64,000 nt of DNA from Eubacteriales bacterium (GCA_024655885.1 JANLFN010000008.1:62001-126000), one strand, 5' to 3'. Numbered from the stretch's first letter, positions 1 through 64,000 are shown. Made by a program: numbers and translations. Notes: generated by a model not told the origin, from the letters alone.

Positions 1-515
1 GACGTCGGCTCATCCATTATGATGATGTCGGACTTGTAAGATATGGCCTTAGTAATTTCCAGCATCTGAATGTCCGATACCGTTAAATCCTTGAGCAAGG
101 TAGTAGGGGAGTAAGGTAAATTTTCGGTCTTCAGCAGCTCTTTTGTGCGCTGCCTTACCTCCTTCCAGTTGACTTTGCCGAATCTATTGACGGGGAGGTT
201 CCCCAAAAAAATATTCTCTTCCACCGTCATTTCGGGAATATAATTCAATTCCTGAAATATCATTGAGATGCCAAGATTTCTCGCCTGTATGGGGCTATTT
301 ATTTTTACAGGCTTTTCGTCGATATAGATCTGGCCACTGTCCGGTTGATAGATTCCATTAATTATTTTCATCAATGTGGATTTTCCTGCGCCGTTCTCAC
401 CGCACAGGACATGGACAGAGCCTTTTTTAACGGCAAAATCAATCTTATCAAGCGCTTTAACACCCGGAAAGGACTTTTCAATCTGAGATACCCTTAGTTT
501 AATATTCTCTTCCAT
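1..515 (-). CDS. Sugar ABC transporter ATP-binding protein, RbsA/MglA type (partial; 3' end outside window)
   Basis: The first ~171 residues of a sugar-importer ATPase. The Walker A motif ENGAGKST lies near residue 35, the Q-loop region reads MIFQELN, the signature region reads LTVSDIQMLEITKA, and Walker B IIIMDEPTS is at the window edge. ENGAGKST and the degenerate signature are typical of the double-cassette ATPases of ribose/galactose/xylose importers (about 500 aa), so the second cassette should lie outside the window. The ATG is at 515 with GGGGGAAGGAA just upstream. It lies downstream of a same-strand ROK repressor, so it is probably the first gene of a sugar uptake operon controlled by that repressor. 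The sugar cannot be told from this part. Confidence 0.9.
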   Translation of the reverse strand, partial: MEENIKLRVSQIEKSFPGVKALDKIDFAVKKGSVHVLCGENGAGKSTLMKIINGIYQPDSGQIYIDEKPVKINSPIQARNLGISMIFQELNYIPEMTVEENIFLGNLPVNRFGKVNWKEVRQRTKELLKTENLPYSPTTLLKDLTVSDIQMLEITKAISYKSDIIIMDEPT

Positions 516-712
516 TTCCTTCCCCCATAAGATTTTCTTGTTGTAAAATTTTTTAAAGTGATGTTTGCATTAGACTGGAACCTCACGTTATAATACCTTA
601 TCTATAACATATTCAGTTAAGTACCGCAGATTTTCGATTTAATTTATACGATTTATATAACTCTTTCATCTATGTGATTTGTATAATACTTTTGCAAAAT
701 GCCTTTAATAAG

Positions 713-741
713 ATTATATCGCTTTTTTATATGAAAATCAA
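713..741 (-). promoter_or_regulatory. Predicted sigma-A promoter of the sugar ABC operon
   Basis: Read on the minus strand, TTGATT (736-741) and a perfect TATAAT (713-718) are separated by exactly 17 bases. The promoter sits about 200 bases upstream of the ABC ATPase start, leaving a long AT-rich leader in which no ORF is seen. Confidence 0.6.
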
Positions 742-745
742 CACA

Positions 746-771
746 TTTCTCAAAGAAATTTCTCAAAGAAA
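746..771. promoter_or_regulatory. Tandem 13-mer operator candidate upstream of the ABC promoter
   Basis: The 13-mer TTTCTCAAAGAAA occurs twice without a gap (746-758 and 759-771). Each copy is itself nearly palindromic (TTTCT/AGAAA). It lies immediately upstream of the -35 box of the predicted ABC promoter, a position where a regulator would act. A related TTTCTTTGAA lies just upstream of the ROK gene's own promoter (about 2068). That suggests, as inference, that the ROK protein binds both. Confidence 0.45.
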
Positions 772-859
772 ATATATGTTGTTTCAAATTTTAGCATGAT
801 TTCAGGGCATATTGCACTGGTAATATAAGGTGCGAGCTACCGGAAATAAAGGCCCAATA

Positions 860-1987
860 TTAAACATTGTTAATGAAATTCTCAACGTGCTGTAAGGCTG
901 CGCCCACCGCTGTTGCCTCCAGCTTATATTTACAGACGTGCAGGTAGGTCCCGTCAACCTCAAAGGTGTTTCTCCTTGCCACCAATTCCCTTATATCATC
1001 AATATACTCATCCAGATACGCTCCCACATATCCGCCCAGAATAACATTGCAGTCATAGAGCATTCTTAAATTGTTAATGGTGACGATTAAATGCGTGAGG
1101 TATTCTTCCCAAAGAGCCTTGTGCGGCTCGCGGTTTAACTTTAAAAGCCTGAAGAACTCGGCGATACTCCCATTCGAACTGGCAGATAAAATTTTAGCCG
1201 AGCAGTATGCGTCCACACAGCCCTTCTGTCCGCAGTAACAAGTGCGGCCATTGGGAACAATGGTCATATGTCCGAATTCGCCGCCCCGTTGATTTTCTCC
1301 TGGGTATATATTCTTGCCTATGATAATGGCTCCGCCCACGCTGTCATTAAGCGAAAGGTATGCCATATTTTCTATATTTCCGTCCACCCACATCTCCGCC
1401 AGACCTGCCGCGTTGGCATCGTTACTCAGCGCGCAGGGGTATGGTATGAATTCAGAAAAGCTCTTTACACTTCCGCCTTTGAAGTCAATAACCGTGGCGT
1501 AGCTTACCGTCTGCCTGTCAGCGGATAATATGGCGGGCAGAGCAATACCCACCCCTAAAATTTTGCTCTTATCAATTTTGCAATCTTCTATAAAATGCTT
1601 TACCAGGTTGCCGATTCCTTCAAAATACTCTCTGGAGTTCACAAAGGGATACTGCTTTCTTTCATTTTTAATCACTTTGCCGCTCAAATCAATTAATACA
1701 ATTCCGATGTGATCCCGAGTAACATCCAATCCCACAGCATATTTGGCAAGGCTGTTATATGCAATGGCCTTTGCCTTTCTTCCTCCCGTAGATTCAAATA
1801 GGCCTGTTTCAATGACTAAATCTCTTTCCTGCAATTCCTTGATATTTTGTGTAACGGTAGGCAAACTCATATTTAGCGTATAGGCTATTTCCTGTATGGA
1901 AATGGGATCATGCTTATATAAAAATTTATATATGACATTTCGATTGATTTTTTTGACTTCAATGCTGCTTGCTTTGTTTGCTACCAA
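860..1987 (-). CDS. ROK-family transcriptional repressor (NagC/XylR type)
   Basis: A 375-residue protein with an N-terminal winged helix-turn-helix (residues about 15-65, including SIQEIAYTLNMSLPTVTQNIKEL). A sugar-kinase-like ROK domain follows, with the ATP-fold start AVGLDVTRDHIGIVLIDL near residue 83. The ROK zinc motif C-x-C-G-x-x-G-C-x-D (RTCYCGQKGCVDAYC) is at about residue 250. Such proteins repress sugar uptake and catabolic genes and release DNA on binding a sugar. The start is a TTG at 1987 preceded by GGGGG about nine bases away. It is upstream of, and on the same strand as, the sugar ABC ATPase, which is the likely target. The effector is unknown. Confidence 0.9.
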   Translation of the reverse strand: MVANKASSIEVKKINRNVIYKFLYKHDPISIQEIAYTLNMSLPTVTQNIKELQERDLVIETGLFESTGGRKAKAIAYNSLAKYAVGLDVTRDHIGIVLIDLSGKVIKNERKQYPFVNSREYFEGIGNLVKHFIEDCKIDKSKILGVGIALPAILSADRQTVSYATVIDFKGGSVKSFSEFIPYPCALSNDANAAGLAEMWVDGNIENMAYLSLNDSVGGAIIIGKNIYPGENQRGGEFGHMTIVPNGRTCYCGQKGCVDAYCSAKILSASSNGSIAEFFRLLKLNREPHKALWEEYLTHLIVTINNLRMLYDCNVILGGYVGAYLDEYIDDIRELVARRNTFEVDGTYLHVCKYKLEATAVGAALQHVENFINNV

Positions 1988-2033
1988 TTTTCTAATCCCC
2001 CAACTTTCATAAAAGTCTTTTTATAATGTATTT

Positions 2034-2062
2034 ATATTACTACATTTTAGATGGCTTTGCAA
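2034..2062 (-). promoter_or_regulatory. Predicted promoter of the ROK repressor gene
   Basis: On the minus strand, TTGCAA (2057-2062), a 17-base spacer and TAATAT (2034-2039) lie about 45 bases before the TTG start codon. A half-copy of the 13-mer found at the ABC promoter (TTTCTTTGAA) lies next to the -35 box, consistent with autoregulation. Confidence 0.45.
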
Positions 2063-2128
2063 TGACATTTCTTTGAACTGAAGATATTGGTCCTGGCAAG
2101 CTCAACTGCTTATGGTGCTTTATATAAA

Positions 2129-2153
2129 AATCCTTTCGGCACGCGCCGGAAAG
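2129..2153 (-). terminator. Hairpin followed by T-run on the minus strand
   Basis: On the minus strand TCCTTTCCGG pairs across a six-base loop with CCGAAAGGA (one bulge) and is followed by TTTTTAT, the form of an intrinsic terminator. It is about 600 bases from the nearest minus-strand stop codon (2747), with two other hairpins between, so it may end an unannotated transcript. Confidence 0.5.
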
Positions 2154-2267
2154 GACATAACTGCGGTCATCCTCTGGACTCTCCATGGGCATTGTGCCAT
2201 AAATCCCGCCTGGCTGTCAGCCCGCTGCTTCTCGCTGCGGCGTGTGAGCTCCCATGCAGGAATAAAA
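2154..2267. other. GC-rich unassigned segment between terminator hairpins
   Basis: This stretch is richer in G and C than the AT-rich sequence on either side and ends in the T-tailed hairpin at 2129-2153 when read on the minus strand. It has no convincing ORF or ribosome binding site. It could be a small structured RNA or the decayed end of a lost gene. No known riboswitch consensus was matched by eye. Confidence 0.25.
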
Positions 2268-2296
2268 TGAGTCAATCAAGAACCGTCCCCGGTGAT
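2268..2296 (+). repeat. REP-like palindromic repeat, GAACCGTCCCC core (copy 1)
   Basis: Begins TGAGTCA and carries GAACCGTCCCC at 2280-2290 followed by GGTGA. It is the same element as at 2717 and 10611, where the ends form an inverted repeat TGAGTCA/TGACTCA. Here the right end has decayed. Confidence 0.6.
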
Positions 2297-2481
2297 TTTT
2301 TAGACGTCAACAAGGTTTTTGAAAAACAGCGCTAGGCAAGACTCTCTAATCTTGAGTTTGGTTGGAATTTTTTATGGATATTCATATAAGCATTTACGAA
2401 AGATGTGAAAATTTATGCATAAACGGCAAATAATTGTCCAATACTACAAATGACCTCACAAAATACATTTTGACCCCCTTT

Positions 2482-2516
2482 AAAAATACTCTAGCAACAG
2501 TGCTAGGGTATTTTTT
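2482..2516. terminator. Bidirectional intrinsic terminator
   Basis: The arm AAAATACTCTAGCA pairs with TGCTAGGGTATTTT across ACAG, with an A-run before and a T-run after. It can therefore stop transcription from either side. It lies past the end of the methyltransferase array. Confidence 0.65.
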
Positions 2517-2654
2517 ATAATTACAGAAATTTCCATCAGCACCAGGTGTGCAAGCACCTTCTTTCCCATCACAGAAGGGATTCTTTTTTCATTCCCCCGC
2601 AGCACGGCATGATAAATGCCGGTTCCGGACGGCTTTCTGCTTCTCCCCGGCATG

Positions 2655-2689
2655 AAAATACCTTCAACTTTGTCTGTTGAAGGTATTTT
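2655..2689. terminator. Bidirectional terminator, perfect 14-bp stem
   Basis: AAAATACCTTCAAC (2655-2668) and GTTGAAGGTATTTT (2676-2689) are exact reverse complements around a seven-base loop. This is the first strong hairpin after the array's last stop codon (minus strand, 2747) and probably ends that operon. Confidence 0.75.
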
Positions 2690-2716
2690 ATCTCACTTTC
2701 GTTTTTCTTTAGTTTT

Positions 2717-2747
2717 TGAGTCAAACAAGAACCGTCCCCGGTGGCTC
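2717..2747 (+). repeat. REP-like palindromic repeat, GAACCGTCCCC core (copy 2)
   Basis: TGAGTCA at 2717-2723, then AAGAACCGTCCCCGG and GGCTC at the other end. It touches the TAG stop of the methyltransferase gene on the minus strand, a typical place for REP elements, between a stop codon and the terminator. The right arm differs from the perfect TGACTCA of the 10611 copy. Confidence 0.65.
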
Positions 2748-3883
2748 TATTTCCCTAAAGTGGCCAGAATAATTGCTTCAATGTTCTCTCTCTTTGCGTT
2801 TGCAGGTACCGAACAGCCCACGCTCATAATAAAACCTCTATCGCCCATGATGTCCAAAAGCCTCCTTGCGGCCTGATAGCATTCGTCCGGCGTACCCACC
2901 GCAACCAGCCCCGGAGGGATGTTCCCTTCTATGCACATGTAGTCGCCAAGTACTTTCTTTAAATTTTCCATAGGCGTCAAATGGTCGGGATCGAAGATGC
3001 AAGACTTCTTGGGGAATTCCGTAAAATAATGGAGGAAACCGCTCCAGTCCGAGTCGTTGTGCAACCATGTCTTTACGTTTATTTCATTTAAAGCCGTAAT
3101 CGTCTTTTTAAAAAAGGGGTGATAATACCTCTCATAGACCTTTGGGGATATAAAGTCACTCCCTGCACGGGTGCCCCCGATGGTTGCGAAAACTGCGGGC
3201 GGACCTTCTTTAATGGCCTTGACCCCCCGGCTGATTGTCTCTTCATTCATTATATCTATGACAGCTGCAACCTTCTCAGGCATCCGCCTCAAGTCCTTGA
3301 AAAAATTGGGCAGCTTACGGGCTCCGCTCAACACCTCAAAGGAAGGCAAGGGCAGCAACGCGCCCATTGTATAGCGCGACTTTCCAAGCTCAGCTACTTT
3401 TTTATTCATTGCTTCCATATACTCGGTATCCGGCGGAGGCAGGCTTGCGGGATCATACCCGATCCTCCTGTAGAGCTCCTCGGTCATATAAGCCCAGCCT
3501 TTATCGATGACGGTGTCATAGTCCTCTTCCGTCATAGGTCCCTGTTCGTCGATATTCCATATGGCATCCTCGGGAAGGTCACGCCCGGGAATCTTCATCT
3601 TGGCAAAATACATGGCCGCAAAGGATTGCAGAAAGGCTTCGCTTGTGAATCCAATCATGGGCCCCGAATCCATTTCTTCAATTATGGGCAGTTTATAAGC
3701 CTGCAAGGTTATCTCGTCAATATATTTGGGCCTCCTGAACATATCGGCTATTACGGCCGTCGGGTCAATCCACTTGAAGAAACCCTGCCCCGAAAGGCTT
3801 ATGGGAATCCTGTCGGGCTTCTCCATGTTGATTGCCGCAATCATTCTTTTGTCGCGGATTTCGGTCATTTCTTGCGGTGTCAT
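2747..3883 (-). CDS. URO-D-family corrinoid methyltransferase, paralogue 1
   Basis: A 378-residue protein of the uroporphyrinogen decarboxylase fold used by MtaA/CmuA/MtvB-type methyltransferases, which exchange methyl groups between a substrate or carrier and a corrinoid protein. It opens with MTPQEMTEIRDKRMIAA, nearly the same as its two neighbours, and has the family's EKPDRIPI near residue 20. The metal-site region reads WLHNDSDW (His near 275, Asp near 277) with a late Cys in SVGCSVP (near 357). So the usual H-x-C is H-x-D here. A GGGGGTG ribosome binding site precedes the ATG. Two bases separate it from the upstream corrinoid fragment. The substrate is unknown; methoxylated aromatics are a reasonable guess. 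Confidence 0.85.
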   Translation of the reverse strand: MTPQEMTEIRDKRMIAAINMEKPDRIPISLSGQGFFKWIDPTAVIADMFRRPKYIDEITLQAYKLPIIEEMDSGPMIGFTSEAFLQSFAAMYFAKMKIPGRDLPEDAIWNIDEQGPMTEEDYDTVIDKGWAYMTEELYRRIGYDPASLPPPDTEYMEAMNKKVAELGKSRYTMGALLPLPSFEVLSGARKLPNFFKDLRRMPEKVAAVIDIMNEETISRGVKAIKEGPPAVFATIGGTRAGSDFISPKVYERYYHPFFKKTITALNEINVKTWLHNDSDWSGFLHYFTEFPKKSCIFDPDHLTPMENLKKVLGDYMCIEGNIPPGLVAVGTPDECYQAARRLLDIMGDRGFIMSVGCSVPANAKRENIEAIILATLGK

Positions 3884-3884
3884 T

Positions 3885-4112
3885 TCATTTCACCCCCATG
3901 TACTTTTTAGAGTATTCTACGGTCTCCTGCGCATTCCTGCAGACATGGTCCGCCCCCATGTACTTGCAGGTGGCCTCGTCCACCGGGCCTCCGCCGATGA
4001 GGACCTTCACGTCCCCGCGCAGTCCTTCCCTCTCCAGGGTTTGGATGCACTCCTTGATGTTGTCGAAGGCGGTGGTCAAAAGGCAGGAGATGCCTAAAAG
4101 AATTGCCGGCAT
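3885..4112 (-). pseudogene. Corrinoid protein C-terminal fragment (75 codons)
   Basis: From GISCLLTTAFDN onward this matches the last ~70 residues of the intact corrinoid protein at 5265-5891 almost residue for residue, including GGGPVDEATCKY and NAQETVEYSKKYMGV. A stretch of about 40 bases is identical at DNA level (around 4050-4090). The N-terminal helical domain and the cobalamin-binding D-x-H-x-x-G are absent, so it cannot carry a corrinoid as the intact protein does. The reading frame is open, and an in-frame ATG follows TTTTAGGA, so a short peptide could still be made. It looks like a tandem-duplication copy that lost its 5' part. Confidence 0.8.
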
Positions 4113-4120
4113 TCCTAAAA

Positions 4121-5260
4121 TTATTTTCCTAAAGTAGCCAGAATGACAGCTTCAACATTTTCTCTCTTCGCATTGACCGGCACTCCACAGCCTACACCCA
4201 TCATAAAGCCCGTATCGCCCATCAGGTCAATAAGATCTCTTGCGGCTTTATAGCAATCATCCGGGGTGCCCACTGCAAGAAGGGCGGGGGGGATATTGCC
4301 TTCAATGCACATTCTATCGCCAAGAACCTCCTTTAATTTTTCCATGGGCGTCAAATGGTCGGGATCAAAAATGCACTGCGCTTTCGGAAATTCGGTAAAA
4401 TATTGGAGGAACCCGCTCCAGTCCGAATCATTATGGAACCAGGTTTTTACGTTTACTTCCCGCATGGCGGGAACGATCTTGTGATAGAAGGGATGATAGT
4501 ATTTCTCGTACACCCTTGCAGAAATGAAATCGCTGCCCGCACGGGTTCCGCCGATAAACCCATAGGCACAAGGCGGGCCGGATTTTAGCGCGCCGACCAT
4601 TTTATTAATTGCAGCTTCATCAACGATATCAATCACTGCTTTCACCTTGTCGGGAATTCTGCGCAAGTCCTTAAAAAATTCAGGCATTTTACGGGCACCG
4701 CTGATTACCTCAAACGAAGGCATAGGGAGAAATGGATTGATCTCAAGGCTTGTTTTTCCAAGCGCGGCTATCTTCGCGTTAAGCTCATTGGTATATTCCA
4801 TATCCGGGGGAGGCATGCTTGCGGGATCAAAGCCGATCCTCTTATAGAGCTCGGCGGTCATATACTCCCAGCCTTTATCTATTACAGTGTCATAATCCTC
4901 TGCCGTCATTGGACCAACTTCATCGATATTCCAGATGGCGTCCTCCGGAAGGTCACGGCCGGGAATTTTTATCTTTGCAAAGTACGACGTCGCAGCAAAG
5001 GCTGTCATTCCTGCTTCTGTTGTAAATCCAATCATAGGCGCGGAATCTATTTCATTGATTATGGGAAGCTGAAAGGCCTGAAGAGTCAGCTCGTCCGTGT
5101 ACTTTGGGTTTCTGAACAAGTCCGCCAGAACTGCTTTAGGGTCAATCCACTTGAAGAAACCCTGGCCGCTCAGGTTGATTGGGATCCTGTCTGGCTTTTC
5201 CATGTTTAACGCTGCCATTATTCTTTTGTTTCGGATCTCTGTCATTTCTTGCGGCGTCAT
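4121..5260 (-). CDS. URO-D-family corrinoid methyltransferase, paralogue 2
   Basis: A 379-residue paralogue and the closest relative of the 2747-3883 protein; both share SGQGFFKWIDP, PGRDLPEDAIWNID and the motif FHNDSDW (His near 276). The late Cys is in GVGCGVP (near 358). It starts four bases after the stop of the only intact corrinoid protein of the array, so these two are probably the working pair: the URO-D protein would transfer the methyl group onto the cobalt of the corrinoid protein. Relation to MtvB/MtaA-type enzymes is family knowledge; the methyl donor is not deducible. Confidence 0.87.
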   Translation of the reverse strand: MTPQEMTEIRNKRIMAALNMEKPDRIPINLSGQGFFKWIDPKAVLADLFRNPKYTDELTLQAFQLPIINEIDSAPMIGFTTEAGMTAFAATSYFAKIKIPGRDLPEDAIWNIDEVGPMTAEDYDTVIDKGWEYMTAELYKRIGFDPASMPPPDMEYTNELNAKIAALGKTSLEINPFLPMPSFEVISGARKMPEFFKDLRRIPDKVKAVIDIVDEAAINKMVGALKSGPPCAYGFIGGTRAGSDFISARVYEKYYHPFYHKIVPAMREVNVKTWFHNDSDWSGFLQYFTEFPKAQCIFDPDHLTPMEKLKEVLGDRMCIEGNIPPALLAVGTPDDCYKAARDLIDLMGDTGFMMGVGCGVPVNAKRENVEAVILATLGK

Positions 5261-5264
5261 ATTA

Positions 5265-5891
5265 TTACACCCCCATGTACTTTTTAGAGTATTCCACCGT
5301 CTCCTGGGCGTTCTTGCACACGTGGTCGGCCCTCACATACTTGCAGGTGGCCTCATCCACAGGGCCTCCCCCGATCAAGATCTTCACGTCCTTGCGCAAG
5401 CCCTCCTTCTCCAGGGTCTGGATGCACTCCTTGATGTTGTCGAAGGCGGTGGTCAAAAGGCAGGAGATTCCGATGACCTTGGGCTTGTACTGCCTGATGG
5501 CCTCTACGTACTTGGCCGTAGGCACGTCCACCCCCAGGTCGACGACGTTGAAGCCATTGCTGGCCATCACTGTGGTGACAATGTTTTTTCCGATGTCATG
5601 GATGTCGTCGTAGATGGTACCCATGACGAATACGCCATACTTGGAAGCAGCAGACGCTTCCCCGGTGCCTCCCAAAATGTCGGAAGCTTCCTTGAATATT
5701 TCCGCCGACATGATGAGCTCGGACAGAAAATACTCCTTTTCCTCAAACCTTTTTCCAACAATGCTCATCCCTTCCTGCAGGTAAGCAATGATGTCCAGCG
5801 CAGGAACATCCTTCGCCTTTAATGCCTTAACCTCTTCCAACACCGCATCTTCATTGAGGTCAGCCATCGCATCTGTAAGCTTTTTACTCAT
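5265..5891 (-). CDS. Methyltransferase corrinoid protein (MtvC/MtaC-type)
   Basis: A 208-residue cytoplasmic methyl carrier. Residues 1-85 form the helical cap domain (LQEGMSIVGKRFEEKEYFLSELIMS). The rest is a Rossmann-like B12 domain with D-x-H-x-x-G (YDDIHDIGKN, cobalt-ligand His near 98), GISCLLTT and the GGGPV loop. It shuttles a methyl group from a substrate-specific methyltransferase to a second methyltransferase such as MeTr. The ATG at 5891 is preferred over a TTG six bases earlier because GGGGG lies eight bases before it. An 82-base gap upstream contains TTGCAT-17-AATAAT, a possible internal promoter. It is the only intact corrinoid protein in this array. Confidence 0.92.
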   Translation of the reverse strand: MSKKLTDAMADLNEDAVLEEVKALKAKDVPALDIIAYLQEGMSIVGKRFEEKEYFLSELIMSAEIFKEASDILGGTGEASAASKYGVFVMGTIYDDIHDIGKNIVTTVMASNGFNVVDLGVDVPTAKYVEAIRQYKPKVIGISCLLTTAFDNIKECIQTLEKEGLRKDVKILIGGGPVDEATCKYVRADHVCKNAQETVEYSKKYMGV

Positions 5892-5979
5892 TGACAAATC
5901 CCCCTTTTTTTAGATGGTATATAAATTATTTCCATTTGTTTAAACGGATGCAATAAAAGCAAGCGACTCCAGCCCAATC

Positions 5980-7110
5980 TTACTTGCCTATCGTCGCCAG
6001 AACGACTGCTTCTACGTTTTCCCTCTTTGCATTTGGAGGGACACTGCAGCCGGAGTTCATGATGAACCCCGAGGGGCCTATGCCTTCACATAATTTTTTG
6101 GCATATTTATAGCATTCATCAGGAGTGCCGACGGATGTGAGTGCAGGCGGAACGTTACCGGTTATGCACATGATATCTCCAAGTATTTCTTTTATTTTGA
6201 AAATATCGGTCAAATGGTCAGGATCGAAAATACACCCGGCCTTGGGAAATTCCTTGAAGTATTTCAGAAATCCTTCCCAATTGGAATCATTATGGAACCA
6301 TGCCTTAGAGCCATTGTCATTCATAACTTTAACAATTTTACGAAAATATGTGTGATAAAATTTTTCATATACCTTTGGGGATATAAAGTCGCATCCCGCA
6401 CGGGTTCCACCGATAAACACATATACCGGAGGATCATCTTTTATTGCCTGTTCAACCATGTTTTCATCTTCACTTTCCATAATATCCAACGCGGCTCTCA
6501 CCTTATCAGGCATGCGGCGAAGATCCTTAAAGAATTGGGGCAGTTTGCGGGCTGCGCTTAATACCTCAAATGATGGTATGGGTATTACTTTCGCGCTGGA
6601 ACTGATGGATGTCTTTCCTAATTCGGCAACTTTTTTTTGAATTTCCGCCATATAATCAGCATCAGGAGGCGGCATGCTTGCAGGATTAAATCCAATCCGG
6701 TCAAAAAGCTCCTGTTTTAACACACTCCAACCTTTGTCTATTATTGTGTCATAATCCTCTTCCGTCATAGGACCCTGCTCGTCTATCTGCCATAGAGCAT
6801 CCTCAGGCAGTTCCCGCCCAGGCAGCTTCATCTTTGCAAACCATATTGAGCCCATGGACTCAATCATGCCTCCCATTCCAACCGTTGGAGCAGAGTCTAT
6901 TTCTTCGAGGATGGGCAATTTTGCGGCTTGAATAAGCATTTCGTCTACCAGTTTCGGTCTTCTGATATAATCGGCTACCACCATGGTGGGATCTACAAAT
7001 TTGAAATCCATCTGACCTGAAAACATTATAGGAATCCTGTCAGGTTTTTCAAGATTTAACGCTGCCATTATCCTCCTGTTTCGGATTTCTGTCATTTCTT
7101 GTGGTGTCAT
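5980..7110 (-). CDS. URO-D-family corrinoid methyltransferase, paralogue 3
   Basis: A 376-residue paralogue with the same opening as copies 1 and 2 (MTPQEMTEIRN), but more diverged: SGQMDFKFVDP replaces SGQGFFKWIDP, and an insert-free GMGGMIESMGS replaces the phenylalanine-rich segment. The metal-site region is WFHNDSNW (His near 273) and the late Cys lies in NSGCSVP (near 355). Its ATG overlaps the TGA of a 36-codon corrinoid remnant. The substrate-facing N-terminal half differs most, which suggests a different methyl donor from copies 1 and 2. Confidence 0.85.
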   Translation of the reverse strand: MTPQEMTEIRNRRIMAALNLEKPDRIPIMFSGQMDFKFVDPTMVVADYIRRPKLVDEMLIQAAKLPILEEIDSAPTVGMGGMIESMGSIWFAKMKLPGRELPEDALWQIDEQGPMTEEDYDTIIDKGWSVLKQELFDRIGFNPASMPPPDADYMAEIQKKVAELGKTSISSSAKVIPIPSFEVLSAARKLPQFFKDLRRMPDKVRAALDIMESEDENMVEQAIKDDPPVYVFIGGTRAGCDFISPKVYEKFYHTYFRKIVKVMNDNGSKAWFHNDSNWEGFLKYFKEFPKAGCIFDPDHLTDIFKIKEILGDIMCITGNVPPALTSVGTPDECYKYAKKLCEGIGPSGFIMNSGCSVPPNAKRENVEAVVLATIGK

Positions 7111-7214
7111 ATTACTTCACCCCCATATTTTTTAGAGTATTCTACTGTTTCCTGCGCATTCTTGCATTCATGGCCCGGTCCTACATACTTGCAGGTAGCC
7201 TCATCCACAGGTCC
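7107..7214 (-). pseudogene. Corrinoid protein remnant, last 35 codons
   Basis: Reading the minus strand from 7214 gives GPVDEATCKYVGPGHECKN and then QETVEYSKKY followed by GGEVI and a stop. This is unmistakably the end of the corrinoid protein found whole at 5265-5891. No start codon or upstream domain remains; the preceding DNA belongs to the end of the next methyltransferase gene. The TGA overlaps the ATG of paralogue 3 (ATGA), preserving the original gene junction. Confidence 0.8.
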
Positions 7215-7230
7215 CCGCTCATGATTACGA

Positions 7231-8355
7231 TTATCCCCGCACTGCCGCAACCATAGCTTCTACATTTTCTGGCTTCGCATTCGGAGGTATGGAGCAGCCC
7301 GATGACAATATGAAGCCTTCGGGGCCGATATCGCGGATGAGTTTTGTCGAATAATTGTAAACATCCTCCGGGGTTCCCAATGCCAGAGATGAGGGAGAAA
7401 CATCGCCCGTGATGCACATCCTGCCGCCAAGCACCTTCTTCACTTTATAGATGTCGGTGGCACCGTCCAGGTCGAAAATGCATCTCCCTTTGGGGAAATC
7501 CAAAAAGAAGTCCAGATTGTCATCCCATCTTGAATCCATATGGAAATATACGTTGGAGCCTCTGTCGATAGCGATGTCGGCAAAGGTCTTATACATAGGC
7601 CATGCAAACTTCTCGAACATTTTTCTGGAGATAAAATCGTTGCTCGCATGGTTCGCCGGTATAACTGCAGTGATAAAAGGTTTGGCTTCATCAAGCTGCT
7701 TTTTAAGGTCATCCGTCATTTCAGCCATAGCTGCATCGAAGACTTCCAGTATCTTATCCGGCATTCTGTGAAGGTCTTTCATGAAATTCGACATGCCGCG
7801 GCCCATGCAGACGGCATCAAACAACATTCCGGACGCCGCGCCTGACAGCAGGTTAATTCCCGCCTCTTCCACTTTCGGCATCATGGCGGCCAAGAGTTCC
7901 TTGGATTTTTCAAACTCTTCGGGTTTATAGCCCAGCCTGCGGACGACAAAATCACTGTAAAAAGCATTCCACCCCTTGTCGATGATGGTGTCATAGTCCT
8001 CCACCGTCATCAGACCCACCTCGTCGTACTGAAAAAGTGCATCTTCAGGCAATTCACGTCCCGGCAGCTTCATTTTGGTCAGAAACATGGCGCCGCTCAC
8101 CTGAATATAAGACCCGATAAGGCCTGCGTATACATCCACGCCCGAAAGCTTCTGTATTCCTTCTATGACTTTTTCATAGGCCCATAGGGGCCTGTTTACT
8201 AAATCAGAGATTTTTGCAGATGGTTCGGCGTACTTCATAAAAAAGGGTTCACCCGACAGCATAACAGGTGTAACGTCCGGCTTTTCAAGCTTCAAAGCCT
8301 CTTTAAATCTGTCATACTTTTCTTTTTTCAGTTCCTGAACTGTACTACTGCTCAT
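7231..8355 (-). CDS. URO-D-family corrinoid methyltransferase, paralogue 4 (first gene of array)
   Basis: A 374-residue member, the most distant of the four. It keeps KLPGRELPEDALFQYDE, EDYDTIIDKGW and the H-x-D site (YFHMDSRW, His near 272), with the late Cys in SSGCSIP (near 354). The ATG at 8355 follows GGGGGGTG by six bases and is preferred over an upstream in-frame start at 8373. It is the promoter-proximal gene, divergent from a PucR-type regulator that probably controls the array. It presumably uses the corrinoid protein made further downstream or from elsewhere. Confidence 0.85.
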   Translation of the reverse strand: MSSSTVQELKKEKYDRFKEALKLEKPDVTPVMLSGEPFFMKYAEPSAKISDLVNRPLWAYEKVIEGIQKLSGVDVYAGLIGSYIQVSGAMFLTKMKLPGRELPEDALFQYDEVGLMTVEDYDTIIDKGWNAFYSDFVVRRLGYKPEEFEKSKELLAAMMPKVEEAGINLLSGAASGMLFDAVCMGRGMSNFMKDLHRMPDKILEVFDAAMAEMTDDLKKQLDEAKPFITAVIPANHASNDFISRKMFEKFAWPMYKTFADIAIDRGSNVYFHMDSRWDDNLDFFLDFPKGRCIFDLDGATDIYKVKKVLGGRMCITGDVSPSSLALGTPEDVYNYSTKLIRDIGPEGFILSSGCSIPPNAKPENVEAMVAAVRG

Positions 8356-8823
8356 TTTTAGCACCCCCCACATATATCTCTATTTAAGTTGACATTGTGC
8401 GTAAGAACTTTATTCCATCTTCTGTTTCAAGCAAGTCCCATTTCATATATATACTTTATCATAATAAGAAATGGCAAATCATCGTGTACCGTACACAAAA
8501 AAGCCGGCTCATTATCGGGGAGAATGCACATAAAAGGAGGGCCCAGGGTGGTGATCCCCGGCATTCATCCGAGGCTGCCGGCCAAAAGGCCCGTAAGTCT
8601 GGGATTGGCAACGTGTCCTTCAAAAATTTCACACCCGGCTTTGACAATAAATTTTTAATATTAAAAAATAATCCAAAGCAATATGTGTTATAATGAATAT
8701 TATTAATCCAATATCGCACAACCATTTTCCTGCTTAAAGTTTTTATATTTTTTTATAAAAGAGTAAAATTCCATTCTTCAGATGGCAAAACCCGTAACAA
8801 CTCAAGCGAAAAGGGTGCTTAAC
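8356..8823. other. Divergent control region between methyltransferase array and PucR regulator
   Basis: This 468-base region separates two divergent genes. It holds the moderate minus-strand promoter listed separately. Facing the regulator it has a TATAAT at 8689-8694 without a good -35 box, and a TTGACA at 8641-8646 without a good -10. No ORF with a ribosome binding site was found, and no riboswitch was recognised. Confidence 0.5.
8448..8477 (-). promoter_or_regulatory. Possible promoter of the methyltransferase array
   Basis: On the minus strand TTGCCA (8472-8477) and TATATA (8448-8453) are 18 bases apart, about 95 bases before the ATG of the first array gene. The match is moderate. Confidence 0.35.
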
Positions 8824-10383
8824 ATGAAAATGACTCTTAAATGGATTGCCGAGAAACTGTTGAAGTACAACCCGGAAATAAGAATATCCGACGGGGAAAG
8901 CATCACCATCCGAACAATAATGCTGTTGAAAAATGCCCAGCAATCCTTTGAACCGGACGTATTGTACTTTGGAAAAGCCTCGGATTTGCCCAAGTACTTT
9001 TCCGGAAGCTCACCAGTCAATGTTGCATGCGTTGCCGACAGATACTTTCCAAAAAGAAGGTATACAGGCAATTCCAATCTCAATCTCATTATCCTAAAAA
9101 ACCACACGGATATTGTTTCGGTGTTTAATGAAATGCAGGAACTGCTTTCCAGAAACGCCCAAATATCCGACTATAAGGAAAAGCTTATGGAGTGCTTGTT
9201 TGCAGGCAATGGCATGCAGAATATCGTAGACACTGCTTACCAGCTTCTGGGAAATCCTTTAATGATCGTGGATGTGGGGCACAAATACATTGCCAGCTCC
9301 GTCATTGAAACCGAGGACAGTTTTTGGGAGGAAGCATTTAAAAGAAAATATGTGGCAAGCGACATTGTCCTCATGCTAAAAAACTCCGAGGAGATAAGGA
9401 AAATATTCAGGAGTAAAACTCCGGTCATCTTTAACACCCATGTGTCCACACGGGAATTGCTCTCCAATGTGTTTATCGGCCAAAAAATTGTTGCAAGGAT
9501 ATCCGTATATGAACTGTACAGGGAATTCAACCAGGAGGATATGGAGGTGGTCTCCTACTTAAGCCATATCGTATCCCTTGAAATGCAGAAGAGCAAGTAC
9601 AGCTACATTAATAAAGGCCAGATGTTCGAATATTTCCTGAACGACCTGCTTGAAGACAAAATATCCGACGACAATGAGATTTCGGAAAGGGTTAAATACA
9701 TTGACCTGCCCATGAAACCCTACAATTGCGTATTTACTATTGATCTCAGCCATAAAAAGGCGGACTATCCGGTGCAGGCAGAGATCATGGATGAGATATC
9801 CCTGTTGATTCCCGACAGCATCTCCATCTTTTATAACGCAAACATTGTCACTCTCATCAGCGGAGATTCAATCAATGATGTCTCTGAATCATCCATGGAG
9901 AAAATGGAGCTGTACTTAAAAAATATGGACCTGGTTGGAGGAATAAGCTTGTGTTTCAGCTATATCGGAGACTTCAAAAAATATTACTTGCAGTCGTTAA
10001 TGGCTTTAAGGCTTCGCTCCCACATAAGCAGCCGAAAGATTCTCAACAGATACGAGGATTATTTTTTTCACCACATTGCGGACATTTGCTCAAAGATCAT
10101 TAATTTAACGTCCCTCTGCCATCCGTCGGTGCTCAGGATCTGGGAATATGACAAAAAGAACGGCAGTGATTTACTCAAGACCCTGTTTTTTTACCTGAAA
10201 TATGACCGGAGCATAACCGAAACCGCAAATGTTCTGCACATACACCGGAACACTTTGGATTACAGAATAAGCAAAATTAAAGGCGTCATAGACCTTGATT
10301 GGAATAACTTCGATGTCATTAAGCAAATTTACATGTCGCTGCGGATGCTGGAGTATATGGAGCACATCAGTTTTGAGGGCTGA
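8824..10383 (+). CDS. PucR/CdaR-type transcriptional regulator
   Basis: A 519-residue regulator. The C-terminal helix-turn-helix of the PucR family is clear (YDRSITETANVLHIHRNTLDYRISKI, about residues 450-495). The middle part (about 140-270) looks like a GAF-type sensor domain, and the first ~130 residues resemble the N-terminal PucR-like domain. ATG 8824 is chosen because AAAGGG lies about nine bases upstream; an earlier in-frame ATG at 8782 has no such site. It is divergent from the methyltransferase array and is probably its activator, sensing the methyl donor or a product. That role is inferred from position only. Confidence 0.85.
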   Translation: MKMTLKWIAEKLLKYNPEIRISDGESITIRTIMLLKNAQQSFEPDVLYFGKASDLPKYFSGSSPVNVACVADRYFPKRRYTGNSNLNLIILKNHTDIVSVFNEMQELLSRNAQISDYKEKLMECLFAGNGMQNIVDTAYQLLGNPLMIVDVGHKYIASSVIETEDSFWEEAFKRKYVASDIVLMLKNSEEIRKIFRSKTPVIFNTHVSTRELLSNVFIGQKIVARISVYELYREFNQEDMEVVSYLSHIVSLEMQKSKYSYINKGQMFEYFLNDLLEDKISDDNEISERVKYIDLPMKPYNCVFTIDLSHKKADYPVQAEIMDEISLLIPDSISIFYNANIVTLISGDSINDVSESSMEKMELYLKNMDLVGGISLCFSYIGDFKKYYLQSLMALRLRSHISSRKILNRYEDYFFHHIADICSKIINLTSLCHPSVLRIWEYDKKNGSDLLKTLFFYLKYDRSITETANVLHIHRNTLDYRISKIKGVIDLDWNNFDVIKQIYMSLRMLEYMEHISFEG

Positions 10384-10744
10384 AGCTGCCGGATGGCAGA
10401 AATCGCGGGTCCACTCTCCGTGATTCCGTTGATGCCGTGGATCAGCCTCCTTGAGGCAGATCAACAGTTTCACAGCCCCTGTTCCGGCGGTCAGGGTGCC
10501 GTTATTGCCTATGCTGGTCCAGGATGCAGTGAGCATAGGGCTTGAAATCCCCCTATTCCCCCACCTTCATAAGGATAGCGGTCATTGGCCGCTTATCCCA
10601 CTTTGGCCTTTGAGTCAAAAGAGAACCGTCCCCTGTGACTCAAGGATAAAATCAGTTGAAATGGGGACGTGATCATAGTAAAATGTTACTAATGCTTTGA
10701 CAAAATTTTATGACGGCCAGTTACAGGCAAAGGAGCGCAGAACA
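10384..10744. other. Intergenic region with hairpin and REP-like element
   Basis: After the regulator stop there is no recognisable gene. A hairpin, GGATAGCGG against CCGCTTATCC with one bulge, lies at 10572-10598. It is followed by the REP-like repeat at 10611-10642 and a further GGGGACGTGA at 10663. The TTGACA at 10697 may be a -35 box for the next gene, but no good -10 follows. Confidence 0.5.
10611..10642 (+). repeat. REP-like palindromic repeat, GAACCGTCCCC core (best-preserved copy)
   Basis: Perfect terminal inverted repeats TGAGTCA (10611-10617) and TGACTCA (10636-10642) enclose AAAGAGAACCGTCCCCTG. This is the clearest copy of the element also seen at 2268, 2717 and 48296. Parts of it appear in the addA coding region and near the RAYT-like gene at 51.5 kb. 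Confidence 0.75.
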
Positions 10745-11218
10745 TTGAGTACCGAAAACGTGAGAAAATATTTTGAAGACAAAAACATCAACGTCAAAAT
10801 CATTGAATTTGCCGTCAGCACCGCAACGGTAGATCTGGCTGCCGCAGCACTTGGCGTGGAGCCCGCACGTATAGCAAAAACCATGGCTTTCGGGCTTAAA
10901 GAAAAGAACATACTGATTGTTTCAACAGGGGATGCCAGGGTGGACAATCAAAAATACAAGGCTTTATTCGGGCAAAAGGCGAAAATGCTTAAACCGGACC
11001 AGGTTTTAGAGGCAACGGGGCACCCCGTGGGAGGCGTTTGTCCCTTCGGCCTGAAAACGGATATGGAGATTTACCTGGACGTATCCCTGAAAAGGTATGC
11101 CACTGTTTACCCCGCCGCAGGCTCCCAGAACTCAGCGGTTGAAATGACTCCACAGCAGCTGGAAGAAATAACGGGGGGAACCTGGGTGGATGTTTGCGGT
11201 TCGGAGCCGGCAGAATAG
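10745..11218 (+). CDS. YbaK/EbsC-family aminoacyl-tRNA deacylase
   Basis: A 157-residue protein of the YbaK fold, which hydrolyses mischarged tRNAs (YbaK itself acts on Cys-tRNA-Pro) in the cytoplasm. Typical features are IAKTMAFGL near residue 40, KALFGQKAKML, GHPVGGVCPFG near residue 95 and YPAAGSQNSAVEM. The TTG at 10745 is chosen because AAGGAG lies nine bases upstream and homologues begin near STENVRKYF. An alternative in-frame TTG at 10697 has no ribosome binding site and overlaps a TTGACA box. It appears monocistronic. Confidence 0.85.
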   Translation: MSTENVRKYFEDKNINVKIIEFAVSTATVDLAAAALGVEPARIAKTMAFGLKEKNILIVSTGDARVDNQKYKALFGQKAKMLKPDQVLEATGHPVGGVCPFGLKTDMEIYLDVSLKRYATVYPAAGSQNSAVEMTPQQLEEITGGTWVDVCGSEPAE

Positions 11219-11405
11219 CTCCACCTTCAGCTTTTATTTTATACGGTGTGTTCTTGTTTTTAGTGTTCGCTGCTGTGGGCTGAACGGTAACATAATACCT
11301 TTCAATTTCATACAAATTTCTATTCATTGCCGAGCTGACAAATACCCCCTTTGTTTTTACGCTGTACCCCGGCTGGGAATACTAGATCAACGATCCAGAA
11401 GTTGA

Positions 11406-11867
11406 TGCGCGGCTTATAAAGGTTTTCAATCTCCACTTTTTAGAAAAGTAACCGTGACACAGCAGTTCACCTATGACTATATCATAAACAAGGGTTTTAC
11501 CACCCCGAGCCGGGTTGAATACATTTACGGCATTGTGACACACCCGGAGTATTTCCGGAATACACCGCGCAAAAAGTATTTCAAGAAGGACAAAAATACC
11601 TTTGACATATGCTTTGTGGCTCATAAATATATGCTCCTGGGATTGGACAAGGAGTATGATATGTTCATCGCCGTATGCAAGAAACTTGCAGCCTGTACCT
11701 CCAACATCCTGTTTCATGTGGCGGGCAACTTCGACCGGAATGAAATCAATGTAGACGATATGAACGGCAGGATTATATTCTACGGGCTCAGGGACCCGGA
11801 TTTCTTTCCGGGATTTTATTCGGGAATGGACATCATCCTTTTTCCCAGTAAAGCACGTCACCTATAG
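11406..11867 (+). pseudogene. Group 1 glycosyltransferase fragment
   Basis: An open frame of about 150 codons with no ATG and an in-frame TGA just before it. FRKVTVTQQFTYDY and FTTPSRVEYIYGIVT, then DICFVAHKYM, NILFHVAGNFD and RIIFYGLRDPDFFPGFYSGMDIILFP, are recognisable as the middle of a GT-B glycosyltransferase of the family that builds surface polysaccharides. The N-terminal acceptor domain and the C-terminal end are missing. The only start-like codon is a GTG at 11454 inside the conserved part. It is most likely a deletion remnant next to the LtaS-type gene. Confidence 0.65.
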
Positions 11868-11908
11868 GATTAAATTGTTTACAATAATTTCACAAATGAA
11901 CCACAATT

Positions 11909-11937
11909 TTTACACAAACTTAATATACACTTAATAA
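11909..11937 (+). promoter_or_regulatory. Possible promoter of the LtaS-type gene
   Basis: TTTACA (11909-11914), a 17-base spacer and TAATAA (11932-11937), in a markedly AT-rich stretch about 80 bases before the TTG start. The -10 box is a weak match. Confidence 0.35.
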
Positions 11938-12017
11938 TTGTTGAGGCCATGGGGATTTAAAAGATGGATGAACCGCCTGAAAGCTGTACCATAAGTCTTT
12001 GAAATGAGGAAATCAAC

Positions 12018-13841
12018 TTGAATTATTTAAATGAAGAACAGAAGCCCCGGAGGGTATGGAGGCTAATCCTTCCCATTTTTATATTCTTATCCTTATTGCT
12101 CAAAAGTTACATATTCATCGGCCTTACGCTTGACAATTTGCATGCATACATTGTATTCGGCATGGCATTTAAGGTGGTGATATCCCGGATAGGAGCATAC
12201 GGCGGCTTTATCCTGCTTTTCATCTCCTTTGCATTCCTCTTGAAGGGACGGACCCATGTGTGGTATCTGGTCCTGCTGGATGCCTTTCTCTCGGCGGTTC
12301 TTTTTCTGGACATGCTGTATTTCAGAGGGTTCAATACCATGCCGACGCTGCATGTTTTCAGTCAGGCCTCAAACCTGGAAAACCTGTCCACCAGCATCAC
12401 CGCTCTGATTCACAGGAATGACCTGCTGTTTTTCCTTGACATTGTAATGCTGTTTGCGGCGGGGTTCTATTTTTGGCGGCGGCCGGGAAATTTCAAGAGG
12501 AATATCCCTTTATTTGCCGCGGGTCTTATCGCATCCATAGCCCTTATCGCTTTTTTCCCCGCAAAATTATCCGCTTCAAGCAAAACGGCCGGCACTTCCG
12601 CCATCTACTCCTACGACTCCACCGTAACCTGCTATAACCTTTCTCCCTTAGGGTACAATCTATACAGCCTTTACGCTTACTGGAACGACAGCCGGCCTTA
12701 TACGCTGACGGCCGCGGACAAGGATAAAATCAGGGCATGGTTTGAGCAAAAGCAGGAGAAGGTGCCTGATAATGAGTATAAAGCCATCTTTAAGGGCAAA
12801 AACCTGATTTTTATACAGTGGGAGTCTTTGGAAAATTTTGTTATCCATCACAGCGTCAACGGCCAGGAAATCACACCGGTATTGAACCGTCTGCTGGACA
12901 ACAGCCTTTATTTTTCCAATTTTTACGCCCAGGTCAATGAGGGCACCAGCTCGGACGCGGATTTGCTGGTAAACACCTCGGTATACCCCATACGGCACGG
13001 AAGTACGTTTTTCAGGTATCCCAACACCGAATTCAACTCCCTTCCCAGGCTGCTTAAAGGAATGGGATATTATTCTTCCGCCCTGCATCCGGTAAGCGGG
13101 TCCTTCTGGAACTGGAGGGTGGCTCTAAGCTCCATGGGGTTTGACCGCTGTATCGACGCATCCTCCTATGACTGCTCCGATTCCTTCGGCATCGGGTTAA
13201 GTGACGCGTCCTCCCTGAAGCAGGCCGAAGCCTTTATCAGGCAGCAACCGCAGCCTTTTTATTCTTTTGTGGTAACCATGTCCAGCCATACTCCTTACGA
13301 CCTGCCCAAAACCTTAAGGGAACTTTCCCTGGCCAGCAGCCTTGATGAGAGCACCCTTGGCGGGTACTTGCAGAGTATACACTATGCCGACAAGCAGGTG
13401 GGTATTTTCCTTGACAATCTGCGTAAGGACGGCTTGCTGGACAACAGTGTGATTGTCCTGTACGGGGACCATGAAGGCGTTCACAAATACTTTGGCGATG
13501 CGGTTGCCAAGGTCAGTCTCTCTGAGGATTGGTGGCTTAAAAACAACAATCAGATACCACTGATTATTTACCAGAACGGTTTCAAAGGTAAGGAAGTCAA
13601 GACCATCGGCGGCCAGGTGGACATCCTGCCCACCGTACTTTACCTCATGGGAGTGGAGGAAGACAAATACGCCAGCACGGCCATGGGGCGGAATCTGCTG
13701 AAAACAGGCAAAAGCTTTGCCGTGATGCCGGACGGGAAAACCATAGAAGAGAACAGCAGCCCTGAAGACAGCTCCAGTGCGGTGAGAGGCCTGGATATTG
13801 CCGACAGGATCATTAGAGGCAATTATTTCAAAAATCCCTGA
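12018..13841 (+). CDS. LtaS-type sulfatase/phosphoglycerol transferase (lipoteichoic acid synthase family)
   Basis: A 607-residue membrane enzyme. Residues 1-190 contain about five hydrophobic helices. From about 255 an extracellular sulfatase-fold domain follows: FIQWESLENF (metal-binding Glu), NEGTSSDADLLVN (nucleophile Thr in the LtaS position), a central GSFWNWRVALSSMGFD and GDHEGVHKYFGD near residue 490 (metal-binding Asp-His). LtaS enzymes polymerise glycerol phosphate from phosphatidylglycerol on the outer face of the membrane. The start is TTG at 12018, after GAGGAAA. It stands alone, beside a glycosyltransferase remnant that may once have belonged to the same envelope locus. Confidence 0.9.
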   Translation: MNYLNEEQKPRRVWRLILPIFIFLSLLLKSYIFIGLTLDNLHAYIVFGMAFKVVISRIGAYGGFILLFISFAFLLKGRTHVWYLVLLDAFLSAVLFLDMLYFRGFNTMPTLHVFSQASNLENLSTSITALIHRNDLLFFLDIVMLFAAGFYFWRRPGNFKRNIPLFAAGLIASIALIAFFPAKLSASSKTAGTSAIYSYDSTVTCYNLSPLGYNLYSLYAYWNDSRPYTLTAADKDKIRAWFEQKQEKVPDNEYKAIFKGKNLIFIQWESLENFVIHHSVNGQEITPVLNRLLDNSLYFSNFYAQVNEGTSSDADLLVNTSVYPIRHGSTFFRYPNTEFNSLPRLLKGMGYYSSALHPVSGSFWNWRVALSSMGFDRCIDASSYDCSDSFGIGLSDASSLKQAEAFIRQQPQPFYSFVVTMSSHTPYDLPKTLRELSLASSLDESTLGGYLQSIHYADKQVGIFLDNLRKDGLLDNSVIVLYGDHEGVHKYFGDAVAKVSLSEDWWLKNNNQIPLIIYQNGFKGKEVKTIGGQVDILPTVLYLMGVEEDKYASTAMGRNLLKTGKSFAVMPDGKTIEENSSPEDSSSAVRGLDIADRIIRGNYFKNP

Positions 13842-13917
13842 CCCCTTTTTTCATGGAAATGGGCTTGTGCGTGAGGGAATGCTTCCTCGGGTAATAGAAT
13901 GGTTTTGCCTTCCGGCA

Positions 13918-15285
13918 TTATAAAATGTGGTAAATAAACTGTTCCAATTGCTCTATGTTTGAGCATTGATAAACACCGGTACAGCTCTTCCTGTATTTTT
14001 CCATAAGGCAATCCTTCTGGCTCCACAAGTCCACAGCCATAGGGTTAAGCCAGTAAAGCGCCGCTGCGCTTTCGCTGATTTTTTCCAGCACCTCGCTGCC
14101 GTCCGTCTTGTTCCAGTTATTTTTGGCATCCCCCAGAATCAGGACCGTGGTGTTTTTGTTCAGGAGGGCAAGATCATGGGCCTTGAACTGATGGAGTACA
14201 TTTCCATAATGGGAGAAGCCCGTAAGATTATATCCCTTCAGGCTGCCCAGGTTGTCAAGGGCGCTGTCCAGGTCCTGCTCCTTGAAGTAATCGGTAACCT
14301 CCAGCAGATTGTCAACGAATATGAAAGATTTTATATTTGAATAGTGTTTTTGTACGGTATATACAAACAGCAGCATAAAATAGCTGAATTTCCTGACGGA
14401 ATTGGACATGTCGCATAAAAGCCAGATATCGGGTTTTGATGGCTTGCGGTCCATTTTTACCAGCCGGAAGGGTATTCCGCCGGTTTGTACGGCACGTTTT
14501 ATGCTCCTGCTTAAATTAATCTCGCCTTTTGTTCCCGCCTTCCTGCGCCTTCCTTTCCTGACGGCCAGCTTTTTTGCCAGCTTTTGCACCTCACGGGCCA
14601 TCTGTGAAATTTGAAAATCGTCGGCTTCCAGGAAATTAATGCACCTGGGATTATGTGTTCTCATGATTTGGGTCAAATATTCCCGGCTCATGGTTTTAGC
14701 CTGCAGGCGCTCAATTTCTTCCATTATGAGGGTGTTCCATTCCTCAAGGACCTCCAGGGCGGACTCATACTCCTCGGTGGAAATATGTCCCTGCGCGTAG
14801 TAGTTTTCAACAGCCTCGGACACTTCCAGCCAGCCGGTTTCAAGCTTGAATTTTGCCAGGGCTTCTTCCCTGTTCTCCAGCAGGGAGTCGAGGCTTAAGT
14901 CATACCCTTTCACAAGGGCATAAATCAGTTCCACATTCTTTTTGAGCACCGCCTCCACCAGCAGGTTCACGGGAGCTCCTTTCCCGGCTCTGCCCAGACC
15001 CGTTTCCATGGCTGAAAAAACCTGCATGGAAAGTACCTGCCCACGGTCTGCAGTAACTTCAGAATCGGGTTCAAAAAAAAGTTCAACAAGCCACTGGATA
15101 TACCCGGTGCCCCATTCGGTTTTTACCATGGCCGCATTCAGCAGATTGTAGAATCTGTATTTATCCACTTTGCCCGTATCCAGTAATTTCAGGGCGTTTA
15201 TACAGTCGGCGATCTCCCCGGTGCCGACGTAAATACCCGACTTCCTGAGTATCCTGGCGATATCAAGGATTATGTATTCCACCAA
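13918..15285 (-). CDS. VWA-domain protein, CoxE-like, partner of MoxR ATPase
   Basis: A 455-residue protein. The C-terminal half (about residues 260-455) is a von Willebrand A domain with a MIDAS-type DMSNS motif (WLLCDMSNSVRKF), a conserved SFIFVDNLLEVT strand and GFSHYGNVLHQF. Its N-terminal half is helical and unassigned. The start is TTG at 15285 (or GTG at 15282). It overlaps the upstream MoxR-type ATPase gene by 23 bases. Such pairs act like metal-chelatase or remodelling complexes: the ATPase drives the VWA protein to insert cofactors into, or mature, a client enzyme. The client is not evident; no carbon monoxide dehydrogenase genes are nearby. Confidence 0.82.
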   Translation of the reverse strand: MVEYIILDIARILRKSGIYVGTGEIADCINALKLLDTGKVDKYRFYNLLNAAMVKTEWGTGYIQWLVELFFEPDSEVTADRGQVLSMQVFSAMETGLGRAGKGAPVNLLVEAVLKKNVELIYALVKGYDLSLDSLLENREEALAKFKLETGWLEVSEAVENYYAQGHISTEEYESALEVLEEWNTLIMEEIERLQAKTMSREYLTQIMRTHNPRCINFLEADDFQISQMAREVQKLAKKLAVRKGRRRKAGTKGEINLSRSIKRAVQTGGIPFRLVKMDRKPSKPDIWLLCDMSNSVRKFSYFMLLFVYTVQKHYSNIKSFIFVDNLLEVTDYFKEQDLDSALDNLGSLKGYNLTGFSHYGNVLHQFKAHDLALLNKNTTVLILGDAKNNWNKTDGSEVLEKISESAAALYWLNPMAVDLWSQKDCLMEKYRKSCTGVYQCSNIEQLEQFIYHIL

Positions 15286-16159
15286 ACCAGTCCCTTTGGC
15301 TCACTTTTTCAATAATCTTCTGGCAGTCTTCCCTGTACTTTAAGAGAATATTTACGGTATTTACGGCCACATCGTCCGAAAGCTCTTCGATGCCCATACG
15401 GCTTAAAACGCTGACCCAGTCGATAACTTCGCTGATGCTGGGGTGCTTTTTCAGCTTCTCCAGCCTTAGACGCCTCACAAAGGCGACGGCCTGCCTTCCC
15501 AGCGTCTCCTTCAGCTCCGGGAAGTAAAGCCTCAGGATGTCCAGTTCTCTTTGCTCATTGGGATAATCCAGGTATAAATAAAAACATCTCCTGCGGAGGG
15601 CGTGGCTTAAATTTCGCGTGTTGTTGCTTGTAAGTATGACGGACGGTATGCTTGCGGCAGTTACCGTCCCGGTTTCGGGAATGGATATCTGCCAGTCTGA
15701 GAGGATTTCAAGCAGAAAGCTTTCAAATTCCTCATCGCTTTTGTCTATCTCGTCAATCAGGAGAACACAGGCCTTTTCACTGCTGATTGCCTTCAGCAAA
15801 GGCCTTTCCAGCAGGAATTCCCCTGTGTAGATGCTCTTGCTCATATCGGACCACTTCTTCATGTCCGAGCCCTGGGCCTGTATGTACAGCAGCTGCTTTT
15901 GGTAATTCCACTCATAAAGGGCTTTGCTCTCATCGATGCCTTCATAGCACTGCAGCCGGATAAGCTTTCTGTCCAGGTATTGGCTCCATGCCTTTGCCAG
16001 CTCGGTTTTTCCGGCCCCCGCAGGCCCTTCGATCAGTACCGGTTTGTTCATCAGTACCGACAGCCGCAAGATCATGGCCGTATTGTCATCCGCAATATAC
16101 CCCTGCCGTTTTAAACCCTGTTTTAATTCTTCCAATTCCGTTAACGCCATTTGTTCCAT
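15263..16159 (-). CDS. MoxR-family AAA+ ATPase
   Basis: A 298-residue AAA+ ATPase with Walker A GPAGAGKTE near residue 40, Walker B VLLIDEIDKSD near 130, sensor 1 ILTSNNTR near 175 and the arginine-rich ALRRRCFYLYLDYP typical of MoxR/CoxD proteins. It begins with ATG after GAGAGGAA. Its 3' end overlaps the VWA gene, indicating translational coupling. Family members remodel or activate partner enzymes in the cytoplasm. It is probably a two-gene operon with its own promoter in 16160-16398, where no clear boxes were found. Confidence 0.88.
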   Translation of the reverse strand: MEQMALTELEELKQGLKRQGYIADDNTAMILRLSVLMNKPVLIEGPAGAGKTELAKAWSQYLDRKLIRLQCYEGIDESKALYEWNYQKQLLYIQAQGSDMKKWSDMSKSIYTGEFLLERPLLKAISSEKACVLLIDEIDKSDEEFESFLLEILSDWQISIPETGTVTAASIPSVILTSNNTRNLSHALRRRCFYLYLDYPNEQRELDILRLYFPELKETLGRQAVAFVRRLRLEKLKKHPSISEVIDWVSVLSRMGIEELSDDVAVNTVNILLKYREDCQKIIEKVSQRDWFGGIHNP

Positions 16160-16398
16160 TGTTCCTCTCTCTCACTGTAAATATGGCCTTGCGCCGGATT
16201 TTGACATCCTGTTTACAAAAACATTTTACCATGTACGGCCCTTTGTTTCAATGGAATTACATATACGGCCACGCCAGGGGATGCTCAGATGCTTTTTCGG
16301 CTATAGCGGCATTTCTTAATCTGATTCTGTTGTAGGCAAGACAGCGGAGGGGATGCGAAAAGCAGCTCCAGATAGGGGTTCCAGGTCTGAAGTCCGCT

Positions 16399-17451
16399 TC
16401 AACTAAAATTATCTAAATTGAAAGGATACTGTCCGAACCTGCGGACAGAATCAAGCAGAGCGTGGATATTTTCCGGAGGAGTTCCACGGGGCAGCCCGCA
16501 TCCAAGAGCAAGAACATATCCTTTTGGAGTATCATAAGCCTTCTTCAGGCATTCTTTCACGTCTTTTTCCACGTCTTCAGGCGTCCCAAGGTACATGGTC
16601 TCAATGGGCTTCACATTTCCCATGAGGATAACCCTGTCCCCTATGGCGTTTTTAGCCTCTCTAAGGTCCATTTTATCGTCTATGCTAAAGGATCCCACGC
16701 CGGTGTCCGCCACATCGTCCCATATTTTTTTTGTGTTGCCGCAGATATGAATGGACGGAGCCTCTCCCCCCACCTTTTTCATTGCATCTACCAATTCCTT
16801 TAAATAAGGGAAGCAGTACTCCCGGAACATTTTTTTGCTGATCAGGCTTCCTGAAGCCGTTGGCTCACCTATGCTGAAATCTACTCCTTCAATTTTTGCA
16901 GCCTCTTTGAGGAAAGCAAGATCGCTGTCAAGCGCAAAGCGCAGAAGCCTGTGAGCGAATTCGGGATCGCGGTACAAATCACGCATAAACTGCTCTGTTC
17001 CCCTAATCTGCGCCGCAACCGTAAAAGGCCCCGTAAAGCCCACCGATAGGGGAAGCTCGCTACCAAGTGCGGCTTGCAGCTTTTTGGCGGTTTCAAGGAC
17101 GACGGGCAGCCTCCCGCTTTTGTTGGGATCAGGGATTTCAAGCCTGTCCAGGTCCGAAGAATCCTCAACCACATGCTTCGCTATATAGGGGGCCCTGTCC
17201 TCAGGGTATTCCACCTTGCAGCCTATGGCTTCCGCCATGCCCGTCAAACCCGGCGCGGCATTCAACACCTGGATGTCGTAAACCTTTCTGGCCGCCACCT
17301 GCGCTTCCACCACTTTATCCGGATTGAAGAGCAGCTCGGTGGTCTTTGCCCCGATTAACCTTGCGGCATGGTCGGATACCCCCAGAATACAGGGAATCCT
17401 GTCTAAGGGTTTTCCCTCTCGCAAAGCCTTCATTCTTTCCTTTGGCGTCAT
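16399..17451 (-). CDS. MtaA-like URO-D-family methyltransferase
   Basis: A 350-residue protein, only distantly related to the array paralogues. It keeps the classical zinc ligands of methylcobamide methyltransferases: H-x-C in SIHICGNTK (His near 235, Cys near 237) and a late Cys in LALGCGLPRGTPPENI (near 318). It also has GFTGPFTVAAQIRG and EPTASGSLIS, as in MtaA/MtbA. That suggests it moves a methyl group from a corrinoid protein to a thiol or other acceptor, or the reverse. ATG 17451 (MTPKERMKALREG) is preferred because AAGGA is five bases upstream; another in-frame ATG lies at 17484. It is alone, divergent from an Old-Yellow-Enzyme-type reductase. Confidence 0.82.
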   Translation of the reverse strand: MTPKERMKALREGKPLDRIPCILGVSDHAARLIGAKTTELLFNPDKVVEAQVAARKVYDIQVLNAAPGLTGMAEAIGCKVEYPEDRAPYIAKHVVEDSSDLDRLEIPDPNKSGRLPVVLETAKKLQAALGSELPLSVGFTGPFTVAAQIRGTEQFMRDLYRDPEFAHRLLRFALDSDLAFLKEAAKIEGVDFSIGEPTASGSLISKKMFREYCFPYLKELVDAMKKVGGEAPSIHICGNTKKIWDDVADTGVGSFSIDDKMDLREAKNAIGDRVILMGNVKPIETMYLGTPEDVEKDVKECLKKAYDTPKGYVLALGCGLPRGTPPENIHALLDSVRRFGQYPFNLDNFS

Positions 17452-17924
17452 TTGATCCTTCTCAACGTCTCTTCTCATTGCCATTCACTTAAAGTCCATC
17501 CTGGTTCCATCTATGTATCAGGCATCAGACTCCTGCCCTGTCCATTATATATAGTATTTCTATAGGTTTAATACTTACATTATACCGCATATGCCTGGAA
17601 TTTTCAATATTTCTTAAAACTCCCGCGTTCCCTCCCGGCTTTCCCGGAGGGAGCCAATTCCCTGCTGCCCGTCACAGGCCTTTCCCTCTTCTTCCAAGCC
17701 TGCCGTTTTTAAGCGGGCCGGCCTGCTTTGATGATTGGCAAATATCTCTATGGCCTGCTCCGGATAAAAAACAATCGGATTCTGTCCTAAAAATAATTGC
17801 GTCCTCTTTAATTACATAATACTTTTCTGATATAATACACTTGTAAACCTGGTTTACCGGAATATCAGAAACTCGTGGAATAAGGAGAATATTCCGACAT
17901 TTACACACAAGGAGGACACCTCTT
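17452..17924. other. Divergent intergenic region, MtaA-like gene and flavoenzyme
   Basis: Contains a GC-rich hairpin at 17630-17651 (CCCTCCCGG/CCGGAGGG) and, near the flavoenzyme, the -10 box and palindrome listed separately. No ORF with a ribosome binding site was seen. Confidence 0.5.
17831..17857 (+). promoter_or_regulatory. -10 box with overlapping palindromic operator
   Basis: TATAAT at 17831-17836 is followed by a perfect palindrome GTAAACC-T-GGTTTAC (17843-17857), which would cover the transcription start. A second inverted pair, CGGAATAT (17858-17865) and ATATTCCG (17889-17896), could fold in the leader. No good -35 box is seen, so an activator may be needed. Confidence 0.5.
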
Positions 17925-19838
17925 ATGATGAATCCAAGGTATAAAAAGGTTTTTGAGCCTATCCAGATTGGCCACATGCTGGTAAAAAACCGGATTGAGA
18001 CCGCACCTGCTGCCCCTCGCTTAGCTTACAACGACGGCCTGGTATCGCCGGAACTCATCGAGTGGAGCCGTGAATTGGCGAAAGGCGGTGCCGGAATCGT
18101 CACCGTGGGTATTTCACAGGTTACACCGCCCCAGGGCCTCCCCAGCGGTTTTTGTGTCAACATGGGAGATGACAGTGTGGTGGTGGGTCTGGCCGCACTG
18201 GCAGATGCGGTTCACCGCTACGGAGCCAAAGCCTCTATAGAATTGGCAGGTTTCGCTTTCGCTCCCGACCTGCCTGAAGGCAAATCCCCCATTGACATGA
18301 TGACCCAGGAAGACATTGACCGATGGATAAAATATTTTGCCGATGCCGCTGAACGTGCCCTTTTTGCAGGCATGGATATGATTCTGCTGCACGGAGGACA
18401 TGGGATACTTATCAGCAATTTCTTTTCGCCCCTGTTTAACCACCGGACGGACAAGTACGGAGGAAGCATTGAAAACAGGGCCCGTTTCGCCTGTGAACTG
18501 CTGGATGCCATCCGGGCTAAAGTGGGCAACAAGCTTGCCATTGAATTCCGCTTGAGTGCGGAAGAACTGATGCCGGGAGGTATCGAACTGCCGGAGACCA
18601 TTGAGTTTGCCAAAATCATCCAGGATAAGATTGACCTTCTCCATGTGTCGGCAGGAATGCTGCTGGTGGATGAACTGGTGCCCATATCTACCCAGCCCTC
18701 TTATCTCAAAAGAGGCTATAACGTCCACTACGCTGCCGAGCTCAAAAAGGCAGGGATTAAGGTGCCTATTACTGCCGTAGGTTCCATAGACCTGGATCTG
18801 GCGGCAGAGATCCTGGAAAAGGGCGAAGCCGATATGTGCGCCATGATCCGTACGGTTATCGCAGACCCCTTCAGTGTGAATAAAGCCCGGACAGGCAGGG
18901 AAGAGGAAATCCGTCCCTGCATCCGCTGTGTCCTGTGCCTTAACCGCACTCACGGCATGAGAGGCATCCGTGTGGCCTGTGCGGTCAACCCCCGCGCCGG
19001 ACGTGAGCTGGAGCTCAGGGATGCGGCAGCCACTGCCCCGAAAAAGAAAAAGGTTGTGGTTGTAGGCGGCGGACCGGCCGGTATGGAAGCGGCACGGACA
19101 GCGGCAGACCGTGGACACGACGTGGTTCTCTTTGAAAAAAGCGAAAAATTGGGCGGAATGCTTAACACGGCGGTATTTCCGGATTTTAAAGCCGATTTGA
19201 AGGCATACCTGCGGTGGGCTATCCGCATGACCACCAGGAACCCGCGCATTCAAATAAGGTTGGCCACCGAAGCGACCCCGGAACGGGTCAAGGCTGAAAA
19301 CCCTGACGCAGTAATTGTTGCCGTAGGTGCGGACAGCAACATCCCCCCCATCCCCGGCCTGGACGGAGATAACGTGGCCTGGGTGGGTGATGTGGAAACC
19401 GGCCGTGTCCAGGTGGGAGACAAAGTCATTGTCGCCGGCGGAGGGCTGACGGGCTGTGAAACGGCCCTGGACCTTGCACGAAAGGGCAAGAAGGTCACTA
19501 TTGTGGAAATGGTCAGCGAAGAGGAGATGTTGAAAGTATCTCCCATCCCCATGACCGCTTTGATGAAGCTGCTCAAGGAGGTGGGTGTAACCATCATGGC
19601 AAATCATAAGCTTGTCAAGGTCGGTGATACCACCGCCACCGTGGAGAGTTCCGACGGACAGAAAAATATTGATTTTGATACTCTTATCGTGTCCCTCGGC
19701 GTGAAGCCCAAGACGGAGGAAGCCCGGAAATTCGCCGGCCTGGTGGATGATGTCTATTTTATCGGAGACTGCACCACAAGCCGGGGCACTCTCTACACGG
19801 CAACTACTGCCGGTTTCAATGCCGGTATGGATATCTAG
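17925..19838 (+). CDS. Old Yellow Enzyme/FAD-NAD reductase (2-enoate or 2,4-dienoyl-CoA reductase family)
   Basis: A 637-residue three-cofactor flavoenzyme. Residues 1-340 form an FMN TIM barrel (HGGHGILISNFFSP, then RTDKYGGSIENRARF). Then come a 4Fe-4S site (CIRCVLC near 340, fourth Cys in VACAVNP), an FAD domain starting VVVVGGGPAGMEAA near 385, and an NAD domain (VIVAGGGLTGCETA near 505). Family members reduce activated double bonds of enoates. The position after HGGHG, often Tyr (proton donor), is Ile here. AAGGAGG lies seven bases before the ATG. A role in reducing the acrylate side chain of methoxycinnamates beside the methyltransferases is possible but only an inference. Confidence 0.88.
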   Translation: MMNPRYKKVFEPIQIGHMLVKNRIETAPAAPRLAYNDGLVSPELIEWSRELAKGGAGIVTVGISQVTPPQGLPSGFCVNMGDDSVVVGLAALADAVHRYGAKASIELAGFAFAPDLPEGKSPIDMMTQEDIDRWIKYFADAAERALFAGMDMILLHGGHGILISNFFSPLFNHRTDKYGGSIENRARFACELLDAIRAKVGNKLAIEFRLSAEELMPGGIELPETIEFAKIIQDKIDLLHVSAGMLLVDELVPISTQPSYLKRGYNVHYAAELKKAGIKVPITAVGSIDLDLAAEILEKGEADMCAMIRTVIADPFSVNKARTGREEEIRPCIRCVLCLNRTHGMRGIRVACAVNPRAGRELELRDAAATAPKKKKVVVVGGGPAGMEAARTAADRGHDVVLFEKSEKLGGMLNTAVFPDFKADLKAYLRWAIRMTTRNPRIQIRLATEATPERVKAENPDAVIVAVGADSNIPPIPGLDGDNVAWVGDVETGRVQVGDKVIVAGGGLTGCETALDLARKGKKVTIVEMVSEEEMLKVSPIPMTALMKLLKEVGVTIMANHKLVKVGDTTATVESSDGQKNIDFDTLIVSLGVKPKTEEARKFAGLVDDVYFIGDCTTSRGTLYTATTAGFNAGMDI

Positions 19839-19909
19839 GGTCCCAAGGGCACAGGATGCTTATAAAGCAATACCCGATTCCATAGCCATACCGTTGACGA
19901 TCAGCAACA

Positions 19910-19957
19910 GAGGATAATATTTACTGAAAAAGCTTCAATTTAGTAAATATTATCCTC
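19910..19957 (+). terminator. Terminator-like hairpin, perfect 16-bp stem
   Basis: The 16-base arms at 19910-19925 and 19942-19957 (outer part GAGGATAATATT) are exact reverse complements around a 16-base loop. CCTCTGTTTT follows and could extend pairing with ACAGAGG. It separates the flavoenzyme gene from the minus-strand small gene. Confidence 0.6.
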
Positions 19958-20004
19958 ATTCCTCTGTTTTACATAAACTGTAAACCGTACACATTAAGTA
20001 AAGT

Positions 20005-20202
20005 TTACATGCGGCTTTGCTTATTGCAGTTGAGGAGCTCATGTTTGAATTTTGATAGTGCGGCTTTAACATCGCCGTATTTTACATCCGGATTTTCCAG
20101 TATTTTGTGAAGCTCCGCCAAATGTTCCCCTCTTATCTTTGTAAGACAAAACTCCCCCTCGGCCTCAACACCCTGAATAAGATTCTTTTTTACTGTCTGC
20201 AT
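20005..20202 (-). CDS. Small hypothetical protein (65 aa)
   Basis: A 65-residue soluble, charged protein (MQTVKKNLIQGVEAEGEF, ending KHELLNCNKQSRM) with no signal peptide or membrane segment. The ATG has GGAGG seven to eight bases upstream and the frame is clean, so it is probably real. No family was recognised. It lies between two terminator/promoter regions and has no operon partner. Confidence 0.6.
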   Translation of the reverse strand: MQTVKKNLIQGVEAEGEFCLTKIRGEHLAELHKILENPDVKYGDVKAALSKFKHELLNCNKQSRM

Positions 20203-20268
20203 AAAAAGCCTCCAATAAAATAATCCAATTAATTTAATTATATTACAGTTTTATATAGGATAATTGTA

Positions 20269-20297
20269 TTGAAAAAATTTTTTTAAGCCTATATAAT
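20269..20297 (+). promoter_or_regulatory. Strong predicted promoter of the racemase/ABC operon
   Basis: TTGAAA (20269-20274), exactly 17 bases, then TATAAT (20292-20297), about 80 bases before the racemase ATG. Confidence 0.65.
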
Positions 20298-20377
20298 GAT
20301 TAAGTGCACATAATATGCAGGTATGCATGATTTATACTCCGTTTCCAGGATCATAACATCAAAAAGGAAAGATTGGA

Positions 20378-21088
20378 ATGAAAATTAAAATAATTAATCC
20401 CGACTTCGGTATGACCGATGAGGAACTCAGGGCAAGGGAAAATATGATAGCAGCAGTATCGCGTCCTGACACCGTCCTATCCATGGATTGTCTCAGGGAT
20501 ACACAGGTTACCATAGATTCCGCAAAGGATATTGCGCTTGCGTCAGCAGAAATTGTCAGGATGGCGATAAAAGCCGAAAGCGAAGGTTACGACGCCGTCG
20601 TATTATATTGCATGAGCGATCCTGCCATCACCGCCTGCAGAGAAGTGGTAAAGATCCCTGTGGTCGGCGGCGGGCAAGCCTCCATTGCCGTGGCCTGCAC
20701 GTTGGGCTATAGTTTTTCCATGATTATCCCATCCGGGAAGCGTATCCCTGAGAAAAGAGAATTTATCCGGGCCACAGGCGTTGACCTATCCCGCCTTGCC
20801 TCAATACGGAGTGTGGATATTTGTTACAGCGAGATATTTTCGGAGCCTGAAAAAACCATATCCGCCCTTGTGGATTCCGCAAAGCTGTGTGTCCAGCAGG
20901 ACCATGCGGAGGTGATTGTGCTTGGCTGTCTCAGCTTTGCAGGCATGGCAAAAAAAGTATCGGATGCTTTGGGGGTCCCTGTGGTGGACCCTGCGTTTAC
21001 AGCCGTGGCCATGGCTGAACTGCTGGTTTCCCAGGGACTTGGACATAGTAAAATTTCCTATCCATTCCCACCCAACCGGTGTGTATGA
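20378..21088 (+). CDS. Asp/Glu/hydantoin racemase family protein
   Basis: A 236-residue cytoplasmic enzyme of the aspartate/glutamate/hydantoin racemase superfamily. The two catalytic cysteines of the two-base mechanism are present in VVLYCMSDPAI (near 77) and VIVLGCLSFAGM (near 187). The N-terminal MKIKIINPDFGMTD is the usual beginning of hydantoin/allantoin racemases. AAAGGAAAG precedes the ATG. It is the first gene of an operon with a polar amino-acid ABC importer and two polysaccharide-deacetylase-fold hydrolases. That points to import and stereo-inversion of an amino-acid or ureide-like compound. Confidence 0.85.
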   Translation: MKIKIINPDFGMTDEELRARENMIAAVSRPDTVLSMDCLRDTQVTIDSAKDIALASAEIVRMAIKAESEGYDAVVLYCMSDPAITACREVVKIPVVGGGQASIAVACTLGYSFSMIIPSGKRIPEKREFIRATGVDLSRLASIRSVDICYSEIFSEPEKTISALVDSAKLCVQQDHAEVIVLGCLSFAGMAKKVSDALGVPVVDPAFTAVAMAELLVSQGLGHSKISYPFPPNRCV

Positions 21089-21132
21089 GAGGATCAAATA
21101 TAAAAATCAAAATTATAGGGGGTTGTTTTCTT

Positions 21133-22014
21133 ATGTTAAAGTTAAAAAAGGTCCTATCCATCCTGCTCTCCGCAGTGTTCGTACTTGCAATGCTTGCGGG
21201 CTGCGCACAATCATCAAATCAAACTTCTTCCACACAGACACCTTCATCCCAGAAGGAGCAGGGCTCGCAGAACAGCGCCGCTCCCCAACAGACAAAGCCT
21301 CTGGAAGGCAAAAAGCTTGTATTGGCAATCAATGCCACTTTTGCTCCTTTTGAATCGGTAAAAGTCACTCCGGAGGGAAAGACCGAATTCCAGGGCATAG
21401 ACATTGATATTGCCAATTCCCTGGCGGATAAGCTCGGGTTTCAAATGGAAATAACGGATATGGCCTTTGCCGGTCTTATCGGAGCTTTGACAAGCCATAG
21501 GGCGGATTTTGTAATTTCCGGCATTTCCCCGACGAAAGAGCGTCTTAACAGTGTTGACTTTACAACATCCTACTTTTACCCAAGCATAGCCATCATCAGC
21601 CGAAAGGACAGCCCCTTTAAAACGGCCGATGAATTAAACGGCAAAAAGGTGGCGGTTCCTTTCGGCACATCCTACGAGGCAAAGGCCAAGGCAATGAAAG
21701 GCACCAATGTTATAGCAATTGACGGGAGCCCTGCGGTGATTCAGGAGCTTAAAAGCAAGCGTGTGGACGCGGCGGTTATCGACGGCTGCCAGGCGGCTGA
21801 ATTTGTAAAGCAAAATCCGGAACTGGAATACCACCTTTTACCTAACGAACATTTGCTGGAAGACAGTTTTGCCATCGCTACCCCAAAGAATTCCGAGCTC
21901 ACACCCATTCTGGACAAGGCGATAAAGGAAATGATGGCGAACGGCGAACTTGACAAAATTGTGGCTAAATGGCTTGGTGAGGACTACGTAAAGGAATACA
22001 AGGCAGGTAAATAG
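21133..22014 (+). CDS. Polar amino-acid ABC transporter substrate-binding lipoprotein
   Basis: A 293-residue family 3 solute-binding protein. A lipoprotein signal ends at LAGC with the lipidated Cys near residue 24, followed by a Ser/Thr/Gln-rich linker. The binding domain starts KLVLAINATFAPFES and has FQGIDIDIANSLADKLGF, SGISPTKERLNSVDFT and GELDKIVAKW. The ATG at 21133 is chosen because AGGGGG lies upstream and the signal peptide starts there; an upstream in-frame start at 21079 would overlap the racemase gene. Binding residues fit a polar amino acid, but the ligand may be unusual given the racemase and hydrolases. Confidence 0.9.
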   Translation: MLKLKKVLSILLSAVFVLAMLAGCAQSSNQTSSTQTPSSQKEQGSQNSAAPQQTKPLEGKKLVLAINATFAPFESVKVTPEGKTEFQGIDIDIANSLADKLGFQMEITDMAFAGLIGALTSHRADFVISGISPTKERLNSVDFTTSYFYPSIAIISRKDSPFKTADELNGKKVAVPFGTSYEAKAKAMKGTNVIAIDGSPAVIQELKSKRVDAAVIDGCQAAEFVKQNPELEYHLLPNEHLLEDSFAIATPKNSELTPILDKAIKEMMANGELDKIVAKWLGEDYVKEYKAGK

Positions 22015-22019
22015 AGAAC

Positions 22020-22679
22020 ATGAAATTATATTTTGCTCAAATGGGTCAATACCTGCCGGTCATATTCAACGGCATCAGTGTGACCTTGAAGTTTACTTTG
22101 TTTTCAACACTGGCAGGCTTTTTGTGGGGTACGGTTTTGGCTCTTATAAAAGTTTCCAGGGTAAAGCCGCTGGAATGGTTTGCCAGGATATATACCTCCA
22201 TATTCCGTGGCACCCCTCTTTTGGTCCAGCTTTTTCTGGTATACTTTGCCACACCCCAGCTTACAGGCTACAGCATAACTTCGCTTCAAGCCTCAATATT
22301 GACCTTTGGGCTTAATTCTGCCGCATATATTTCAGAAGCCCTAAGAGGCGGAATCGTGTCCGTTGACAGAGGGCAGTATGAAGCCGCCATGGCTTTAGGG
22401 GTGCCTTATCGTCAAATGATGTTCGACATTATTTTTCCACAGGCATTAAAACATGTTTTGCCCGCCCTTGTGAATGAAAGTATTGCTCTGCTCAAGGAGT
22501 CTTCCCTTGTGGCCATGATCGGGGTAACCGATATTCTAAGGGGGGCGCAGATGATACAAAATATTACCTACCGCGCATTTGAGCCGCTTATCATTGCGGC
22601 CGCCATATACTATGTGCTGGTAATGATTTTGACAATGCTGGCAAACCGGCTTGAGAGGTGGGTCCGCCGAAGTGATTAG
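22020..22679 (+). CDS. Polar amino-acid ABC transporter permease
   Basis: A 219-residue membrane permease of the His/Glu/Gln/Arg family with about five transmembrane helices. The ATPase-docking EAA loop is EAAMALGVPYRQMMFDIIFPQA, about residues 120-141, and GTPLLVQLF lies near residue 65. It starts five bases after the binding-protein stop. With the next gene it forms the importer core, probably as a homodimer because only one permease gene is present. Confidence 0.92.
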   Translation: MKLYFAQMGQYLPVIFNGISVTLKFTLFSTLAGFLWGTVLALIKVSRVKPLEWFARIYTSIFRGTPLLVQLFLVYFATPQLTGYSITSLQASILTFGLNSAAYISEALRGGIVSVDRGQYEAAMALGVPYRQMMFDIIFPQALKHVLPALVNESIALLKESSLVAMIGVTDILRGAQMIQNITYRAFEPLIIAAAIYYVLVMILTMLANRLERWVRRSD

Positions 22680-23394
22680 GGTTGAAAATATTTATAAGAA
22701 ATTTGGGAATCTGGAAGTGCTGAAGGGGATTTCGCTTGAAATAAAAAAGGGGGAAGTGGTAGGCATTATCGGGCCGTCGGGCTCGGGTAAGTCCACCCTT
22801 CTAAGATGCATCAATCTTCTTGAATACCCGACAAGCGGAAAAATATACATAAAAGATACGGATATTACTTCGTCAAAGGTGGATGTTTTACAGGTACGTC
22901 AAAACATCGGAATGGTATTTCAGCATTTTAACCTGTTCCCTCACATGACGGTCATGGAAAATATGGTGTACGCTCCTGTTAAGGTGAAAAAGCTTCAAAA
23001 GGCACAGGCGGAGAAAACGGCAATGGAGCTGCTTGCCAGGGTTGGTTTGCAGGATAAGGCCAATGAATACCCGGGGAAACTTTCGGGCGGACAAAAACAG
23101 CGTGTGGCAATTGCCAGGTCCCTTGCCATGGAGCCTGAAATCATGCTGTTTGACGAGCCCACTTCCGCCCTTGACCCGGAAATGGTAAAAGAAGTGTTAC
23201 AGGTTATAAAATCTCTTGCGCATACGGGGATTACGATGGCGCTTGTAACCCATGAAATGGCATTTGCGAGAGAGGTTGCCGACCGGATCTGCTTTTTGGA
23301 CGAAGGGAAACTGCTGGAGAATACCACTCCGGCGGAGTTTTTCTCCTCACCCAAATCGGAAAGGGCAAGGCACTTCCTCGAAAAAATGCTGTAA
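22672..23394 (+). CDS. Polar amino-acid ABC transporter ATP-binding protein
   Basis: A 240-residue ATPase: Walker A GPSGSGKST near residue 32, Q-loop VFQHFNLFPHMTV, signature LSGGQKQRVAIARS, Walker B MLFDEPTSALDPE, and the H-loop VTHEM. The GTG at 22672 (VIRVENIYKKFG) overlaps the permease stop by eight bases, which indicates coupling; an upstream TTG at 22651 is less likely. It is closest to GlnQ-type ATPases. Confidence 0.92.
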   Translation: MIRVENIYKKFGNLEVLKGISLEIKKGEVVGIIGPSGSGKSTLLRCINLLEYPTSGKIYIKDTDITSSKVDVLQVRQNIGMVFQHFNLFPHMTVMENMVYAPVKVKKLQKAQAEKTAMELLARVGLQDKANEYPGKLSGGQKQRVAIARSLAMEPEIMLFDEPTSALDPEMVKEVLQVIKSLAHTGITMALVTHEMAFAREVADRICFLDEGKLLENTTPAEFFSSPKSERARHFLEKML

Positions 23395-23409
23395 GGCGAG
23401 GTGGGTTTT

Positions 23410-24255
23410 ATGGAAAACGAGAGAATAAAATGGCCTGATGATGCGCGCTGTGCCGTAATGCTGAGCTTTGATGTGGATGGGGAAACCACATGGGCAAACG
23501 GCAACCGCGGCTTTGAGGGCGGGAATAACTTTATAAGGTCGCTCTCCATCGGGCAGTACGAAACCAGGCGGTGCATCCGGAGAATCCTGGACCTGCTCGG
23601 GAAATATGGAATTAAGGGAACTTTTTATGTTCCCGGATGGGTCGCCGAACGGAATGAACCGATGATCAGAGAAATTTTCAGTCATGGCCATGAGCTTGGA
23701 CATCATGGGTACACCCATGAGCGGTTTTATGACAAGACCTATGAAGAGCAGGCGGAGATCATCGACCGTAGCCAGGAGATATTCAAAAAAATCACCGGCA
23801 AAGCGGCAACCGGTTTCAGGACTCCTTCAGGGGACTGGGCCGAAGGCACACCCGGCCTGCTTGTAAAAAAAGGCTTTAAATATTCGAGCTCCATGCGAGG
23901 GGACGACCGTCCCTACCGCACTGAATTTGAAGGGCAGGAAAGTGATTTTATCGAAATCCCTACAAGATGGGAACTGGATGACTATGTGCAAATGGCATAT
24001 AATTTGTATCCGGCTGAACCTGTGGGGCAGGACCGCATTTCAGGCTATGACAATGTTTTAGATAATTTTATCCGCGAATTTGACGGCTATTACCGGTACG
24101 GGTTGTGCTGCGCCTTTATGATGCACCCCCAGGTCATCGGCACGCCCGGCAGGATTCTTTTGCTTGAACGCTTGATACGGCATATTCAATCCCATCCTGA
24201 TGTGTGGATTGCTACCGGAGAACAAATTGCCGACTGGTGGAGGGAGAACTATTAG
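23410..24255 (+). CDS. Polysaccharide-deacetylase-fold hydrolase, PuuE-like (copy 1)
   Basis: A 281-residue cytoplasmic NodB-fold protein without a signal peptide. The metal site is visible as SFDVDGE (near residue 18) and the H-x-x-x-H motif GHHGYTHE (near residue 98). RTPSGDW (near 136) and the C-terminal MHPQVIGTPGRI are typical of the allantoinase-like (PuuE) and peptidoglycan-deacetylase-like branch. Lack of a signal and its place after an amino-acid importer and a hydantoin-type racemase argue for a small imported N-acyl or ureide substrate rather than a wall polymer. ATG 23410 follows GAGGTG. Confidence 0.82.
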   Translation: MENERIKWPDDARCAVMLSFDVDGETTWANGNRGFEGGNNFIRSLSIGQYETRRCIRRILDLLGKYGIKGTFYVPGWVAERNEPMIREIFSHGHELGHHGYTHERFYDKTYEEQAEIIDRSQEIFKKITGKAATGFRTPSGDWAEGTPGLLVKKGFKYSSSMRGDDRPYRTEFEGQESDFIEIPTRWELDDYVQMAYNLYPAEPVGQDRISGYDNVLDNFIREFDGYYRYGLCCAFMMHPQVIGTPGRILLLERLIRHIQSHPDVWIATGEQIADWWRENY

Positions 24256-24280
24256 CTTATTGCAGGAGGGAAGACGGAAG

Positions 24281-25111
24281 ATGTCACGTGAAAAAAACGG
24301 CTGGAAGTGCAAGAAAGACTGCGCCGTAGCCGTAACCATCAACCTGGACGGGGAATATTTTTGGCTGAGCATGTTTCCCGACAGCGTTAATAAGCCTAAA
24401 ACGCTGTCCATGGGAACCTTCGGGCTGAAAAGAGGCCTGGACAGGATACTGGACACCGCGGACCGTTTTAATATTCCATGTACCTTTTTTGTACCCGGGA
24501 AAATAGCTGAAACTTATCCCCAAAAGATCCTGGAAATTGCAAAGCGCGGTCACGAGATTGCAAACCACGGGTATGCCCATGAAAATTTTTCCAAGCTCAC
24601 TCTCCAGGAGCAAAGAGAGTCATTGATCAAGTGCAATGAAGCGGTGGAAAGGATTTGCGGCAAAAAACCGGTGGGGTTTCGGGCGCCGGAGGGGGAATTG
24701 ACAAAGGAAACCCTAAAGCTGCTTTATGATTCCGGTTTCTTATATTCAAGCTCACTTTACAATGATGACCGCCCATACTTTATTGAGCTTGACGGTAAAA
24801 CCACGGATCTGGTGGAGATACCTTTGCAGTGGCAGTTGAGCGATTTCCCTTATTTTGCTTTCAACTATAGTCCGGCTTTCCCGGCCGGCCAGGGCAGGAT
24901 TGCAAATTATACGCAGGTATTGAACAACTGGAAATATGAATTTACGGGCTATGCGAATTCAGGGCTTGCGTATGTGCTGCAGCTAGACCCGCAGACCATA
25001 GGAACCCCTGGACGGATAGGCCTGCTGGAGGAGCTGCTGGAATTTATCACTTCAAGCCACGACGTCTGGTTTTGTACATGCAGTGAACTGGCCCGCTCCC
25101 TCAAGCGGTAA
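24281..25111 (+). CDS. Polysaccharide-deacetylase-fold hydrolase, PuuE-like (copy 2)
   Basis: A 276-residue paralogue of the preceding gene. It keeps the H-x-x-x-H metal motif NHGYAHE (near residue 93), FRAPEGE and LDPQTIGTPGRIGLLEE. The first acidic residue of the active-site motif is changed: copy 1 has SFDVDGE, this one has TINLDGE, so the catalytic-base position is Asn. The pair may form a heteromer with one active and one altered site, or the substrate may differ. GGAGGG lies 11-12 bases before the ATG. It is the last gene of the racemase/ABC operon. Confidence 0.82.
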   Translation: MSREKNGWKCKKDCAVAVTINLDGEYFWLSMFPDSVNKPKTLSMGTFGLKRGLDRILDTADRFNIPCTFFVPGKIAETYPQKILEIAKRGHEIANHGYAHENFSKLTLQEQRESLIKCNEAVERICGKKPVGFRAPEGELTKETLKLLYDSGFLYSSSLYNDDRPYFIELDGKTTDLVEIPLQWQLSDFPYFAFNYSPAFPAGQGRIANYTQVLNNWKYEFTGYANSGLAYVLQLDPQTIGTPGRIGLLEELLEFITSSHDVWFCTCSELARSLKR

Positions 25112-25191
25112 GCTATAATATTTTTTCTGGGAAAAGGGCAAATCGAAGAAAATCCAATTGTCCTTCCCTATGCGGTACCTTCTACTTAATG

Positions 25192-26112
25192 CTACTTAAG
25201 AAAACCTTTTAGAATGGTCTCCTCCGCTTCCTTTTCCGAAAGTCCCAGCGACATCAGCTTAATAAGCTGTTCCGATTCAATTTTCCCTATGGCCGCTTCG
25301 TGGATGAGCTGCGCATCACTGTGAAGCGCGGAAATTTGCGGCATTGAATACACCTTTGCTTCATGCATGATGATGGAGTCACACTGGATGTGTCCCCTGC
25401 ACCTGTTAAGTCCCGTGATATTGAAATTGAATACCTGCTTTGAGGTATCCTGGGCTACCGACCTGGAAATAATCCTCGCCGTGGAACCCTCGCCGGCGAG
25501 TTCAACACTGATGGCCGATTCAGCCTCCTGATCCTTATAGGTAAGCAGTCTCTCGGTCACTATCAGCCTCGCATTTTTTGCCAGCCTGATCTCCGTATCG
25601 CGCTTTGTCCGGTCCACCCCCTTTATCTGCACAAGCTCCAGTTCTGCAATACCACCTTCCTCAATCTCCACAATCGTCTTCGGGTTCAGTATTTTTTCGC
25701 CGGTTCCCTTGCCCTCGCCGTAATGTTTTTCTACATATTTCATCCTTGCGCCTTTTCTGACGTAAAATTCGTGAATTCCATCATGGCGCGCAGTGGAGCT
25801 TCCGGGATTATGAATGCCGCAACCCGCTACGATGAGTATGTCGGAGCCCTCACCCACTTCAAAAGTATTGTAAACTATATCCGTTAGTCCTTCTACCGTC
25901 AGCAATACCGGTATATGCACGCTTTCCCCCTTTGTGTTGGGTTTTATGACCACGTTGATGCCGGGCTTGTCCTCTTTGGTAATGATGTCGATATTGGCCG
26001 TCGTATTCCTCCCTGACTTCTCCCCGTTTTTTCTTATATTATAAGCCCCCTGGGGGATCTCATGCATGCCTGCAATCTTCTCCAGCAGCTCCATGTCAAT
26101 GTCGTTAAGCAT
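25192..26112 (-). CDS. sufB: SufB/SufD-family Fe-S assembly protein (minimal, SmsB-like)
   Basis: A 306-residue SufBD-domain protein, much shorter than SufB (about 470 aa) and close to the minimal form in two-gene systems of anaerobes. Visible marks are GCGIHNPGSSTARHDGIHEFYV near residue 95-115, the beta-helix region, and the C-terminal SALHSDAQLIHEAAIGKIESEQL, where the SufB/D core ends. With SufC it builds Fe-S clusters in the cytoplasm. It overlaps the sufC stop by eight bases. No sufD, sufS or sufU is adjacent. Confidence 0.87.
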   Translation of the reverse strand: MLNDIDMELLEKIAGMHEIPQGAYNIRKNGEKSGRNTTANIDIITKEDKPGINVVIKPNTKGESVHIPVLLTVEGLTDIVYNTFEVGEGSDILIVAGCGIHNPGSSTARHDGIHEFYVRKGARMKYVEKHYGEGKGTGEKILNPKTIVEIEEGGIAELELVQIKGVDRTKRDTEIRLAKNARLIVTERLLTYKDQEAESAISVELAGEGSTARIISRSVAQDTSKQVFNFNITGLNRCRGHIQCDSIIMHEAKVYSMPQISALHSDAQLIHEAAIGKIESEQLIKLMSLGLSEKEAEETILKGFLK

Positions 26113-26866
26113 TCATACCAACTCCCTTGCCACAGTCGGTGCCGCAGCTGCAGTCACTGGTGTGGGTTATTTCTGCAAGTATTTTTTGTTTTGTTGTAAC
26201 TTCCTCGATTTTCCCCCCGGAAATGACGATGACCTCATCGGCAAGCTCCAGTATCCGTTCCTGATGGGAGATGATTACAATTGTAGTATTTCGTGTCCTG
26301 TGCATATTTTCAAAGGTTTCCGCAAGCTTCGCAAAGCTCCACAGGTCTATTCCCGCTTCCGGCTCATCAAACACCGCGAATTTCAGGTTCCTTGACAATA
26401 TTGAAGCGATTTCGATCCTTTTCATCTCTCCCCCTGACAGGCTTGTATCCGCATCTCTGTGCAGGTACTCCGAGGCGCAAAGCCCCACATTGTTGAGCAG
26501 GGCGCAGGTGTCGCACGCCTTTTTATCGGTTTGCCCGACCTGCTCACTTTGAACTGAAATATCCAAAAGCTGCTTCACATTGATACCCTTGAAGCGCGGC
26601 GGGTTTTGAAAGGCATAGCCTATTCCCAGACGGGCCCTTGAGGTTATATCAAGGTCCGTTATATCCTCCCCATCCAGACTCAGCCTGCCTGCCGTAGGCC
26701 TGTTTATGCCCATAATAATTCTTGCGAGGGAAGATTTCCCTCCCCCGTTCGGTCCTGTGATCACATAAAGTTTTCTGTCCTCAAATTTTATGTTTATATC
26801 ATCAAGGATTCGAACCGTTTCATTTCGGGTTTCAGCATAATACGAAATTCCCCGCAGTTCCAACAT
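26105..26866 (-). CDS. sufC: SufC-type Fe-S assembly ATPase (SmsC-like)
   Basis: A 253-residue ABC ATPase of the SufC type: Walker A GPNGGGKSS near residue 38, NPPRFKGI (Q-loop region), signature LSGGEMKRIEIAS, Walker B FAVFDEPEAGIDLWSF, and ISHQERIL. A Cys-rich tail (CSCGTDCGKG) at the C terminus is not usual for SufC. It powers the SufB-like partner encoded next. The ATG follows GGAAGAG. It is the first gene of the two-gene operon, and the promoter was not clear. Confidence 0.9.
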   Translation of the reverse strand: MLELRGISYYAETRNETVRILDDINIKFEDRKLYVITGPNGGGKSSLARIIMGINRPTAGRLSLDGEDITDLDITSRARLGIGYAFQNPPRFKGINVKQLLDISVQSEQVGQTDKKACDTCALLNNVGLCASEYLHRDADTSLSGGEMKRIEIASILSRNLKFAVFDEPEAGIDLWSFAKLAETFENMHRTRNTTIVIISHQERILELADEVIVISGGKIEEVTTKQKILAEITHTSDCSCGTDCGKGVGMNA

Positions 26867-27010
26867 AGTCTCTTCCTCCGTTGATTCAGTATATACTCAT
26901 TATACCAAAAAATCGCAGCAGAGACAAAAAAGCTTTTATGCCATGGGAACAGGTCCATTGACATCCGCTCTCAACCATAATTCCTTAGGTATACTTCCAT
27001 TTCCGGGCGA

Positions 27011-27039
27011 TTGAAATGACGTATTAATAATGGTAAAAT
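27011..27039 (+). promoter_or_regulatory. Predicted promoter of the flavodoxin fragment
   Basis: TTGAAA (27011-27016), a 17-base spacer and TAAAAT (27034-27039), about 95 bases before the ATG at 27134. Confidence 0.5.
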
Positions 27040-27133
27040 ATTACTTGAACTGGAAAAATACAATGTCCGAGCGCTTAATTCTTTTCAGAACTATTTTTCA
27101 AGAGGAAATCTAAAGTGAAAGGAAGGGGTTAGC

Positions 27134-27319
27134 ATGAAAGTAACCGGCTTTGTGGGAAGTCCCAATAAGAGCGGAAATACAGCCGCTATTGTCCAAAAAG
27201 TGTTGGAAGGAGCAGCGGGAAAGGGAGCTGAAACAAAGATTTTCAACTTGAATTCGATGGCCATAAAGGGCTGTCAGGCTTGCGGCCAATGCAGGGAAAT
27301 AGGATCAAAACTGGTTTAA
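27134..27319 (+). pseudogene. Truncated flavodoxin/iron-sulfur flavoprotein, 61 codons
   Basis: The first third of a FMN-reductase-like flavoprotein: the phosphate loop [10 protein letters not shown] (residues 8-17) and GCQACGQC (near 50), where the family's Cys cluster lies. A TAA follows shortly after. Normal members are about 180-210 residues. The promoter and an AAGGAAGGGG ribosome binding site are intact, so the stub may still be expressed. The sequence after the stop shows no continuing frame, so the 3' part was deleted rather than frameshifted. Confidence 0.7.
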
Positions 27320-27470
27320 GCCCCGCCGTTGAGGTTTAAACGTTAGCAAGCAATTATTCTAAGCACCATTCGAATACAGGAAATGTATGTCTGGTGCTTT
27401 TTGAGAGGAACCATAGATATGATTTTAAAAAGCGGGCAACCCTATGGATCTTAATTTTCCCCTGATACTT

Positions 27471-27526
27471 AAAATACCCGGTACCAGGAGAGCTTTTATA
27501 CTAACCCTCCTGATAATGGGTATTTT
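27471..27526. terminator. Nested bidirectional terminator
   Basis: AAAATACCC (27471-27479) pairs with GGGTATTTT (27518-27526), and inside it CAGGAG (27485-27490) pairs with CTCCTG (27507-27512). It lies between convergent genes and can serve both. Confidence 0.65.
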
Positions 27527-27538
27527 GTAGAGGGGTGT

Positions 27539-28024
27539 CTACCTGTTCAAGCCTCTACCGGTTCCCATCCCGCCTCCAAATCCGCCACCATTGTATATTC
27601 CTGCACCTCTGTTTATTCCTTGTCCTCTTCCCATGCCATTCCCCGAGCCGAAACCTGCTCCACATTTTTTACCAATTCCGGCACTTCCTGTTCCATCACA
27701 TGCAGCCTGGTTGTTTTTAATAGAATTATAGATTGCATCAGCCTGTTCCTGAGTGAGCTTTCCCTCCTGTACACGCTGGTCAAGGACAGCTTTCTTCTGT
27801 TCCAGCATTTGTGCCTTGAATTCCTCGAGTTTTCCGGCATCGTTTGCAATGGTGCCGTAAGTCTTTCCTGCCGCACGCTCCTTGTAGATATCCTCAACGG
27901 CTTTCCCCGTCAATTCGGAGACAATTTCTGCAGGTGTCTTTGCAGTTGCAGCATAAACAGCGCCTGCTGTTCCAAGCAAGCCCACTACTGTTACCGCTGC
28001 AATAATTTTCTTTAAGTTTTTCAT
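27539..28024 (-). CDS. Exported DUF2680-family protein with Gly-rich tail
   Basis: A 161-residue exported protein. A signal peptide covers residues 1-26 (KKIIAAVTVVGLLGTAGAVYA). The DUF2680 domain follows, with two similar helical units (AEIVSELTGKAVEDIYKERA and EGKLTQEQADAIYNSIKNNQ), a CDGTG/KKCG pair of cysteines and a tail rich in Gly, Arg and Asn. The function of this family is unknown. ATG 28024 follows GGAG and starts at the signal peptide; upstream in-frame codons to 28057 are unlikely. It lies directly downstream of a two-component system that may control it. Confidence 0.85.
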   Translation of the reverse strand: MKNLKKIIAAVTVVGLLGTAGAVYAATAKTPAEIVSELTGKAVEDIYKERAAGKTYGTIANDAGKLEEFKAQMLEQKKAVLDQRVQEGKLTQEQADAIYNSIKNNQAACDGTGSAGIGKKCGAGFGSGNGMGRGQGINRGAGIYNGGGFGGGMGTGRGLNR

Positions 28025-28304
28025 AAAATCCACGCTCCTTTTCAGGTATTGGGACACTTTCCACTGAGCAGGGATGCATTCCCATTCAGTTGAAAAAGTC
28101 CCATGTTGCTGTTTACATTTTTCGCTATAACGCGCAGGAAAACTTTGATTTCATTAATTTACCGTTTTCCGTTAAGCGCGTTTCAATGAAATTACCTTTA
28201 AAATATTTAATTCATAATTTTATTATAAGAAGCAATTGTGATAGAAGTATGATAAAACACTTAAAGAATGGTGAAATATTGATTAAAGCAATGTGAGTGC
28301 GGAT
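28025..28304. other. Intergenic region upstream of the DUF2680 gene
   Basis: An AT-rich 280-base gap between the histidine kinase stop and the DUF2680 start, both on the minus strand. No terminator and no clear promoter boxes were found. Its length suggests a separate promoter for the DUF2680 gene. Confidence 0.35.
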
Positions 28305-29702
28305 CTATTTCTGAAGCTCAAACCAAAACCTAGTTCCGGCTCCTTTTTTGCTTTCAACACCATATAAAGCCTTATGGGCCTCAAGTATGCTTTTTACGAT
28401 CGCAAGTCCAAGTCCTGTACCCACTATTTTCCTTCCGCTTGTTTTGTCTGCTTTATAATACCTGTCCCACACATGCCTGATGTCCTCATCCGAAATGCCC
28501 GTTCCAGTATCCCACACCTCGACTTTAACAGTATCCTGACCGTCCATCACTTTAACCGCTATGCTTCCTCCTTCCGGAGTGTGGTTGAAAGCGTTATTTA
28601 TAAGATTATACAATACCTGTTCTATTCTCGGCTCATCCGCTGTTACCAAGATATCCCCGGCATTTTCGAATATAACTTTAATCCCTGTCTTCTCACTTAA
28701 AATATCATATCTTTTCACTACATCCTCTACCGTTTTGTTGAGCATGAACCGTGCTGGGTTTAATTTCAGGTATCCCGCCTGCATCTGTGAAAGGTTAAGA
28801 ATATCATCCACAATTTTAGTTAGCCGTTCTGATTCTTCAATAATAATACCCAGCTGTTTTTCACGTTTTTCCGGGACATTTCCGCTGACATCCCTTATGG
28901 TTTCGGCATAGCCGCGGATCAGGCTTAATGGTGTCCGAAGCTCATGGGATACATTGGCAATCAGGTCTTTGCGAAGCTGATCGATTTTGGAAAGCTCCTG
29001 TCCCATATAATTAATTGTTTCTGCCAGTTTACCAATTTCATCCTTACTCCTGGCTTTTATCCTGTCCGAAAAATCGCCGGAAGCCATCTTTTCAGCTGTC
29101 TTCTTAATCTCAAGTATCGGCTTTGTAAATGTTCTGGAAATCATATAGGAAATCATCACGGCTGCCACAAGCAAAATCAACGTTATAAATATAAGCTGCT
29201 TTTTTAATATTGAGGCCGTATCCTCAACCGGAGCCAAGGGCATGTTTATAAAAAGCACGCCTGTCAATTCTCCGGCTTTTTTAACCGGGAGGCCCATCAG
29301 CATGAACTTGTTCCCAAACCGGGGGTGAGATAAGGGGATGGTTACTTCCTTTCCGGCAAGAACTTCCTGAAAAGCCTCCAGCCTTTTCCTGTTTCTCATC
29401 ATGGGCATTTGCCCGCCGTAGCCTGTCGGGCCTGTTGTATATACAATATTCCCACCCGGGTCTACAAGCTCGACGCTCAAGTTGTTACTAAATGCAAAAG
29501 CGTCCGCCTTATTTTTGAACTCCGCTTCACTTCCCTCTCCGAGCAATTTAGCTATAGAAGCACCTTCATTTTTTATATCCGATACCCTCATACCGGTATA
29601 AAAGTTTTCAAGAAATACAATCTGGAAAAGCCATAAAAGTACCAGTACAATGATAACAAGCACCATCATTCCAGCCCAGAGCTTAAAACCTATACCTTTC
29701 AT
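28305..29702 (-). CDS. Sensor histidine kinase
   Basis: A 465-residue membrane kinase. Transmembrane helices lie near residues 10-32 and 165-187, with an extracellular sensor of about 130 residues between them. Then come HAMP (SRTFTKPILEIKK), HisKA with the phosphoacceptor in NVSHELRTPLSLI (near 250), and HATPase with NLINNAFNHTPEGG, DTGTGIS and GTGLGLAI. Its ATG overlaps the stop of the response-regulator gene (ATGA), so the two are co-translated. The signal is unknown; similar pairs beside DUF2680 proteins may respond to envelope stress. Confidence 0.92.
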   Translation of the reverse strand: MKGIGFKLWAGMMVLVIIVLVLLWLFQIVFLENFYTGMRVSDIKNEGASIAKLLGEGSEAEFKNKADAFAFSNNLSVELVDPGGNIVYTTGPTGYGGQMPMMRNRKRLEAFQEVLAGKEVTIPLSHPRFGNKFMLMGLPVKKAGELTGVLFINMPLAPVEDTASILKKQLIFITLILLVAAVMISYMISRTFTKPILEIKKTAEKMASGDFSDRIKARSKDEIGKLAETINYMGQELSKIDQLRKDLIANVSHELRTPLSLIRGYAETIRDVSGNVPEKREKQLGIIIEESERLTKIVDDILNLSQMQAGYLKLNPARFMLNKTVEDVVKRYDILSEKTGIKVIFENAGDILVTADEPRIEQVLYNLINNAFNHTPEGGSIAVKVMDGQDTVKVEVWDTGTGISDEDIRHVWDRYYKADKTSGRKIVGTGLGLAIVKSILEAHKALYGVESKKGAGTRFWFELQK

Positions 29703-30394
29703 TTTCTGACTCCTGCTTCAAATTTATAGCCTGTTCCCCACACAGTCACAATAAATTTTCTATAACGGGCCAGGCTTTCCCGGAGCATTTTTACATGGGT
29801 ATCCACAGTTCTATCATCTCCGGTAAAATCATAGCCCCAGACCTCTGTGAGAAGCTGCTCCCTTGAAAATACCCTATTGGGATTCCTGACAAAGAAATTC
29901 AGCAGTTCATACTCTTTTGGTGTAAGGCTGACCATCTTCCCATCGACATATACATTTCGTGAATCAAATTCAATGACAAGACCTTCAAAGACGGCTTTAT
30001 TCTCCCTTTGAGCCTCCTGAAACGGCAAAGCGCTCCTTCTTATAACCGCCTTCATACGGGCAAGCAGTTCTTTCGGGCTGAAAGGCTTTACAATATAGTC
30101 GTCCACTCCCAGTTCAAACCCGAATAATTTATCGTATTCTTCTCCTCTTGCTGTTAATATGATTATAGGCACTTGAGAGGTTTTCCGGATTTCCCTGCAC
30201 ACACTCCAGCCATCCATTTTCGGCATCATAACATCAAGTACAACAAGAGAGTATTTATTTTGCTTAAACAGGTTTAACGCGTCAACTCCATCGGAGGCTT
30301 CATCAATAATATACCTCTCAAGGCTGACATATTCTTTTATCATATCCCTTATGCGCTCTTCATCGTCAACGATTAAAACCCTTTCTTTATCCAT
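29699..30394 (-). CDS. OmpR/PhoB-family response regulator
   Basis: A 231-residue regulator. The receiver domain has VDDEER (acidic pocket), the phosphorylated Asp in VVLDVMMPKMDG (near 52) and the conserved Lys in IVKPFSPKE. The C-terminal winged helix carries the usual LTPKEYELLNFFVRNPNRVFSR and the DDRTVDTHVKMLR recognition region. ATG 30394 is preferred over an upstream in-frame start (30421) because AAGGGG lies about nine bases before it. It is partnered with the overlapping histidine kinase gene and lies 56 bases after addA, so it may also be read from the addBA promoter. Confidence 0.92.
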   Translation of the reverse strand: MDKERVLIVDDEERIRDMIKEYVSLERYIIDEASDGVDALNLFKQNKYSLVVLDVMMPKMDGWSVCREIRKTSQVPIIILTARGEEYDKLFGFELGVDDYIVKPFSPKELLARMKAVIRRSALPFQEAQRENKAVFEGLVIEFDSRNVYVDGKMVSLTPKEYELLNFFVRNPNRVFSREQLLTEVWGYDFTGDDRTVDTHVKMLRESLARYRKFIVTVWGTGYKFEAGVRK

Positions 30395-30450
30395 ATAAAG
30401 ATACCCCTTTTTATTCACCATAAATGCTTAACCCCACTAAAAGCAGGTTG

Positions 30451-33400
30451 TTATTCAAAGAACTCCAGCACTTCCCCATTCCAGAAAAGGTAGATATACT
30501 TCTCCTTGACCTTTTTCCCGGTCAGCATCTCCAGCGCGCGGGCATAATAGAGAATCTGCACCCTGTACCTCTCCCTGATGGTCTCAACCTTGCCGGCAGG
30601 CACATAGTCGGTCTTGTAATCCACCAGCACAATCCCGTCCGGCTCCTCAAAGTAGCAGTCGATAACACCCTGCAGCAGCAGCATCTCACCCTGGCAGGCC
30701 TCGTCTCCCATATCCTTATACAGCTCATGGCAGGGGATTTCAATGTTGAACGGCACCTCCCGGTTTATAACAGCCGATGCCCGCATCCTCTTTCCCAGAG
30801 GCGAATGGAGGAACCTTCGGACCCTGTCCACATCCACACTCTGCGCCTGCTGTTGGGTCAGCAAATCCTTTGCCACCATGCCTTCCAGCTGGGCTTCAAT
30901 ATCCTCCCGGCTGTAATCCAGATGCTGCATGACAAAGTGGAGTATTGTCCCTGCCTCGGCGGCACTCAAGCCCTTCTTTTCCTCCAGGAACATGGGCTTC
31001 TTTACCAAAACCGGCAGGTACTCCGGGAAAGCCCCCACTTCCTCCGAAAGCTCTGCGTTAAAACGCCTTTTAAGCTCGGTTACCGAAACCTTGGCAGGCA
31101 CCCTGGAAGCTTTAGCATAGGCATAATCCCAGCTCAGCCTTCTGGATATTTCCTCTGAAAATTCCGGGAGCGGGTCGAGAGTTTCCAGGCTGTCCAGCCA
31201 CCGGATGAATTCACTTTCTTCACGTTCTTCTGAAATCCTGCTGCCCAGCACGTCGCTTTTATTCCATATCTTTATGCTCCATACCGAAGGATCATCGATC
31301 AACAGTCCGCGGAACCCGCTTCCCGTGGCCCCACTGTCCCGGAGCCCACTGCAATTTTTGTGCCTCATCAGTGCAGGGCCGATCCAGTCGAGGTAATTAA
31401 CACCTTTGAGCATCTCATAGGCCGGAAGCCTGCTCTCCTGGCAGCTTGCCTGGCCAGACCACTTCGCCACCGCCCTGGCCGCGTCATTGACGGCCCCGGT
31501 AATGATGAGCTTCTCACGGGCTCTGGTCAGGGCGACATACAGTATCCGCATTTCCTCCGAAAGGGTTTCAGCTTTGATCTTTTCCCGGATGGCCTGCTTG
31601 GCTGCCGACGGCCAGGAAAGCCGCAGCCTGTGGTCCACCACGTCCGGTCCGAAGCCCAGGTCCTGGTGCAGCAGGATGCTTTTGTTCATATCCTGCAGGT
31701 TGAATTTCTTCCCGCAGCCGGCGAGGATCACCACCGGGAACTCCAGCCCCTTGCTCTTGTGGATGCTCATGATGCGCACCACATTGTCGTTTTCACCGAG
31801 GATTTTGGCGCTTCCCATATCCCCTTTGCTGCCTTTTAATTTGTCCATAAAATTTATGAAGTTGAACAGCCCCTTATAGCTGGTTTCTTCAAATTGCCGG
31901 GCCCGCTCGAACAGGATCCTCAGGTTTGCCTGCCGCTGCTCTCCCGCCGGCATGGCTCCCACCATGCCGTAATAGCCGGTGTCGCTGTAAAGCTGCCACA
32001 GCAGTTGGTCGGTGGACATGTACAGCGACATTTCCCTCCATGCCTGGAGCTTCTCAAGAAATGCGGACGCCTTATGCGCCGCCTCCCCCTGTCCGCCTTC
32101 CGCCAGTTTTCTCAATGCGTCAAACAGGGATGCCTTCCTGTCGGCAAGCCTCAGCTCCGCCAGCTCATCGGTGGTAAAGGCTACAATGGGCGAGCGCAGC
32201 ACCGAGAGCAAAGGGATGTCCTGCAGGGGATTGTCTATGACCTGCAGAAGCGACAGCACCACCTGGACTTCCACCGTTTTGAAAAACCCGGTTCCGGTAT
32301 CTGCGAAGGCCGGGATCCCCATCCCGGACAGTTCATCCGCAAAGACCTCCGACCAGTTTCTTGTGGTGCGCAGCAGGATCACAATATCCCGGAATTCTAC
32401 CTTGCGGTACTCCTTCCTTGCCCTGTCAAAAACGCAGAAGTATCTCCCCTTTTCATCCGGCTTCATCAGCTCAAGGATTCTGTTGCCCGCCAGCCTTGCC
32501 TCACACTGGACAGCGTCCGGCATTTCCTCATCCTCTCGTCCCTCGGCCGCATCCTCCTGTCCTTCTTCGCCTTCATTTTCAATCACAGGATTCTCCTCTC
32601 CGCCCCCTGTCTGGATTAAATGAAGCTCCACTTCCCCCCCGGCCGTCATATCTTCCCTGTTGTTTTCCGGAAAAACGGCTCCCGGGTTGAGGGCCTCGGT
32701 ATCGGTGTAATCCAGTTCCCCCGCGCTCACCGACATAATCTGCTTGAATATAAAATTGACGGCATTCACCACTTCCCTGCGGCTCCTGAAATTCTTAAAG
32801 AGCAGTATTTTCCGGAAAGGATTCCCCTTATCCGGCGAATAGGTGTTGTATTTGTCCAGGAACAGCTCGGGCCTGGCCTGCCTGAAACGGTAGATGCTCT
32901 GTTTGACATCCCCCACCATGAACACATTGGGTTTGTCTGTATCCGCCCTGGATATCATGCTGATGATGATCTCCTGCACCAGGTTGCTGTCCTGGTATTC
33001 ATCCACCAGAATCTCCGCAAACCGCTCCCTGTAGCCCAGCGCTGTTTTAGAAGGCTTTAAGCTCCCGTCTTCCCCTTTTTCGGACAGGATTTCCAGGCAG
33101 AAATGTTCCAGGTCGTTAAAATCCACCATTGATTTGCGGCTTTTCTTTTCCGCATACTTTTCCGCAAGCAGGTTCACCAGCCCCGCAAGGCACTTCATTT
33201 TGGGATACAGGGCTTTCAAATCACCGATGATTTCGGCTGAGCCGGCTGTAACAATTTTTTCCCGGAGCTTTTTGATCCTTAGCTTTACATCCTCCCTGAT
33301 TTTCTTTACAACCTCCTGCTTCTCCCTGTCAACCTCCTTGCCGCAGCGGGGCAGTGCTGCAAACTCAATGCTTTGCAGTGCGTTAAAAAGGTTGTCCCAA

Positions 33401-34329
33401 ACTGCGGGAGACATTGGGGACGTTTCCGTTTCCGGGGACGTTTCTTGAGAAGAAGCGTCCCCTTTCCGCCCACCGTCCTCTACCAGCTCTACCAGTGAAT
33501 TAATATTTGCCAGGTCTTCCATGTATACAGCCCGGTATTTCTCCAGCCCCGAGGCAGACGGGGACAGTCCTCCGCTATCCTGCCCCTTCTTTGAGGCCTG
33601 AGAACTGTCCCCTATCAGATGTAACGCACGGGTCATCATTTCTCTCAGGCCTTCGAGCTCAAGCTTAACCGAATGGAGAAGCACCCTGCCCCAGGGTGTC
33701 TCCCCAAAATCCGTCCCATCCGGGACATTCATGCTCCCGGTCATTTTGTCAAGCCAATCTTCCGGCCATGGACTGCTCTGGATAAAGCCGTACAAATTCA
33801 GCACCATATCCTGCAGCGCCTGATCGTCCCTGTTGCCGCCATAGCGCTCCAGCAGTTCAAAAAAATCCGCATTTTCATTTTCATACTGCTCTTCAAATAC
33901 TTCACCCAAAGCCTCCAGCTTTAAGAGCTGGCTTTCGGTCTCATCGGCAATCCTGAAGCTCGGATCTATATTGATTTGCTGGAAGTTGCTGCGTATCACC
34001 TCAAGGCAAAAGGAGTGGATGGTAGTGATACTTGCTTTCCCAAGCAGTGCCAGCTGTCTTAAAATGTTGCCCGAGCCGGGATTCTTCTCCAATCTTTCGG
34101 AGATGGCTTCCGCGATTCTTTCCCTCATTTCGGTGGCGGCGGCATTGGTAAAGGTCACCACCAGCAGCCTGTCAATGTCTATGGGGTTCTCCTCATCGGT
34201 GATTTTGCGGATAATCCTCTCCACCAGCACCGCAGTTTTTCCCGCGCCTGCTGCCGCAGCCACCAGGAGGTTGCAGTCCTTCTCGGTGATGGCATCCCAT
34301 TGTTCGCCGGTCCATTTGTTCTCAGCCAT
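30451..34329 (-). CDS. addA: ATP-dependent helicase/nuclease AddA
   Basis: The 1292-residue AddA subunit of the AddAB double-strand-break resection complex. The UvrD-like helicase has Walker A AAAGAGKTAVLVERI near residue 30, Walker B EILVDEYQDSN near 440 and VMSIHKSKGLEFPVV-type motif IMSIHKSKGLEFPVV near 850. The C-terminal RecB-family nuclease ends with GVIDCYFEE and IVLVDYKTD. It starts at ATG 34329, nine bases after AGGAGG, overlapping addB by eight bases. Residues about 236-306 are an acidic, Ser/Gly/Pro-rich stretch encoded by palindromic repeats with GGGGACG/CGTCCCC cores, described separately. They appear to be an in-frame insert. Confidence 0.95.
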   Translation of the reverse strand: MAENKWTGEQWDAITEKDCNLLVAAAAGAGKTAVLVERIIRKITDEENPIDIDRLLVVTFTNAAATEMRERIAEAISERLEKNPGSGNILRQLALLGKASITTIHSFCLEVIRSNFQQINIDPSFRIADETESQLLKLEALGEVFEEQYENENADFFELLERYGGNRDDQALQDMVLNLYGFIQSSPWPEDWLDKMTGSMNVPDGTDFGETPWGRVLLHSVKLELEGLREMMTRALHLIGDSSQASKKGQDSGGLSPSASGLEKYRAVYMEDLANINSLVELVEDGGRKGDASSQETSPETETSPMSPAVWDNLFNALQSIEFAALPRCGKEVDREKQEVVKKIREDVKLRIKKLREKIVTAGSAEIIGDLKALYPKMKCLAGLVNLLAEKYAEKKSRKSMVDFNDLEHFCLEILSEKGEDGSLKPSKTALGYRERFAEILVDEYQDSNLVQEIIISMISRADTDKPNVFMVGDVKQSIYRFRQARPELFLDKYNTYSPDKGNPFRKILLFKNFRSRREVVNAVNFIFKQIMSVSAGELDYTDTEALNPGAVFPENNREDMTAGGEVELHLIQTGGGEENPVIENEGEEGQEDAAEGREDEEMPDAVQCEARLAGNRILELMKPDEKGRYFCVFDRARKEYRKVEFRDIVILLRTTRNWSEVFADELSGMGIPAFADTGTGFFKTVEVQVVLSLLQVIDNPLQDIPLLSVLRSPIVAFTTDELAELRLADRKASLFDALRKLAEGGQGEAAHKASAFLEKLQAWREMSLYMSTDQLLWQLYSDTGYYGMVGAMPAGEQRQANLRILFERARQFEETSYKGLFNFINFMDKLKGSKGDMGSAKILGENDNVVRIMSIHKSKGLEFPVVILAGCGKKFNLQDMNKSILLHQDLGFGPDVVDHRLRLSWPSAAKQAIREKIKAETLSEEMRILYVALTRAREKLIITGAVNDAARAVAKWSGQASCQESRLPAYEMLKGVNYLDWIGPALMRHKNCSGLRDSGATGSGFRGLLIDDPSVWSIKIWNKSDVLGSRISEEREESEFIRWLDSLETLDPLPEFSEEISRRLSWDYAYAKASRVPAKVSVTELKRRFNAELSEEVGAFPEYLPVLVKKPMFLEEKKGLSAAEAGTILHFVMQHLDYSREDIEAQLEGMVAKDLLTQQQAQSVDVDRVRRFLHSPLGKRMRASAVINREVPFNIEIPCHELYKDMGDEACQGEMLLLQGVIDCYFEEPDGIVLVDYKTDYVPAGKVETIRERYRVQILYYARALEMLTGKKVKEKYIYLFWNGEVLEFFE
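33416..33462. repeat. REP-like palindrome inside addA (site A)
   Basis: GGGGACGTTTC occurs at 33416-33426 and again at 33434-33444. The second copy pairs with GAAGCGTCCCC (33452-33462) across an 8-base loop, with one G-T pair. The GGGGACG/CGTCCCC arms resemble the CCGTCCCC core of the intergenic repeats. In frame it encodes a run of Ser, Pro, Glu and Thr. Confidence 0.55.
33560..33612. repeat. REP-like palindrome inside addA (site B)
   Basis: GGGGACAGT (33560-33568) and ACTGTCCCC (33604-33612) are exact reverse complements. The right arm sits in TTTGAGGCCTGAGAACTGTCCCC-like context: TTTGAG then GAGAACTGTCCCC, matching TTTGAG then GAGAACCGTCCCC of the intergenic copy at 10611. This supports an in-frame insertion of the same element. 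Confidence 0.6.
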
Positions 34330-37300
34330 TGGGTTCACCCTCCTGTTCCATCAAACCCCACACCTCATCATTGTCCTTATCGTAAAGCAGCTTGAAGGAG
34401 TTTTCCTTCATTGCAGTGTCAAACTGGCATACCGGTGAAAAGCCGCAGTGCTTGCAGGAGGTGGTCCCCTTCTTTTTATAGGGCCTTATGGATACATTCC
34501 CCTTCATAATCTCACCGCACAAATCCTTTAAAAGCTTTCTCACGTATTTGCGAAGCAGCTTGAACTGCTCCATGGTGGCCGCGGAGGTGTTCTTCCCCAG
34601 GACATCCCCCTTATTGATGGTGGCAGGTATGATCAGGGAGGACCCTTCCATGGTGTTGTCCATTTCCCTGATCAGCTTCACGTCCGCCAGCAGAAGCCCC
34701 CTCATTTTGAGCTGCCTCATAATGGCTTTTTCAATCTCTTCCTCAGCCATTTTACCGTTTCCTTTGACAATAGGATCGTCAATCTTGAAATACAGCATGC
34801 CCCCGGGGAGCATCGGCTTGTTTGCATCTTTGCCGCCGTTTTCCCAGATGGCATCCAGATAGGTGATCAACTGAATCTGCAGGCCATAGAATACATCCGA
34901 CAGCTTGAAATCCCTGCTGCCCGATTTATAGTCAACAATCCTCAAATAGGTGCCGTCCTCGGTTTTCAGCGCATCCACCCTGTCAATCCTTCCCGTAAGG
35001 TGGATTTTTTCCCCTGAATCCAGCTCAATGGTGATGGGCGGGTACTTCTCATTTTCCCCGAAGCCCACCTCATATTCCACCGGATTGAAGCTGCTGCGGC
35101 GGATGTGCTCGGCAATAAGCCATACGGCTCTGGACACCACCCGCTTGAGCCTTAAAGCGAGTGCGGTGTATCTTTTGGAGGCGGCGATTCCCGCCCCCTG
35201 CATTTTCTGAAGCATTTCGTCAACAATTTCCGAAACCTTTGCGCTGCACCAGTCACGGTCAAAGTCCCTCCAGGACAAAACCGGCTTCGCCGTTTTGTCT
35301 TCGCTAGGAAACCCTAGGTTTCCTTCGACGGATGCTTCGCATCCTGAGCACCTTCCTGAAAGCGGCAAGTGGGAATCCCCCTTGCAACCCCCATCATCCG
35401 GAGATAAACCATTTCCGGATGATGAAATCTCTCCTTCCGAAACAAGCCTTGAAAACCTCTCAATGACGGCATGCATGAAGGTGCCTATGTCCGGCGGGCG
35501 CAAAGAGTATACCTTCCGTTCTCTGGCTCCAAGCCCGTATTGTACGTAAAAGGAAAATGGACACGCCGTGTATTTTTCCAGCCTAGATACGCTGGAAATG
35601 GCCGGATTTCCGTAAAGCGCCGCTATTTTCTCACGGCTTATCGGCTGTGCCATATTTTTATATTGAAAGGCTGCCCGGGCTGCCTGACACTTCTGCTTCC
35701 ATTCCTCCTGCGCGGCAAACCAGCGGTACACTCCCTGCCAGATGGGCTTAATTTCCTTTCCGTCCGCTCTTTGACGCAAGGCTGAAATCATGGACTTAAA
35801 GGCCGGGGCCCTGCAGGATACAAGCTCCATTTCCTCCGATGCCGAACCCGAAGGAACGATATTGCTGGTTTCGGTGATGGCCGGAAACAGCTTCCGAAGC
35901 CGGGATACCACCATGGAAGGGCGCAGGGTCCTGCCTTCATGGTCTGCAATGGGCCAGCTGACCTTAAGATAGCTTCCGGCAGTGGTCAATGCCCTGTATA
36001 CCAGGTACTGCCCGTCAAAAGCCCGGGTCCTTGTATCGCCGGCCAGCTCAATGCCGGCATCCCCCAATACTGCTCTGTCCTGGTCCGAAAGGATGCCTTC
36101 CTCCGGTGCTGCAGGCGGAAATACCCCATCATTTGCTCCCAGTACGTACAGCGCTTTGATTTCGTGGCTTTTGGAACGCTCTATGCTTCCTATAAGCACC
36201 TGGTCCAACGCCGCAGGGATCAACCCGATTTTATATTCATCAAACCCGATTTTAAGTATATTGGCAAACCGCTCAATTCCAAATGCTTCATCTCCCATGA
36301 CCTCCACCGTCTGGTCAAAAACCTCCATGACTATATTCCAGACCTGGGAATACTCATTGGCCAGGTTCAGATTTCCGATCTTTCTGAACCTTTCAATGCT
36401 GTCTTCAATTCTTTCGGGAACTCCAAGGGTGCAAAGGAAATCATAAAGGCTTGCGCAGAACTCGGAGGCTTTCTTCCTGCCTCTGGTTTTCTTCCTGAAT
36501 TCCAGCAGCGGTGCGCAAACCGAAGCCCTGATTCTGTTGATGCTTTCAAGCAGCTCGCTCTGGGCTTCAAGGCTTTTTTCATCCGGGATCAGGTCGGGGC
36601 TCATTTTCCAGTCCTGTTCATCGGTCCAGCGGCTGCCCCGGATACCGCAGGCCAGGACATAGTTTTCCAGGCGGTCGATGCTGTCCTGGTCGATGCCGGT
36701 CAGGCCGGTTTTCAGATAGCGGAACACCGCTTCGTAGGACCAGTTTTCATTAAAAATGTCCAGCATGGAGAGGATCAACCGCACCAGGGGATGGTTGGCA
36801 ATGTCCACCTTCCTGTCAATGAAGCAGGGAATGCCGTATTCGGCAAAGATGACCCCGATCAGCTTTTCATAGCCGGAAAGATCCCCCGTAACCACGGCAA
36901 TATCCCTGTAGCGCAGTCCCCGGTCCCTGCACAGGCGGACAATATCCCTGGCGCAGGCTTCAATTTCCGAAAAGATATTGACCGAAGAAAAGAGCGAAAC
37001 ATCCCTGGTCTTCTCCCTGTAGGTTTTATACGGATAAGCGTTCAGATACCGTTCAAGGTGGGAAAGCTCGGGACTCTGGCAAAACCGGAACAAAGGCTCT
37101 TCATTTAAAATAACGGCGGGCTCTACAGGAATGCCATTTTCCTTTGCCATTTTTACAAGTTTCCTGTAGGCAGTCTTAACCGATGAAAAGATATCGGTAC
37201 CGCCGGAAGCCCCTTCCCCCTCCAGGCAGTCGGTACAGAAGCTGATATTCACCCTCTCCGCCTTCTGCATGAGCCCACCGATCACCCTGTATTCCTGGGG

Positions 37301-37924
37301 AGTAAAGCCGGCAAACCCGTCAATCCAGATTTCGGCGCCGTCATAAAGAGCAGTGGAACCAAGCTTTTCCGAAGCCAGGGTCAGGTCGTCATCCGAATCC
37401 CTGTATCGCTCCGCCAGGGTTTTCTCGAATAAAGCATAAATGGAGGTAAGCTCCATAAGCTTGCCCTTCAGCGGGTTGTCCTCTTCAAGCCCCCTACCTG
37501 CATTCTCCAAGGCCTCCGGTGTTACACTGTACCGCTTGAACTCGGTTATCAGGTTAGACAGCGTATTGACAAACCCCTGCCGGTCGGCGGATTTGGAAAA
37601 CACCTGGAAGCTGTCCCGCATTTTGTCCAGGATTCTGTAGAGGATCATGCATTTGCCTGCCGGATGGATATGGGGATAAGTAATGCCGCCAACTTCATTG
37701 AATACCCTGAAGGCCAGGCGCCGGAAGCTTAAAACCTCGGTCTTCAGGATGCCGCCTGTGCCCAGAACAGTGATCAGGTCCCTTTCCGCCTGAAAGGTAA
37801 ACTGCTCCGGGACCAGAAGCACCAGCGGCTGCGTGGCTCCGGCAGCGATCTTTGATTTGATTTCATTAAGGCAAAAACGGGTTTTACCGCTGCCCGCCCT
37901 GCCGTATATAAGCCTCAGACTCAT
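34322..37924 (-). CDS. addB: ATP-dependent nuclease/helicase subunit AddB
   Basis: The 1200-residue AddB subunit, which recognises Chi-like sites and carries a nuclease domain. The N-terminal P-loop is GRAGSGKTRFCLNEI (residues 6-20). The C-terminal nuclease has RIDRVDALKTEDGTYLRIVDYKSG. Four cysteines of the 4Fe-4S staple are present: TACPFSFYVQYG (near 800) and CKHCGFSPVCQFD near the end. ATG 37924 follows GGAG by about ten bases and is preferred over a GTG at 37966. A 50-residue segment between the Cys-containing region and the nuclease (encoded 35290-35440) is made of palindromic DNA and looks like an insert. It is translationally coupled to addA. Confidence 0.95.
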   Translation of the reverse strand: MSLRLIYGRAGSGKTRFCLNEIKSKIAAGATQPLVLLVPEQFTFQAERDLITVLGTGGILKTEVLSFRRLAFRVFNEVGGITYPHIHPAGKCMILYRILDKMRDSFQVFSKSADRQGFVNTLSNLITEFKRYSVTPEALENAGRGLEEDNPLKGKLMELTSIYALFEKTLAERYRDSDDDLTLASEKLGSTALYDGAEIWIDGFAGFTPQEYRVIGGLMQKAERVNISFCTDCLEGEGASGGTDIFSSVKTAYRKLVKMAKENGIPVEPAVILNEEPLFRFCQSPELSHLERYLNAYPYKTYREKTRDVSLFSSVNIFSEIEACARDIVRLCRDRGLRYRDIAVVTGDLSGYEKLIGVIFAEYGIPCFIDRKVDIANHPLVRLILSMLDIFNENWSYEAVFRYLKTGLTGIDQDSIDRLENYVLACGIRGSRWTDEQDWKMSPDLIPDEKSLEAQSELLESINRIRASVCAPLLEFRKKTRGRKKASEFCASLYDFLCTLGVPERIEDSIERFRKIGNLNLANEYSQVWNIVMEVFDQTVEVMGDEAFGIERFANILKIGFDEYKIGLIPAALDQVLIGSIERSKSHEIKALYVLGANDGVFPPAAPEEGILSDQDRAVLGDAGIELAGDTRTRAFDGQYLVYRALTTAGSYLKVSWPIADHEGRTLRPSMVVSRLRKLFPAITETSNIVPSGSASEEMELVSCRAPAFKSMISALRQRADGKEIKPIWQGVYRWFAAQEEWKQKCQAARAAFQYKNMAQPISREKIAALYGNPAISSVSRLEKYTACPFSFYVQYGLGARERKVYSLRPPDIGTFMHAVIERFSRLVSEGEISSSGNGLSPDDGGCKGDSHLPLSGRCSGCEASVEGNLGFPSEDKTAKPVLSWRDFDRDWCSAKVSEIVDEMLQKMQGAGIAASKRYTALALRLKRVVSRAVWLIAEHIRRSSFNPVEYEVGFGENEKYPPITIELDSGEKIHLTGRIDRVDALKTEDGTYLRIVDYKSGSRDFKLSDVFYGLQIQLITYLDAIWENGGKDANKPMLPGGMLYFKIDDPIVKGNGKMAEEEIEKAIMRQLKMRGLLLADVKLIREMDNTMEGSSLIIPATINKGDVLGKNTSAATMEQFKLLRKYVRKLLKDLCGEIMKGNVSIRPYKKKGTTSCKHCGFSPVCQFDTAMKENSFKLLYDKDNDEVWGLMEQEGEPNG
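35306..35424. repeat. Cluster of three palindromes inside addB
   Basis: Three perfect inverted repeats occur within 120 bases: AGGAAACC-CTA-GGTTTCCT (35306-35324), GGATGC-TTC-GCATCC (35330-35344) and CATCATCCGG/CCGGATGATG (35392-35401 with 35415-35424). They encode a low-complexity, Gly/Ser/Asp/Pro-rich stretch without the character of the flanking domains. Unlike the addA sites, they do not share the CGTCCCC core. Confidence 0.55.
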
Positions 37925-38009
37925 ACGTTTTGACTCCAGTACCTGTGTATTCTCCTGCTGTCGCACGAAGATTTAAAGGAAAGCAACGGTTCTATCCTCT
38001 GTTTTGCTT

Positions 38010-38072
38010 CGGGAATTGACCCCCTGAGCCGGTCATACAGGTTAACCCCCGTCCCCTGTGGCGCAATTCCCG
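38010..38072. repeat. Inverted repeat with GTCCCCTGTG core between addB and macro-domain gene
   Basis: CGGGAATTG (38010-38018) and CAATTCCCG (38064-38072) are exact reverse complements. Between them lies CCCCCGTCCCCTGTGGCG, similar to the CCGTCCCCTGTG of the repeat at 10611. It is probably a diverged member of the same family. Confidence 0.45.
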
Positions 38073-38121
38073 TTATAGCCGCCTGTCTATGTGCTCCATG
38101 CGCTTTCTTTTCCATAAGACC

Positions 38122-38637
38122 CTATTGCCCGATCTCCTTCAAAGCCTCGTCATAAGCCTCCATAGTCCCCTCATCAAAGCACACCATAAACACCTTGTCT
38201 ATGGAACTGTTCTCCTCCAGGAACCGGGATATCTCCAGCAAGGCAATCCTTGCGGCGCGCTTTACCGGAAAGCGGTATGCGCCCGTGCTAATTGACGGGA
38301 ATGCAATTGTTTTTATCCCATTCTCCACTGCAAGCCGCAGGGAATTTCGGTAACAAGCGGCAAGGAACCGGTCTTCATTATCATTTCCACCATGCCAGAC
38401 CGGGCCCACTGTATGTATCACAAACTTTGCAGGCAGGTTATACCCCTTTGTGATCTTTGCTTCTCCGGTTTCGCAGCCGTTCAATCGGCGGCATTCTTCC
38501 AGAAGCTCCGGACCGGCGGCACGGTGTATGGCCCCATCCACCCCGCCGCCGCCAAGAAGCGTATTGTTTGCTGCATTTACAACAGCATCAACTTCAATCT
38601 TTGTTATATCTCCTAAAATAATATTAATGCGTCCCAT
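38122..38637 (-). CDS. Macro-domain ADP-ribose hydrolase (YmdB-like)
   Basis: A 171-residue macro-domain protein. [27 protein letters not shown] (split here by position: residues about 17-43) gives the ADP-ribose-binding signature, followed by [13 protein letters not shown] and [19 protein letters not shown]. Such proteins remove acetyl from O-acetyl-ADP-ribose or ADP-ribose from proteins and nucleic acids. ATG 38637 is chosen because AAAGGG lies eight to nine bases upstream; ATG 38643 would leave too little spacing. It appears to be alone on the minus strand upstream of addB. Confidence 0.9.
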
Positions 38638-38872
38638 TAGCATTTCCCTTTCTTACCTTGTTCATTGTCATTATATAACATTTTCCTGGGAATTAAAACA
38701 CCCCGTTTTTGATACTGCTCTAAAAACTGTCTGATTTAAGTTAATTCAAACTGGTGTAATATCGAGCAAATCTGTTCTATTGTCCTTTTAAAACCATCGA
38801 GTTAACATAATCACCTTTGTGGTTTTGCTTCATATAATACTATGTAGTACAATGTTTTGTGGAGGTAAGTGT

Positions 38873-39034
38873 ATGACTTATAGAGAATTGTTGGAGTATG
38901 TGAAGAGCCATCCTGGCTGCCTGCAAACTAAAACCCAGCAAAAAAAAGAGTCTGAAAACAGGTTTCGCGAGTGGCTCAGACAACAAGATAAAGACACTAG
39001 GATTTATACAAAGGATAAACAAGCAAATTCCTGA
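38873..39034 (+). CDS. Small hypothetical protein (53 aa)
   Basis: A 53-residue, highly charged protein (MTYRELLEYVKSHPGCLQTK, rich in Lys, Gln and Arg). ATG 38873 follows GGAGGT with ideal spacing. A terminator at 39068-39102 follows directly, so this is a compact single-gene unit and probably real. It has no membrane segment and no recognised family. Confidence 0.6.
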   Translation: MTYRELLEYVKSHPGCLQTKTQQKKESENRFREWLRQQDKDTRIYTKDKQANS

Positions 39035-39067
39035 CAACTATCCATATTTTAGCTCTAATCTGAAAAA

Positions 39068-39102
39068 GAAAGTCTGGTTGAATAATCAGCCGGGCTTTCT
39101 TT
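39068..39102 (+). terminator. Intrinsic terminator of the 53-aa gene
   Basis: GAAAG-CTGG-TGA (39068-39081) pairs imperfectly with TCA-CCGG-CTTTC (39086-39099), and TTT follows. Confidence 0.6.
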
Positions 39103-39185
39103 CCCTGTATGGATAATTTCTGTTCAAGTCATTTTCTGAAATACTTTTTATTGTCCGGTATTTCAGATACTGTGCCATGCCCCTG

Positions 39186-39950
39186 TCATTTTGGAAGAAC
39201 CCAAGTGAAGGGCATAGAAAATTTATTTGTTCTGTTTTGTGCATTCCTTTTCCCTGGCTGGGTGAAGACATCCCGGTAAAACATCATGAGGCAGCCTGCC
39301 GTCGTCCTCTGTGCCAGAGGGAGGATGAATTTGGTGATGGTATAAAACCTTTTTTCTTCGTCCTCCATCTTCTTCAGCCTGGAATAGATCTTGATGGCAT
39401 TGCGCGCATTACAGGCTATGGCTTCCTCAATGCAGCGCATATGGTAATAGCCTCCGCTTTCGGCGGTAAAGCAGGGTATCTTAAGGTACATCCTTTTAAT
39501 AAAGTTCTCATATTTTTTATGACTGCCAAGAAGCCTGATATTTGCATGCTGGGGAACCGTCATGTCTTGCACCAGGTGAAGGGACGCACCCAGGTAGAAC
39601 ATGGAACTGTCGATAAGCTCCTGTTTCCAGTAATAAAGCGCCCTTCGGTAATATTCCAAGGCGAGGGACGCCGCATTGTTATTCCCATAAAGCCCTCTTC
39701 CCCTGTAGGGATTGTAAAAATGGCCCATGCTTTTTAAATCCTGGTCCGCCCACACCACACCGGCATTGAGCCGGGGGAGATAATCACTGAAAAAATGATA
39801 CGCGTCCTGGAATTTGTCGTTTTTAAGAATTTCAACCGCCTGCCTGTTAATAAACTTGTGCACTTCGCACTCAGTCACCTTCACCGCATTTTTAAAAGGA
39901 TTTACTGCCGCGCACATACACCTTAAAAACTTGCCGTATGTTCTTTCCAT
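39186..39950 (-). CDS. Zinc-dependent phospholipase C-like protein
   Basis: A 254-residue protein matching the catalytic domain of bacterial zinc phospholipases C (alpha-toxin N-domain/S1-P1 nuclease fold). Metal-binding positions are visible in CEVHKFINRQAVEIL (near 22), FFSDYLP (near 48), DLKSMGHFYNPY (near 67) and GASLHLVQDMTVPQHAN (near 121, with H-x3-D and P-x-H). No signal peptide is seen, unlike secreted toxins. ATG 39950 (MERTYGKFLRC) is chosen because relatives begin there; upstream codons to 40016 lack a ribosome binding site. Its substrate could be a phospholipid or nucleic acid. It is convergent with the 53-aa gene. Confidence 0.8.
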   Translation of the reverse strand: MERTYGKFLRCMCAAVNPFKNAVKVTECEVHKFINRQAVEILKNDKFQDAYHFFSDYLPRLNAGVVWADQDLKSMGHFYNPYRGRGLYGNNNAASLALEYYRRALYYWKQELIDSSMFYLGASLHLVQDMTVPQHANIRLLGSHKKYENFIKRMYLKIPCFTAESGGYYHMRCIEEAIACNARNAIKIYSRLKKMEDEEKRFYTITKFILPLAQRTTAGCLMMFYRDVFTQPGKRNAQNRTNKFSMPFTWVLPK

Positions 39951-40132
39951 CCTGCCTGGCATCGAACCAACCCCAAATCCGTTTTTTTTAGTGTTCCCAA
40001 CTAAAACAGAATTCATAAAGATTGAATGTTTAGAATTTGTTTATATTTCCTTTATGCGAAATCAATAAGCGTAGGTTAGAATAAGATCAGGAAAGTACTT
40101 TCCGAAGAATAATGCACAAGGAGAGATGGATC

Positions 40133-41380
40133 ATGTTAAAGGACAAGAAAAAGGTGATGGCGGTGAGCTTCTGTCTTGGTGCTGTAATGCTGGTAACAAC
40201 TGCATTTGCCGATGTGGCTTCCGGATCAGGCTATGACCGGTTGAAAGATGCCGTCAAATTTACAGCCGAAAGCTGCAGCGAAAAACTCCACAGCTTCACG
40301 GTGGACGGCACCGTAACCTTGAAAGACGGGGATAAATTGCTGGCCTCAGACAGTTTTACCCAAAAGATAGACAATACCAAAAACGCGTCGGAAAACCGGT
40401 CCTCCAATGAATATGCCGGCGGCCGGAAAGACAGCTCCTATTCATACAGGGATGAGGAAACTTCCATTTCCTATGATGCCGGCACCGATACTTACTATGT
40501 TACTGAATTTACCAAAAAGAGGGATTCTAAAATATTTGAGAACCCCTTTAAAGAAGAGAGAGCGGAGGATATGGAGAAAATCCTGGACGCCCTTGTAGGA
40601 AACCTGAAGGACTATGTGGTTGTAGAGGACAAGGCGGACGGCGGCAAGGAATTCTCAGGTTCTTTGAGCGAAGCCCAAATTCCGGCGCTGGTAAATGCGG
40701 TTACCTCCTTTGCTTTCAAACAGACCTTTGCCAATCCCAATGCCTCAAGCGAAGACTACATTCCGGAAATCTCAAAGGATATCTTCGTTAAAAAAATAAG
40801 CGGAAATGCGACGGTCAACAAGGACGGAATCATGGACAGCCTGTTTGCGTCCGGGGTCCTTTCGGGGAAGGATAAGGAAGGCAATGGACACGACCTGACC
40901 CTTGAAGTTCTTTTTAAAATTTCGGACATCAACTCCACCTCGGTTTCCAAACCCCAACTGGAGGGCAAAAAGGTGGAAAAGCGCACTTATGCCGCAGAGG
41001 AGAGGACCATATCCCAAAAATTCATCGGGAAATATAAGAACGACATCGTCATCCTAAAGGACGACAAGTTCATAAAAATCGGTGAAAGGATTGTGGACAT
41101 TACCCAGGTGGACGGCACCCATATTTCGGGACACTATTCCGAAAAGTTTAAAGAGGGATATGACGAATACGCCGCCAACAAAATGGACATAAATTTTGAC
41201 GCCCAGGTCAAGGACAACTGCAATGCGGAATTTGAGTATACCAATTCTTCGGGGAACAAGGAAACAGGCAATTTGAGCTTTAATATCACAAATGGGAAAA
41301 TATACTTCCATGTGAACTCTCCCATGCTTAAAAAAGGAATTGGATATGATTCCGAATTCTCCATGGTTTTCAGCGATTAA
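40133..41380 (+). CDS. Exported protein of unknown function, first gene of ABC/two-component module
   Basis: A 415-residue exported protein with a signal peptide at residues 1-25 (KKVMAVSFCLGAVMLVTTAFA). The rest is hydrophilic and beta-rich with many Lys, Asp and Ser, and no lipobox or anchor. Segments such as SFTVDGTVTLKDGDKLLASDSF resemble LolA/outer-membrane-carrier-like sheets of Gram-positive envelope proteins, but no family is claimed. ATG 40133 follows AAGGAG by nine bases. It is the first of five same-strand genes ending with a two-component system, so it may be the sensed or controlled product. Confidence 0.75.
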   Translation: MLKDKKKVMAVSFCLGAVMLVTTAFADVASGSGYDRLKDAVKFTAESCSEKLHSFTVDGTVTLKDGDKLLASDSFTQKIDNTKNASENRSSNEYAGGRKDSSYSYRDEETSISYDAGTDTYYVTEFTKKRDSKIFENPFKEERAEDMEKILDALVGNLKDYVVVEDKADGGKEFSGSLSEAQIPALVNAVTSFAFKQTFANPNASSEDYIPEISKDIFVKKISGNATVNKDGIMDSLFASGVLSGKDKEGNGHDLTLEVLFKISDINSTSVSKPQLEGKKVEKRTYAAEERTISQKFIGKYKNDIVILKDDKFIKIGERIVDITQVDGTHISGHYSEKFKEGYDEYAANKMDINFDAQVKDNCNAEFEYTNSSGNKETGNLSFNITNGKIYFHVNSPMLKKGIGYDSEFSMVFSD

Positions 41381-41464
41381 AGGGTTTGTGCAGAAATGGG
41401 TGTGCAGGTCTGCCGGCTTTTGGCAGGCAGACCCATCAGCCCTGAAAAATACGGAGGAATACGA

Positions 41465-42190
41465 ATGGAAAAAGTACTGGAAATTGACGGGCTCACCAAA
41501 ATATACAAAAACGGCCGGGGAATCAGGGATATCCGCCTGGAAATCTACAGGGGGGATATTTTCGGTTTTCTGGGACCCAACGGAGCGGGCAAGACAACGG
41601 CCATGAAGATCATGACGGGGTTGATGAAGGCGGACAGCGGAGATGTCAAGATTTTCGGCCACAGCATCCGCGGTGAATTTGAAAAGGCCATGCAAAAGGT
41701 AGGCTGCATTATCGAATCCGCAGAATCCTACCCATATATGACCGCCTATGAAAATTTAAAGCAGTGCTCAAGGTATTACAGGGATATAGACAAGCAGAGG
41801 ATGGACGAGGTGCTGGAGCTCACCGGCATACTCAAGTATAAAAACGAGAAAGTGAAAAACTTCTCCCTGGGCATGAAGCAGCGGCTGGGAATCGCCGCCG
41901 CCATCCTGTCGAGGCCGGAGCTGGTAATTCTGGATGAGCCCCTCAATGGCCTGGATGTGGAAGGGATGATTGAGGTGAGAAAGCTGATAAAAAGCCTGGC
42001 GGAGAATGAAAAGACCACCTTTTTCATCTCAAGCCACCTGATCCATGACGTGGAGCTTACCTGCAACAGAATTGGAATTATTTTCGACGGAAGAATCCTG
42101 AACGTGGAGTATACGGAAAATATCCTTTCCAACTACGCTTCACTGGAAAACTATTTTGTAAGCGAGGTGGACGGAAATGGGAGGGTTTAA
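41465..42190 (+). CDS. ABC exporter ATP-binding protein
   Basis: A 241-residue ATPase of the ABC-2 exporter type: Walker A GPNGAGKTTAMKI near residue 39, signature FSLGMKQRLGIAAA, Walker B LVILDEPLNGLD and FISSHLIHDVE. The ATG at 41465 follows GGAGG; upstream in-frame codons from 41396 are not needed. It overlaps the permease gene by 14 bases. Exporters of this kind often give resistance to lantibiotics or bacitracin-like peptides. Confidence 0.9.
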   Translation: MEKVLEIDGLTKIYKNGRGIRDIRLEIYRGDIFGFLGPNGAGKTTAMKIMTGLMKADSGDVKIFGHSIRGEFEKAMQKVGCIIESAESYPYMTAYENLKQCSRYYRDIDKQRMDEVLELTGILKYKNEKVKNFSLGMKQRLGIAAAILSRPELVILDEPLNGLDVEGMIEVRKLIKSLAENEKTTFFISSHLIHDVELTCNRIGIIFDGRILNVEYTENILSNYASLENYFVSEVDGNGRV

Positions 42191-42929
42191 GGCATCCCTG
42201 GCAAATGAAATTGAAAAGCTGTACAAAAAGAAAAAGGCGGTTGCCATTGTAATTATTTCCCTTGCGGTCATCGTCATAGGCCAGCTGGCCGTTGTGGGGA
42301 TAAGAAGCGGCCTAGGGCTCAAAGGAGCCGGCAGCACCGAGTTCCCCATTCTGGTGCTGTCCGTATTTGTGAATACGGTGCTTCCCCTGTTCACAGCCCT
42401 TGTGGCCATCGATATTTTTACCGGGGAGTTTTCCCACAATACGATGAAAATCGCACTGGCAAGACCGGCCGACAGGCTGAAGCTGTTCTCTGCCAAAATA
42501 GCCGCCGCTGCATTTTTTATCGGGGTAAATCTTTTGATTGTCATGGTCCTTTCAACGCTGACAGGTCTTTTATTCAATTCGTCCCAGATAACCGCCTCCG
42601 GCTTTTTTAAAATACTGCTGTCCTACTTGATTTCCCTATTTCCGGCCGTCACTTTGGCCCTTGCCATTGTTTTCCTGGCAAACATTTTTAAAAGCGGGAT
42701 TACGGTATTCTTTGCCTCTATTCTGCTGTTTCTCGCATTTAAGATACTGGGATTCCTTTTTCCCCAGTATTCAAGCCTGTTTTTAACTTCCATGCTGGAC
42801 TGGTACAACCTGTGGATTGCCGACAGCATACCTATGGCAAAAATTTCCAGAGAGTTCCTTATTCAGCTGGGATATGCTATAATGTTCTTTACGGCAGGTT
42901 ATTACCTCTTTGACGGGAAAGACCTTTAA
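42177..42929 (+). CDS. ABC-2 type permease
   Basis: A 250-residue membrane protein with about six hydrophobic helices, beginning with a short cytoplasmic part (FKASLANEIEKLYKKKKAVA) typical of ABC-2 permeases. The segment FTGEFSHNTMKIALARP (near 80-96) is the usual cytoplasmic loop between helices 2 and 3. It partners the preceding ATPase and is followed 11 bases later by a histidine kinase. Confidence 0.87.
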   Translation: MGGFKASLANEIEKLYKKKKAVAIVIISLAVIVIGQLAVVGIRSGLGLKGAGSTEFPILVLSVFVNTVLPLFTALVAIDIFTGEFSHNTMKIALARPADRLKLFSAKIAAAAFFIGVNLLIVMVLSTLTGLLFNSSQITASGFFKILLSYLISLFPAVTLALAIVFLANIFKSGITVFFASILLFLAFKILGFLFPQYSSLFLTSMLDWYNLWIADSIPMAKISREFLIQLGYAIMFFTAGYYLFDGKDL

Positions 42930-42940
42930 AGGGTGGAACT

Positions 42941-44377
42941 ATGAACCTCAAAAAGCGTTTGATTATTTCAAATGCCGCAATTCTGGCTGTTCCTTTATTG
43001 GCGACCATTGCAGCATCCTTCATTTTTATTGTGGTGTCCTCCGGGGCCTTTAAAGCGGACATAGGCTATGAAAATGCCAAAAGGCTCACGGAAATTCACT
43101 ATGAGCTGTTCAAAGCCAGCGGGAACATCCTGGTGGAAAGTCCGGAGAAGCTTACTGAAAAGGATTTCCAGCAGTATATTGCCTCAAGGCTTTCGGATAT
43201 CAAAGCAGATATTATAGTCCTTAGAAAAAATGAGGCTGTTTTTGCCACAAAGCAGCTGAACAAAATTGATGTGGAAAAATGCCTTAAGGCAGGCAACGGG
43301 GGTTTTTTCGGCCATTCGGTAAATCTTGACGGGACAGACCATATTGTCTATGTGTCTTCCTTTACCTTCAGCAACGGGGACCAGGGCAGGGTCATCCTGC
43401 TGGCCCCCACCGCAAAGGAAAGCCTTACCTTTGAGAAGTTCGTTTTGTTTTCCCTGGCCGTTTTTATCCTATCCTTTTTAATCACCAATATCGCCGCCTC
43501 TTTCGTCATTTCCAGAAGCATACTGAAGCCTGTGGACAGGCTGAAAAGGGAATCGGGAGAAATCAGCCGCGGAAACCTGGAACGTGAAATCATCGAAGAG
43601 GGCGATGATGAAATCAGGGAATTGTGCCGCTCCTTCGAAGCCATGCGATTAAAATTGAAGGAATCGGTCTATATGCAGATGCGGTACGACGACAACAGGA
43701 AAATGCTTGTATCCAGCATATCCCACGACCTTAAAACTCCCATAACCTCCATCAAGGGGTACGTGGAAGGAATCCTTGACGGTGTGGCCGGAACCCCGGA
43801 AAAGCTTGAAAAGTACTTAAAAACCATTTACTCCAAAGCAGTCCAGGTGGACAACCTGATTGACGACCTGCTTTTATATTCCAAGCTGGATCTGAACCAG
43901 GTTCCCTTTCAATTTGAACGAACCGATATTATAGGCTACTTTAAGGACTGTGTCTCTGAAAGCGAGTATGAATTGGGCAAATGGGGTATTAAAATCAGTC
44001 TACGGACTGAAATACAGGGATTCAGGCATGTGATGCTGGACAGGGAAAGGCTTAAGAGGGTTGTGCTGAATATCATCGACAACGCAAGGAAATATATGGA
44101 CAGGCCCGAAGGAGAAATCACCGTGATTCTCCGGGAGACCGCTTCCAATGTCCTTATCGAAATCCAGGATAACGGTCCCGGAATAGCAAAGGAGGATTTG
44201 CCCTTTATATTCGACAGGTTTTACCGGGCAGATGCGGCAAGAAGCCAAAGGGCAGGCAGCGGACTGGGTCTGGCAATTGCCAGGCAGATCGTGGAGGGGC
44301 ATGACGGGAAAATATGGGCCAAAAGCCGCGAAAATGAAGGCACAAGCATCATCATATCCCTGAAAAAAGCAAAATAG
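42941..44377 (+). CDS. Sensor histidine kinase
   Basis: A 478-residue membrane kinase: transmembrane helices near 10-32 and 165-188, an extracellular domain of about 130 residues, HAMP (SRSILKPVDRLKRESGEI), HisKA with phosphoacceptor in SISHDLKTPITSIKGY (near 260) and HATPase with NIIDNARKYM, DNGPGIA and GSGLGLAI. It is encoded between the ABC exporter and its response regulator and probably controls the exporter and the exported protein. AAGGGTGG precedes the ATG. Confidence 0.93.
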   Translation: MNLKKRLIISNAAILAVPLLATIAASFIFIVVSSGAFKADIGYENAKRLTEIHYELFKASGNILVESPEKLTEKDFQQYIASRLSDIKADIIVLRKNEAVFATKQLNKIDVEKCLKAGNGGFFGHSVNLDGTDHIVYVSSFTFSNGDQGRVILLAPTAKESLTFEKFVLFSLAVFILSFLITNIAASFVISRSILKPVDRLKRESGEISRGNLEREIIEEGDDEIRELCRSFEAMRLKLKESVYMQMRYDDNRKMLVSSISHDLKTPITSIKGYVEGILDGVAGTPEKLEKYLKTIYSKAVQVDNLIDDLLLYSKLDLNQVPFQFERTDIIGYFKDCVSESEYELGKWGIKISLRTEIQGFRHVMLDRERLKRVVLNIIDNARKYMDRPEGEITVILRETASNVLIEIQDNGPGIAKEDLPFIFDRFYRADAARSQRAGSGLGLAIARQIVEGHDGKIWAKSRENEGTSIIISLKKAK

Positions 44378-44397
44378 CCGGAGGTAGGAATTAAAGA

Positions 44398-45090
44398 ATG
44401 AAAAGGATTCTTATCATTGAAGATGATCAGAGTATTGCGGAACTGCAGAAGGATTATCTTGAAATCAGCAATTTCTCGGTGGATATCTGCGGGGATGGGC
44501 TAAAAGGTTTAAAGTGCCTGGAAACGGACGAGTACGACCTGCTAATACTGGATATTATGCTTCCCGGCACGGATGGTTTTGAAATACTGCGGCGCATCCG
44601 GGACTTGAGGGACATTCCTGTTTTAATTGTATCCGCCAAGAAGGAGGAAATTGATAAAATAAGAGGCCTGGGGCTGGGAGCCGACGACTATATTACAAAG
44701 CCCTTCAGCCCCGGCGAGCTGGTGGCCCGAGTGAATGCCCACATAGCCAAATATGAAAGGCTTAAAAGCAGGTATGGGGGCGGCAGAGATTCAACCGTAA
44801 TTATACGCGGCCTTGAAATCCAAAAGGATTCCCGGAGAGTTTACGTTAACGGTGCGGAGGTCAGCCTTGCCCAGAAGGAATTCGAGCTGCTGCTGTTTTT
44901 GGCCCAGAACCCCAACAGGGTATTCGGGAGGGAAGAGCTGTTTGAAAGGATATGGGGGCTTGATTCCCTGGGAGACACCGCCACCGTTACCGTACACATC
45001 GCAAGGATACGGGAAAAAATTGAGGCGGACCCCTCCAACCCTCAATATATTGAGACGGTGTGGGGAGCCGGCTACAGGTTCAGGGTGTGA
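44398..45090 (+). CDS. OmpR-family response regulator
   Basis: A 230-residue regulator: acidic pocket EDDQS, phosphorylated Asp in LLILDIMLPGTDG (near 51), Lys in ITKPFSPGE. The winged helix has SLAQKEFELLLFLAQNPNRVFGR and DTATVTVHIARIREK. It follows its cognate kinase by 20 bases with GGAGG upstream of the ATG. It is the last intact gene of the five-gene module; a truncated uvrA-like gene follows 47 bases later. Confidence 0.93.
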   Translation: MKRILIIEDDQSIAELQKDYLEISNFSVDICGDGLKGLKCLETDEYDLLILDIMLPGTDGFEILRRIRDLRDIPVLIVSAKKEEIDKIRGLGLGADDYITKPFSPGELVARVNAHIAKYERLKSRYGGGRDSTVIIRGLEIQKDSRRVYVNGAEVSLAQKEFELLLFLAQNPNRVFGREELFERIWGLDSLGDTATVTVHIARIREKIEADPSNPQYIETVWGAGYRFRV

Positions 45091-45137
45091 CAGGGTTGAA
45101 GGGCAGAATGTCCAAACTGAAAGAAAGGGGAAAGTTA

Positions 45138-45884
45138 ATGTCCGGTATTATCATCAGAGGTGCCAGAGAGGGAAATTTAAAGGATATTTCACCGGAGATA
45201 CCCCGTGATAAACTGATCGTTTTTACAGGGCTGTCAGGTTCCGGTAAATCTACATTGGCTATTGACGTCATTTATCAAGAATGTCAAAGACAGTATTTAG
45301 AGGCAATAGGGTATCAGGGGATTCATAAGCCTAAAATTGATTTTATTCGCAACGTATCGCCGGCAATCAGGATTACACAAACTGAATCCAATAAAAATCC
45401 CCGTTCAACCGTTGGAACACTGACTGACATTTATACGGAACTTCGGATGGTCTATGAAAAGCTGGGAGTACGGGTCTGTCCCCACTGCAATGAAGTGATA
45501 TCGGCCGCACAATGTAAGGAAGAAGTTGAAAAGGCGGATGGGAAATTTAAAGTGTCTATGTATTGCAATCATTGCAATTACAAGATGGATAAACTGACCA
45601 GAACGCACTTCTCATATAACACCAGAGAAGGGGCGGCTTGCAAAACGTGTCAGGGATTGGGAAAGGTTCTAACAATCAATAAAGACAATACGGTTCACGA
45701 ATCTCTGTCATTGGAAGATGGCGCCATTGACTTTTGGGAACAAAAATATAAGGAATATCAAATTTCATCTTTATATAATGCTTTCCGGCATTATAACATT
45801 CCAGTTGATGACAATACTCCGGTTGCGGATTTCAGCGATATTCAAAAATCCATTATTTTGTGCTGTTTTCAGGATGAATTTTAG
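45138..45884 (+). pseudogene. Truncated UvrA-like ATPase (N-terminal 248 residues)
   Basis: The start of a UvrA-family protein: Walker A TGLSGSGKSTLAIDVIY near residue 30, NPRSTVGTLTDIYTELR near 95, and zinc-finger-type C-x2-C pairs (VCPHCNE, MYCNHCNYK, ACKTCQGLG). A stop follows at 45884, after FSDIQKSIILCC. Intact members need a second half with the signature and a second ATPase domain (at least 700 residues), which is missing. GECQRQYLEA-type wording differs from housekeeping UvrA, so it is probably a remnant of a UvrA-like paralogue of the kind seen near antibiotic resistance loci. The ATG has AAGGGG upstream. Confidence 0.75.
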
Positions 45885-45887
45885 GAC

Positions 45888-45910
45888 AAAAAAAGAGGAC
45901 CTCCTTTTTT
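45888..45910 (+). terminator. Terminator-like A-run/hairpin/T-run
   Basis: AAAAAAAGAG and CTCCTTTTTT face each other across a three-base loop with one bulged C, just after the truncated UvrA stop. The stem is mostly A-T. Confidence 0.45.
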
Positions 45911-46069
45911 ATTGTGTTTTTTTCAATGTCGACGTGGTATGGAAAAGTTGGTAAATGTTTATCTATAGTCTTTATCAATAGTAAATTTTTTTATAACCAT
46001 TGAAAGAAATAGAAAATTAATATATAGTTATATATATATCAATACATAAAACTCGGAGGAAGCCTGCTA

Positions 46070-46165
46070 ATGATAATTATTGGTGATAAAATTGATTCTC
46101 TGAGGATGATTGTCATATGGAATACAGGCACATACCGGGAAGGAATATTCGGTCCGATGAAATAG
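46070..46165 (+). pseudogene. 31-codon ORF, possible remnant of a MeTr gene start
   Basis: After CGGAGG an ATG opens a 31-codon frame starting MIIIGDKIDS. The intact methyltetrahydrofolate methyltransferase at 48495-49307 starts MIIIGEKING, so eight of ten residues agree. The rest (LRMIVIWNTGTYREG) has no match to it. It lies just upstream of a corrinoid protein gene, where a MeTr gene is often found. It may be a deletion remnant, or a short leader ORF. Confidence 0.4.
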
Positions 46166-46258
46166 GGAGAGTGGCACGCCTTGAGAGGGTACATGTCACG
46201 TCCCCAATAAGAAGCGAAATGAACTTACATAGTTCATATATAAAAAGGAGGGTATGAA

Positions 46259-46891
46259 ATGTCTAAAATTCAGGAAATTTCAACAGCCGTTGAAACCGGT
46301 AAATCCAAATTGATTTCCACACTTGTACAGGAAGCTTTAGCCGAAGGAAACAAAGCAACCGACATATTGAATGCCATGACCAACGCCATGGGCGTCGTAG
46401 GGGACAAATTCTCAAAAGAAGAAATTTTTGTTCCGGAAATGCTCATAGCGGCCCGCACAATGCAAAAAGGAGTTGAAGTACTAAAACCCCTTCTGGCAGG
46501 GGACGGCTCAGTATCCCTGGGAAAATGCATCATTGGAACGGTTGCAGGTGACCTGCACGACATCGGCAAAAACCTGGTGGCCATAATGATAGAAAGCGCG
46601 GGTTTTGAAGTGATTGACCTCGGTGTTGATGTCCAGACGGACAAATTCATGGAAGCCATCAAAGCACATCCGGATGTTAAAATAGTGGCCTGTTCAGGGC
46701 TTCTGACAACAACCATGCCGGCCATGCAGGAAACGGTAAAAGCCATTAGAGAAAGCGGACTGACGGGCTTCAAGATTATGGTTGGGGGAGCGCCCATCAC
46801 AGCCGAATTTGCGGCTGCAATAGGCGCAGATGCCTATACTCCAGACGCAGGTGCCGCTGCTGTTAAGGCGAAAGAATTGGTAACAGCATAG
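46259..46891 (+). CDS. Methyltransferase corrinoid protein
   Basis: A 210-residue methyl carrier. The helical cap is residues 1-85 (FSKEEIFVPEMLIAARTMQKGVEVL). The B12 domain has D-x-H-x-x-G in AGDLHDIGKN (cobalt ligand His near 100), CSGLLTTTMPAM and MVGGAPITAEFAAAIGADAY. It resembles MtvC/MtaC-type proteins and differs clearly from the 5265-5891 protein. AAGGAGGG precedes the ATG. It pairs with the URO-D methyltransferase 94 bases downstream. Confidence 0.93.
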   Translation: MSKIQEISTAVETGKSKLISTLVQEALAEGNKATDILNAMTNAMGVVGDKFSKEEIFVPEMLIAARTMQKGVEVLKPLLAGDGSVSLGKCIIGTVAGDLHDIGKNLVAIMIESAGFEVIDLGVDVQTDKFMEAIKAHPDVKIVACSGLLTTTMPAMQETVKAIRESGLTGFKIMVGGAPITAEFAAAIGADAYTPDAGAAAVKAKELVTA

Positions 46892-46985
46892 ATTGATTGA
46901 TGGTAAATTCTCTATGAGAGAATAAAAATGTCAAAAACACTCAATTGGCAGGATTCTATGATAGTTTAGAAAGAAGGGGGATAAT

Positions 46986-48068
46986 ATGTCAAATCCAAAG
47001 TTTGATCCAAAAGAGTTAAAAGTTGTAGGTGAATTACCGGGTTTTTTCCCGGGAATGCCAGGCACGCCGCTTTATGATTTTCCTGTATCTCGAAAGGAAG
47101 CATATATCGCCACAATGAAGAGGGAGCCTATATGGCAGGTTACAACTGTTGAAACAAGCCTGTTCACACCACAGTTTTATCCTGACAACGTCGCCCGCGC
47201 CTTTGTATTTGAAACAAATCCGCTTCCACGTGAAAAATTTGGCGGCAAGGACATGTTCGGCATTAATTGGGTATACGTAGATTCAGCAGGCGGGTCCATG
47301 GTAAGACCGGGTTCACCTCTTCTTAAAGACGCCAATGAATGGAAAGAAAAGCTTGTATGGCCCAACATCGACAGCTGGGACTGGGAAGGTTCCGCTAAGG
47401 CAAATGAGGCGTTTGTAAATAACGGTACCTTTATCATGCCTTGGATCATGAATGGTTTTTATGAAAGGCTCATTTCATTCATGGACTTTGAGGGTGCAGC
47501 GCTGGCACTGATTGATGAAGACCAGAAAGATGCGGTAAAAGAGCTTTTTGAAAGGTTGACCGACCTTTACATTAGAATTGTTGACAAGTTTATTGAATAC
47601 TTCCCTTCAATAGGTGGTTTTTGCGTTCACGATGACTGGGGATCACAGAAAGCTCCGTTCTTCTCACTTGCGACTGTAATGGAAATGATTGTTCCCGCCA
47701 TGAGAAGATTGACCGACCATATTCACTCCAGGGGGTTGTACGCCGATTTGCACAGCTGCGGGCATATCGAAAAGCTGGTTCCTGCGATGATTGAGGCCGG
47801 ATGGGATTCGTGGTCCGGTATGCCAATGAATGACACTCAAATGCTTTACGATAAATATGGTGATAAAATTATCATCGGTGTCATCCCCGATCAGTTTGAT
47901 CCGGCAACAACCAGTGAAGAGGAACAGAGAGCCGCTGCGGCAAAATATGTTGAAAAATTCTGTAAGCCTGGCAAGCCTTCCATCCTCAACATGTATGGTG
48001 CAGCAGTGCTAACCCCTGCCTACAGAGAAGAGCTCTATAAGCTTTCGAGAATTAAATACAGCGAGTAA
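46986..48068 (+). CDS. URO-D-family substrate:corrinoid methyltransferase
   Basis: A 360-residue URO-D-fold methyltransferase, not close to the array paralogues. It starts with a Pro/Gly-rich segment (GELPGFFPGMPGTPLYDFPV) and has EAYIATMKREPIWQV. The metal-site region is DLHSCGHIEKLVP (His near 256, Cys near 258), but no third Cys occurs in the usual late position. The form resembles substrate-specific enzymes of O-demethylase systems (MtvB/OdmB group), which move the methyl group of methoxylated aromatics to the corrinoid. AAGAAGGGGG precedes the ATG. The substrate assignment is inferred from family likeness only. Confidence 0.83.
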   Translation: MSNPKFDPKELKVVGELPGFFPGMPGTPLYDFPVSRKEAYIATMKREPIWQVTTVETSLFTPQFYPDNVARAFVFETNPLPREKFGGKDMFGINWVYVDSAGGSMVRPGSPLLKDANEWKEKLVWPNIDSWDWEGSAKANEAFVNNGTFIMPWIMNGFYERLISFMDFEGAALALIDEDQKDAVKELFERLTDLYIRIVDKFIEYFPSIGGFCVHDDWGSQKAPFFSLATVMEMIVPAMRRLTDHIHSRGLYADLHSCGHIEKLVPAMIEAGWDSWSGMPMNDTQMLYDKYGDKIIIGVIPDQFDPATTSEEEQRAAAAKYVEKFCKPGKPSILNMYGAAVLTPAYREELYKLSRIKYSE

Positions 48069-48138
48069 GAGAATTACATAATATTAGGAATAAGCCTTAT
48101 TTAACGTTTGTATTCAGCTTGCTGAAGCGGTCAAGGGG

Positions 48139-48171
48139 CTGTTGCAAAAAGCAACAGTTCCTTTTTTATTT
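48139..48171 (+). terminator. Intrinsic terminator of the corrinoid/URO-D operon
   Basis: CTGTTGC (48139-48145) and GCAACAG (48151-48157) form a perfect stem over AAAAA, followed by TTCCTTTTTTATTTT. Confidence 0.75.
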
Positions 48172-48295
48172 TTACCCTGGTAATCAATTTTTTTCTCCAT
48201 TTGGAGCAATGCCTTCATAACTCTTTCGGATTTTTCGGGAAATGAAAATATAGTTCTGAGATACACAGTATGATAGAATAAGAGAGCAGTATTTA

Positions 48296-48324
48296 TTTTC
48301 ACACTAATCGTCCCCAGTGACTCA
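48296..48324 (+). repeat. REP-like repeat, CGTCCCC core (partial copy)
   Basis: Contains TCGTCCCCAGTGACTCA, matching the right half (CCGTCCCCTGTGACTCA) of the best copy at 10611. The left half has decayed. Confidence 0.5.
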
Positions 48325-48334
48325 TTCATAATAT

Positions 48335-48376
48335 AAAAAGCTGAAACCTTTGTGGAGACAAAAATTTCAGCTTTTT
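48335..48376. terminator. Bidirectional terminator, perfect 12-bp stem
   Basis: AAAAAGCTGAAA (48335-48346) and TTTCAGCTTTTT (48365-48376) are exact reverse complements. The hairpin separates the plus-strand operon from the minus-strand MeTr operon and has A- and T-runs on both sides. Confidence 0.7.
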
Positions 48377-48494
48377 ATCCTCTTTTGTTTTAACCATGCC
48401 TTCTTAAAAAAATGCGCCTAAACTTATAGATTTATTATACATTATATTCCATCCCTGGCCGATATAGCTTTCACAGGTTGTTTGCTTCCTGGCT

Positions 48495-49307
48495 CTACTG
48501 TGTTTTTTTTTCAGGCCCGATCCTTCCCAGGCGATAGGCCTTACTGTACTTGCGTAAGAACCTGTCTTTATTCAGGAGCGCTTCAGCGGCAAGAATGGTT
48601 GCATAAGTATCTCTGTTCGTCGGATCGATGATGGCGGAATCCATACCTGCAGATAATGCAAGTGTCAGGAAATTTAGGTTGATGGCCTTTCTGTATGGCA
48701 TTCCGAAAGATATGTTCGAGAGTCCTGACGTCGTCTTGACACCGGGATATCTATGTTTGATCTCACGTATGGCCTCCATAAAGCTCAGCATGGAATCATT
48801 GACTGCAGAAAGTGCCAGCACCAAAGGGTCAATATAGATGCGTTCCGGCCCGATGCCGTATTCCGCGGCTTTTTCGATCAGCCGCGCAGCAATCTCAATC
48901 TTCCTCTCTGCCTCTGCCGGGATTCCCTTGTCATCACAGGTCAGCGCTATCACCTGCCAGTCATTTCCCTTCATTAACGGAAAAATAACCTCGCATTTGT
49001 CGTCCTCCCCTGAAACCGAGTTAATGATCCCACTTCGTTTGATGCGCGGAATCACTTCTTTTAAAATATGTGCATTCGGACTGTCTACGCAAAGCGGGAT
49101 ATCTACAGCCTCCTGTACGGTGTCGACCAGCCAGCAAAGCGCTTCAAATTCTTTGTCCGTACTGGTTCCGGCACATACGTCAAGATAGTCTGCTCCCGAG
49201 TCCACCTGCCGTTTTGCCAGGTCGCGGATGAAATCGGCGTCGCGTCTTTCAATCGCCTGACCGACAGATGGGATAGAACCGTTAATTTTTTCTCCGATGA
49301 TTATCAT
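48495..49307 (-). CDS. Methyltetrahydrofolate:corrinoid methyltransferase (MtvA/AcsE-like pterin-binding enzyme)
   Basis: A 270-residue TIM-barrel protein of the pterin-binding (DHPS-like) family. It starts MIIIGEKINGSIPSVGQAI and has SGADYLDVCAGT (near 48), VDIPLCVDSPN (near 75), NSVSGED (near 96), ALTCDDKGIP and TTSGLSNISFGMPYR (near 195). These mark MeTr-type enzymes. It transfers the methyl group from methyl-corrinoid protein to tetrahydrofolate, the second step after the URO-D enzymes. It is the only such gene in the window and could serve all corrinoid proteins here. GGAGACTGG precedes the ATG. Confidence 0.9.
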   Translation of the reverse strand: MIIIGEKINGSIPSVGQAIERRDADFIRDLAKRQVDSGADYLDVCAGTSTDKEFEALCWLVDTVQEAVDIPLCVDSPNAHILKEVIPRIKRSGIINSVSGEDDKCEVIFPLMKGNDWQVIALTCDDKGIPAEAERKIEIAARLIEKAAEYGIGPERIYIDPLVLALSAVNDSMLSFMEAIREIKHRYPGVKTTSGLSNISFGMPYRKAINLNFLTLALSAGMDSAIIDPTNRDTYATILAAEALLNKDRFLRKYSKAYRLGRIGPEKKTQ

Positions 49308-49345
49308 TTTGCCAGTCTCCTTTGAGGTTTATGGGTGTAAAAACA

Positions 49346-49483
49346 TCAGGCCCACATTAAGAACAGAATCACTCCTACGATATAATTGGCCCGAGTGTTG
49401 TAGTCATCAGGCAGAAAATCCAATGTCTTTACAACTTCGTCAAAACCCTCCGGATACTTAGTAATATCAATTTTCTTCTCCAT
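49346..49483 (-). CDS. Uncharacterised 45-residue ORF in the methyltransferase operon
   Basis: The minus strand encodes 45 residues starting MEKKIDITKYPEGFDEVV and ending NYIVGVILFLMWA. GAGGAGG lies about six bases before the ATG, one of the best ribosome binding sites in the window. The first ~33 residues are polar and acidic, and the last 12 are hydrophobic, so the end may touch the membrane or a partner. It lies 17 bases after the URO-D gene and 38 bases before MeTr, in one operon. No family was recognised. Confidence 0.65.
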   Translation of the reverse strand: MEKKIDITKYPEGFDEVVKTLDFLPDDYNTRANYIVGVILFLMWA

Positions 49484-49500
49484 AATTTACCTCCTCATTT

Positions 49501-50664
49501 TTAGCGATACTCGCGCACAAAATCGCAAACCGCTTTCAGGTTTTCGGGATTAGTGTCATTTCGATAGGAAATCATCTTGTCCTGGCTGAGTATAAATCCT
49601 TCAGCCCCTAATTCGTCAATGAGATGCTTGGCATAAGAGACGCACTGCTCCTTGGTGCCGCCGCCCAGCAAGCTGGCGGGCATTCCTCCCGCAACACAGC
49701 AGTTGGGAAGGGCTTTTTTAAACTCAAAAACGTCGTCCTGCTCAATATGAATGGCAATATGACCCTTGGGATAATCCTTGAAGTATTCCCAGAACCGCCC
49801 GGAGATACCCTCAGCAAATATGTACAACGTTTTGTCTGCAGCAACCACAGCGTCAAGTACCTTCTTTAACGACGGCCAGTAAAATCTTTCCCACTGCTTG
49901 ATGTTGAGAATGGTGTGCCCCAACATGGCAAATACTAAATCAAACGCATAGGTGCTGTCTCCTGTTGTGCCTTTTTCCAACTGTGAGAGCGCAGGGCTCA
50001 AGGCCATCTCATCAAGCAGCTCACATGTGGCCTTCAATTTGTCGGGATTCTTACGCATGTCATAGGATACTCCCTTTATTCCGCGGAGGAAGTTAAACAT
50101 CTGTTCAAACCCACACTGCACCATGGGAGTGGTCATCAATCCGTCGGGCACTCCGTATTCTCCTCTCAACCTGGCTCCCACACGCTGAATGTACTGCAGG
50201 CAGGCATTATATCTATTTACGACTTCGCCGAATTGCTTTACCGTCAGTTCGCTGTTGAAACGATTATACTTCCTTGGCATAACGGTCTCCCAGAGAAATT
50301 TGTTAAAGTTTTCAAGAAGTGCGTCATACTCGTCTTCCTTCATATAGGATATATCCCGGATATTCATTATTTCCTTTTCATCGTCGATTTCGTATGCGGA
50401 TTGGCCGATGGGCTCGACTATTGATACAGGGTTGCGGACACCATCATTGAGCAGCAGGTCGAAGTTGTATTTGCGTTGGAATTCAACCACGCATTTCTCC
50501 ATGATATCCCAGTCGTGCAGCGCTTCGCTGATCTTATAACCGCCGTCCAATATTATCCATGTCCAATAGTTGGCAAAATGCAGGGTTCTATCGGGCTTTC
50601 TCTCCATTCGAACGGCATCGTTAATAATCTGTTTCCTGTATGCCAGCAGTTCCTTGCTATCCAT
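49501..50664 (-). CDS. URO-D-family methyltransferase, divergent active site
   Basis: A 387-residue URO-D-fold protein (MDSKELLAYRKQIINDAVRM, then ERKPDRTLHFANYW). In the region where relatives carry H-x-C or H-x-D it reads YIFAEGISGRFW, with Glu (near 285) in the His position, and the late Cys is replaced in ILSQDKMISYRN. It therefore has a different metal site or none. ATG 50664 is preferred: GGGGG lies nine bases before it but touches the other ATG at 50673. The corrinoid gene ends 20 bases upstream, so this is the operon corrinoid-URO-D-small ORF-MeTr. The substrate is unknown. Confidence 0.83.
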   Translation of the reverse strand: MDSKELLAYRKQIINDAVRMERKPDRTLHFANYWTWIILDGGYKISEALHDWDIMEKCVVEFQRKYNFDLLLNDGVRNPVSIVEPIGQSAYEIDDEKEIMNIRDISYMKEDEYDALLENFNKFLWETVMPRKYNRFNSELTVKQFGEVVNRYNACLQYIQRVGARLRGEYGVPDGLMTTPMVQCGFEQMFNFLRGIKGVSYDMRKNPDKLKATCELLDEMALSPALSQLEKGTTGDSTYAFDLVFAMLGHTILNIKQWERFYWPSLKKVLDAVVAADKTLYIFAEGISGRFWEYFKDYPKGHIAIHIEQDDVFEFKKALPNCCVAGGMPASLLGGGTKEQCVSYAKHLIDELGAEGFILSQDKMISYRNDTNPENLKAVCDFVREYR

Positions 50665-50683
50665 ATTTTTCATCCCCCTTTTT

Positions 50684-51316
50684 TCAAATCAGCCAATTGC
50701 GGCATATCTCTACACTTTTTGCCGCATTGAGCGACCAGGCATCTGCTCCTACAAATTTGCAGTATTCAGCGGTAACCGGTGCTCCCCCAATAATAATCTT
50801 GACATCATCGCGAATCCCTGCACCCTTGAATGCATCCACCGTAGCCTTCATGGAATCAATTGCAAGTGTCAGGACTCCGCTCAATCCGATGACCTTGATT
50901 TTCTGGTCCCTTGCTGTCTGAACTATGGTTGCCGGCGCAACATCAATGCCGAGATCGATCACTTCAATCCCTCCGGCTTCCAGCATGGCTTTTACGATGT
51001 TTTTACCGATATCATGCAGGTCACCCTGTACAGTACATAGGATCATCTTTCCTATGTTACCTCCAGCACCTACCGCAATTGCCGGTTTAATGATAGCCAT
51101 CGCCTGAGTCATCAGCTCACCTGCAAAAATCAGATCGGCAACAAAATACTCTCCTGATTCAAAAAGGTCACCCACGACATTCATGCCTTCCTGGCAAGCT
51201 GCCAATGCTTCGTCTGCACCTTTGCCGCCTGCTGCCATCAGTTCCTCCAGCAGTTCGATTACTGTGCTGTTGTCCAATTCTCCCATAGCTGTTTTAAGTT
51301 TTTCGAAATCAATCAT
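50684..51316 (-). CDS. Methyltransferase corrinoid protein
   Basis: A 210-residue methyl carrier: helical cap (CQEGMNVVGDLFESGEYFVADLIFAGELM), then the B12 domain with D-x-H-x-x-G in QGDLHDIGKN (His near 101), VIGLSGVLTLAIDSM and IIGGAPVTAEYCKFVGADAW. It is the first gene of the four-gene minus-strand operon that ends with MeTr, and is a different subtype from the other two intact corrinoid proteins. AGAGGGGGTT precedes the ATG. Confidence 0.93.
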   Translation of the reverse strand: MIDFEKLKTAMGELDNSTVIELLEELMAAGGKGADEALAACQEGMNVVGDLFESGEYFVADLIFAGELMTQAMAIIKPAIAVGAGGNIGKMILCTVQGDLHDIGKNIVKAMLEAGGIEVIDLGIDVAPATIVQTARDQKIKVIGLSGVLTLAIDSMKATVDAFKGAGIRDDVKIIIGGAPVTAEYCKFVGADAWSLNAAKSVEICRNWLI

Positions 51317-51476
51317 GCAAGAACCCCCTCTAAAGTGGTCTTAATCCTTAGGCTAAACTCTTACACCCATTTAAAACCCCTGTTGGCCTATGTCTCGTCT
51401 ATTTGAACAACAATAAAAAGCCTTCACACTTCGTGCAAGACCTTTGGTTTTTGACTCTTTCTATGGATTTTTTATT

Positions 51477-52400
51477 TTACCCCACCTGAATTAAAGAATT
51501 GAAAGCATGGCGATACCGCACATGCCTGCTGAAGAGCCTGAAGCCCTCATTGGACAACCTGGATATTCCTGACATGGACATATTGCCTATGTATTCGCAT
51601 ATCCTCTTATAGGTATAGCCGCATAAGACCCTCATGACATAGGTTACGAAAGCTCTTATGCTGCTCGTTTCCCTGCTGTACTTTGTCCTTAACCTCTCCG
51701 GAAGCCTCTCTCCTAAAGCTTCCCCGATTTTCCGGATTAATTCCTCCGGGGATTCATACCTTACTACCGGCTTCTTCTCACTTCTGTACTCGTTTTCGGT
51801 GTACGCCCGCAGGATGCGGTCGTCCACTTCCTTCATGATGCCTGTCTCTCTCATGCACTCCGTGAAGGCCCGGTACTTTTGCCGGGCCAGGCTCTTGTCA
51901 TAGCTGAAAAGCTTCAGCAGAAACTCTGTGTCCACAAGGCCTTCCGCGTCCTTCCTGCACCCGGTATAAATGCCGTAGGACGAATACCGGTACAATTCCT
52001 CTTTGCCGGCATAGTCCGGCAGGTCCTTTGCGTTGTTGTGGATGTAGGCCGACAGGGTGAGACTGTAAGTGTCGTTGTCCACGATGGTACTGGCAAAACG
52101 CCCCTGGAACAGGTGCCCATGGCGCTGGTAGCGCCGGTTGTAGTAGGTGACATAGGCGGTGTTGAGGCTGAGCATGAAGGAGGAAATATCGAATCCGCAG
52201 GGATTGATGTATAGATGCACATGGCTGTTCATGAGACAGTAGGCGTAGATTTTGCAATAATACTTCTCTGTATAGCGCTTTAGCAGTGTGAGGTAATAGG
52301 CTTTATCTTCGTCACACCGGAAAAGGTCTATTTCGCTGATGCTCCTAGACATCACGTGATACATGGATTCTCCGGATTTTTTCCTTGCGGCTCTGGGCAT
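51477..52400 (-). CDS. REP-associated tyrosine transposase-like protein (RAYT, Y1 family)
   Basis: A 307-residue Y1-transposase-domain protein. It shows GESMYHVMSRSISEIDLF (N-terminal strand), the HUH metal motif in MNSHVHLYINP (near 80) and the HLFQGRFASTIVDNDTY segment (near 115). The catalytic Tyr region is YSLTLSAYIHNNAKDL. The C-terminal ~130 residues form an extra helical, DnaA-like part (GYTYKRICEYIGNMSMSGISRLSNEGF). RAYTs cut single strands at palindromic REP sequences, and copies of such a repeat are present. ATG 52400 (MPRAARKKSGES) follows AGAGGTGAGG. There are no IS-type ends, so it is a domesticated single copy. Confidence 0.83.
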   Translation of the reverse strand: MPRAARKKSGESMYHVMSRSISEIDLFRCDEDKAYYLTLLKRYTEKYYCKIYAYCLMNSHVHLYINPCGFDISSFMLSLNTAYVTYYNRRYQRHGHLFQGRFASTIVDNDTYSLTLSAYIHNNAKDLPDYAGKEELYRYSSYGIYTGCRKDAEGLVDTEFLLKLFSYDKSLARQKYRAFTECMRETGIMKEVDDRILRAYTENEYRSEKKPVVRYESPEELIRKIGEALGERLPERLRTKYSRETSSIRAFVTYVMRVLCGYTYKRICEYIGNMSMSGISRLSNEGFRLFSRHVRYRHAFNSLIQVG

Positions 52401-52431
52401 CCTCCTCACCTCTAGGGATATTTTATCACAT

Positions 52432-52523
52432 AAGGGACAAATTGTAAAGAACAAATGTTCTTTCTGCAGGAATGTCCCTTTATTTGTGCAGAACTGTCCC
52501 TCTATAAAAAAAGAACCGCCCCC
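52432..52523. repeat. Palindrome cluster next to the RAYT-like gene
   Basis: AAGGGACA (52432-52439) and TGTCCCTT (52473-52480) enclose a perfect palindrome AAAGAACA-AA-TGTTCTTT (52446-52463). GAACTGTCCC (52491-52500) and GAACCGCCCCC (52513-52523) follow, both close to the GAACCGTCCCC core of the dispersed repeat. RAYT genes are normally flanked by their own REP sequences, so this is the expected place. Confidence 0.6.
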
Positions 52524-52535
52524 TTATATTTGTGG

Positions 52536-52541
52536 TATAAT
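52536..52541 (+). promoter_or_regulatory. Extended -10 promoter of the thioesterase gene
   Basis: TGGTATAAT gives an extended -10 (TATAAT at 52536-52541) about 42 bases before the ATG at 52583. No -35 box is seen, as is allowed for extended -10 promoters. Confidence 0.45.
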
Positions 52542-52582
52542 ACTTAGCATAATATACCATATTGTTTCAAAGGAGTTTTGTT

Positions 52583-53347
52583 ATGGACCCTGTATCCAAG
52601 TACTCCCATCCATATCAGATCATGGCCTGCGATGTGGACTTTATGAAAAAGCTTAAGCTCAGCGCCGCCTTCAATTATTTCCAGGAAATCGCCGGCCTGC
52701 ATGCGGACAACCTGGGAATCGGCTTCAACCGCATTTACCGGGAATTCGGGGTGGCATGGGTGCTGATGCGCATGCGGGTGGACATAGAGCGATACCCGGT
52801 GTGGGAAGAAGAAGTAACCATTGAAACCTGGCCCCAGCTGCCAAGGAAATATGACTTTGACAGGGATTACATCGTCAGGGACGCAGAGGGAAAGGCCATC
52901 ATGCGGGCTGTGTCCACCTGGGTTATTGTGGATGTTGCCACCAGGGAGATCAAAAAGTCGGAGGTCATTGCCATAGACTATCCTCCTATAACCGTAGAAA
53001 GGGCCATCGAGTGCACCCTCGGCAAGATCAAGCCCCAGGGCCAGCCTCAAATAGCCTATAAAAGGGTGATCGGCTGCAGTGACATCGATATGAACGGTCA
53101 TATCAACAATTCCAAATACGTGGACTTTATTATGGACTGCTTCTCTGTTGAGGATTTAAAGAAATATTCCGCCAAATCCATCCAAGTGAATTATCTGAAA
53201 GAGTCCTTCCCCGGAGATACCATTGCCCTGTATAAAAACACCGATGCAGCCGAGACCGGCCAGGTGTTCGTCGAAGGCATCAATGAGAAGGATGGAAGTA
53301 CGGTTTTTAATTCCCGGATTTCCATTCTGCCTTCCACCTGTATTTAA
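52583..53347 (+). CDS. Acyl-ACP thioesterase (FatA-like)
   Basis: A 254-residue double-hotdog thioesterase that releases fatty acids from acyl carrier protein. N-terminal SAAFNYFQEIAGLHADNLG and WVLMRMRVDIERYP form the first hotdog; the second has the catalytic region DIDMNGHINNSKYVDF (Asn-x-His, near residue 175). GDTIALYK follows. The ATG at 52583 follows AAAGGAG. It probably supplies free fatty acids for lipid turnover and stands alone, convergent with the GAF kinase gene. Confidence 0.9.
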   Translation: MDPVSKYSHPYQIMACDVDFMKKLKLSAAFNYFQEIAGLHADNLGIGFNRIYREFGVAWVLMRMRVDIERYPVWEEEVTIETWPQLPRKYDFDRDYIVRDAEGKAIMRAVSTWVIVDVATREIKKSEVIAIDYPPITVERAIECTLGKIKPQGQPQIAYKRVIGCSDIDMNGHINNSKYVDFIMDCFSVEDLKKYSAKSIQVNYLKESFPGDTIALYKNTDAAETGQVFVEGINEKDGSTVFNSRISILPSTCI

Positions 53348-53381
53348 ATAGGGAGGCAATTTCTTTTGAGGAAAGAGAAAT

Positions 53382-55700
53382 TTATTGAGGAGAAGGGGGC
53401 AGCTTCCCGCGCCACTCTACCGTGATACGGGTACCCTCCTCCGGGGCACCCTCGATATGAAAGGAGGCACCGATGGCCTCTGCGCGCTCCCGCATAATCC
53501 CCAGACCCAGGTGGTCGCCGTTGACGCCCGCCGGATTAAAGCCCCGGCCGTTGTCACTGACAATGAGCCGGATAAGGGTGGTATCCTGTCTTTCGGGCGG
53601 CTTGCCGCCGGTCAGGACGATGGACGCCCTGTCGGCCCCAGAGTGCTTTACCGTATTGTTCAGTGCCTCCTGGGCAATTCTGTACAGGGCTATTTTGACG
53701 TCGGTGGGAATGTCGGCGCACCCTTCCACCTCTAAAGAAACGGGTATCCTCGCCCGCCCTGCGGTGGCTTCGGACAAATGCCTGAGCAGTTCTCCAATAC
53801 CGGCTTCCACCAGAGAGGCGGGCCTGAGCTCCAAAAGCAGCGTGCGCATCTCCGCAAGGGCCCCCCGGGTAAGCTGTCTCAGCTCCTCCAGGCGTTTCAA
53901 TCCCTCTTCCCGGCTCCGTTCCCATATTTTTGGCAGCACTTCCGCAATGAGGCTGGCGGAAAAAAGGGTCTGCGTCACTGCGTCATGGAGGTCCCTGGCC
54001 AGCCTGCTTCTTTCCGCCGCGACAGCCAGTTCCTGGGCCTGTGCGCGGAGTCTCGTGTTGTCTATGGCCAGGGCTGCCTGATCGGCATAGGTGGCCAGCA
54101 AATCCAATTCATCCCTGGAAAGGCTGCGGCTTTTCTTCAAATACAGGACAATGCCCCCATAGATCTCCTCTTTACATATGAGCGGGACTGCCACCAGCGC
54201 ATTGCAGTATTTTAGAAGCCAGTCGAACTGCTCTTTTAACTGGGGGGCCATTACAATGCTTTTTTTTACCAAATCCTCCATGTCATCTATAACCACCGGC
54301 TTCCGCTGCATGACCGCCCGGCCCACGGCGCCTTCCCCCACCGGCACCGCCGTTTTGGCCGTGTACTCCGCCGGAAGGCCGCAAGACGCCTCTATGGTAA
54401 GTACCTCCCCCCCGTTCTGGAGCCTGTATAAGGCTCCAGTCTCAGTCCCCACCAGGCGTACCGCCTGGTTGACTATATAATCCAGTATATCCGACAAAGG
54501 GCGGTTGGAATTTAATATGGCCAGCATATCCCGCAGCCCTTCGGCCACTCTCCTCCTCTGCTCATCCTCCTGATGCCGCCGCCGTTCATCCTGGTACATG
54601 CGTGCGTTTTCAATTCCTATCACTGCGCTGGAGGCAAACATGCTAAGAATGCGCTCATCCTCAGAATTAAACTCGCCTTCAAGCTTATTGGTGGCTGTAA
54701 TAACTCCCACAGGCTTGGTTCCGGCAATCAAAGGCACGCTGAGATATCCCCGTACTTCGGTTCCACCGATGAAATCCTGATTTGCGCCGGGAACCGCCGG
54801 CGCGCTTTTCAGTATGACGGACTTTCCAAGCAGCAGGTTTCGTCCCATCTCAGAGCTTTCAACAGGTACACGGTAGCCTATCAGCCCCGATTGGTCCTCC
54901 CCGGAAAATACCGAAAAAACCAGTTCATCCCCGTCAACCAGAAAAACAGCGGTAGAGCGGCAGCGGGTCAATCTTCTCGACTCGTCGGCTATGAGCTTCA
55001 ATACCGTGTCCAGGTCTAAACGGCTTGTTATGGCCTGCTGGACCGCAAGCATGGTTTTCAGCTCATCCGACTGCTTAAGGGTTTCATTATAAAGCCTCGC
55101 ATTTTCGAATTCTATGGCCGCCTGATTGGCAAAAGCCATGCCCAGCTCAATGTGCCGGGGAAGATAAGCGCCGGGCTCGCCGCTGTCTATGGTTAAAACG
55201 CCGATAACCCTGTCCTTGACCACCAGGGGAATGCCGATCCACGACCGTATATACTTAAGGGTCGTCTCAAAATACTTCCCCAGCGCTTCCCTGAACATAC
55301 GAGCATGCGGCGTATCGCCGTTGACATCCGAAATGATGACGGGCTTTTTGCCCATAATAATTTCCCGTCCCAGGGGTATCTCCCTGTACAAGAAGGAGTA
55401 ATTCATCTCTTCCTCCGCCGAAAGCACGCTCCGGTGCGCCATGAGCTTCAGAGCCTCCCCTTCTATGACGAAGATCTTGGCGCCTTTATAGTCTATGATG
55501 GTTTTCAGCCGGTCAAGGATGGACTCCATGAGGGGCTTGATCTCCATGGTGGAGGACACCAGATTGGATACCTCCAAAAGCGTTGACAGCAGCTGCGTGC
55601 GCTGCTCCAAACGGGCATCGGCGCGTTCCCGCTCGGCGATTTCGCGGGTCAACTCCTCGTTAATCCGGGTAAGCTCGTTAATATCATGCAAGGACGACAT
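53382..55700 (-). CDS. Triple-GAF sensor histidine kinase (HisKA_3/NarX type)
   Basis: A 772-residue cytoplasmic kinase. A coiled coil (residues 8-40) precedes three GAF domains (about 45-195, 220-365 and 395-550). Then comes a HisKA_3 dimerisation domain with phosphoacceptor in SRLARDLHDAVTQTL (near 574), and an HATPase with NTVKHSGA, DNGRGFNPAG and GLGIMRERAE. Such kinases pair with LuxR-type regulators, but no regulator gene is adjacent. GAF domains could bind small ligands or a heme/iron centre; no cysteine cluster is evident. GAGGTG precedes the ATG. Confidence 0.9.
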   Translation of the reverse strand: MSSLHDINELTRINEELTREIAERERADARLEQRTQLLSTLLEVSNLVSSTMEIKPLMESILDRLKTIIDYKGAKIFVIEGEALKLMAHRSVLSAEEEMNYSFLYREIPLGREIIMGKKPVIISDVNGDTPHARMFREALGKYFETTLKYIRSWIGIPLVVKDRVIGVLTIDSGEPGAYLPRHIELGMAFANQAAIEFENARLYNETLKQSDELKTMLAVQQAITSRLDLDTVLKLIADESRRLTRCRSTAVFLVDGDELVFSVFSGEDQSGLIGYRVPVESSEMGRNLLLGKSVILKSAPAVPGANQDFIGGTEVRGYLSVPLIAGTKPVGVITATNKLEGEFNSEDERILSMFASSAVIGIENARMYQDERRRHQEDEQRRRVAEGLRDMLAILNSNRPLSDILDYIVNQAVRLVGTETGALYRLQNGGEVLTIEASCGLPAEYTAKTAVPVGEGAVGRAVMQRKPVVIDDMEDLVKKSIVMAPQLKEQFDWLLKYCNALVAVPLICKEEIYGGIVLYLKKSRSLSRDELDLLATYADQAALAIDNTRLRAQAQELAVAAERSRLARDLHDAVTQTLFSASLIAEVLPKIWERSREEGLKRLEELRQLTRGALAEMRTLLLELRPASLVEAGIGELLRHLSEATAGRARIPVSLEVEGCADIPTDVKIALYRIAQEALNNTVKHSGADRASIVLTGGKPPERQDTTLIRLIVSDNGRGFNPAGVNGDHLGLGIMRERAEAIGASFHIEGAPEEGTRITVEWRGKLPPSPQ

Positions 55701-56074
55701 AGCAACACCTCAAATTCAGACGTATATAAAAATATTATAGTATAATGGAGGATATATCAAGTGGGGGTTCACGGCATTTAGGCGGTCCTCCTCTGAGCAG
55801 CAGACTCCTTGCCCACATTAAGGTGCCGAAAAAGCAAGCAAGAGTTAAGAGATCCGGTCCCTCACCCTTGCTCGCTTTAGAGAAGTTTATCTAATAACCT
55901 GTACTGTATGTATATAGGCTATCTACCTGTTTCGACAATTTTCTCAGTAAAAAAGTAAAATCCGTCAATAAAAATTAAACCACAATATTCTGAATTTTTT
56001 TTATTTTACTATCGAAATGGCAAATTTCACTGTCGAAATCCCTTTTTCGTATCACCTCATGCCCCATTAAACCG
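55701..56074. other. Intergenic region upstream of GAF kinase gene, with Spo0A-box-like sites
   Basis: A 374-base AT-rich stretch. A TATAAT on the minus strand lies about 45 bases before the kinase ATG, with TTGATA only 15 bases upstream of it, so the promoter is weak. Three Spo0A-box-like motifs lie further upstream and are listed separately. No ORF was seen. Confidence 0.4.
55931..56037. promoter_or_regulatory. Three Spo0A-box-like motifs
   Basis: TTCGACAA (55931-55938; reverse TTGTCGAA), TATCGAA (56010-56016) and TGTCGAA (56031-56037). The Spo0A box is TGTCGAA; two match exactly and one differs at one base. They lie 230-340 bases upstream of the kinase gene and just past the end of the FMN-binding gene. 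Confidence 0.3.
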
Positions 56075-56476
56075 CTACTCCTTTTTGGTTCCGCCTGAGA
56101 GCGCATTTTCTATGGATTTCAGGTAGGCCTTGGAAGTGACCGTCGCTCCCGAAACAACGTCCACATTGACATCCTGTTTTTCAATTACTTCTTGGATCAT
56201 TTTATCCGTGACGTCTTTCAAGGGAAATCGGACATCCTTTAATATCCGGATATCACTGATTTTATGGTCCTTTACGGTAACCTCCACCTCGTTTGACCAC
56301 CTGCCCAGCTTGTAGCTGCCCTTATAGTCCCCGTCCTGGATGCCGGCGAGGTCCACACTGTTCAATGTTACCTTGGCCCCTTCCGCCAGCCCTCTTGTAA
56401 TATAGAAGCCAAAACCGCCGGCGATAAGCACCAGAACGGCCAATACGATTAATGCCCCTTTAAAAAATTTACTCAT
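56075..56476 (-). CDS. FMN-binding domain protein with N-terminal membrane anchor
   Basis: A 133-residue protein with one hydrophobic helix (residues 5-28) and an extracellular FMN-binding domain of the RnfG/NqrC/NosR type. The covalent FMN motif is DVVSGATVTSKAYLKS (Thr near 113). Its first part, DGDYKGSYKLGRWSNEVEVTVKDHKI, is the usual beginning of that domain. It overlaps the flavodoxin gene by four bases, so both are made together and may form an electron-transfer pair. Confidence 0.87.
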   Translation of the reverse strand: MSKFFKGALIVLAVLVLIAGGFGFYITRGLAEGAKVTLNSVDLAGIQDGDYKGSYKLGRWSNEVEVTVKDHKISDIRILKDVRFPLKDVTDKMIQEVIEKQDVNVDVVSGATVTSKAYLKSIENALSGGTKKE

Positions 56477-56964
56477 ACCTTCTCTCCTCCACGGTTGATT
56501 GCAGACGCAAATTTATTGATATTCTCTTCCAAAATGTTGGATACGTCCTTTTTGGCCTTGGCAACCATTTTTACAACGGTCTTCTCCAAAAAGCCCATAT
56601 TCCCCAGTATTAGTTCCCCTCCGAAGTAGTCCTTTGCTTCGGCCATATCCAGCAATTCCTGTGGATAGGCATTCTCCAGCTGTTTTTTTGCCACATCCTT
56701 TTCAAACATGCAGCATATGAACAGTCCCAGCTTCTTCCCCTTAAGGGCTTCAAGATTTTGGGCGCAGAAGTCTTTTACCTCCTTTTGAATATTCCCGGCA
56801 TAGATGGAACCGCCAATGATGACGGTATCATACGGGGCAAGCTCAACAGAAGGCTTTTCTCCCAGGTTCAGCAGTTCAACCTTTCCCTGGAGCTTTTCCG
56901 CCAGACTTTCGGCACATTTTTTCACACACCCGTGTCGGGTTGCGTAAGCGATGAGGATACTCAT
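56473..56964 (-). CDS. Flavodoxin (HemG-like flavodoxin domain)
   Basis: A 163-residue flavodoxin-fold protein. The FMN phosphate loop is YATRHGCVKKCAESLAEKL (near residue 10), then VIIGGSIYAGNIQKEVKDF (near 50) and LFICCMFEKDVAKKQ. This wording is that of HemG-type (protoporphyrinogen oxidase) flavodoxins. ATG 56964 follows GGAGGGG; the frame-mate ATG at 56979 overlaps that site. It is the first gene of the pair with the FMN-binding protein and probably passes electrons to it. Confidence 0.87.
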   Translation of the reverse strand: MSILIAYATRHGCVKKCAESLAEKLQGKVELLNLGEKPSVELAPYDTVIIGGSIYAGNIQKEVKDFCAQNLEALKGKKLGLFICCMFEKDVAKKQLENAYPQELLDMAEAKDYFGGELILGNMGFLEKTVVKMVAKAKKDVSNILEENINKFASAINRGGEKV

Positions 56965-57396
56965 CCCATTCCCCTCCATTTTAATATAGTCATTTTCCGC
57001 TGTTTGCAGGTATATTCAATATGGATATCCTGTTCAAACAATTCAAGCCTACTAATTATTCTGACATCCCATTATACGGGATATCGCATTATTTGTCTGT
57101 TTCGAAGCCTTAAAGGGCAAGTCCACGGCAGAAGGTCCATTTCCGGATAGAGGAGCCGTCTTTTGCCGCCTCTTTCAATTTTCCATTTCCATTTATTAAC
57201 ACATTCTTATCGTATTTTTAACATCCCATGAATACACAGTTAATTTCCTGTCTATAAAATTTAGATGAATCACTGAGGGAATTTTATAGAAAAAATGGAT
57301 TTTTCAATATGTATCAATAAGATATACTCGCACAAAAGAAGAATTGCAAAGTCTTTTGTGCGTTATATAAATTAAGAATTGAGGAGGTATCTAAAA
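56965..57396. other. Intergenic region before alkaline phosphatase
   Basis: Contains the Pho-box-like array and -10 box described separately. The rest (56965-57190) shows no ORF; GATATCC/GGGATATC at about 57022 and 57076 is an inverted pair of unknown use. Confidence 0.45.
57196..57258 (+). promoter_or_regulatory. Pho-box-like array and -10 box upstream of alkaline phosphatase
   Basis: Reading in 11-base steps from 57196, the hexamers are TTAACA, TTATCG, TTAACA, TGAATA and TTAATT (57196, 57207, 57218, 57229, 57240). PhoP boxes of Firmicutes are TT(A/C/T)ACA repeated every 11 bases. A TATAAA -10 box follows at 57253-57258. It lies 138-201 bases before the phosphatase ATG, which fits phosphate control. 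Confidence 0.5.
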
Positions 57397-58884
57397 ATGG
57401 CAATAAGAAACATGCTAACCAGAGCCATGGCATTGATCCTTGCGGTTATCTGCGTTACGGTATTCACCGTCCAAGTGTCCGATGCGGCACTAATGTCCGA
57501 AGCCGGCACTTCAGCCGGTGCCTCGGTCGACACAGCACCGAAGTATGTGTTCTTCTTCATAGGTGACGGTCTGGGGGCAGCCCAGAGACAGGCTGCGGAA
57601 TACTTTGCGCAGGAAAAGGACAATGATCCCGGCTACAAGCTCACCATGAACAAACTGCCCGTATTCGGCATCAACACAACCTATGCAAGCGACTCACTGG
57701 TAACCGACTCCTCTTCTGCAGGCACCGCGCTGGCATGCGGCTATAAAACCAACAACGGTATGCTGGCGGTACTCCCCGACGGGACCAAAGTAAAATCCAT
57801 CATTGAAGCGGCGGAAGAAAAAGGCATCGCTACAGGCCTTATCACCACTACAAGGGTTACCCATGCGACTCCTGCCGTGTGGGCGGCGCACAATGTGGAC
57901 CGGGATGCGGAAAATGAAATTGCGGAAGATATGATCGACAGCGGGGTGGATTTCGTTGCCGGCGGAGGATACAGGCATTTTGTTCCCAAGGATTGGCCGT
58001 GGGGGAAATCCAAGAGGACCGACAGCCGCAACCTTTTGGGCGAAATTGCGGATAAGTATTTTGTATACACGGGAAACGGCTCTACCAAAAGCTTTCTGGA
58101 AATGAAACCCCAGGGAGAGCAAAAGGTCTGGGCCGTATTCTCTGAAAGCCATATGCCCTATGAAATAGACAGGATCAATCAGGGCATCAACGTACCCACA
58201 CTGGCCCAAATGACCAGGAAAGGGATTGAAGTATTGTCCAACTATCCAAATGGGTTCTTTATGATGGTTGAAGGCGGCAGGATCGACCATGCCTGTCACG
58301 CCAACGACGCCGCCGGTTCCATATACGATACCCTGGCCTTTGATGATTCAATCAAGGTAGCCTATGATTTCTACCTCAAGCATCCCAAAGAAACCCTCAT
58401 CCTGGTTGTGGGCGACCATGAGACCGGCGGTATGGGACTGGGCTTTGCCAACAACTATTTCCTGAAGCTCGATGAACTATTGGACTGTAAGGCTTCCATA
58501 GAAGATATGCTGTCCGCCGGACCCTATGCCTATAAAAAGGGAGACGACCGGAATGCCTATTTCAAGCTGATGGAAGAGCAGATGGGGCTTGATCACCTGA
58601 CCGACGCCGAAAAGGCTGAAATCACAAAGGCTATGGACCTAATAGACCAGGAGGTCCCATCCGACAGCTCCTACGGTTCCTATAACCAGGCTGCCATTGC
58701 CGTGGCTCATGTCATATCCGAAAGAGCGAACCTTCAGTGGACCACCTATGCCCATTCGGGAACAGCCATTCCCCTGTCGGCTGTGGGCGTGGGCGCTGAA
58801 AAATTCGGGGGATACAAGGATAATACCGAAATAGGCAATACCATGGCCGTACTTTTAGGATTGAAGCTGGGACCTATAAAGTAG
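57397..58884 (+). CDS. Secreted alkaline phosphatase
   Basis: A 495-residue exported enzyme. A signal peptide covers about residues 1-33 (MALILAVICVTVFTVQVSDA). The alkaline phosphatase domain has FIGDGLGAAQRQAA, the nucleophile Ser in VTDSSSAGTALACGY (near 108) with metal residues, RVTHATPAVWAAH, MVEGGRIDHACHAND (near 293) and VVGDHETGGMGLG (near 345). It removes phosphate from esters outside the cell. ATG 57397 follows GAGGAGG. Upstream there is a Pho-box-like array, consistent with phosphate starvation control. Confidence 0.93.
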   Translation: MAIRNMLTRAMALILAVICVTVFTVQVSDAALMSEAGTSAGASVDTAPKYVFFFIGDGLGAAQRQAAEYFAQEKDNDPGYKLTMNKLPVFGINTTYASDSLVTDSSSAGTALACGYKTNNGMLAVLPDGTKVKSIIEAAEEKGIATGLITTTRVTHATPAVWAAHNVDRDAENEIAEDMIDSGVDFVAGGGYRHFVPKDWPWGKSKRTDSRNLLGEIADKYFVYTGNGSTKSFLEMKPQGEQKVWAVFSESHMPYEIDRINQGINVPTLAQMTRKGIEVLSNYPNGFFMMVEGGRIDHACHANDAAGSIYDTLAFDDSIKVAYDFYLKHPKETLILVVGDHETGGMGLGFANNYFLKLDELLDCKASIEDMLSAGPYAYKKGDDRNAYFKLMEEQMGLDHLTDAEKAEITKAMDLIDQEVPSDSSYGSYNQAAIAVAHVISERANLQWTTYAHSGTAIPLSAVGVGAEKFGGYKDNTEIGNTMAVLLGLKLGPIK

Positions 58885-59098
58885 CCGCTTATAAAATGGT
58901 TTTGCCACCGGCTGTGATTGAATGCGCACTGCCCGATGCAGATTGGCAGGCGTATTCCATAGGGGTCATGGGCATGAGGCCGGAGAAAGATTCCATTCCT
59001 TTGAGAAATGAAGACAGCGCGCAAAAGTGTGCCGTCTCTAGCTAAGCGGACTTTGCTTGGCTATTTCTCATATATTAAAGCATGAGGAGCATGGGGCT

Positions 59099-59681
59099 AT
59101 GAAAAAAACATTCTCAATATTGATGATACTTGCCTTTACAGTTGGAATTACTGCGTACATGGTGTTTGACAGGCCTTCAGGCCAGCAGGAGAACCTGAAC
59201 AAGAACGTGTCCGAGCTGAAGGCCCGCGTGCTTTCGGTGGAAAACAGCAATGTGGTGAGCAGCGGAATCGCCTATCATCGGTGCCTCCGGGGCAGCCATG
59301 GACGTAGCCGCTTCCCTGGAAGAGCTCAAGATAAAAAAGCCGGATATCACTTTTATTGAACTGGCACAGTCGGGCTTCCGCGTGGGGCGGACCGTCATCG
59401 GGACCATGACCACCACCCTCCTTTTGGCATATTCCGGCGGATACCTGACCCTGCTCATGCTGTTCATGACAAAGAACTCAAGCTTTATCCGGATTGTAAA
59501 CCTTAAAATCGTGGCCTCCGAAATCCTGCGAATTGTGGCAGGAAGTATGGGTCTGGTCCTGGTAGCGCCTCTCACGGCCATAACTGCCGGATGGATATTC
59601 AGCAGGAGTTTCGCCAAAATTCCTCTCCTGTCCGTTATGGAAAAATCCCCCGAATCTTCGGGGGAAATAAACGCGGGATAG
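59099..59681 (+). pseudogene. YibE/F-family membrane protein, internal deletion and frameshift
   Basis: The first frame starts at ATG 59099 (MKKTFSILMILAFTVGITAY) and runs through RVLSVENSNVVSSGIA, as in the beginning of YibE/F proteins. It then goes out of frame at about 59263. A second frame continues with the C-terminal YibE/F membrane part: PIIGASGAAMDVAASLEEL, SGFRVGRTVIGTMTTTLLLAYSGGYLTLL and a final amphipathic stretch, ending at 59681. About 150-200 residues with several helices are missing at the junction. A non-functional remnant. Confidence 0.72.
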
Positions 59682-59711
59682 CAAAGTAAAAGTACACGGG
59701 GAAATTTTATA

Positions 59712-62105
59712 TTATTCATTTCCCCCTTTTTTCCTGAAAAAGCGGTGGTATAAAGTCATAATCAACCAGAGCGGAAGGTTGACCGCAGCCGCCAGAGGGC
59801 TGAAGCCCGCAGGGTTTATCCCCAGCTGCTCCGGGCTGTCGTTGACAAGGTATGTCCAGGTGGAGGAAGGCGCTTTCAGCCCTTCTTTTTCCATATTGAT
59901 GCCGGCCTCTGTAATCTCCGCCCTAGCCAGAAGGCCTACAATCTCATTTTTTATATCCTCTGTCAGCCTTTCAAAGGCTTCCACCGCTATTTTGTTAAAT
60001 TCATGGACTGGAGTCTTTCCGCCCACATTCACAAGGTGGATGCCTTCACGGATATAGGACATATAGTCCAGGTAGTCGGTCCAGCATTTGTTGATAAAAT
60101 ACAGGGCAGCCTGTTTTTCCGCCCTTCTTACCCCTTCCTCTCCTACAAGGGCGCACAGCCTATGCCAGCGCTCACTGAGCCGGGACTGCATAAGTCCGGG
60201 AAATACCCTGTCTTCCAGAAGGTCCTTTCTCCACTTGTAGATCATCCGCCTTTGCTGCTCCATTAAAGCGGAATACTTGGTGAGGGTCCTGCGTATTTCA
60301 AAATTCTGCCCCTCGATGATCCGCTGGGCGCCGGCGATCTTCCTTCTAATCACCGGATTTTCCACAGGCTCTTCCCGCCTTTGAGGGTAAATGGACGGAG
60401 GAATGAGGTTCTTCACTTTATACTTCCTGAGCAAATCGTCTTCCAGGCTTATGAAAAACCGGCTGGAGCCGGGGTCGCCCTGCCGTCCTGCCCTCCCCCT
60501 CAACTGGTTGTCGATGCGGCGGCTTTCGTGCAGGTTTGTACCTATTACGTACAGTCCCCCCTCCCGGACAACCTGCTCCCTGTCCTGCTCCTGTTCCCCT
60601 CCCAGTTTGATATCCGTTCCCCTGCCCGCCATGTTTGTAGAAACGGTAACAGCGCCCAGCGCCCCTGCATTGGCTATGATTTTCGCTTCAAGCTCGTCAT
60701 TCTTCGCGTTCAATACCCGGCAGTCAATCCCTGCCGCTTTAAGCTTTGCGGCTAGCCTCTCGGATTCCTCCACACTGCAGGTGCCCACCAGGATAGGGCG
60801 TCCGGTTTTATGGACCTGGGTTATTTCAGCAATCAATCCCCTTTCCTTGGCCTCCCTGTGGGTGTATACCTTATCGGTGTAGTCCACCCTTATGCACGGC
60901 CGGTTTGTGGGTATGACAACCACTTTCAAGCCGTAAAATTCCGCGAATTCACCGGCGGATGTCACTGCGGTGCCCGTCATTCCGCAAAATTTCGGATACA
61001 GCCGGATAAAGTTCTGCAGTGTAACGGAGGCAATGATCTGTCCTTTGGACTCGGATTTTATTCCCTCCTTGGCCTCTATGGCTTCCTGAAGGCCATTGGG
61101 CCAATGTCTCTTATGGGCAACCCGTCCCGTAAACTCATCTACCAGCTCGATCTTACCGTTTCTCACTATATAATCCACATCGCGTTTTAGAAGTGCTTCT
61201 GCATGCAGTGCATTATTTACGCTTACCAGCAAGGTAATGTTTTTATCTTCATAGAGGTTGCCGCAGCCCAGCATATCCTCCACCCGGTTCACTCCCGTAT
61301 CCGTCAGGTATACATTTCTCTCGTTTTCATCCGTCTCATAGTCCACTCCGGGGGTGAGCCTCCGGACAATGGCCGCCGCACCTTCGGCTTCCAGCTTGTA
61401 TTCGTCATTTTTCCCGGCGATAACAAGGGGAATGCGGGCTTCATCAATAAGAATGGAGTCCGCTTCGTCAATGATGGCAAAATGGAAAGGCCGCTGGACC
61501 ATCTCCTCCTTCTCCCGGCACAGAAATTCCTTAAGGTAGTCAAAGCCAGCCTCCTTTGCCGTCAGATAGGTCACATCGCATGCATAGGCCCTTTTCCTCT
61601 GCGCGGCCGTCATCCCTTCGCGCACATACCCTACGCTCAGCCCCAGGAATTCGTATACCGGCCCCATCCATTGGGCATCCCTCTGGGCCAAATAGTCGTT
61701 GAAGGTGAGGACATGCACCCCTTTCCCCGAAAGGGCGTTCAAATAGGCAGGCAGCACGGCGGCGAGGGTCTTGCCCTCACCGGTTTGCATCTCTACCAGT
61801 CCTCCGTCGTGCATGGCAATCCCTGCCATGACCTGCACGTCAAAAGGGCGCAGTCCCAGCACGCGGTGTGAAGCCTCCCGGGCCAGGGCATAGGCTTCCG
61901 CAAGCACTTCATTCACCGGGTCGCCGCTCCGGACCCGGTTTTTGAGTTCAAAAGAGCGGCTCTTAAGCTGAAAATCGTCCATAGCGCTGAAATCCCACTC
62001 GTTGATTTTATCAAGCCACAGCCGGTAGGGCTGCAGGTCAAACTCCACCGTGCGGTAGCGCAGCTTTCTCACAACCGCCTTTATGGGGGTCCTGTTTTTG
62101 AACAT
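59712..62105 (-). CDS. SecA homologue with shortened, hydrophobic C-terminus (SecA2-like)
   Basis: A 797-residue SecA-family ATPase. Walker A is MQTGEGKTLAA (near 104), then TFNDYLAQRDAQWMGPVY, DEADSILIDEARIPLVIAG (near 215), FCGMTGTA, AGRGTDIKLGG (near 490) and the QLRGRAGRQGDPGSSRFF region (near 525). All motor motifs are present. Canonical SecA is 840-900 residues and ends in a Cys/His zinc finger; here the end is FSPLAAAVNLPLWLIMTLYHRFF plus a basic tail, with no zinc ligands. It is followed by no sec genes; a three-helix membrane protein is encoded upstream. It is probably an accessory SecA. Confidence 0.88.
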   Translation of the reverse strand: MFKNRTPIKAVVRKLRYRTVEFDLQPYRLWLDKINEWDFSAMDDFQLKSRSFELKNRVRSGDPVNEVLAEAYALAREASHRVLGLRPFDVQVMAGIAMHDGGLVEMQTGEGKTLAAVLPAYLNALSGKGVHVLTFNDYLAQRDAQWMGPVYEFLGLSVGYVREGMTAAQRKRAYACDVTYLTAKEAGFDYLKEFLCREKEEMVQRPFHFAIIDEADSILIDEARIPLVIAGKNDEYKLEAEGAAAIVRRLTPGVDYETDENERNVYLTDTGVNRVEDMLGCGNLYEDKNITLLVSVNNALHAEALLKRDVDYIVRNGKIELVDEFTGRVAHKRHWPNGLQEAIEAKEGIKSESKGQIIASVTLQNFIRLYPKFCGMTGTAVTSAGEFAEFYGLKVVVIPTNRPCIRVDYTDKVYTHREAKERGLIAEITQVHKTGRPILVGTCSVEESERLAAKLKAAGIDCRVLNAKNDELEAKIIANAGALGAVTVSTNMAGRGTDIKLGGEQEQDREQVVREGGLYVIGTNLHESRRIDNQLRGRAGRQGDPGSSRFFISLEDDLLRKYKVKNLIPPSIYPQRREEPVENPVIRRKIAGAQRIIEGQNFEIRRTLTKYSALMEQQRRMIYKWRKDLLEDRVFPGLMQSRLSERWHRLCALVGEEGVRRAEKQAALYFINKCWTDYLDYMSYIREGIHLVNVGGKTPVHEFNKIAVEAFERLTEDIKNEIVGLLARAEITEAGINMEKEGLKAPSSTWTYLVNDSPEQLGINPAGFSPLAAAVNLPLWLIMTLYHRFFRKKGGNE

Positions 62106-62175
62106 AGGATCTCCTCCTCGTAAAAGTTTTGGCGCTTTTAACGCCTATATCCGCTGAGAAGCGGACATAGCAGCA

Positions 62176-62505
62176 TTACACTTCTTTTACAGGAAGCCTC
62201 CCCCACTCGGTTAAGATATGGTAGAGGATCAGCATTAATACGCTTAAAAAATACAGGATATCCAGAGAGATAACGATAGAATTGGAAATACGGCGGAAAG
62301 AACCTACGGATACAACCGTGGAACCTGCCTGTACGACAAACAGGAGAAAGGCCTCCAGGGCCGGGGTCTTCTCAAGAAGCCAGTACAAATTCTGACACAT
62401 CCCCGTTCCTCCGTTTTTTAAGGAGAGGCGGAGGGCGCACATCAGGCAAGCGATCATGCCGGCGGCCAGTGCCGGAATCAGTTGTAAAGCTGCTTGCAGT
62501 AGCAT
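62176..62505 (-). CDS. Small membrane protein (109 aa), upstream of secA-like gene
   Basis: A 109-residue protein with about three hydrophobic segments: ALQLIPALAAGMIACLMCAL, LEAFLLFVVQAGSTVVSVGSF and LDILYFLSVLMLILYHIL. ATG 62505 is chosen because GAGGT lies six bases upstream; another in-frame ATG at 62532 has none. The SecA-like gene begins 70 bases after its stop, on the same strand, so an operon is likely. No family was recognised; it might be a membrane partner of the SecA2-like protein. Confidence 0.65.
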   Translation of the reverse strand: MLLQAALQLIPALAAGMIACLMCALRLSLKNGGTGMCQNLYWLLEKTPALEAFLLFVVQAGSTVVSVGSFRRISNSIVISLDILYFLSVLMLILYHILTEWGRLPVKEV

Positions 62506-62710
62506 GTTGAGACCTCGAATCCAGATAATCATTGTATTGCTCTAGGGTCATCATAACATTTCGGCAGGGAATTTTCAACCTGCAAAAGGAATCGCTGCAT
62601 GAAATCCGTGGAAAATTATGAACATTTTTTAATCTATAATTTATGTGCCCATGGTTAAACTACAGTAGTAAAAAGACGCTATTTCGCATTTGCCCATGGA
62701 GGTACTTTCC

Positions 62711-63238
62711 ATGAACCTGCTGTTTATAATCGCTGTAATTGTTTTATTTTTAGCGTCACTGTTATTTATTGTACCCTTAAGAATTATTTTTAATTTGAAT
62801 ACGGACAAGGAAAAAATCGCCCTGGACATGCTGTGGCTGTATCCGTTGTTAAAGGCGGCCGTGGTCAATGAAGATGCGGTACTGACACTGACCGTTTATT
62901 TATTGGGCCTAAAAATCTACAAAAGGGTACTGAAATCAGGGAATGGAAAATCCGGCCGAATGGATTTTGTAAGGCAGGTCGAATTGACGGATATCCGTGT
63001 ACAAGGGTCCTACGGCTTCAAAGACCCTTTCGTCACCGGAATCGCATGCGGAATACTGAACATGGCTTCGCAGTTTACGGATACGGGAGTTCTGAACTGC
63101 AGCCCGGATTTTGCAGCCGGCAGCGACTACATCCGCATCAAAGGCACAGCAAATTTGAACATGGGAAGTGTCCTGGCCGAAAGGATCAGGTCATACAGGG
63201 CGAATTCCAGAAAGCCGGCATCGTATCAAACCCGATAA
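62711..63238 (+). CDS. DUF2953 membrane protein (YtfI-like)
   Basis: A 175-residue protein with one N-terminal membrane helix (MNLLFIIAVIVLFLASLLF) and a mainly beta domain (LDMLWLYPLLKAAVV, YGFKDPFVTGIACGIL). This matches the DUF2953 family found next to gerW/ytfJ in spore formers. ATG 62711 follows GGAGGT; upstream in-frame ATGs at 62690 and 62696 are less likely. It is followed 16 bases later by the GerW homologue. Confidence 0.85.
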   Translation: MNLLFIIAVIVLFLASLLFIVPLRIIFNLNTDKEKIALDMLWLYPLLKAAVVNEDAVLTLTVYLLGLKIYKRVLKSGNGKSGRMDFVRQVELTDIRVQGSYGFKDPFVTGIACGILNMASQFTDTGVLNCSPDFAAGSDYIRIKGTANLNMGSVLAERIRSYRANSRKPASYQTR

Positions 63239-63254
63239 AAAGGAGGAAAAAAGG

Positions 63255-63698
63255 ATGGAACAACAGCAAAACTTATCTTTTACCCAAAACATCGACGCGA
63301 TTTTCACAAACCTGGAGGAATTTACGAAAAAAGAATCCGTTTTAGGCCAGCCTGTAACCTATGGAGACAAAACTCTGATCCCCATCGTATCCGTTACCCT
63401 TGGTTACGGGAGCGGCAGCATGCGTGCGAAAAGCCAGCAGAACAATACCGGCGCCGGTATGAACGCCGAAATGAACCCGGGAAACGGGCTGGGTATGGGT
63501 GCAAAGATCAACACCGAAGCGGTGGTGGTAATCGACAAGGACAACGTTTCAATGCTGCCGGTGGGCGAGAAGAGCAATATGGGGCAAATGATAGACAAAA
63601 TTCCCCAGATACTCATGAACCTTAACCAAAACAAGCCGCAGCAGCAGGGTCAGAATCAGAACCAACCGCAAAATCCGCAGCAAAACCAGCAGCCGTAA
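63255..63698 (+). CDS. ytfJ: Spore protein GerW/YtfJ
   Basis: A 147-residue GerW-family protein: NIDAIFTNLEEFTKKESVLGQPVTYGDKTLIPIVSVTLGYG is the family core (residues 10-50), with a Gly-rich loop and VVVIDKDNVSMLPVGEK (near 95). The C-terminal tail is made of Gln, Asn and Pro repeats and is probably disordered. In Bacillus, YtfJ is made during sporulation and needed for normal germination. AAGGAGG precedes the ATG. It is probably co-transcribed with the DUF2953 gene and ended by the terminator at 63759. Confidence 0.93.
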   Translation: MEQQQNLSFTQNIDAIFTNLEEFTKKESVLGQPVTYGDKTLIPIVSVTLGYGSGSMRAKSQQNNTGAGMNAEMNPGNGLGMGAKINTEAVVVIDKDNVSMLPVGEKSNMGQMIDKIPQILMNLNQNKPQQQGQNQNQPQNPQQNQQP

Positions 63699-63758
63699 GT
63701 TTATACCGTCCTAAAGGGCCGGCAAAACAACACCCTCTTTGAATCCCTTGCGGAATCA

Positions 63759-63802
63759 AATGGGGCATGATGAGCTTAAAAACATGCTCATCATGCCCCA
63801 TT
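63759..63802. terminator. Terminator hairpin, perfect 17-bp stem
   Basis: AATGGGGCATGATGAGC (63759-63775) and GCTCATCATGCCCCATT (63786-63802) are exact reverse complements around a ten-base loop. It lies between the GerW gene and a minus-strand gene end and may serve both. Confidence 0.75.
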
Positions 63803-63860
63803 AAAAACATCAATTTATGTTATTTTTTACCCAGTCTGCTGTCCCCAATTTCACGGATGA

Positions 63861-64000
63861 TTAAAGCGTGTCGATGAATTTCCCCGAGGCCTTTCGCATG
63901 CTGAGTCCCGTTCTGTCCAGCAGGCCCTCGATTTTGCCGTATTCCACAGGCCTTTTTATCTTAAGGGTTGTGGTTTTTGCCAGCTCATGGCAGCTCATGA
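63861..64000 (-). CDS. Unrecognised gene, C-terminal end or short ORF (partial)
   Basis: On the minus strand, 45 codons remain open to the window edge before a TAA at 63861-63863. They encode LKIKRPVEYGKIEGLLDRT followed by GLSMRKASGKFIDTL. An ATG lies at 63998-64000 at the very edge, but the gene more likely continues beyond it. The sequence is charged and soluble, with no recognised family. Confidence 0.4.
   Translation of the reverse strand, partial: MSCHELAKTTTLKIKRPVEYGKIEGLLDRTGLSMRKASGKFIDTL

Follow-up and report, generated by a model that had tools for sequence, protein, structure and literature searches.

Many donor-specific methyltransferases of the URO-D family probably feed interchangeable corrinoid shuttle proteins, and surplus corrinoid cistrons appear to decay to tails that would serve as translation starts; we put the probability of this reading at about two in three. 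The evidence comes from a methyltransferase array in the window (the whole stretch of 64,000 nucleotides that was analysed), from the genome to which the window belongs (G000; 3.44 Mb in 65 contigs) and from related genomes, mainly of Clostridium. A broader formulation is more tentative and somewhat less likely than not: one corrinoid shuttle, kept uniform by gene conversion at about 18 dispersed loci, would serve about 30 donor-specific methyltransferases in trans, and surplus cistrons would have been reduced, more than once and in different bacterial families, to leaders whose sole remaining role is to start translation of the methyltransferases.

Organization of the array

The array lies on the minus strand and is transcribed in the order U4, c'', U3, C, U2, c', U1, where U1 to U4 are URO-D-family methyltransferase genes, C is an intact corrinoid gene and c' and c'' are corrinoid gene stubs; corrinoid material precedes the second, third and fourth URO-D gene. 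The first-pass annotation had described four URO-D genes and a corrinoid gene in three states, and each of them was found in its place and on this strand. U4, the first gene (start at 8373 or 8355, end at 7231; PF01208, 91.4 bits), keeps the H-x-D...C signature in a comparison of the URO-D copies; U3 (5980-7110; PF01208, 87.8 bits), U2 (4121-5260; PF01208, 86.9 bits) and the last gene of the array, U1 (2747-3883; PF01208, 84.8 bits), follow, and these scores of 85-91 bits are to be read against a Pfam cut-off of 23.9 bits for URO-D. An AlphaFold2 model of U2 (pLDDT 92) has the URO-D fold, with a Z of 23 both to URO-D and to the M. mazei methyltransferase 4ay7, and Foldseek and VIA-align comparisons of this model recovered the general URO-D fold only and did not separate methyltransferase I from methyltransferase II.

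The intact gene C (ATG at 5891, end at 5265) encodes a methyl shuttle protein of 208 residues with PF02607 and PF02310 domains above cut-off and with the D-x-H-x-x-G cobalamin motif; the stretch YDDIHDIG is invariant in 12 copies. Its closest solved structure is 4jgi (E 1e-44), the corrinoid protein of a Desulfitobacterium O-demethylase. The stub c' (3885-4112, 75 codons) aligns to residues 141-210 of C and scores marginally below the B12-binding Pfam cut-off (31.3 versus 32.1 bits), and c'' (7107-7214, 36 codons including the stop) aligns to residues 178-209 and, taken alone, has no Pfam match. The D-x-H-x-x-G motif is absent from both stubs, which therefore should not carry a methyl group. 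They begin 8 nt (c') and about 16 nt (c'') past the stop of the preceding URO-D gene, and no trace of a corrinoid start is present in either.

The end NAQETVEYSKKY is common to C, c' and c'' and is exact in all three, as had been reported. The stop/start junction was also said to be preserved, and this is true of its position but not of its letters: the gap from stop to start is 4 nt at C/U2 and 1 nt at c'/U1, and c'' overlaps U3 in an ATGA. By direct reading of the minus strand, GGGGGTG occurs within the last codons of C (5268-5274) and within the ends of c' (3891-3897) and c'' (7118-7124), and is the likely Shine–Dalgarno sequence of U2, U1 and U3, respectively. It stands a few bases ahead of the next ATG, and the signals that start translation of each URO-D gene are therefore likely to lie in the tail of the preceding corrinoid gene or stub; it is most likely in this capacity that the window stubs persist. 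The same GGGGGTG tail is present in nearly all intact corrinoid copies of the genome. GGAGGT is found in 3 of 9 stubs against 0 of 17 intact copies in the window genome (p 0.03); the idea that an improved Shine–Dalgarno sequence evolves in stubs was dropped, however, since other genomes have GGAGGT in 8 of 18 intact copies as well.

A PucR/CdaR-type gene (8782-10383, plus strand; PF13556, 61.3 bits) is divergent from the array and is likely its regulator. Among the other corrinoid/URO-D loci retrieved, most have a homologue of the PucR type alongside. When the array was scanned for promoters and terminators, sites were no more numerous than in shuffled sequences. Just downstream of the array, a 27-nt direct repeat, TGAGTCAA(T/A)CAAGAACCGTCCCCGGTG, occupies positions 2268-2294 and 2717-2743 and flanks a 57-codon open reading frame (2480-2653, minus strand) that recalls a REP-associated transposase and has no Pfam match.

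Erosion of corrinoid cistrons

Remnants of corrinoid genes were sought with a weight matrix of the corrinoid 3' end scanned over 798,508 sites. Those before U1, U3, C29_3, C9_m, C15_2 and C15_3 took ranks 16-24, after the intact copies; c' ranked 16 and c'' 22, directly behind the intact copies, and their likeness to a corrinoid end is therefore not a matter of chance. At least four further URO-D genes elsewhere in the genome are preceded by eroded corrinoid cistrons. The C9_m remnant is the 30-codon in-frame product of an internal deletion, and that of C15_2 is a 105-codon frame, partly deleted and drifting. At C12, a corrinoid gene with an internal deletion and a stop is followed by a broken URO-D gene (L078, 5180-5760), a locus at which the whole corrinoid/URO-D unit is in decay. 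The weight-matrix signal was weak at C29_1, C29_2 and C15_1, and remnants before C10, C12_2, C50, C9_2 and U4 were not distinguishable from chance by this matrix. Other URO-D fragments in the window genome lie at C46:29607-30357, C41:180226-180791 and C23:56886-57038.

The stubs have lost the constraint seen in intact copies: residues that are otherwise invariant are changed at 47 of 219 positions in stubs, whereas a leave-one-out assessment of the intact copies gives 5 of about 770. For c', c'' and the C9_m remnant only, the count is 8 of 101, with 3 of 55 in c' and 4 of 28 in c''. The lengths and borders of the remnants differ case by case. These substitution counts, the additional eroded cistrons and the syntenic Clostridium pair described below bear out the earlier proposal of corrinoid decay, and they support the view that corrinoid genes decay while their methyltransferases persist. 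Such stubs are easily misannotated as small genes.

Loss of corrinoid genes in related genomes

Judged from two syntenic blocks, the loss is reciprocal in Clostridium, C. magnum and C. thailandense having each lost the corrinoid copy that the other kept. The block of C. thailandense (L151) comprises a corrinoid gene, methyltransferase II, DUF1638, CobW, URO-D a, an intact corrinoid gene, URO-D b and a transporter, with only about 25 nt of corrinoid tail ahead of URO-D a; in C. magnum (L146), an intact corrinoid gene precedes URO-D a and a stub precedes URO-D b. The C. magnum stub, whose start codon and frame are broken, retains the 5' region and the first codons of the corrinoid gene and resumes at about residue 115. 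In a third family, the order is corrinoid gene, URO-D gene, 53-codon stub and URO-D gene (genome G262, L139).

At another locus of C. thailandense (L145, 8676-9074), an in-frame internal deletion joins residues 1-18 of the corrinoid protein to residues 92-207, leaving about 134 codons; the D-x-H-x-x-G motif and the cobalamin domain are kept, the helical domain is gone, and the predicted product might be a single-domain shuttle. In genome G245 (L155, 5107-9446), a corrinoid/URO-D pair is partly duplicated around an open reading frame of 589 residues that resembles a transposase, leaving a corrinoid fragment; with its transposase-like frame and duplicated URO-D start, this fragment is probably insertion-linked and was left out of the count of decay cases. 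A DUF1638 gene and a small CobW-type GTPase gene accompany methyltransferase II and the corrinoid gene at L151 (10116-11459) and L089 (9821-12264), an association seen in both Clostridium and the window genome.

Origin of the array and of its stubs

The four URO-D genes of the array have different affinities. U4 belongs to a separate, distant lineage, with at most 48% identity to any other URO-D copy; the nearest relative of U3 is the URO-D at C41 (73%) and that of U2 the URO-D at C55 (79%), and U1, U2 and the URO-D at C55 form a trio whose inner branching order is not settled by the tree. Possibly, the stubs are scars of the birth of the array, the URO-D genes having been captured as truncated units of a corrinoid tail and a URO-D gene via recombination in the corrinoid gene, so that c' and c'' were never intact at this site. 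The short distances of the window stubs from the preceding URO-D stop and the missing corrinoid start fit such an origin, and so does the finding that c' and several URO-Ds have their closest relatives on other contigs; the closest intact corrinoid copy to c' is not the adjacent C but C45a, with 89.5% identity at the DNA level. Moreover, c' and c'' have no orthologous intact ancestor and, in contrast to them, the C. magnum stub keeps a trace of its start. Nevertheless, we consider this origin unlikely. If c' had been non-functional since the split of U1 and U2, whose dS is about 1.6, it would be near-random by now, but it still shares 86-90% identity with intact copies and has no more than the three changed residues noted above, and its truncation must therefore be late. 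The C. magnum stub, with its first codons and 5' region, also argues against a birth scar, the corrinoid gene of C. thailandense being intact at that place. A recent capture of a freshly cut corrinoid tail is possible at the window array.

The first-pass annotation had the array grow by tandem duplication of a corrinoid/URO-D unit, with decay afterwards. The unit structure does repeat, but as an account of the array this is very improbable, and tandem duplication of all four URO-Ds is ruled out by trees and AU tests: a clade of U1, U2 and U3 is rejected (AU p 2e-5), U4 is of a distant lineage, and the corrinoid segments within the array resemble copies elsewhere at least as closely as they resemble one another. 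Tandem duplication is thus possible for U1 and U2 only, which are not rejected as sisters (AU p 0.18). Dating the duplications from DNA alignments, as had been suggested, is not feasible at silent sites, which are near saturation between U1 and U2.

A further, very improbable reading is that selection maintains the stubs as functional small proteins or as regulatory leader peptides. In its favour, the frame stays open in several remnants, among them one of 30 codons at C9_m and one of about 134 at L145 of C. thailandense, and the tails keep stop/start contact with the URO-D gene. The sharp rise of residue changes, the frames broken in C12 and C. magnum and the lengths and borders that vary in every case lead us to reject conserved small proteins, and conservation of the stubs as stand-alone genes, which was to have counted against decay, is not what these drifting sequences display.

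A uniform shuttle with divergent partners

A search with C in the window genome gives 14 long matches of 80-100% protein identity and further partial ones. The corrinoid loci number about 18, at 80-92% protein identity, when six starts that are cut off where a contig stops are added to the complete copies; since some copies sit at the edge of a contig, the count and the exact partners are uncertain. About ten contig ends lie within corrinoid gene copies (C33, C53, C23, C12, C32, C45, C9, C37, C29), and the 3,081-bp contig C53 is bounded at both ends by a corrinoid gene start, the assembly breaking at the repeated gene. U2 has 39 matches in the genome, about 30 of them full-length URO-D genes at 33-79% identity (mostly 33-50%), and essentially every URO-D copy shares a set of 21 conserved signature residues. 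The corrinoid proteins of relatives in the same family and order are only about 35% identical; the closest outside copies, at 72-77%, belong to Clostridium species, C. magnum, C. thailandense, C. ragsdalei and C. ljungdahlii among them, and likewise mostly precede URO-D genes.

Among the corrinoid copies, pairwise dN is 0.002-0.14 and dS ranges from 0.06 to saturation, silent sites being mostly diverged or saturated; low dN with diverged silent sites indicates strong purifying selection on the protein. The DNA identity of two corrinoid genes does not follow that of the adjacent URO-Ds (Spearman 0.05, p 0.67, 66 pairs), as in the pair C45b/C32, with 98.5% identity between the corrinoid genes and 44% between the URO-Ds. 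In the corrinoid tree, the copies of the window genome group together to the exclusion of the Clostridium copies (100/100), and in the URO-D tree its URO-Ds interleave with those of Clostridium, the constraint of a single clade for all its own URO-Ds being rejected (p 1.5e-5). Forcing the corrinoids onto the clades of their URO-D partners was rejected in every test (p 5e-4 to 1e-73), and the reverse constraint, with URO-Ds following the corrinoid grouping, was also rejected. A conversion tract spans residues 30-118 of C12/C41b (global p 5e-4), and no other tract in any corrinoid pair was significant after global correction. The sequences upstream of the corrinoid copies are mostly unlike one another. 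Together, the genome-wise corrinoid clade, the interleaved URO-Ds, the conversion tract and the unlike flanks are the mark of a concerted evolution that affects the shuttle gene and not its partners, paralogues within the genome being closer to each other than to counterparts of the same partner lineage elsewhere. Strong purifying selection alone would explain the likeness of the corrinoid proteins, but not the genome-wise clustering of their silent sites.

A model for methyl harvesting

The array is probably one spoke of a hub-and-spoke system with many methyltransferases, each having a regulator of its own, and few acceptors. Each URO-D protein would act as a donor-specific methyltransferase I, passing the methyl group of its own substrate to the corrinoid protein, from which a pterin-dependent methyltransferase II would deliver it to one-carbon metabolism. 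The genome has six PF00809 genes, one of them FolP-like by score and none in the array; one, a pterin-type methyltransferase II, lies directly behind the corrinoid copy C39, is 77% identical to one behind a Clostridium corrinoid copy and is probably the enzyme involved. This protein may not serve all copies, there being four other non-FolP members in the genome. Activase genes of the RACo type (PF14574) number three, on C15, C62 and C36, with none in the array. The approximately 18 corrinoid copies would be functionally interchangeable, their uniformity being kept by gene conversion and by purifying selection, since a common activase and methyltransferase II have to accept every copy, whereas the URO-Ds and the PucR regulators would diverge along with the substrates. 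Where the transcription unit or the genome supplies enough shuttle, the corrinoid cistron before a URO-D gene would be free to decay; deletions would take out its 5' or middle part, and the last codons would stay because the Shine–Dalgarno sequence and the stop/start junction located there start translation of the URO-D. We infer the enzymatic roles, the substrates, the sharing in trans and the translational coupling from sequence comparisons.

We likewise infer, in line with the earlier suggestion, that one shuttle suffices for several methyltransferases. The contigs C10 (104 kb) and C15 (343 kb) have no intact copy of the corrinoid family of C, and the four URO-Ds present on them retain all 21 signature residues; these URO-Ds and the reciprocal loss in Clostridium point to shuttle sharing, and it is to this extent that the suggestion stands. 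Anaerobes often encode tens of corrinoid systems, and it is customary on paper to assign each methyltransferase the corrinoid gene next to it. The repeated, and once reciprocal, loss of that neighbour makes the interchangeability of shuttles testable and is a caution that carrier partners read from gene neighbourhoods can be wrong.

Comparison with known systems

The O-demethylase and haloalkane systems (MtvABC, OdmABD, VdmABD, CdmBCA) consist of a URO-D methyltransferase I, a two-domain corrinoid protein, a pterin-type methyltransferase II and an activase, and all four component types are encoded in the window genome. By sequence, the methyltransferase I of URO-D fold and the two-domain corrinoid protein with D-x-H-x-x-G are both present, and methyltransferase II and the RACo-type activase are found genome-wide, outside the array; the closest solved relative of the URO-D proteins is CdmB. 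The genes described here differ from those systems in their roughly 18 near-uniform corrinoid copies next to URO-Ds that are 30-80% identical, in the eroded corrinoid cistrons before URO-Ds and in an array that lacks a methyltransferase II. Multiple corrinoid systems per genome are already known, with 20 odmA homologues in D. hafniense (PMC3306737) and 26 methyltransferase systems in A. dehalogenans (PMC13222342).

Several URO-Ds beside one corrinoid gene are known as well. The account of type 1 mlp gene clusters, as far as it concerns their composition, gives one corrinoid protein, three URO-D proteins and an activase, and proposes that several Mlps methylate the one corrinoid protein encoded in the cluster (PMC10418091). 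Like these clusters, the array has several URO-Ds of separate lineages beside one intact corrinoid gene, with no folate methyltransferase in the cluster. The type is defined in that account by at least two URO-D Mlps, a corrinoid protein and a Ram/RACE activase, co-transcribed with gaps of at most 2 kb (PMC10418091); the array contains no PF14574 gene, and so falls outside the type. Furthermore, the part of the account that describes the clusters mentions neither stubs nor corrinoid copies homogenised across the genome (PMC10418091).

In a literature search of limited coverage, we found no report of conversion confined to the shuttle while its partners diverge, or of corrinoid cistrons that erode recurrently and reciprocally. 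Gene conversion of corrinoid genes jointly with their methyltransferases is, however, already known from the Methanosarcinales, in which mtmC/mtbC and mtmB/mtbB evolve in concert (PMC6053082). The likeness lies in gene conversion among paralogous corrinoid genes of methylotrophic methyltransferases. The Methanosarcinales homogenise the methyltransferase genes too, whereas here homogenisation appears to involve the corrinoid gene only and the partners diverge freely, a case of a shared carrier that is homogenised while its partners diversify.
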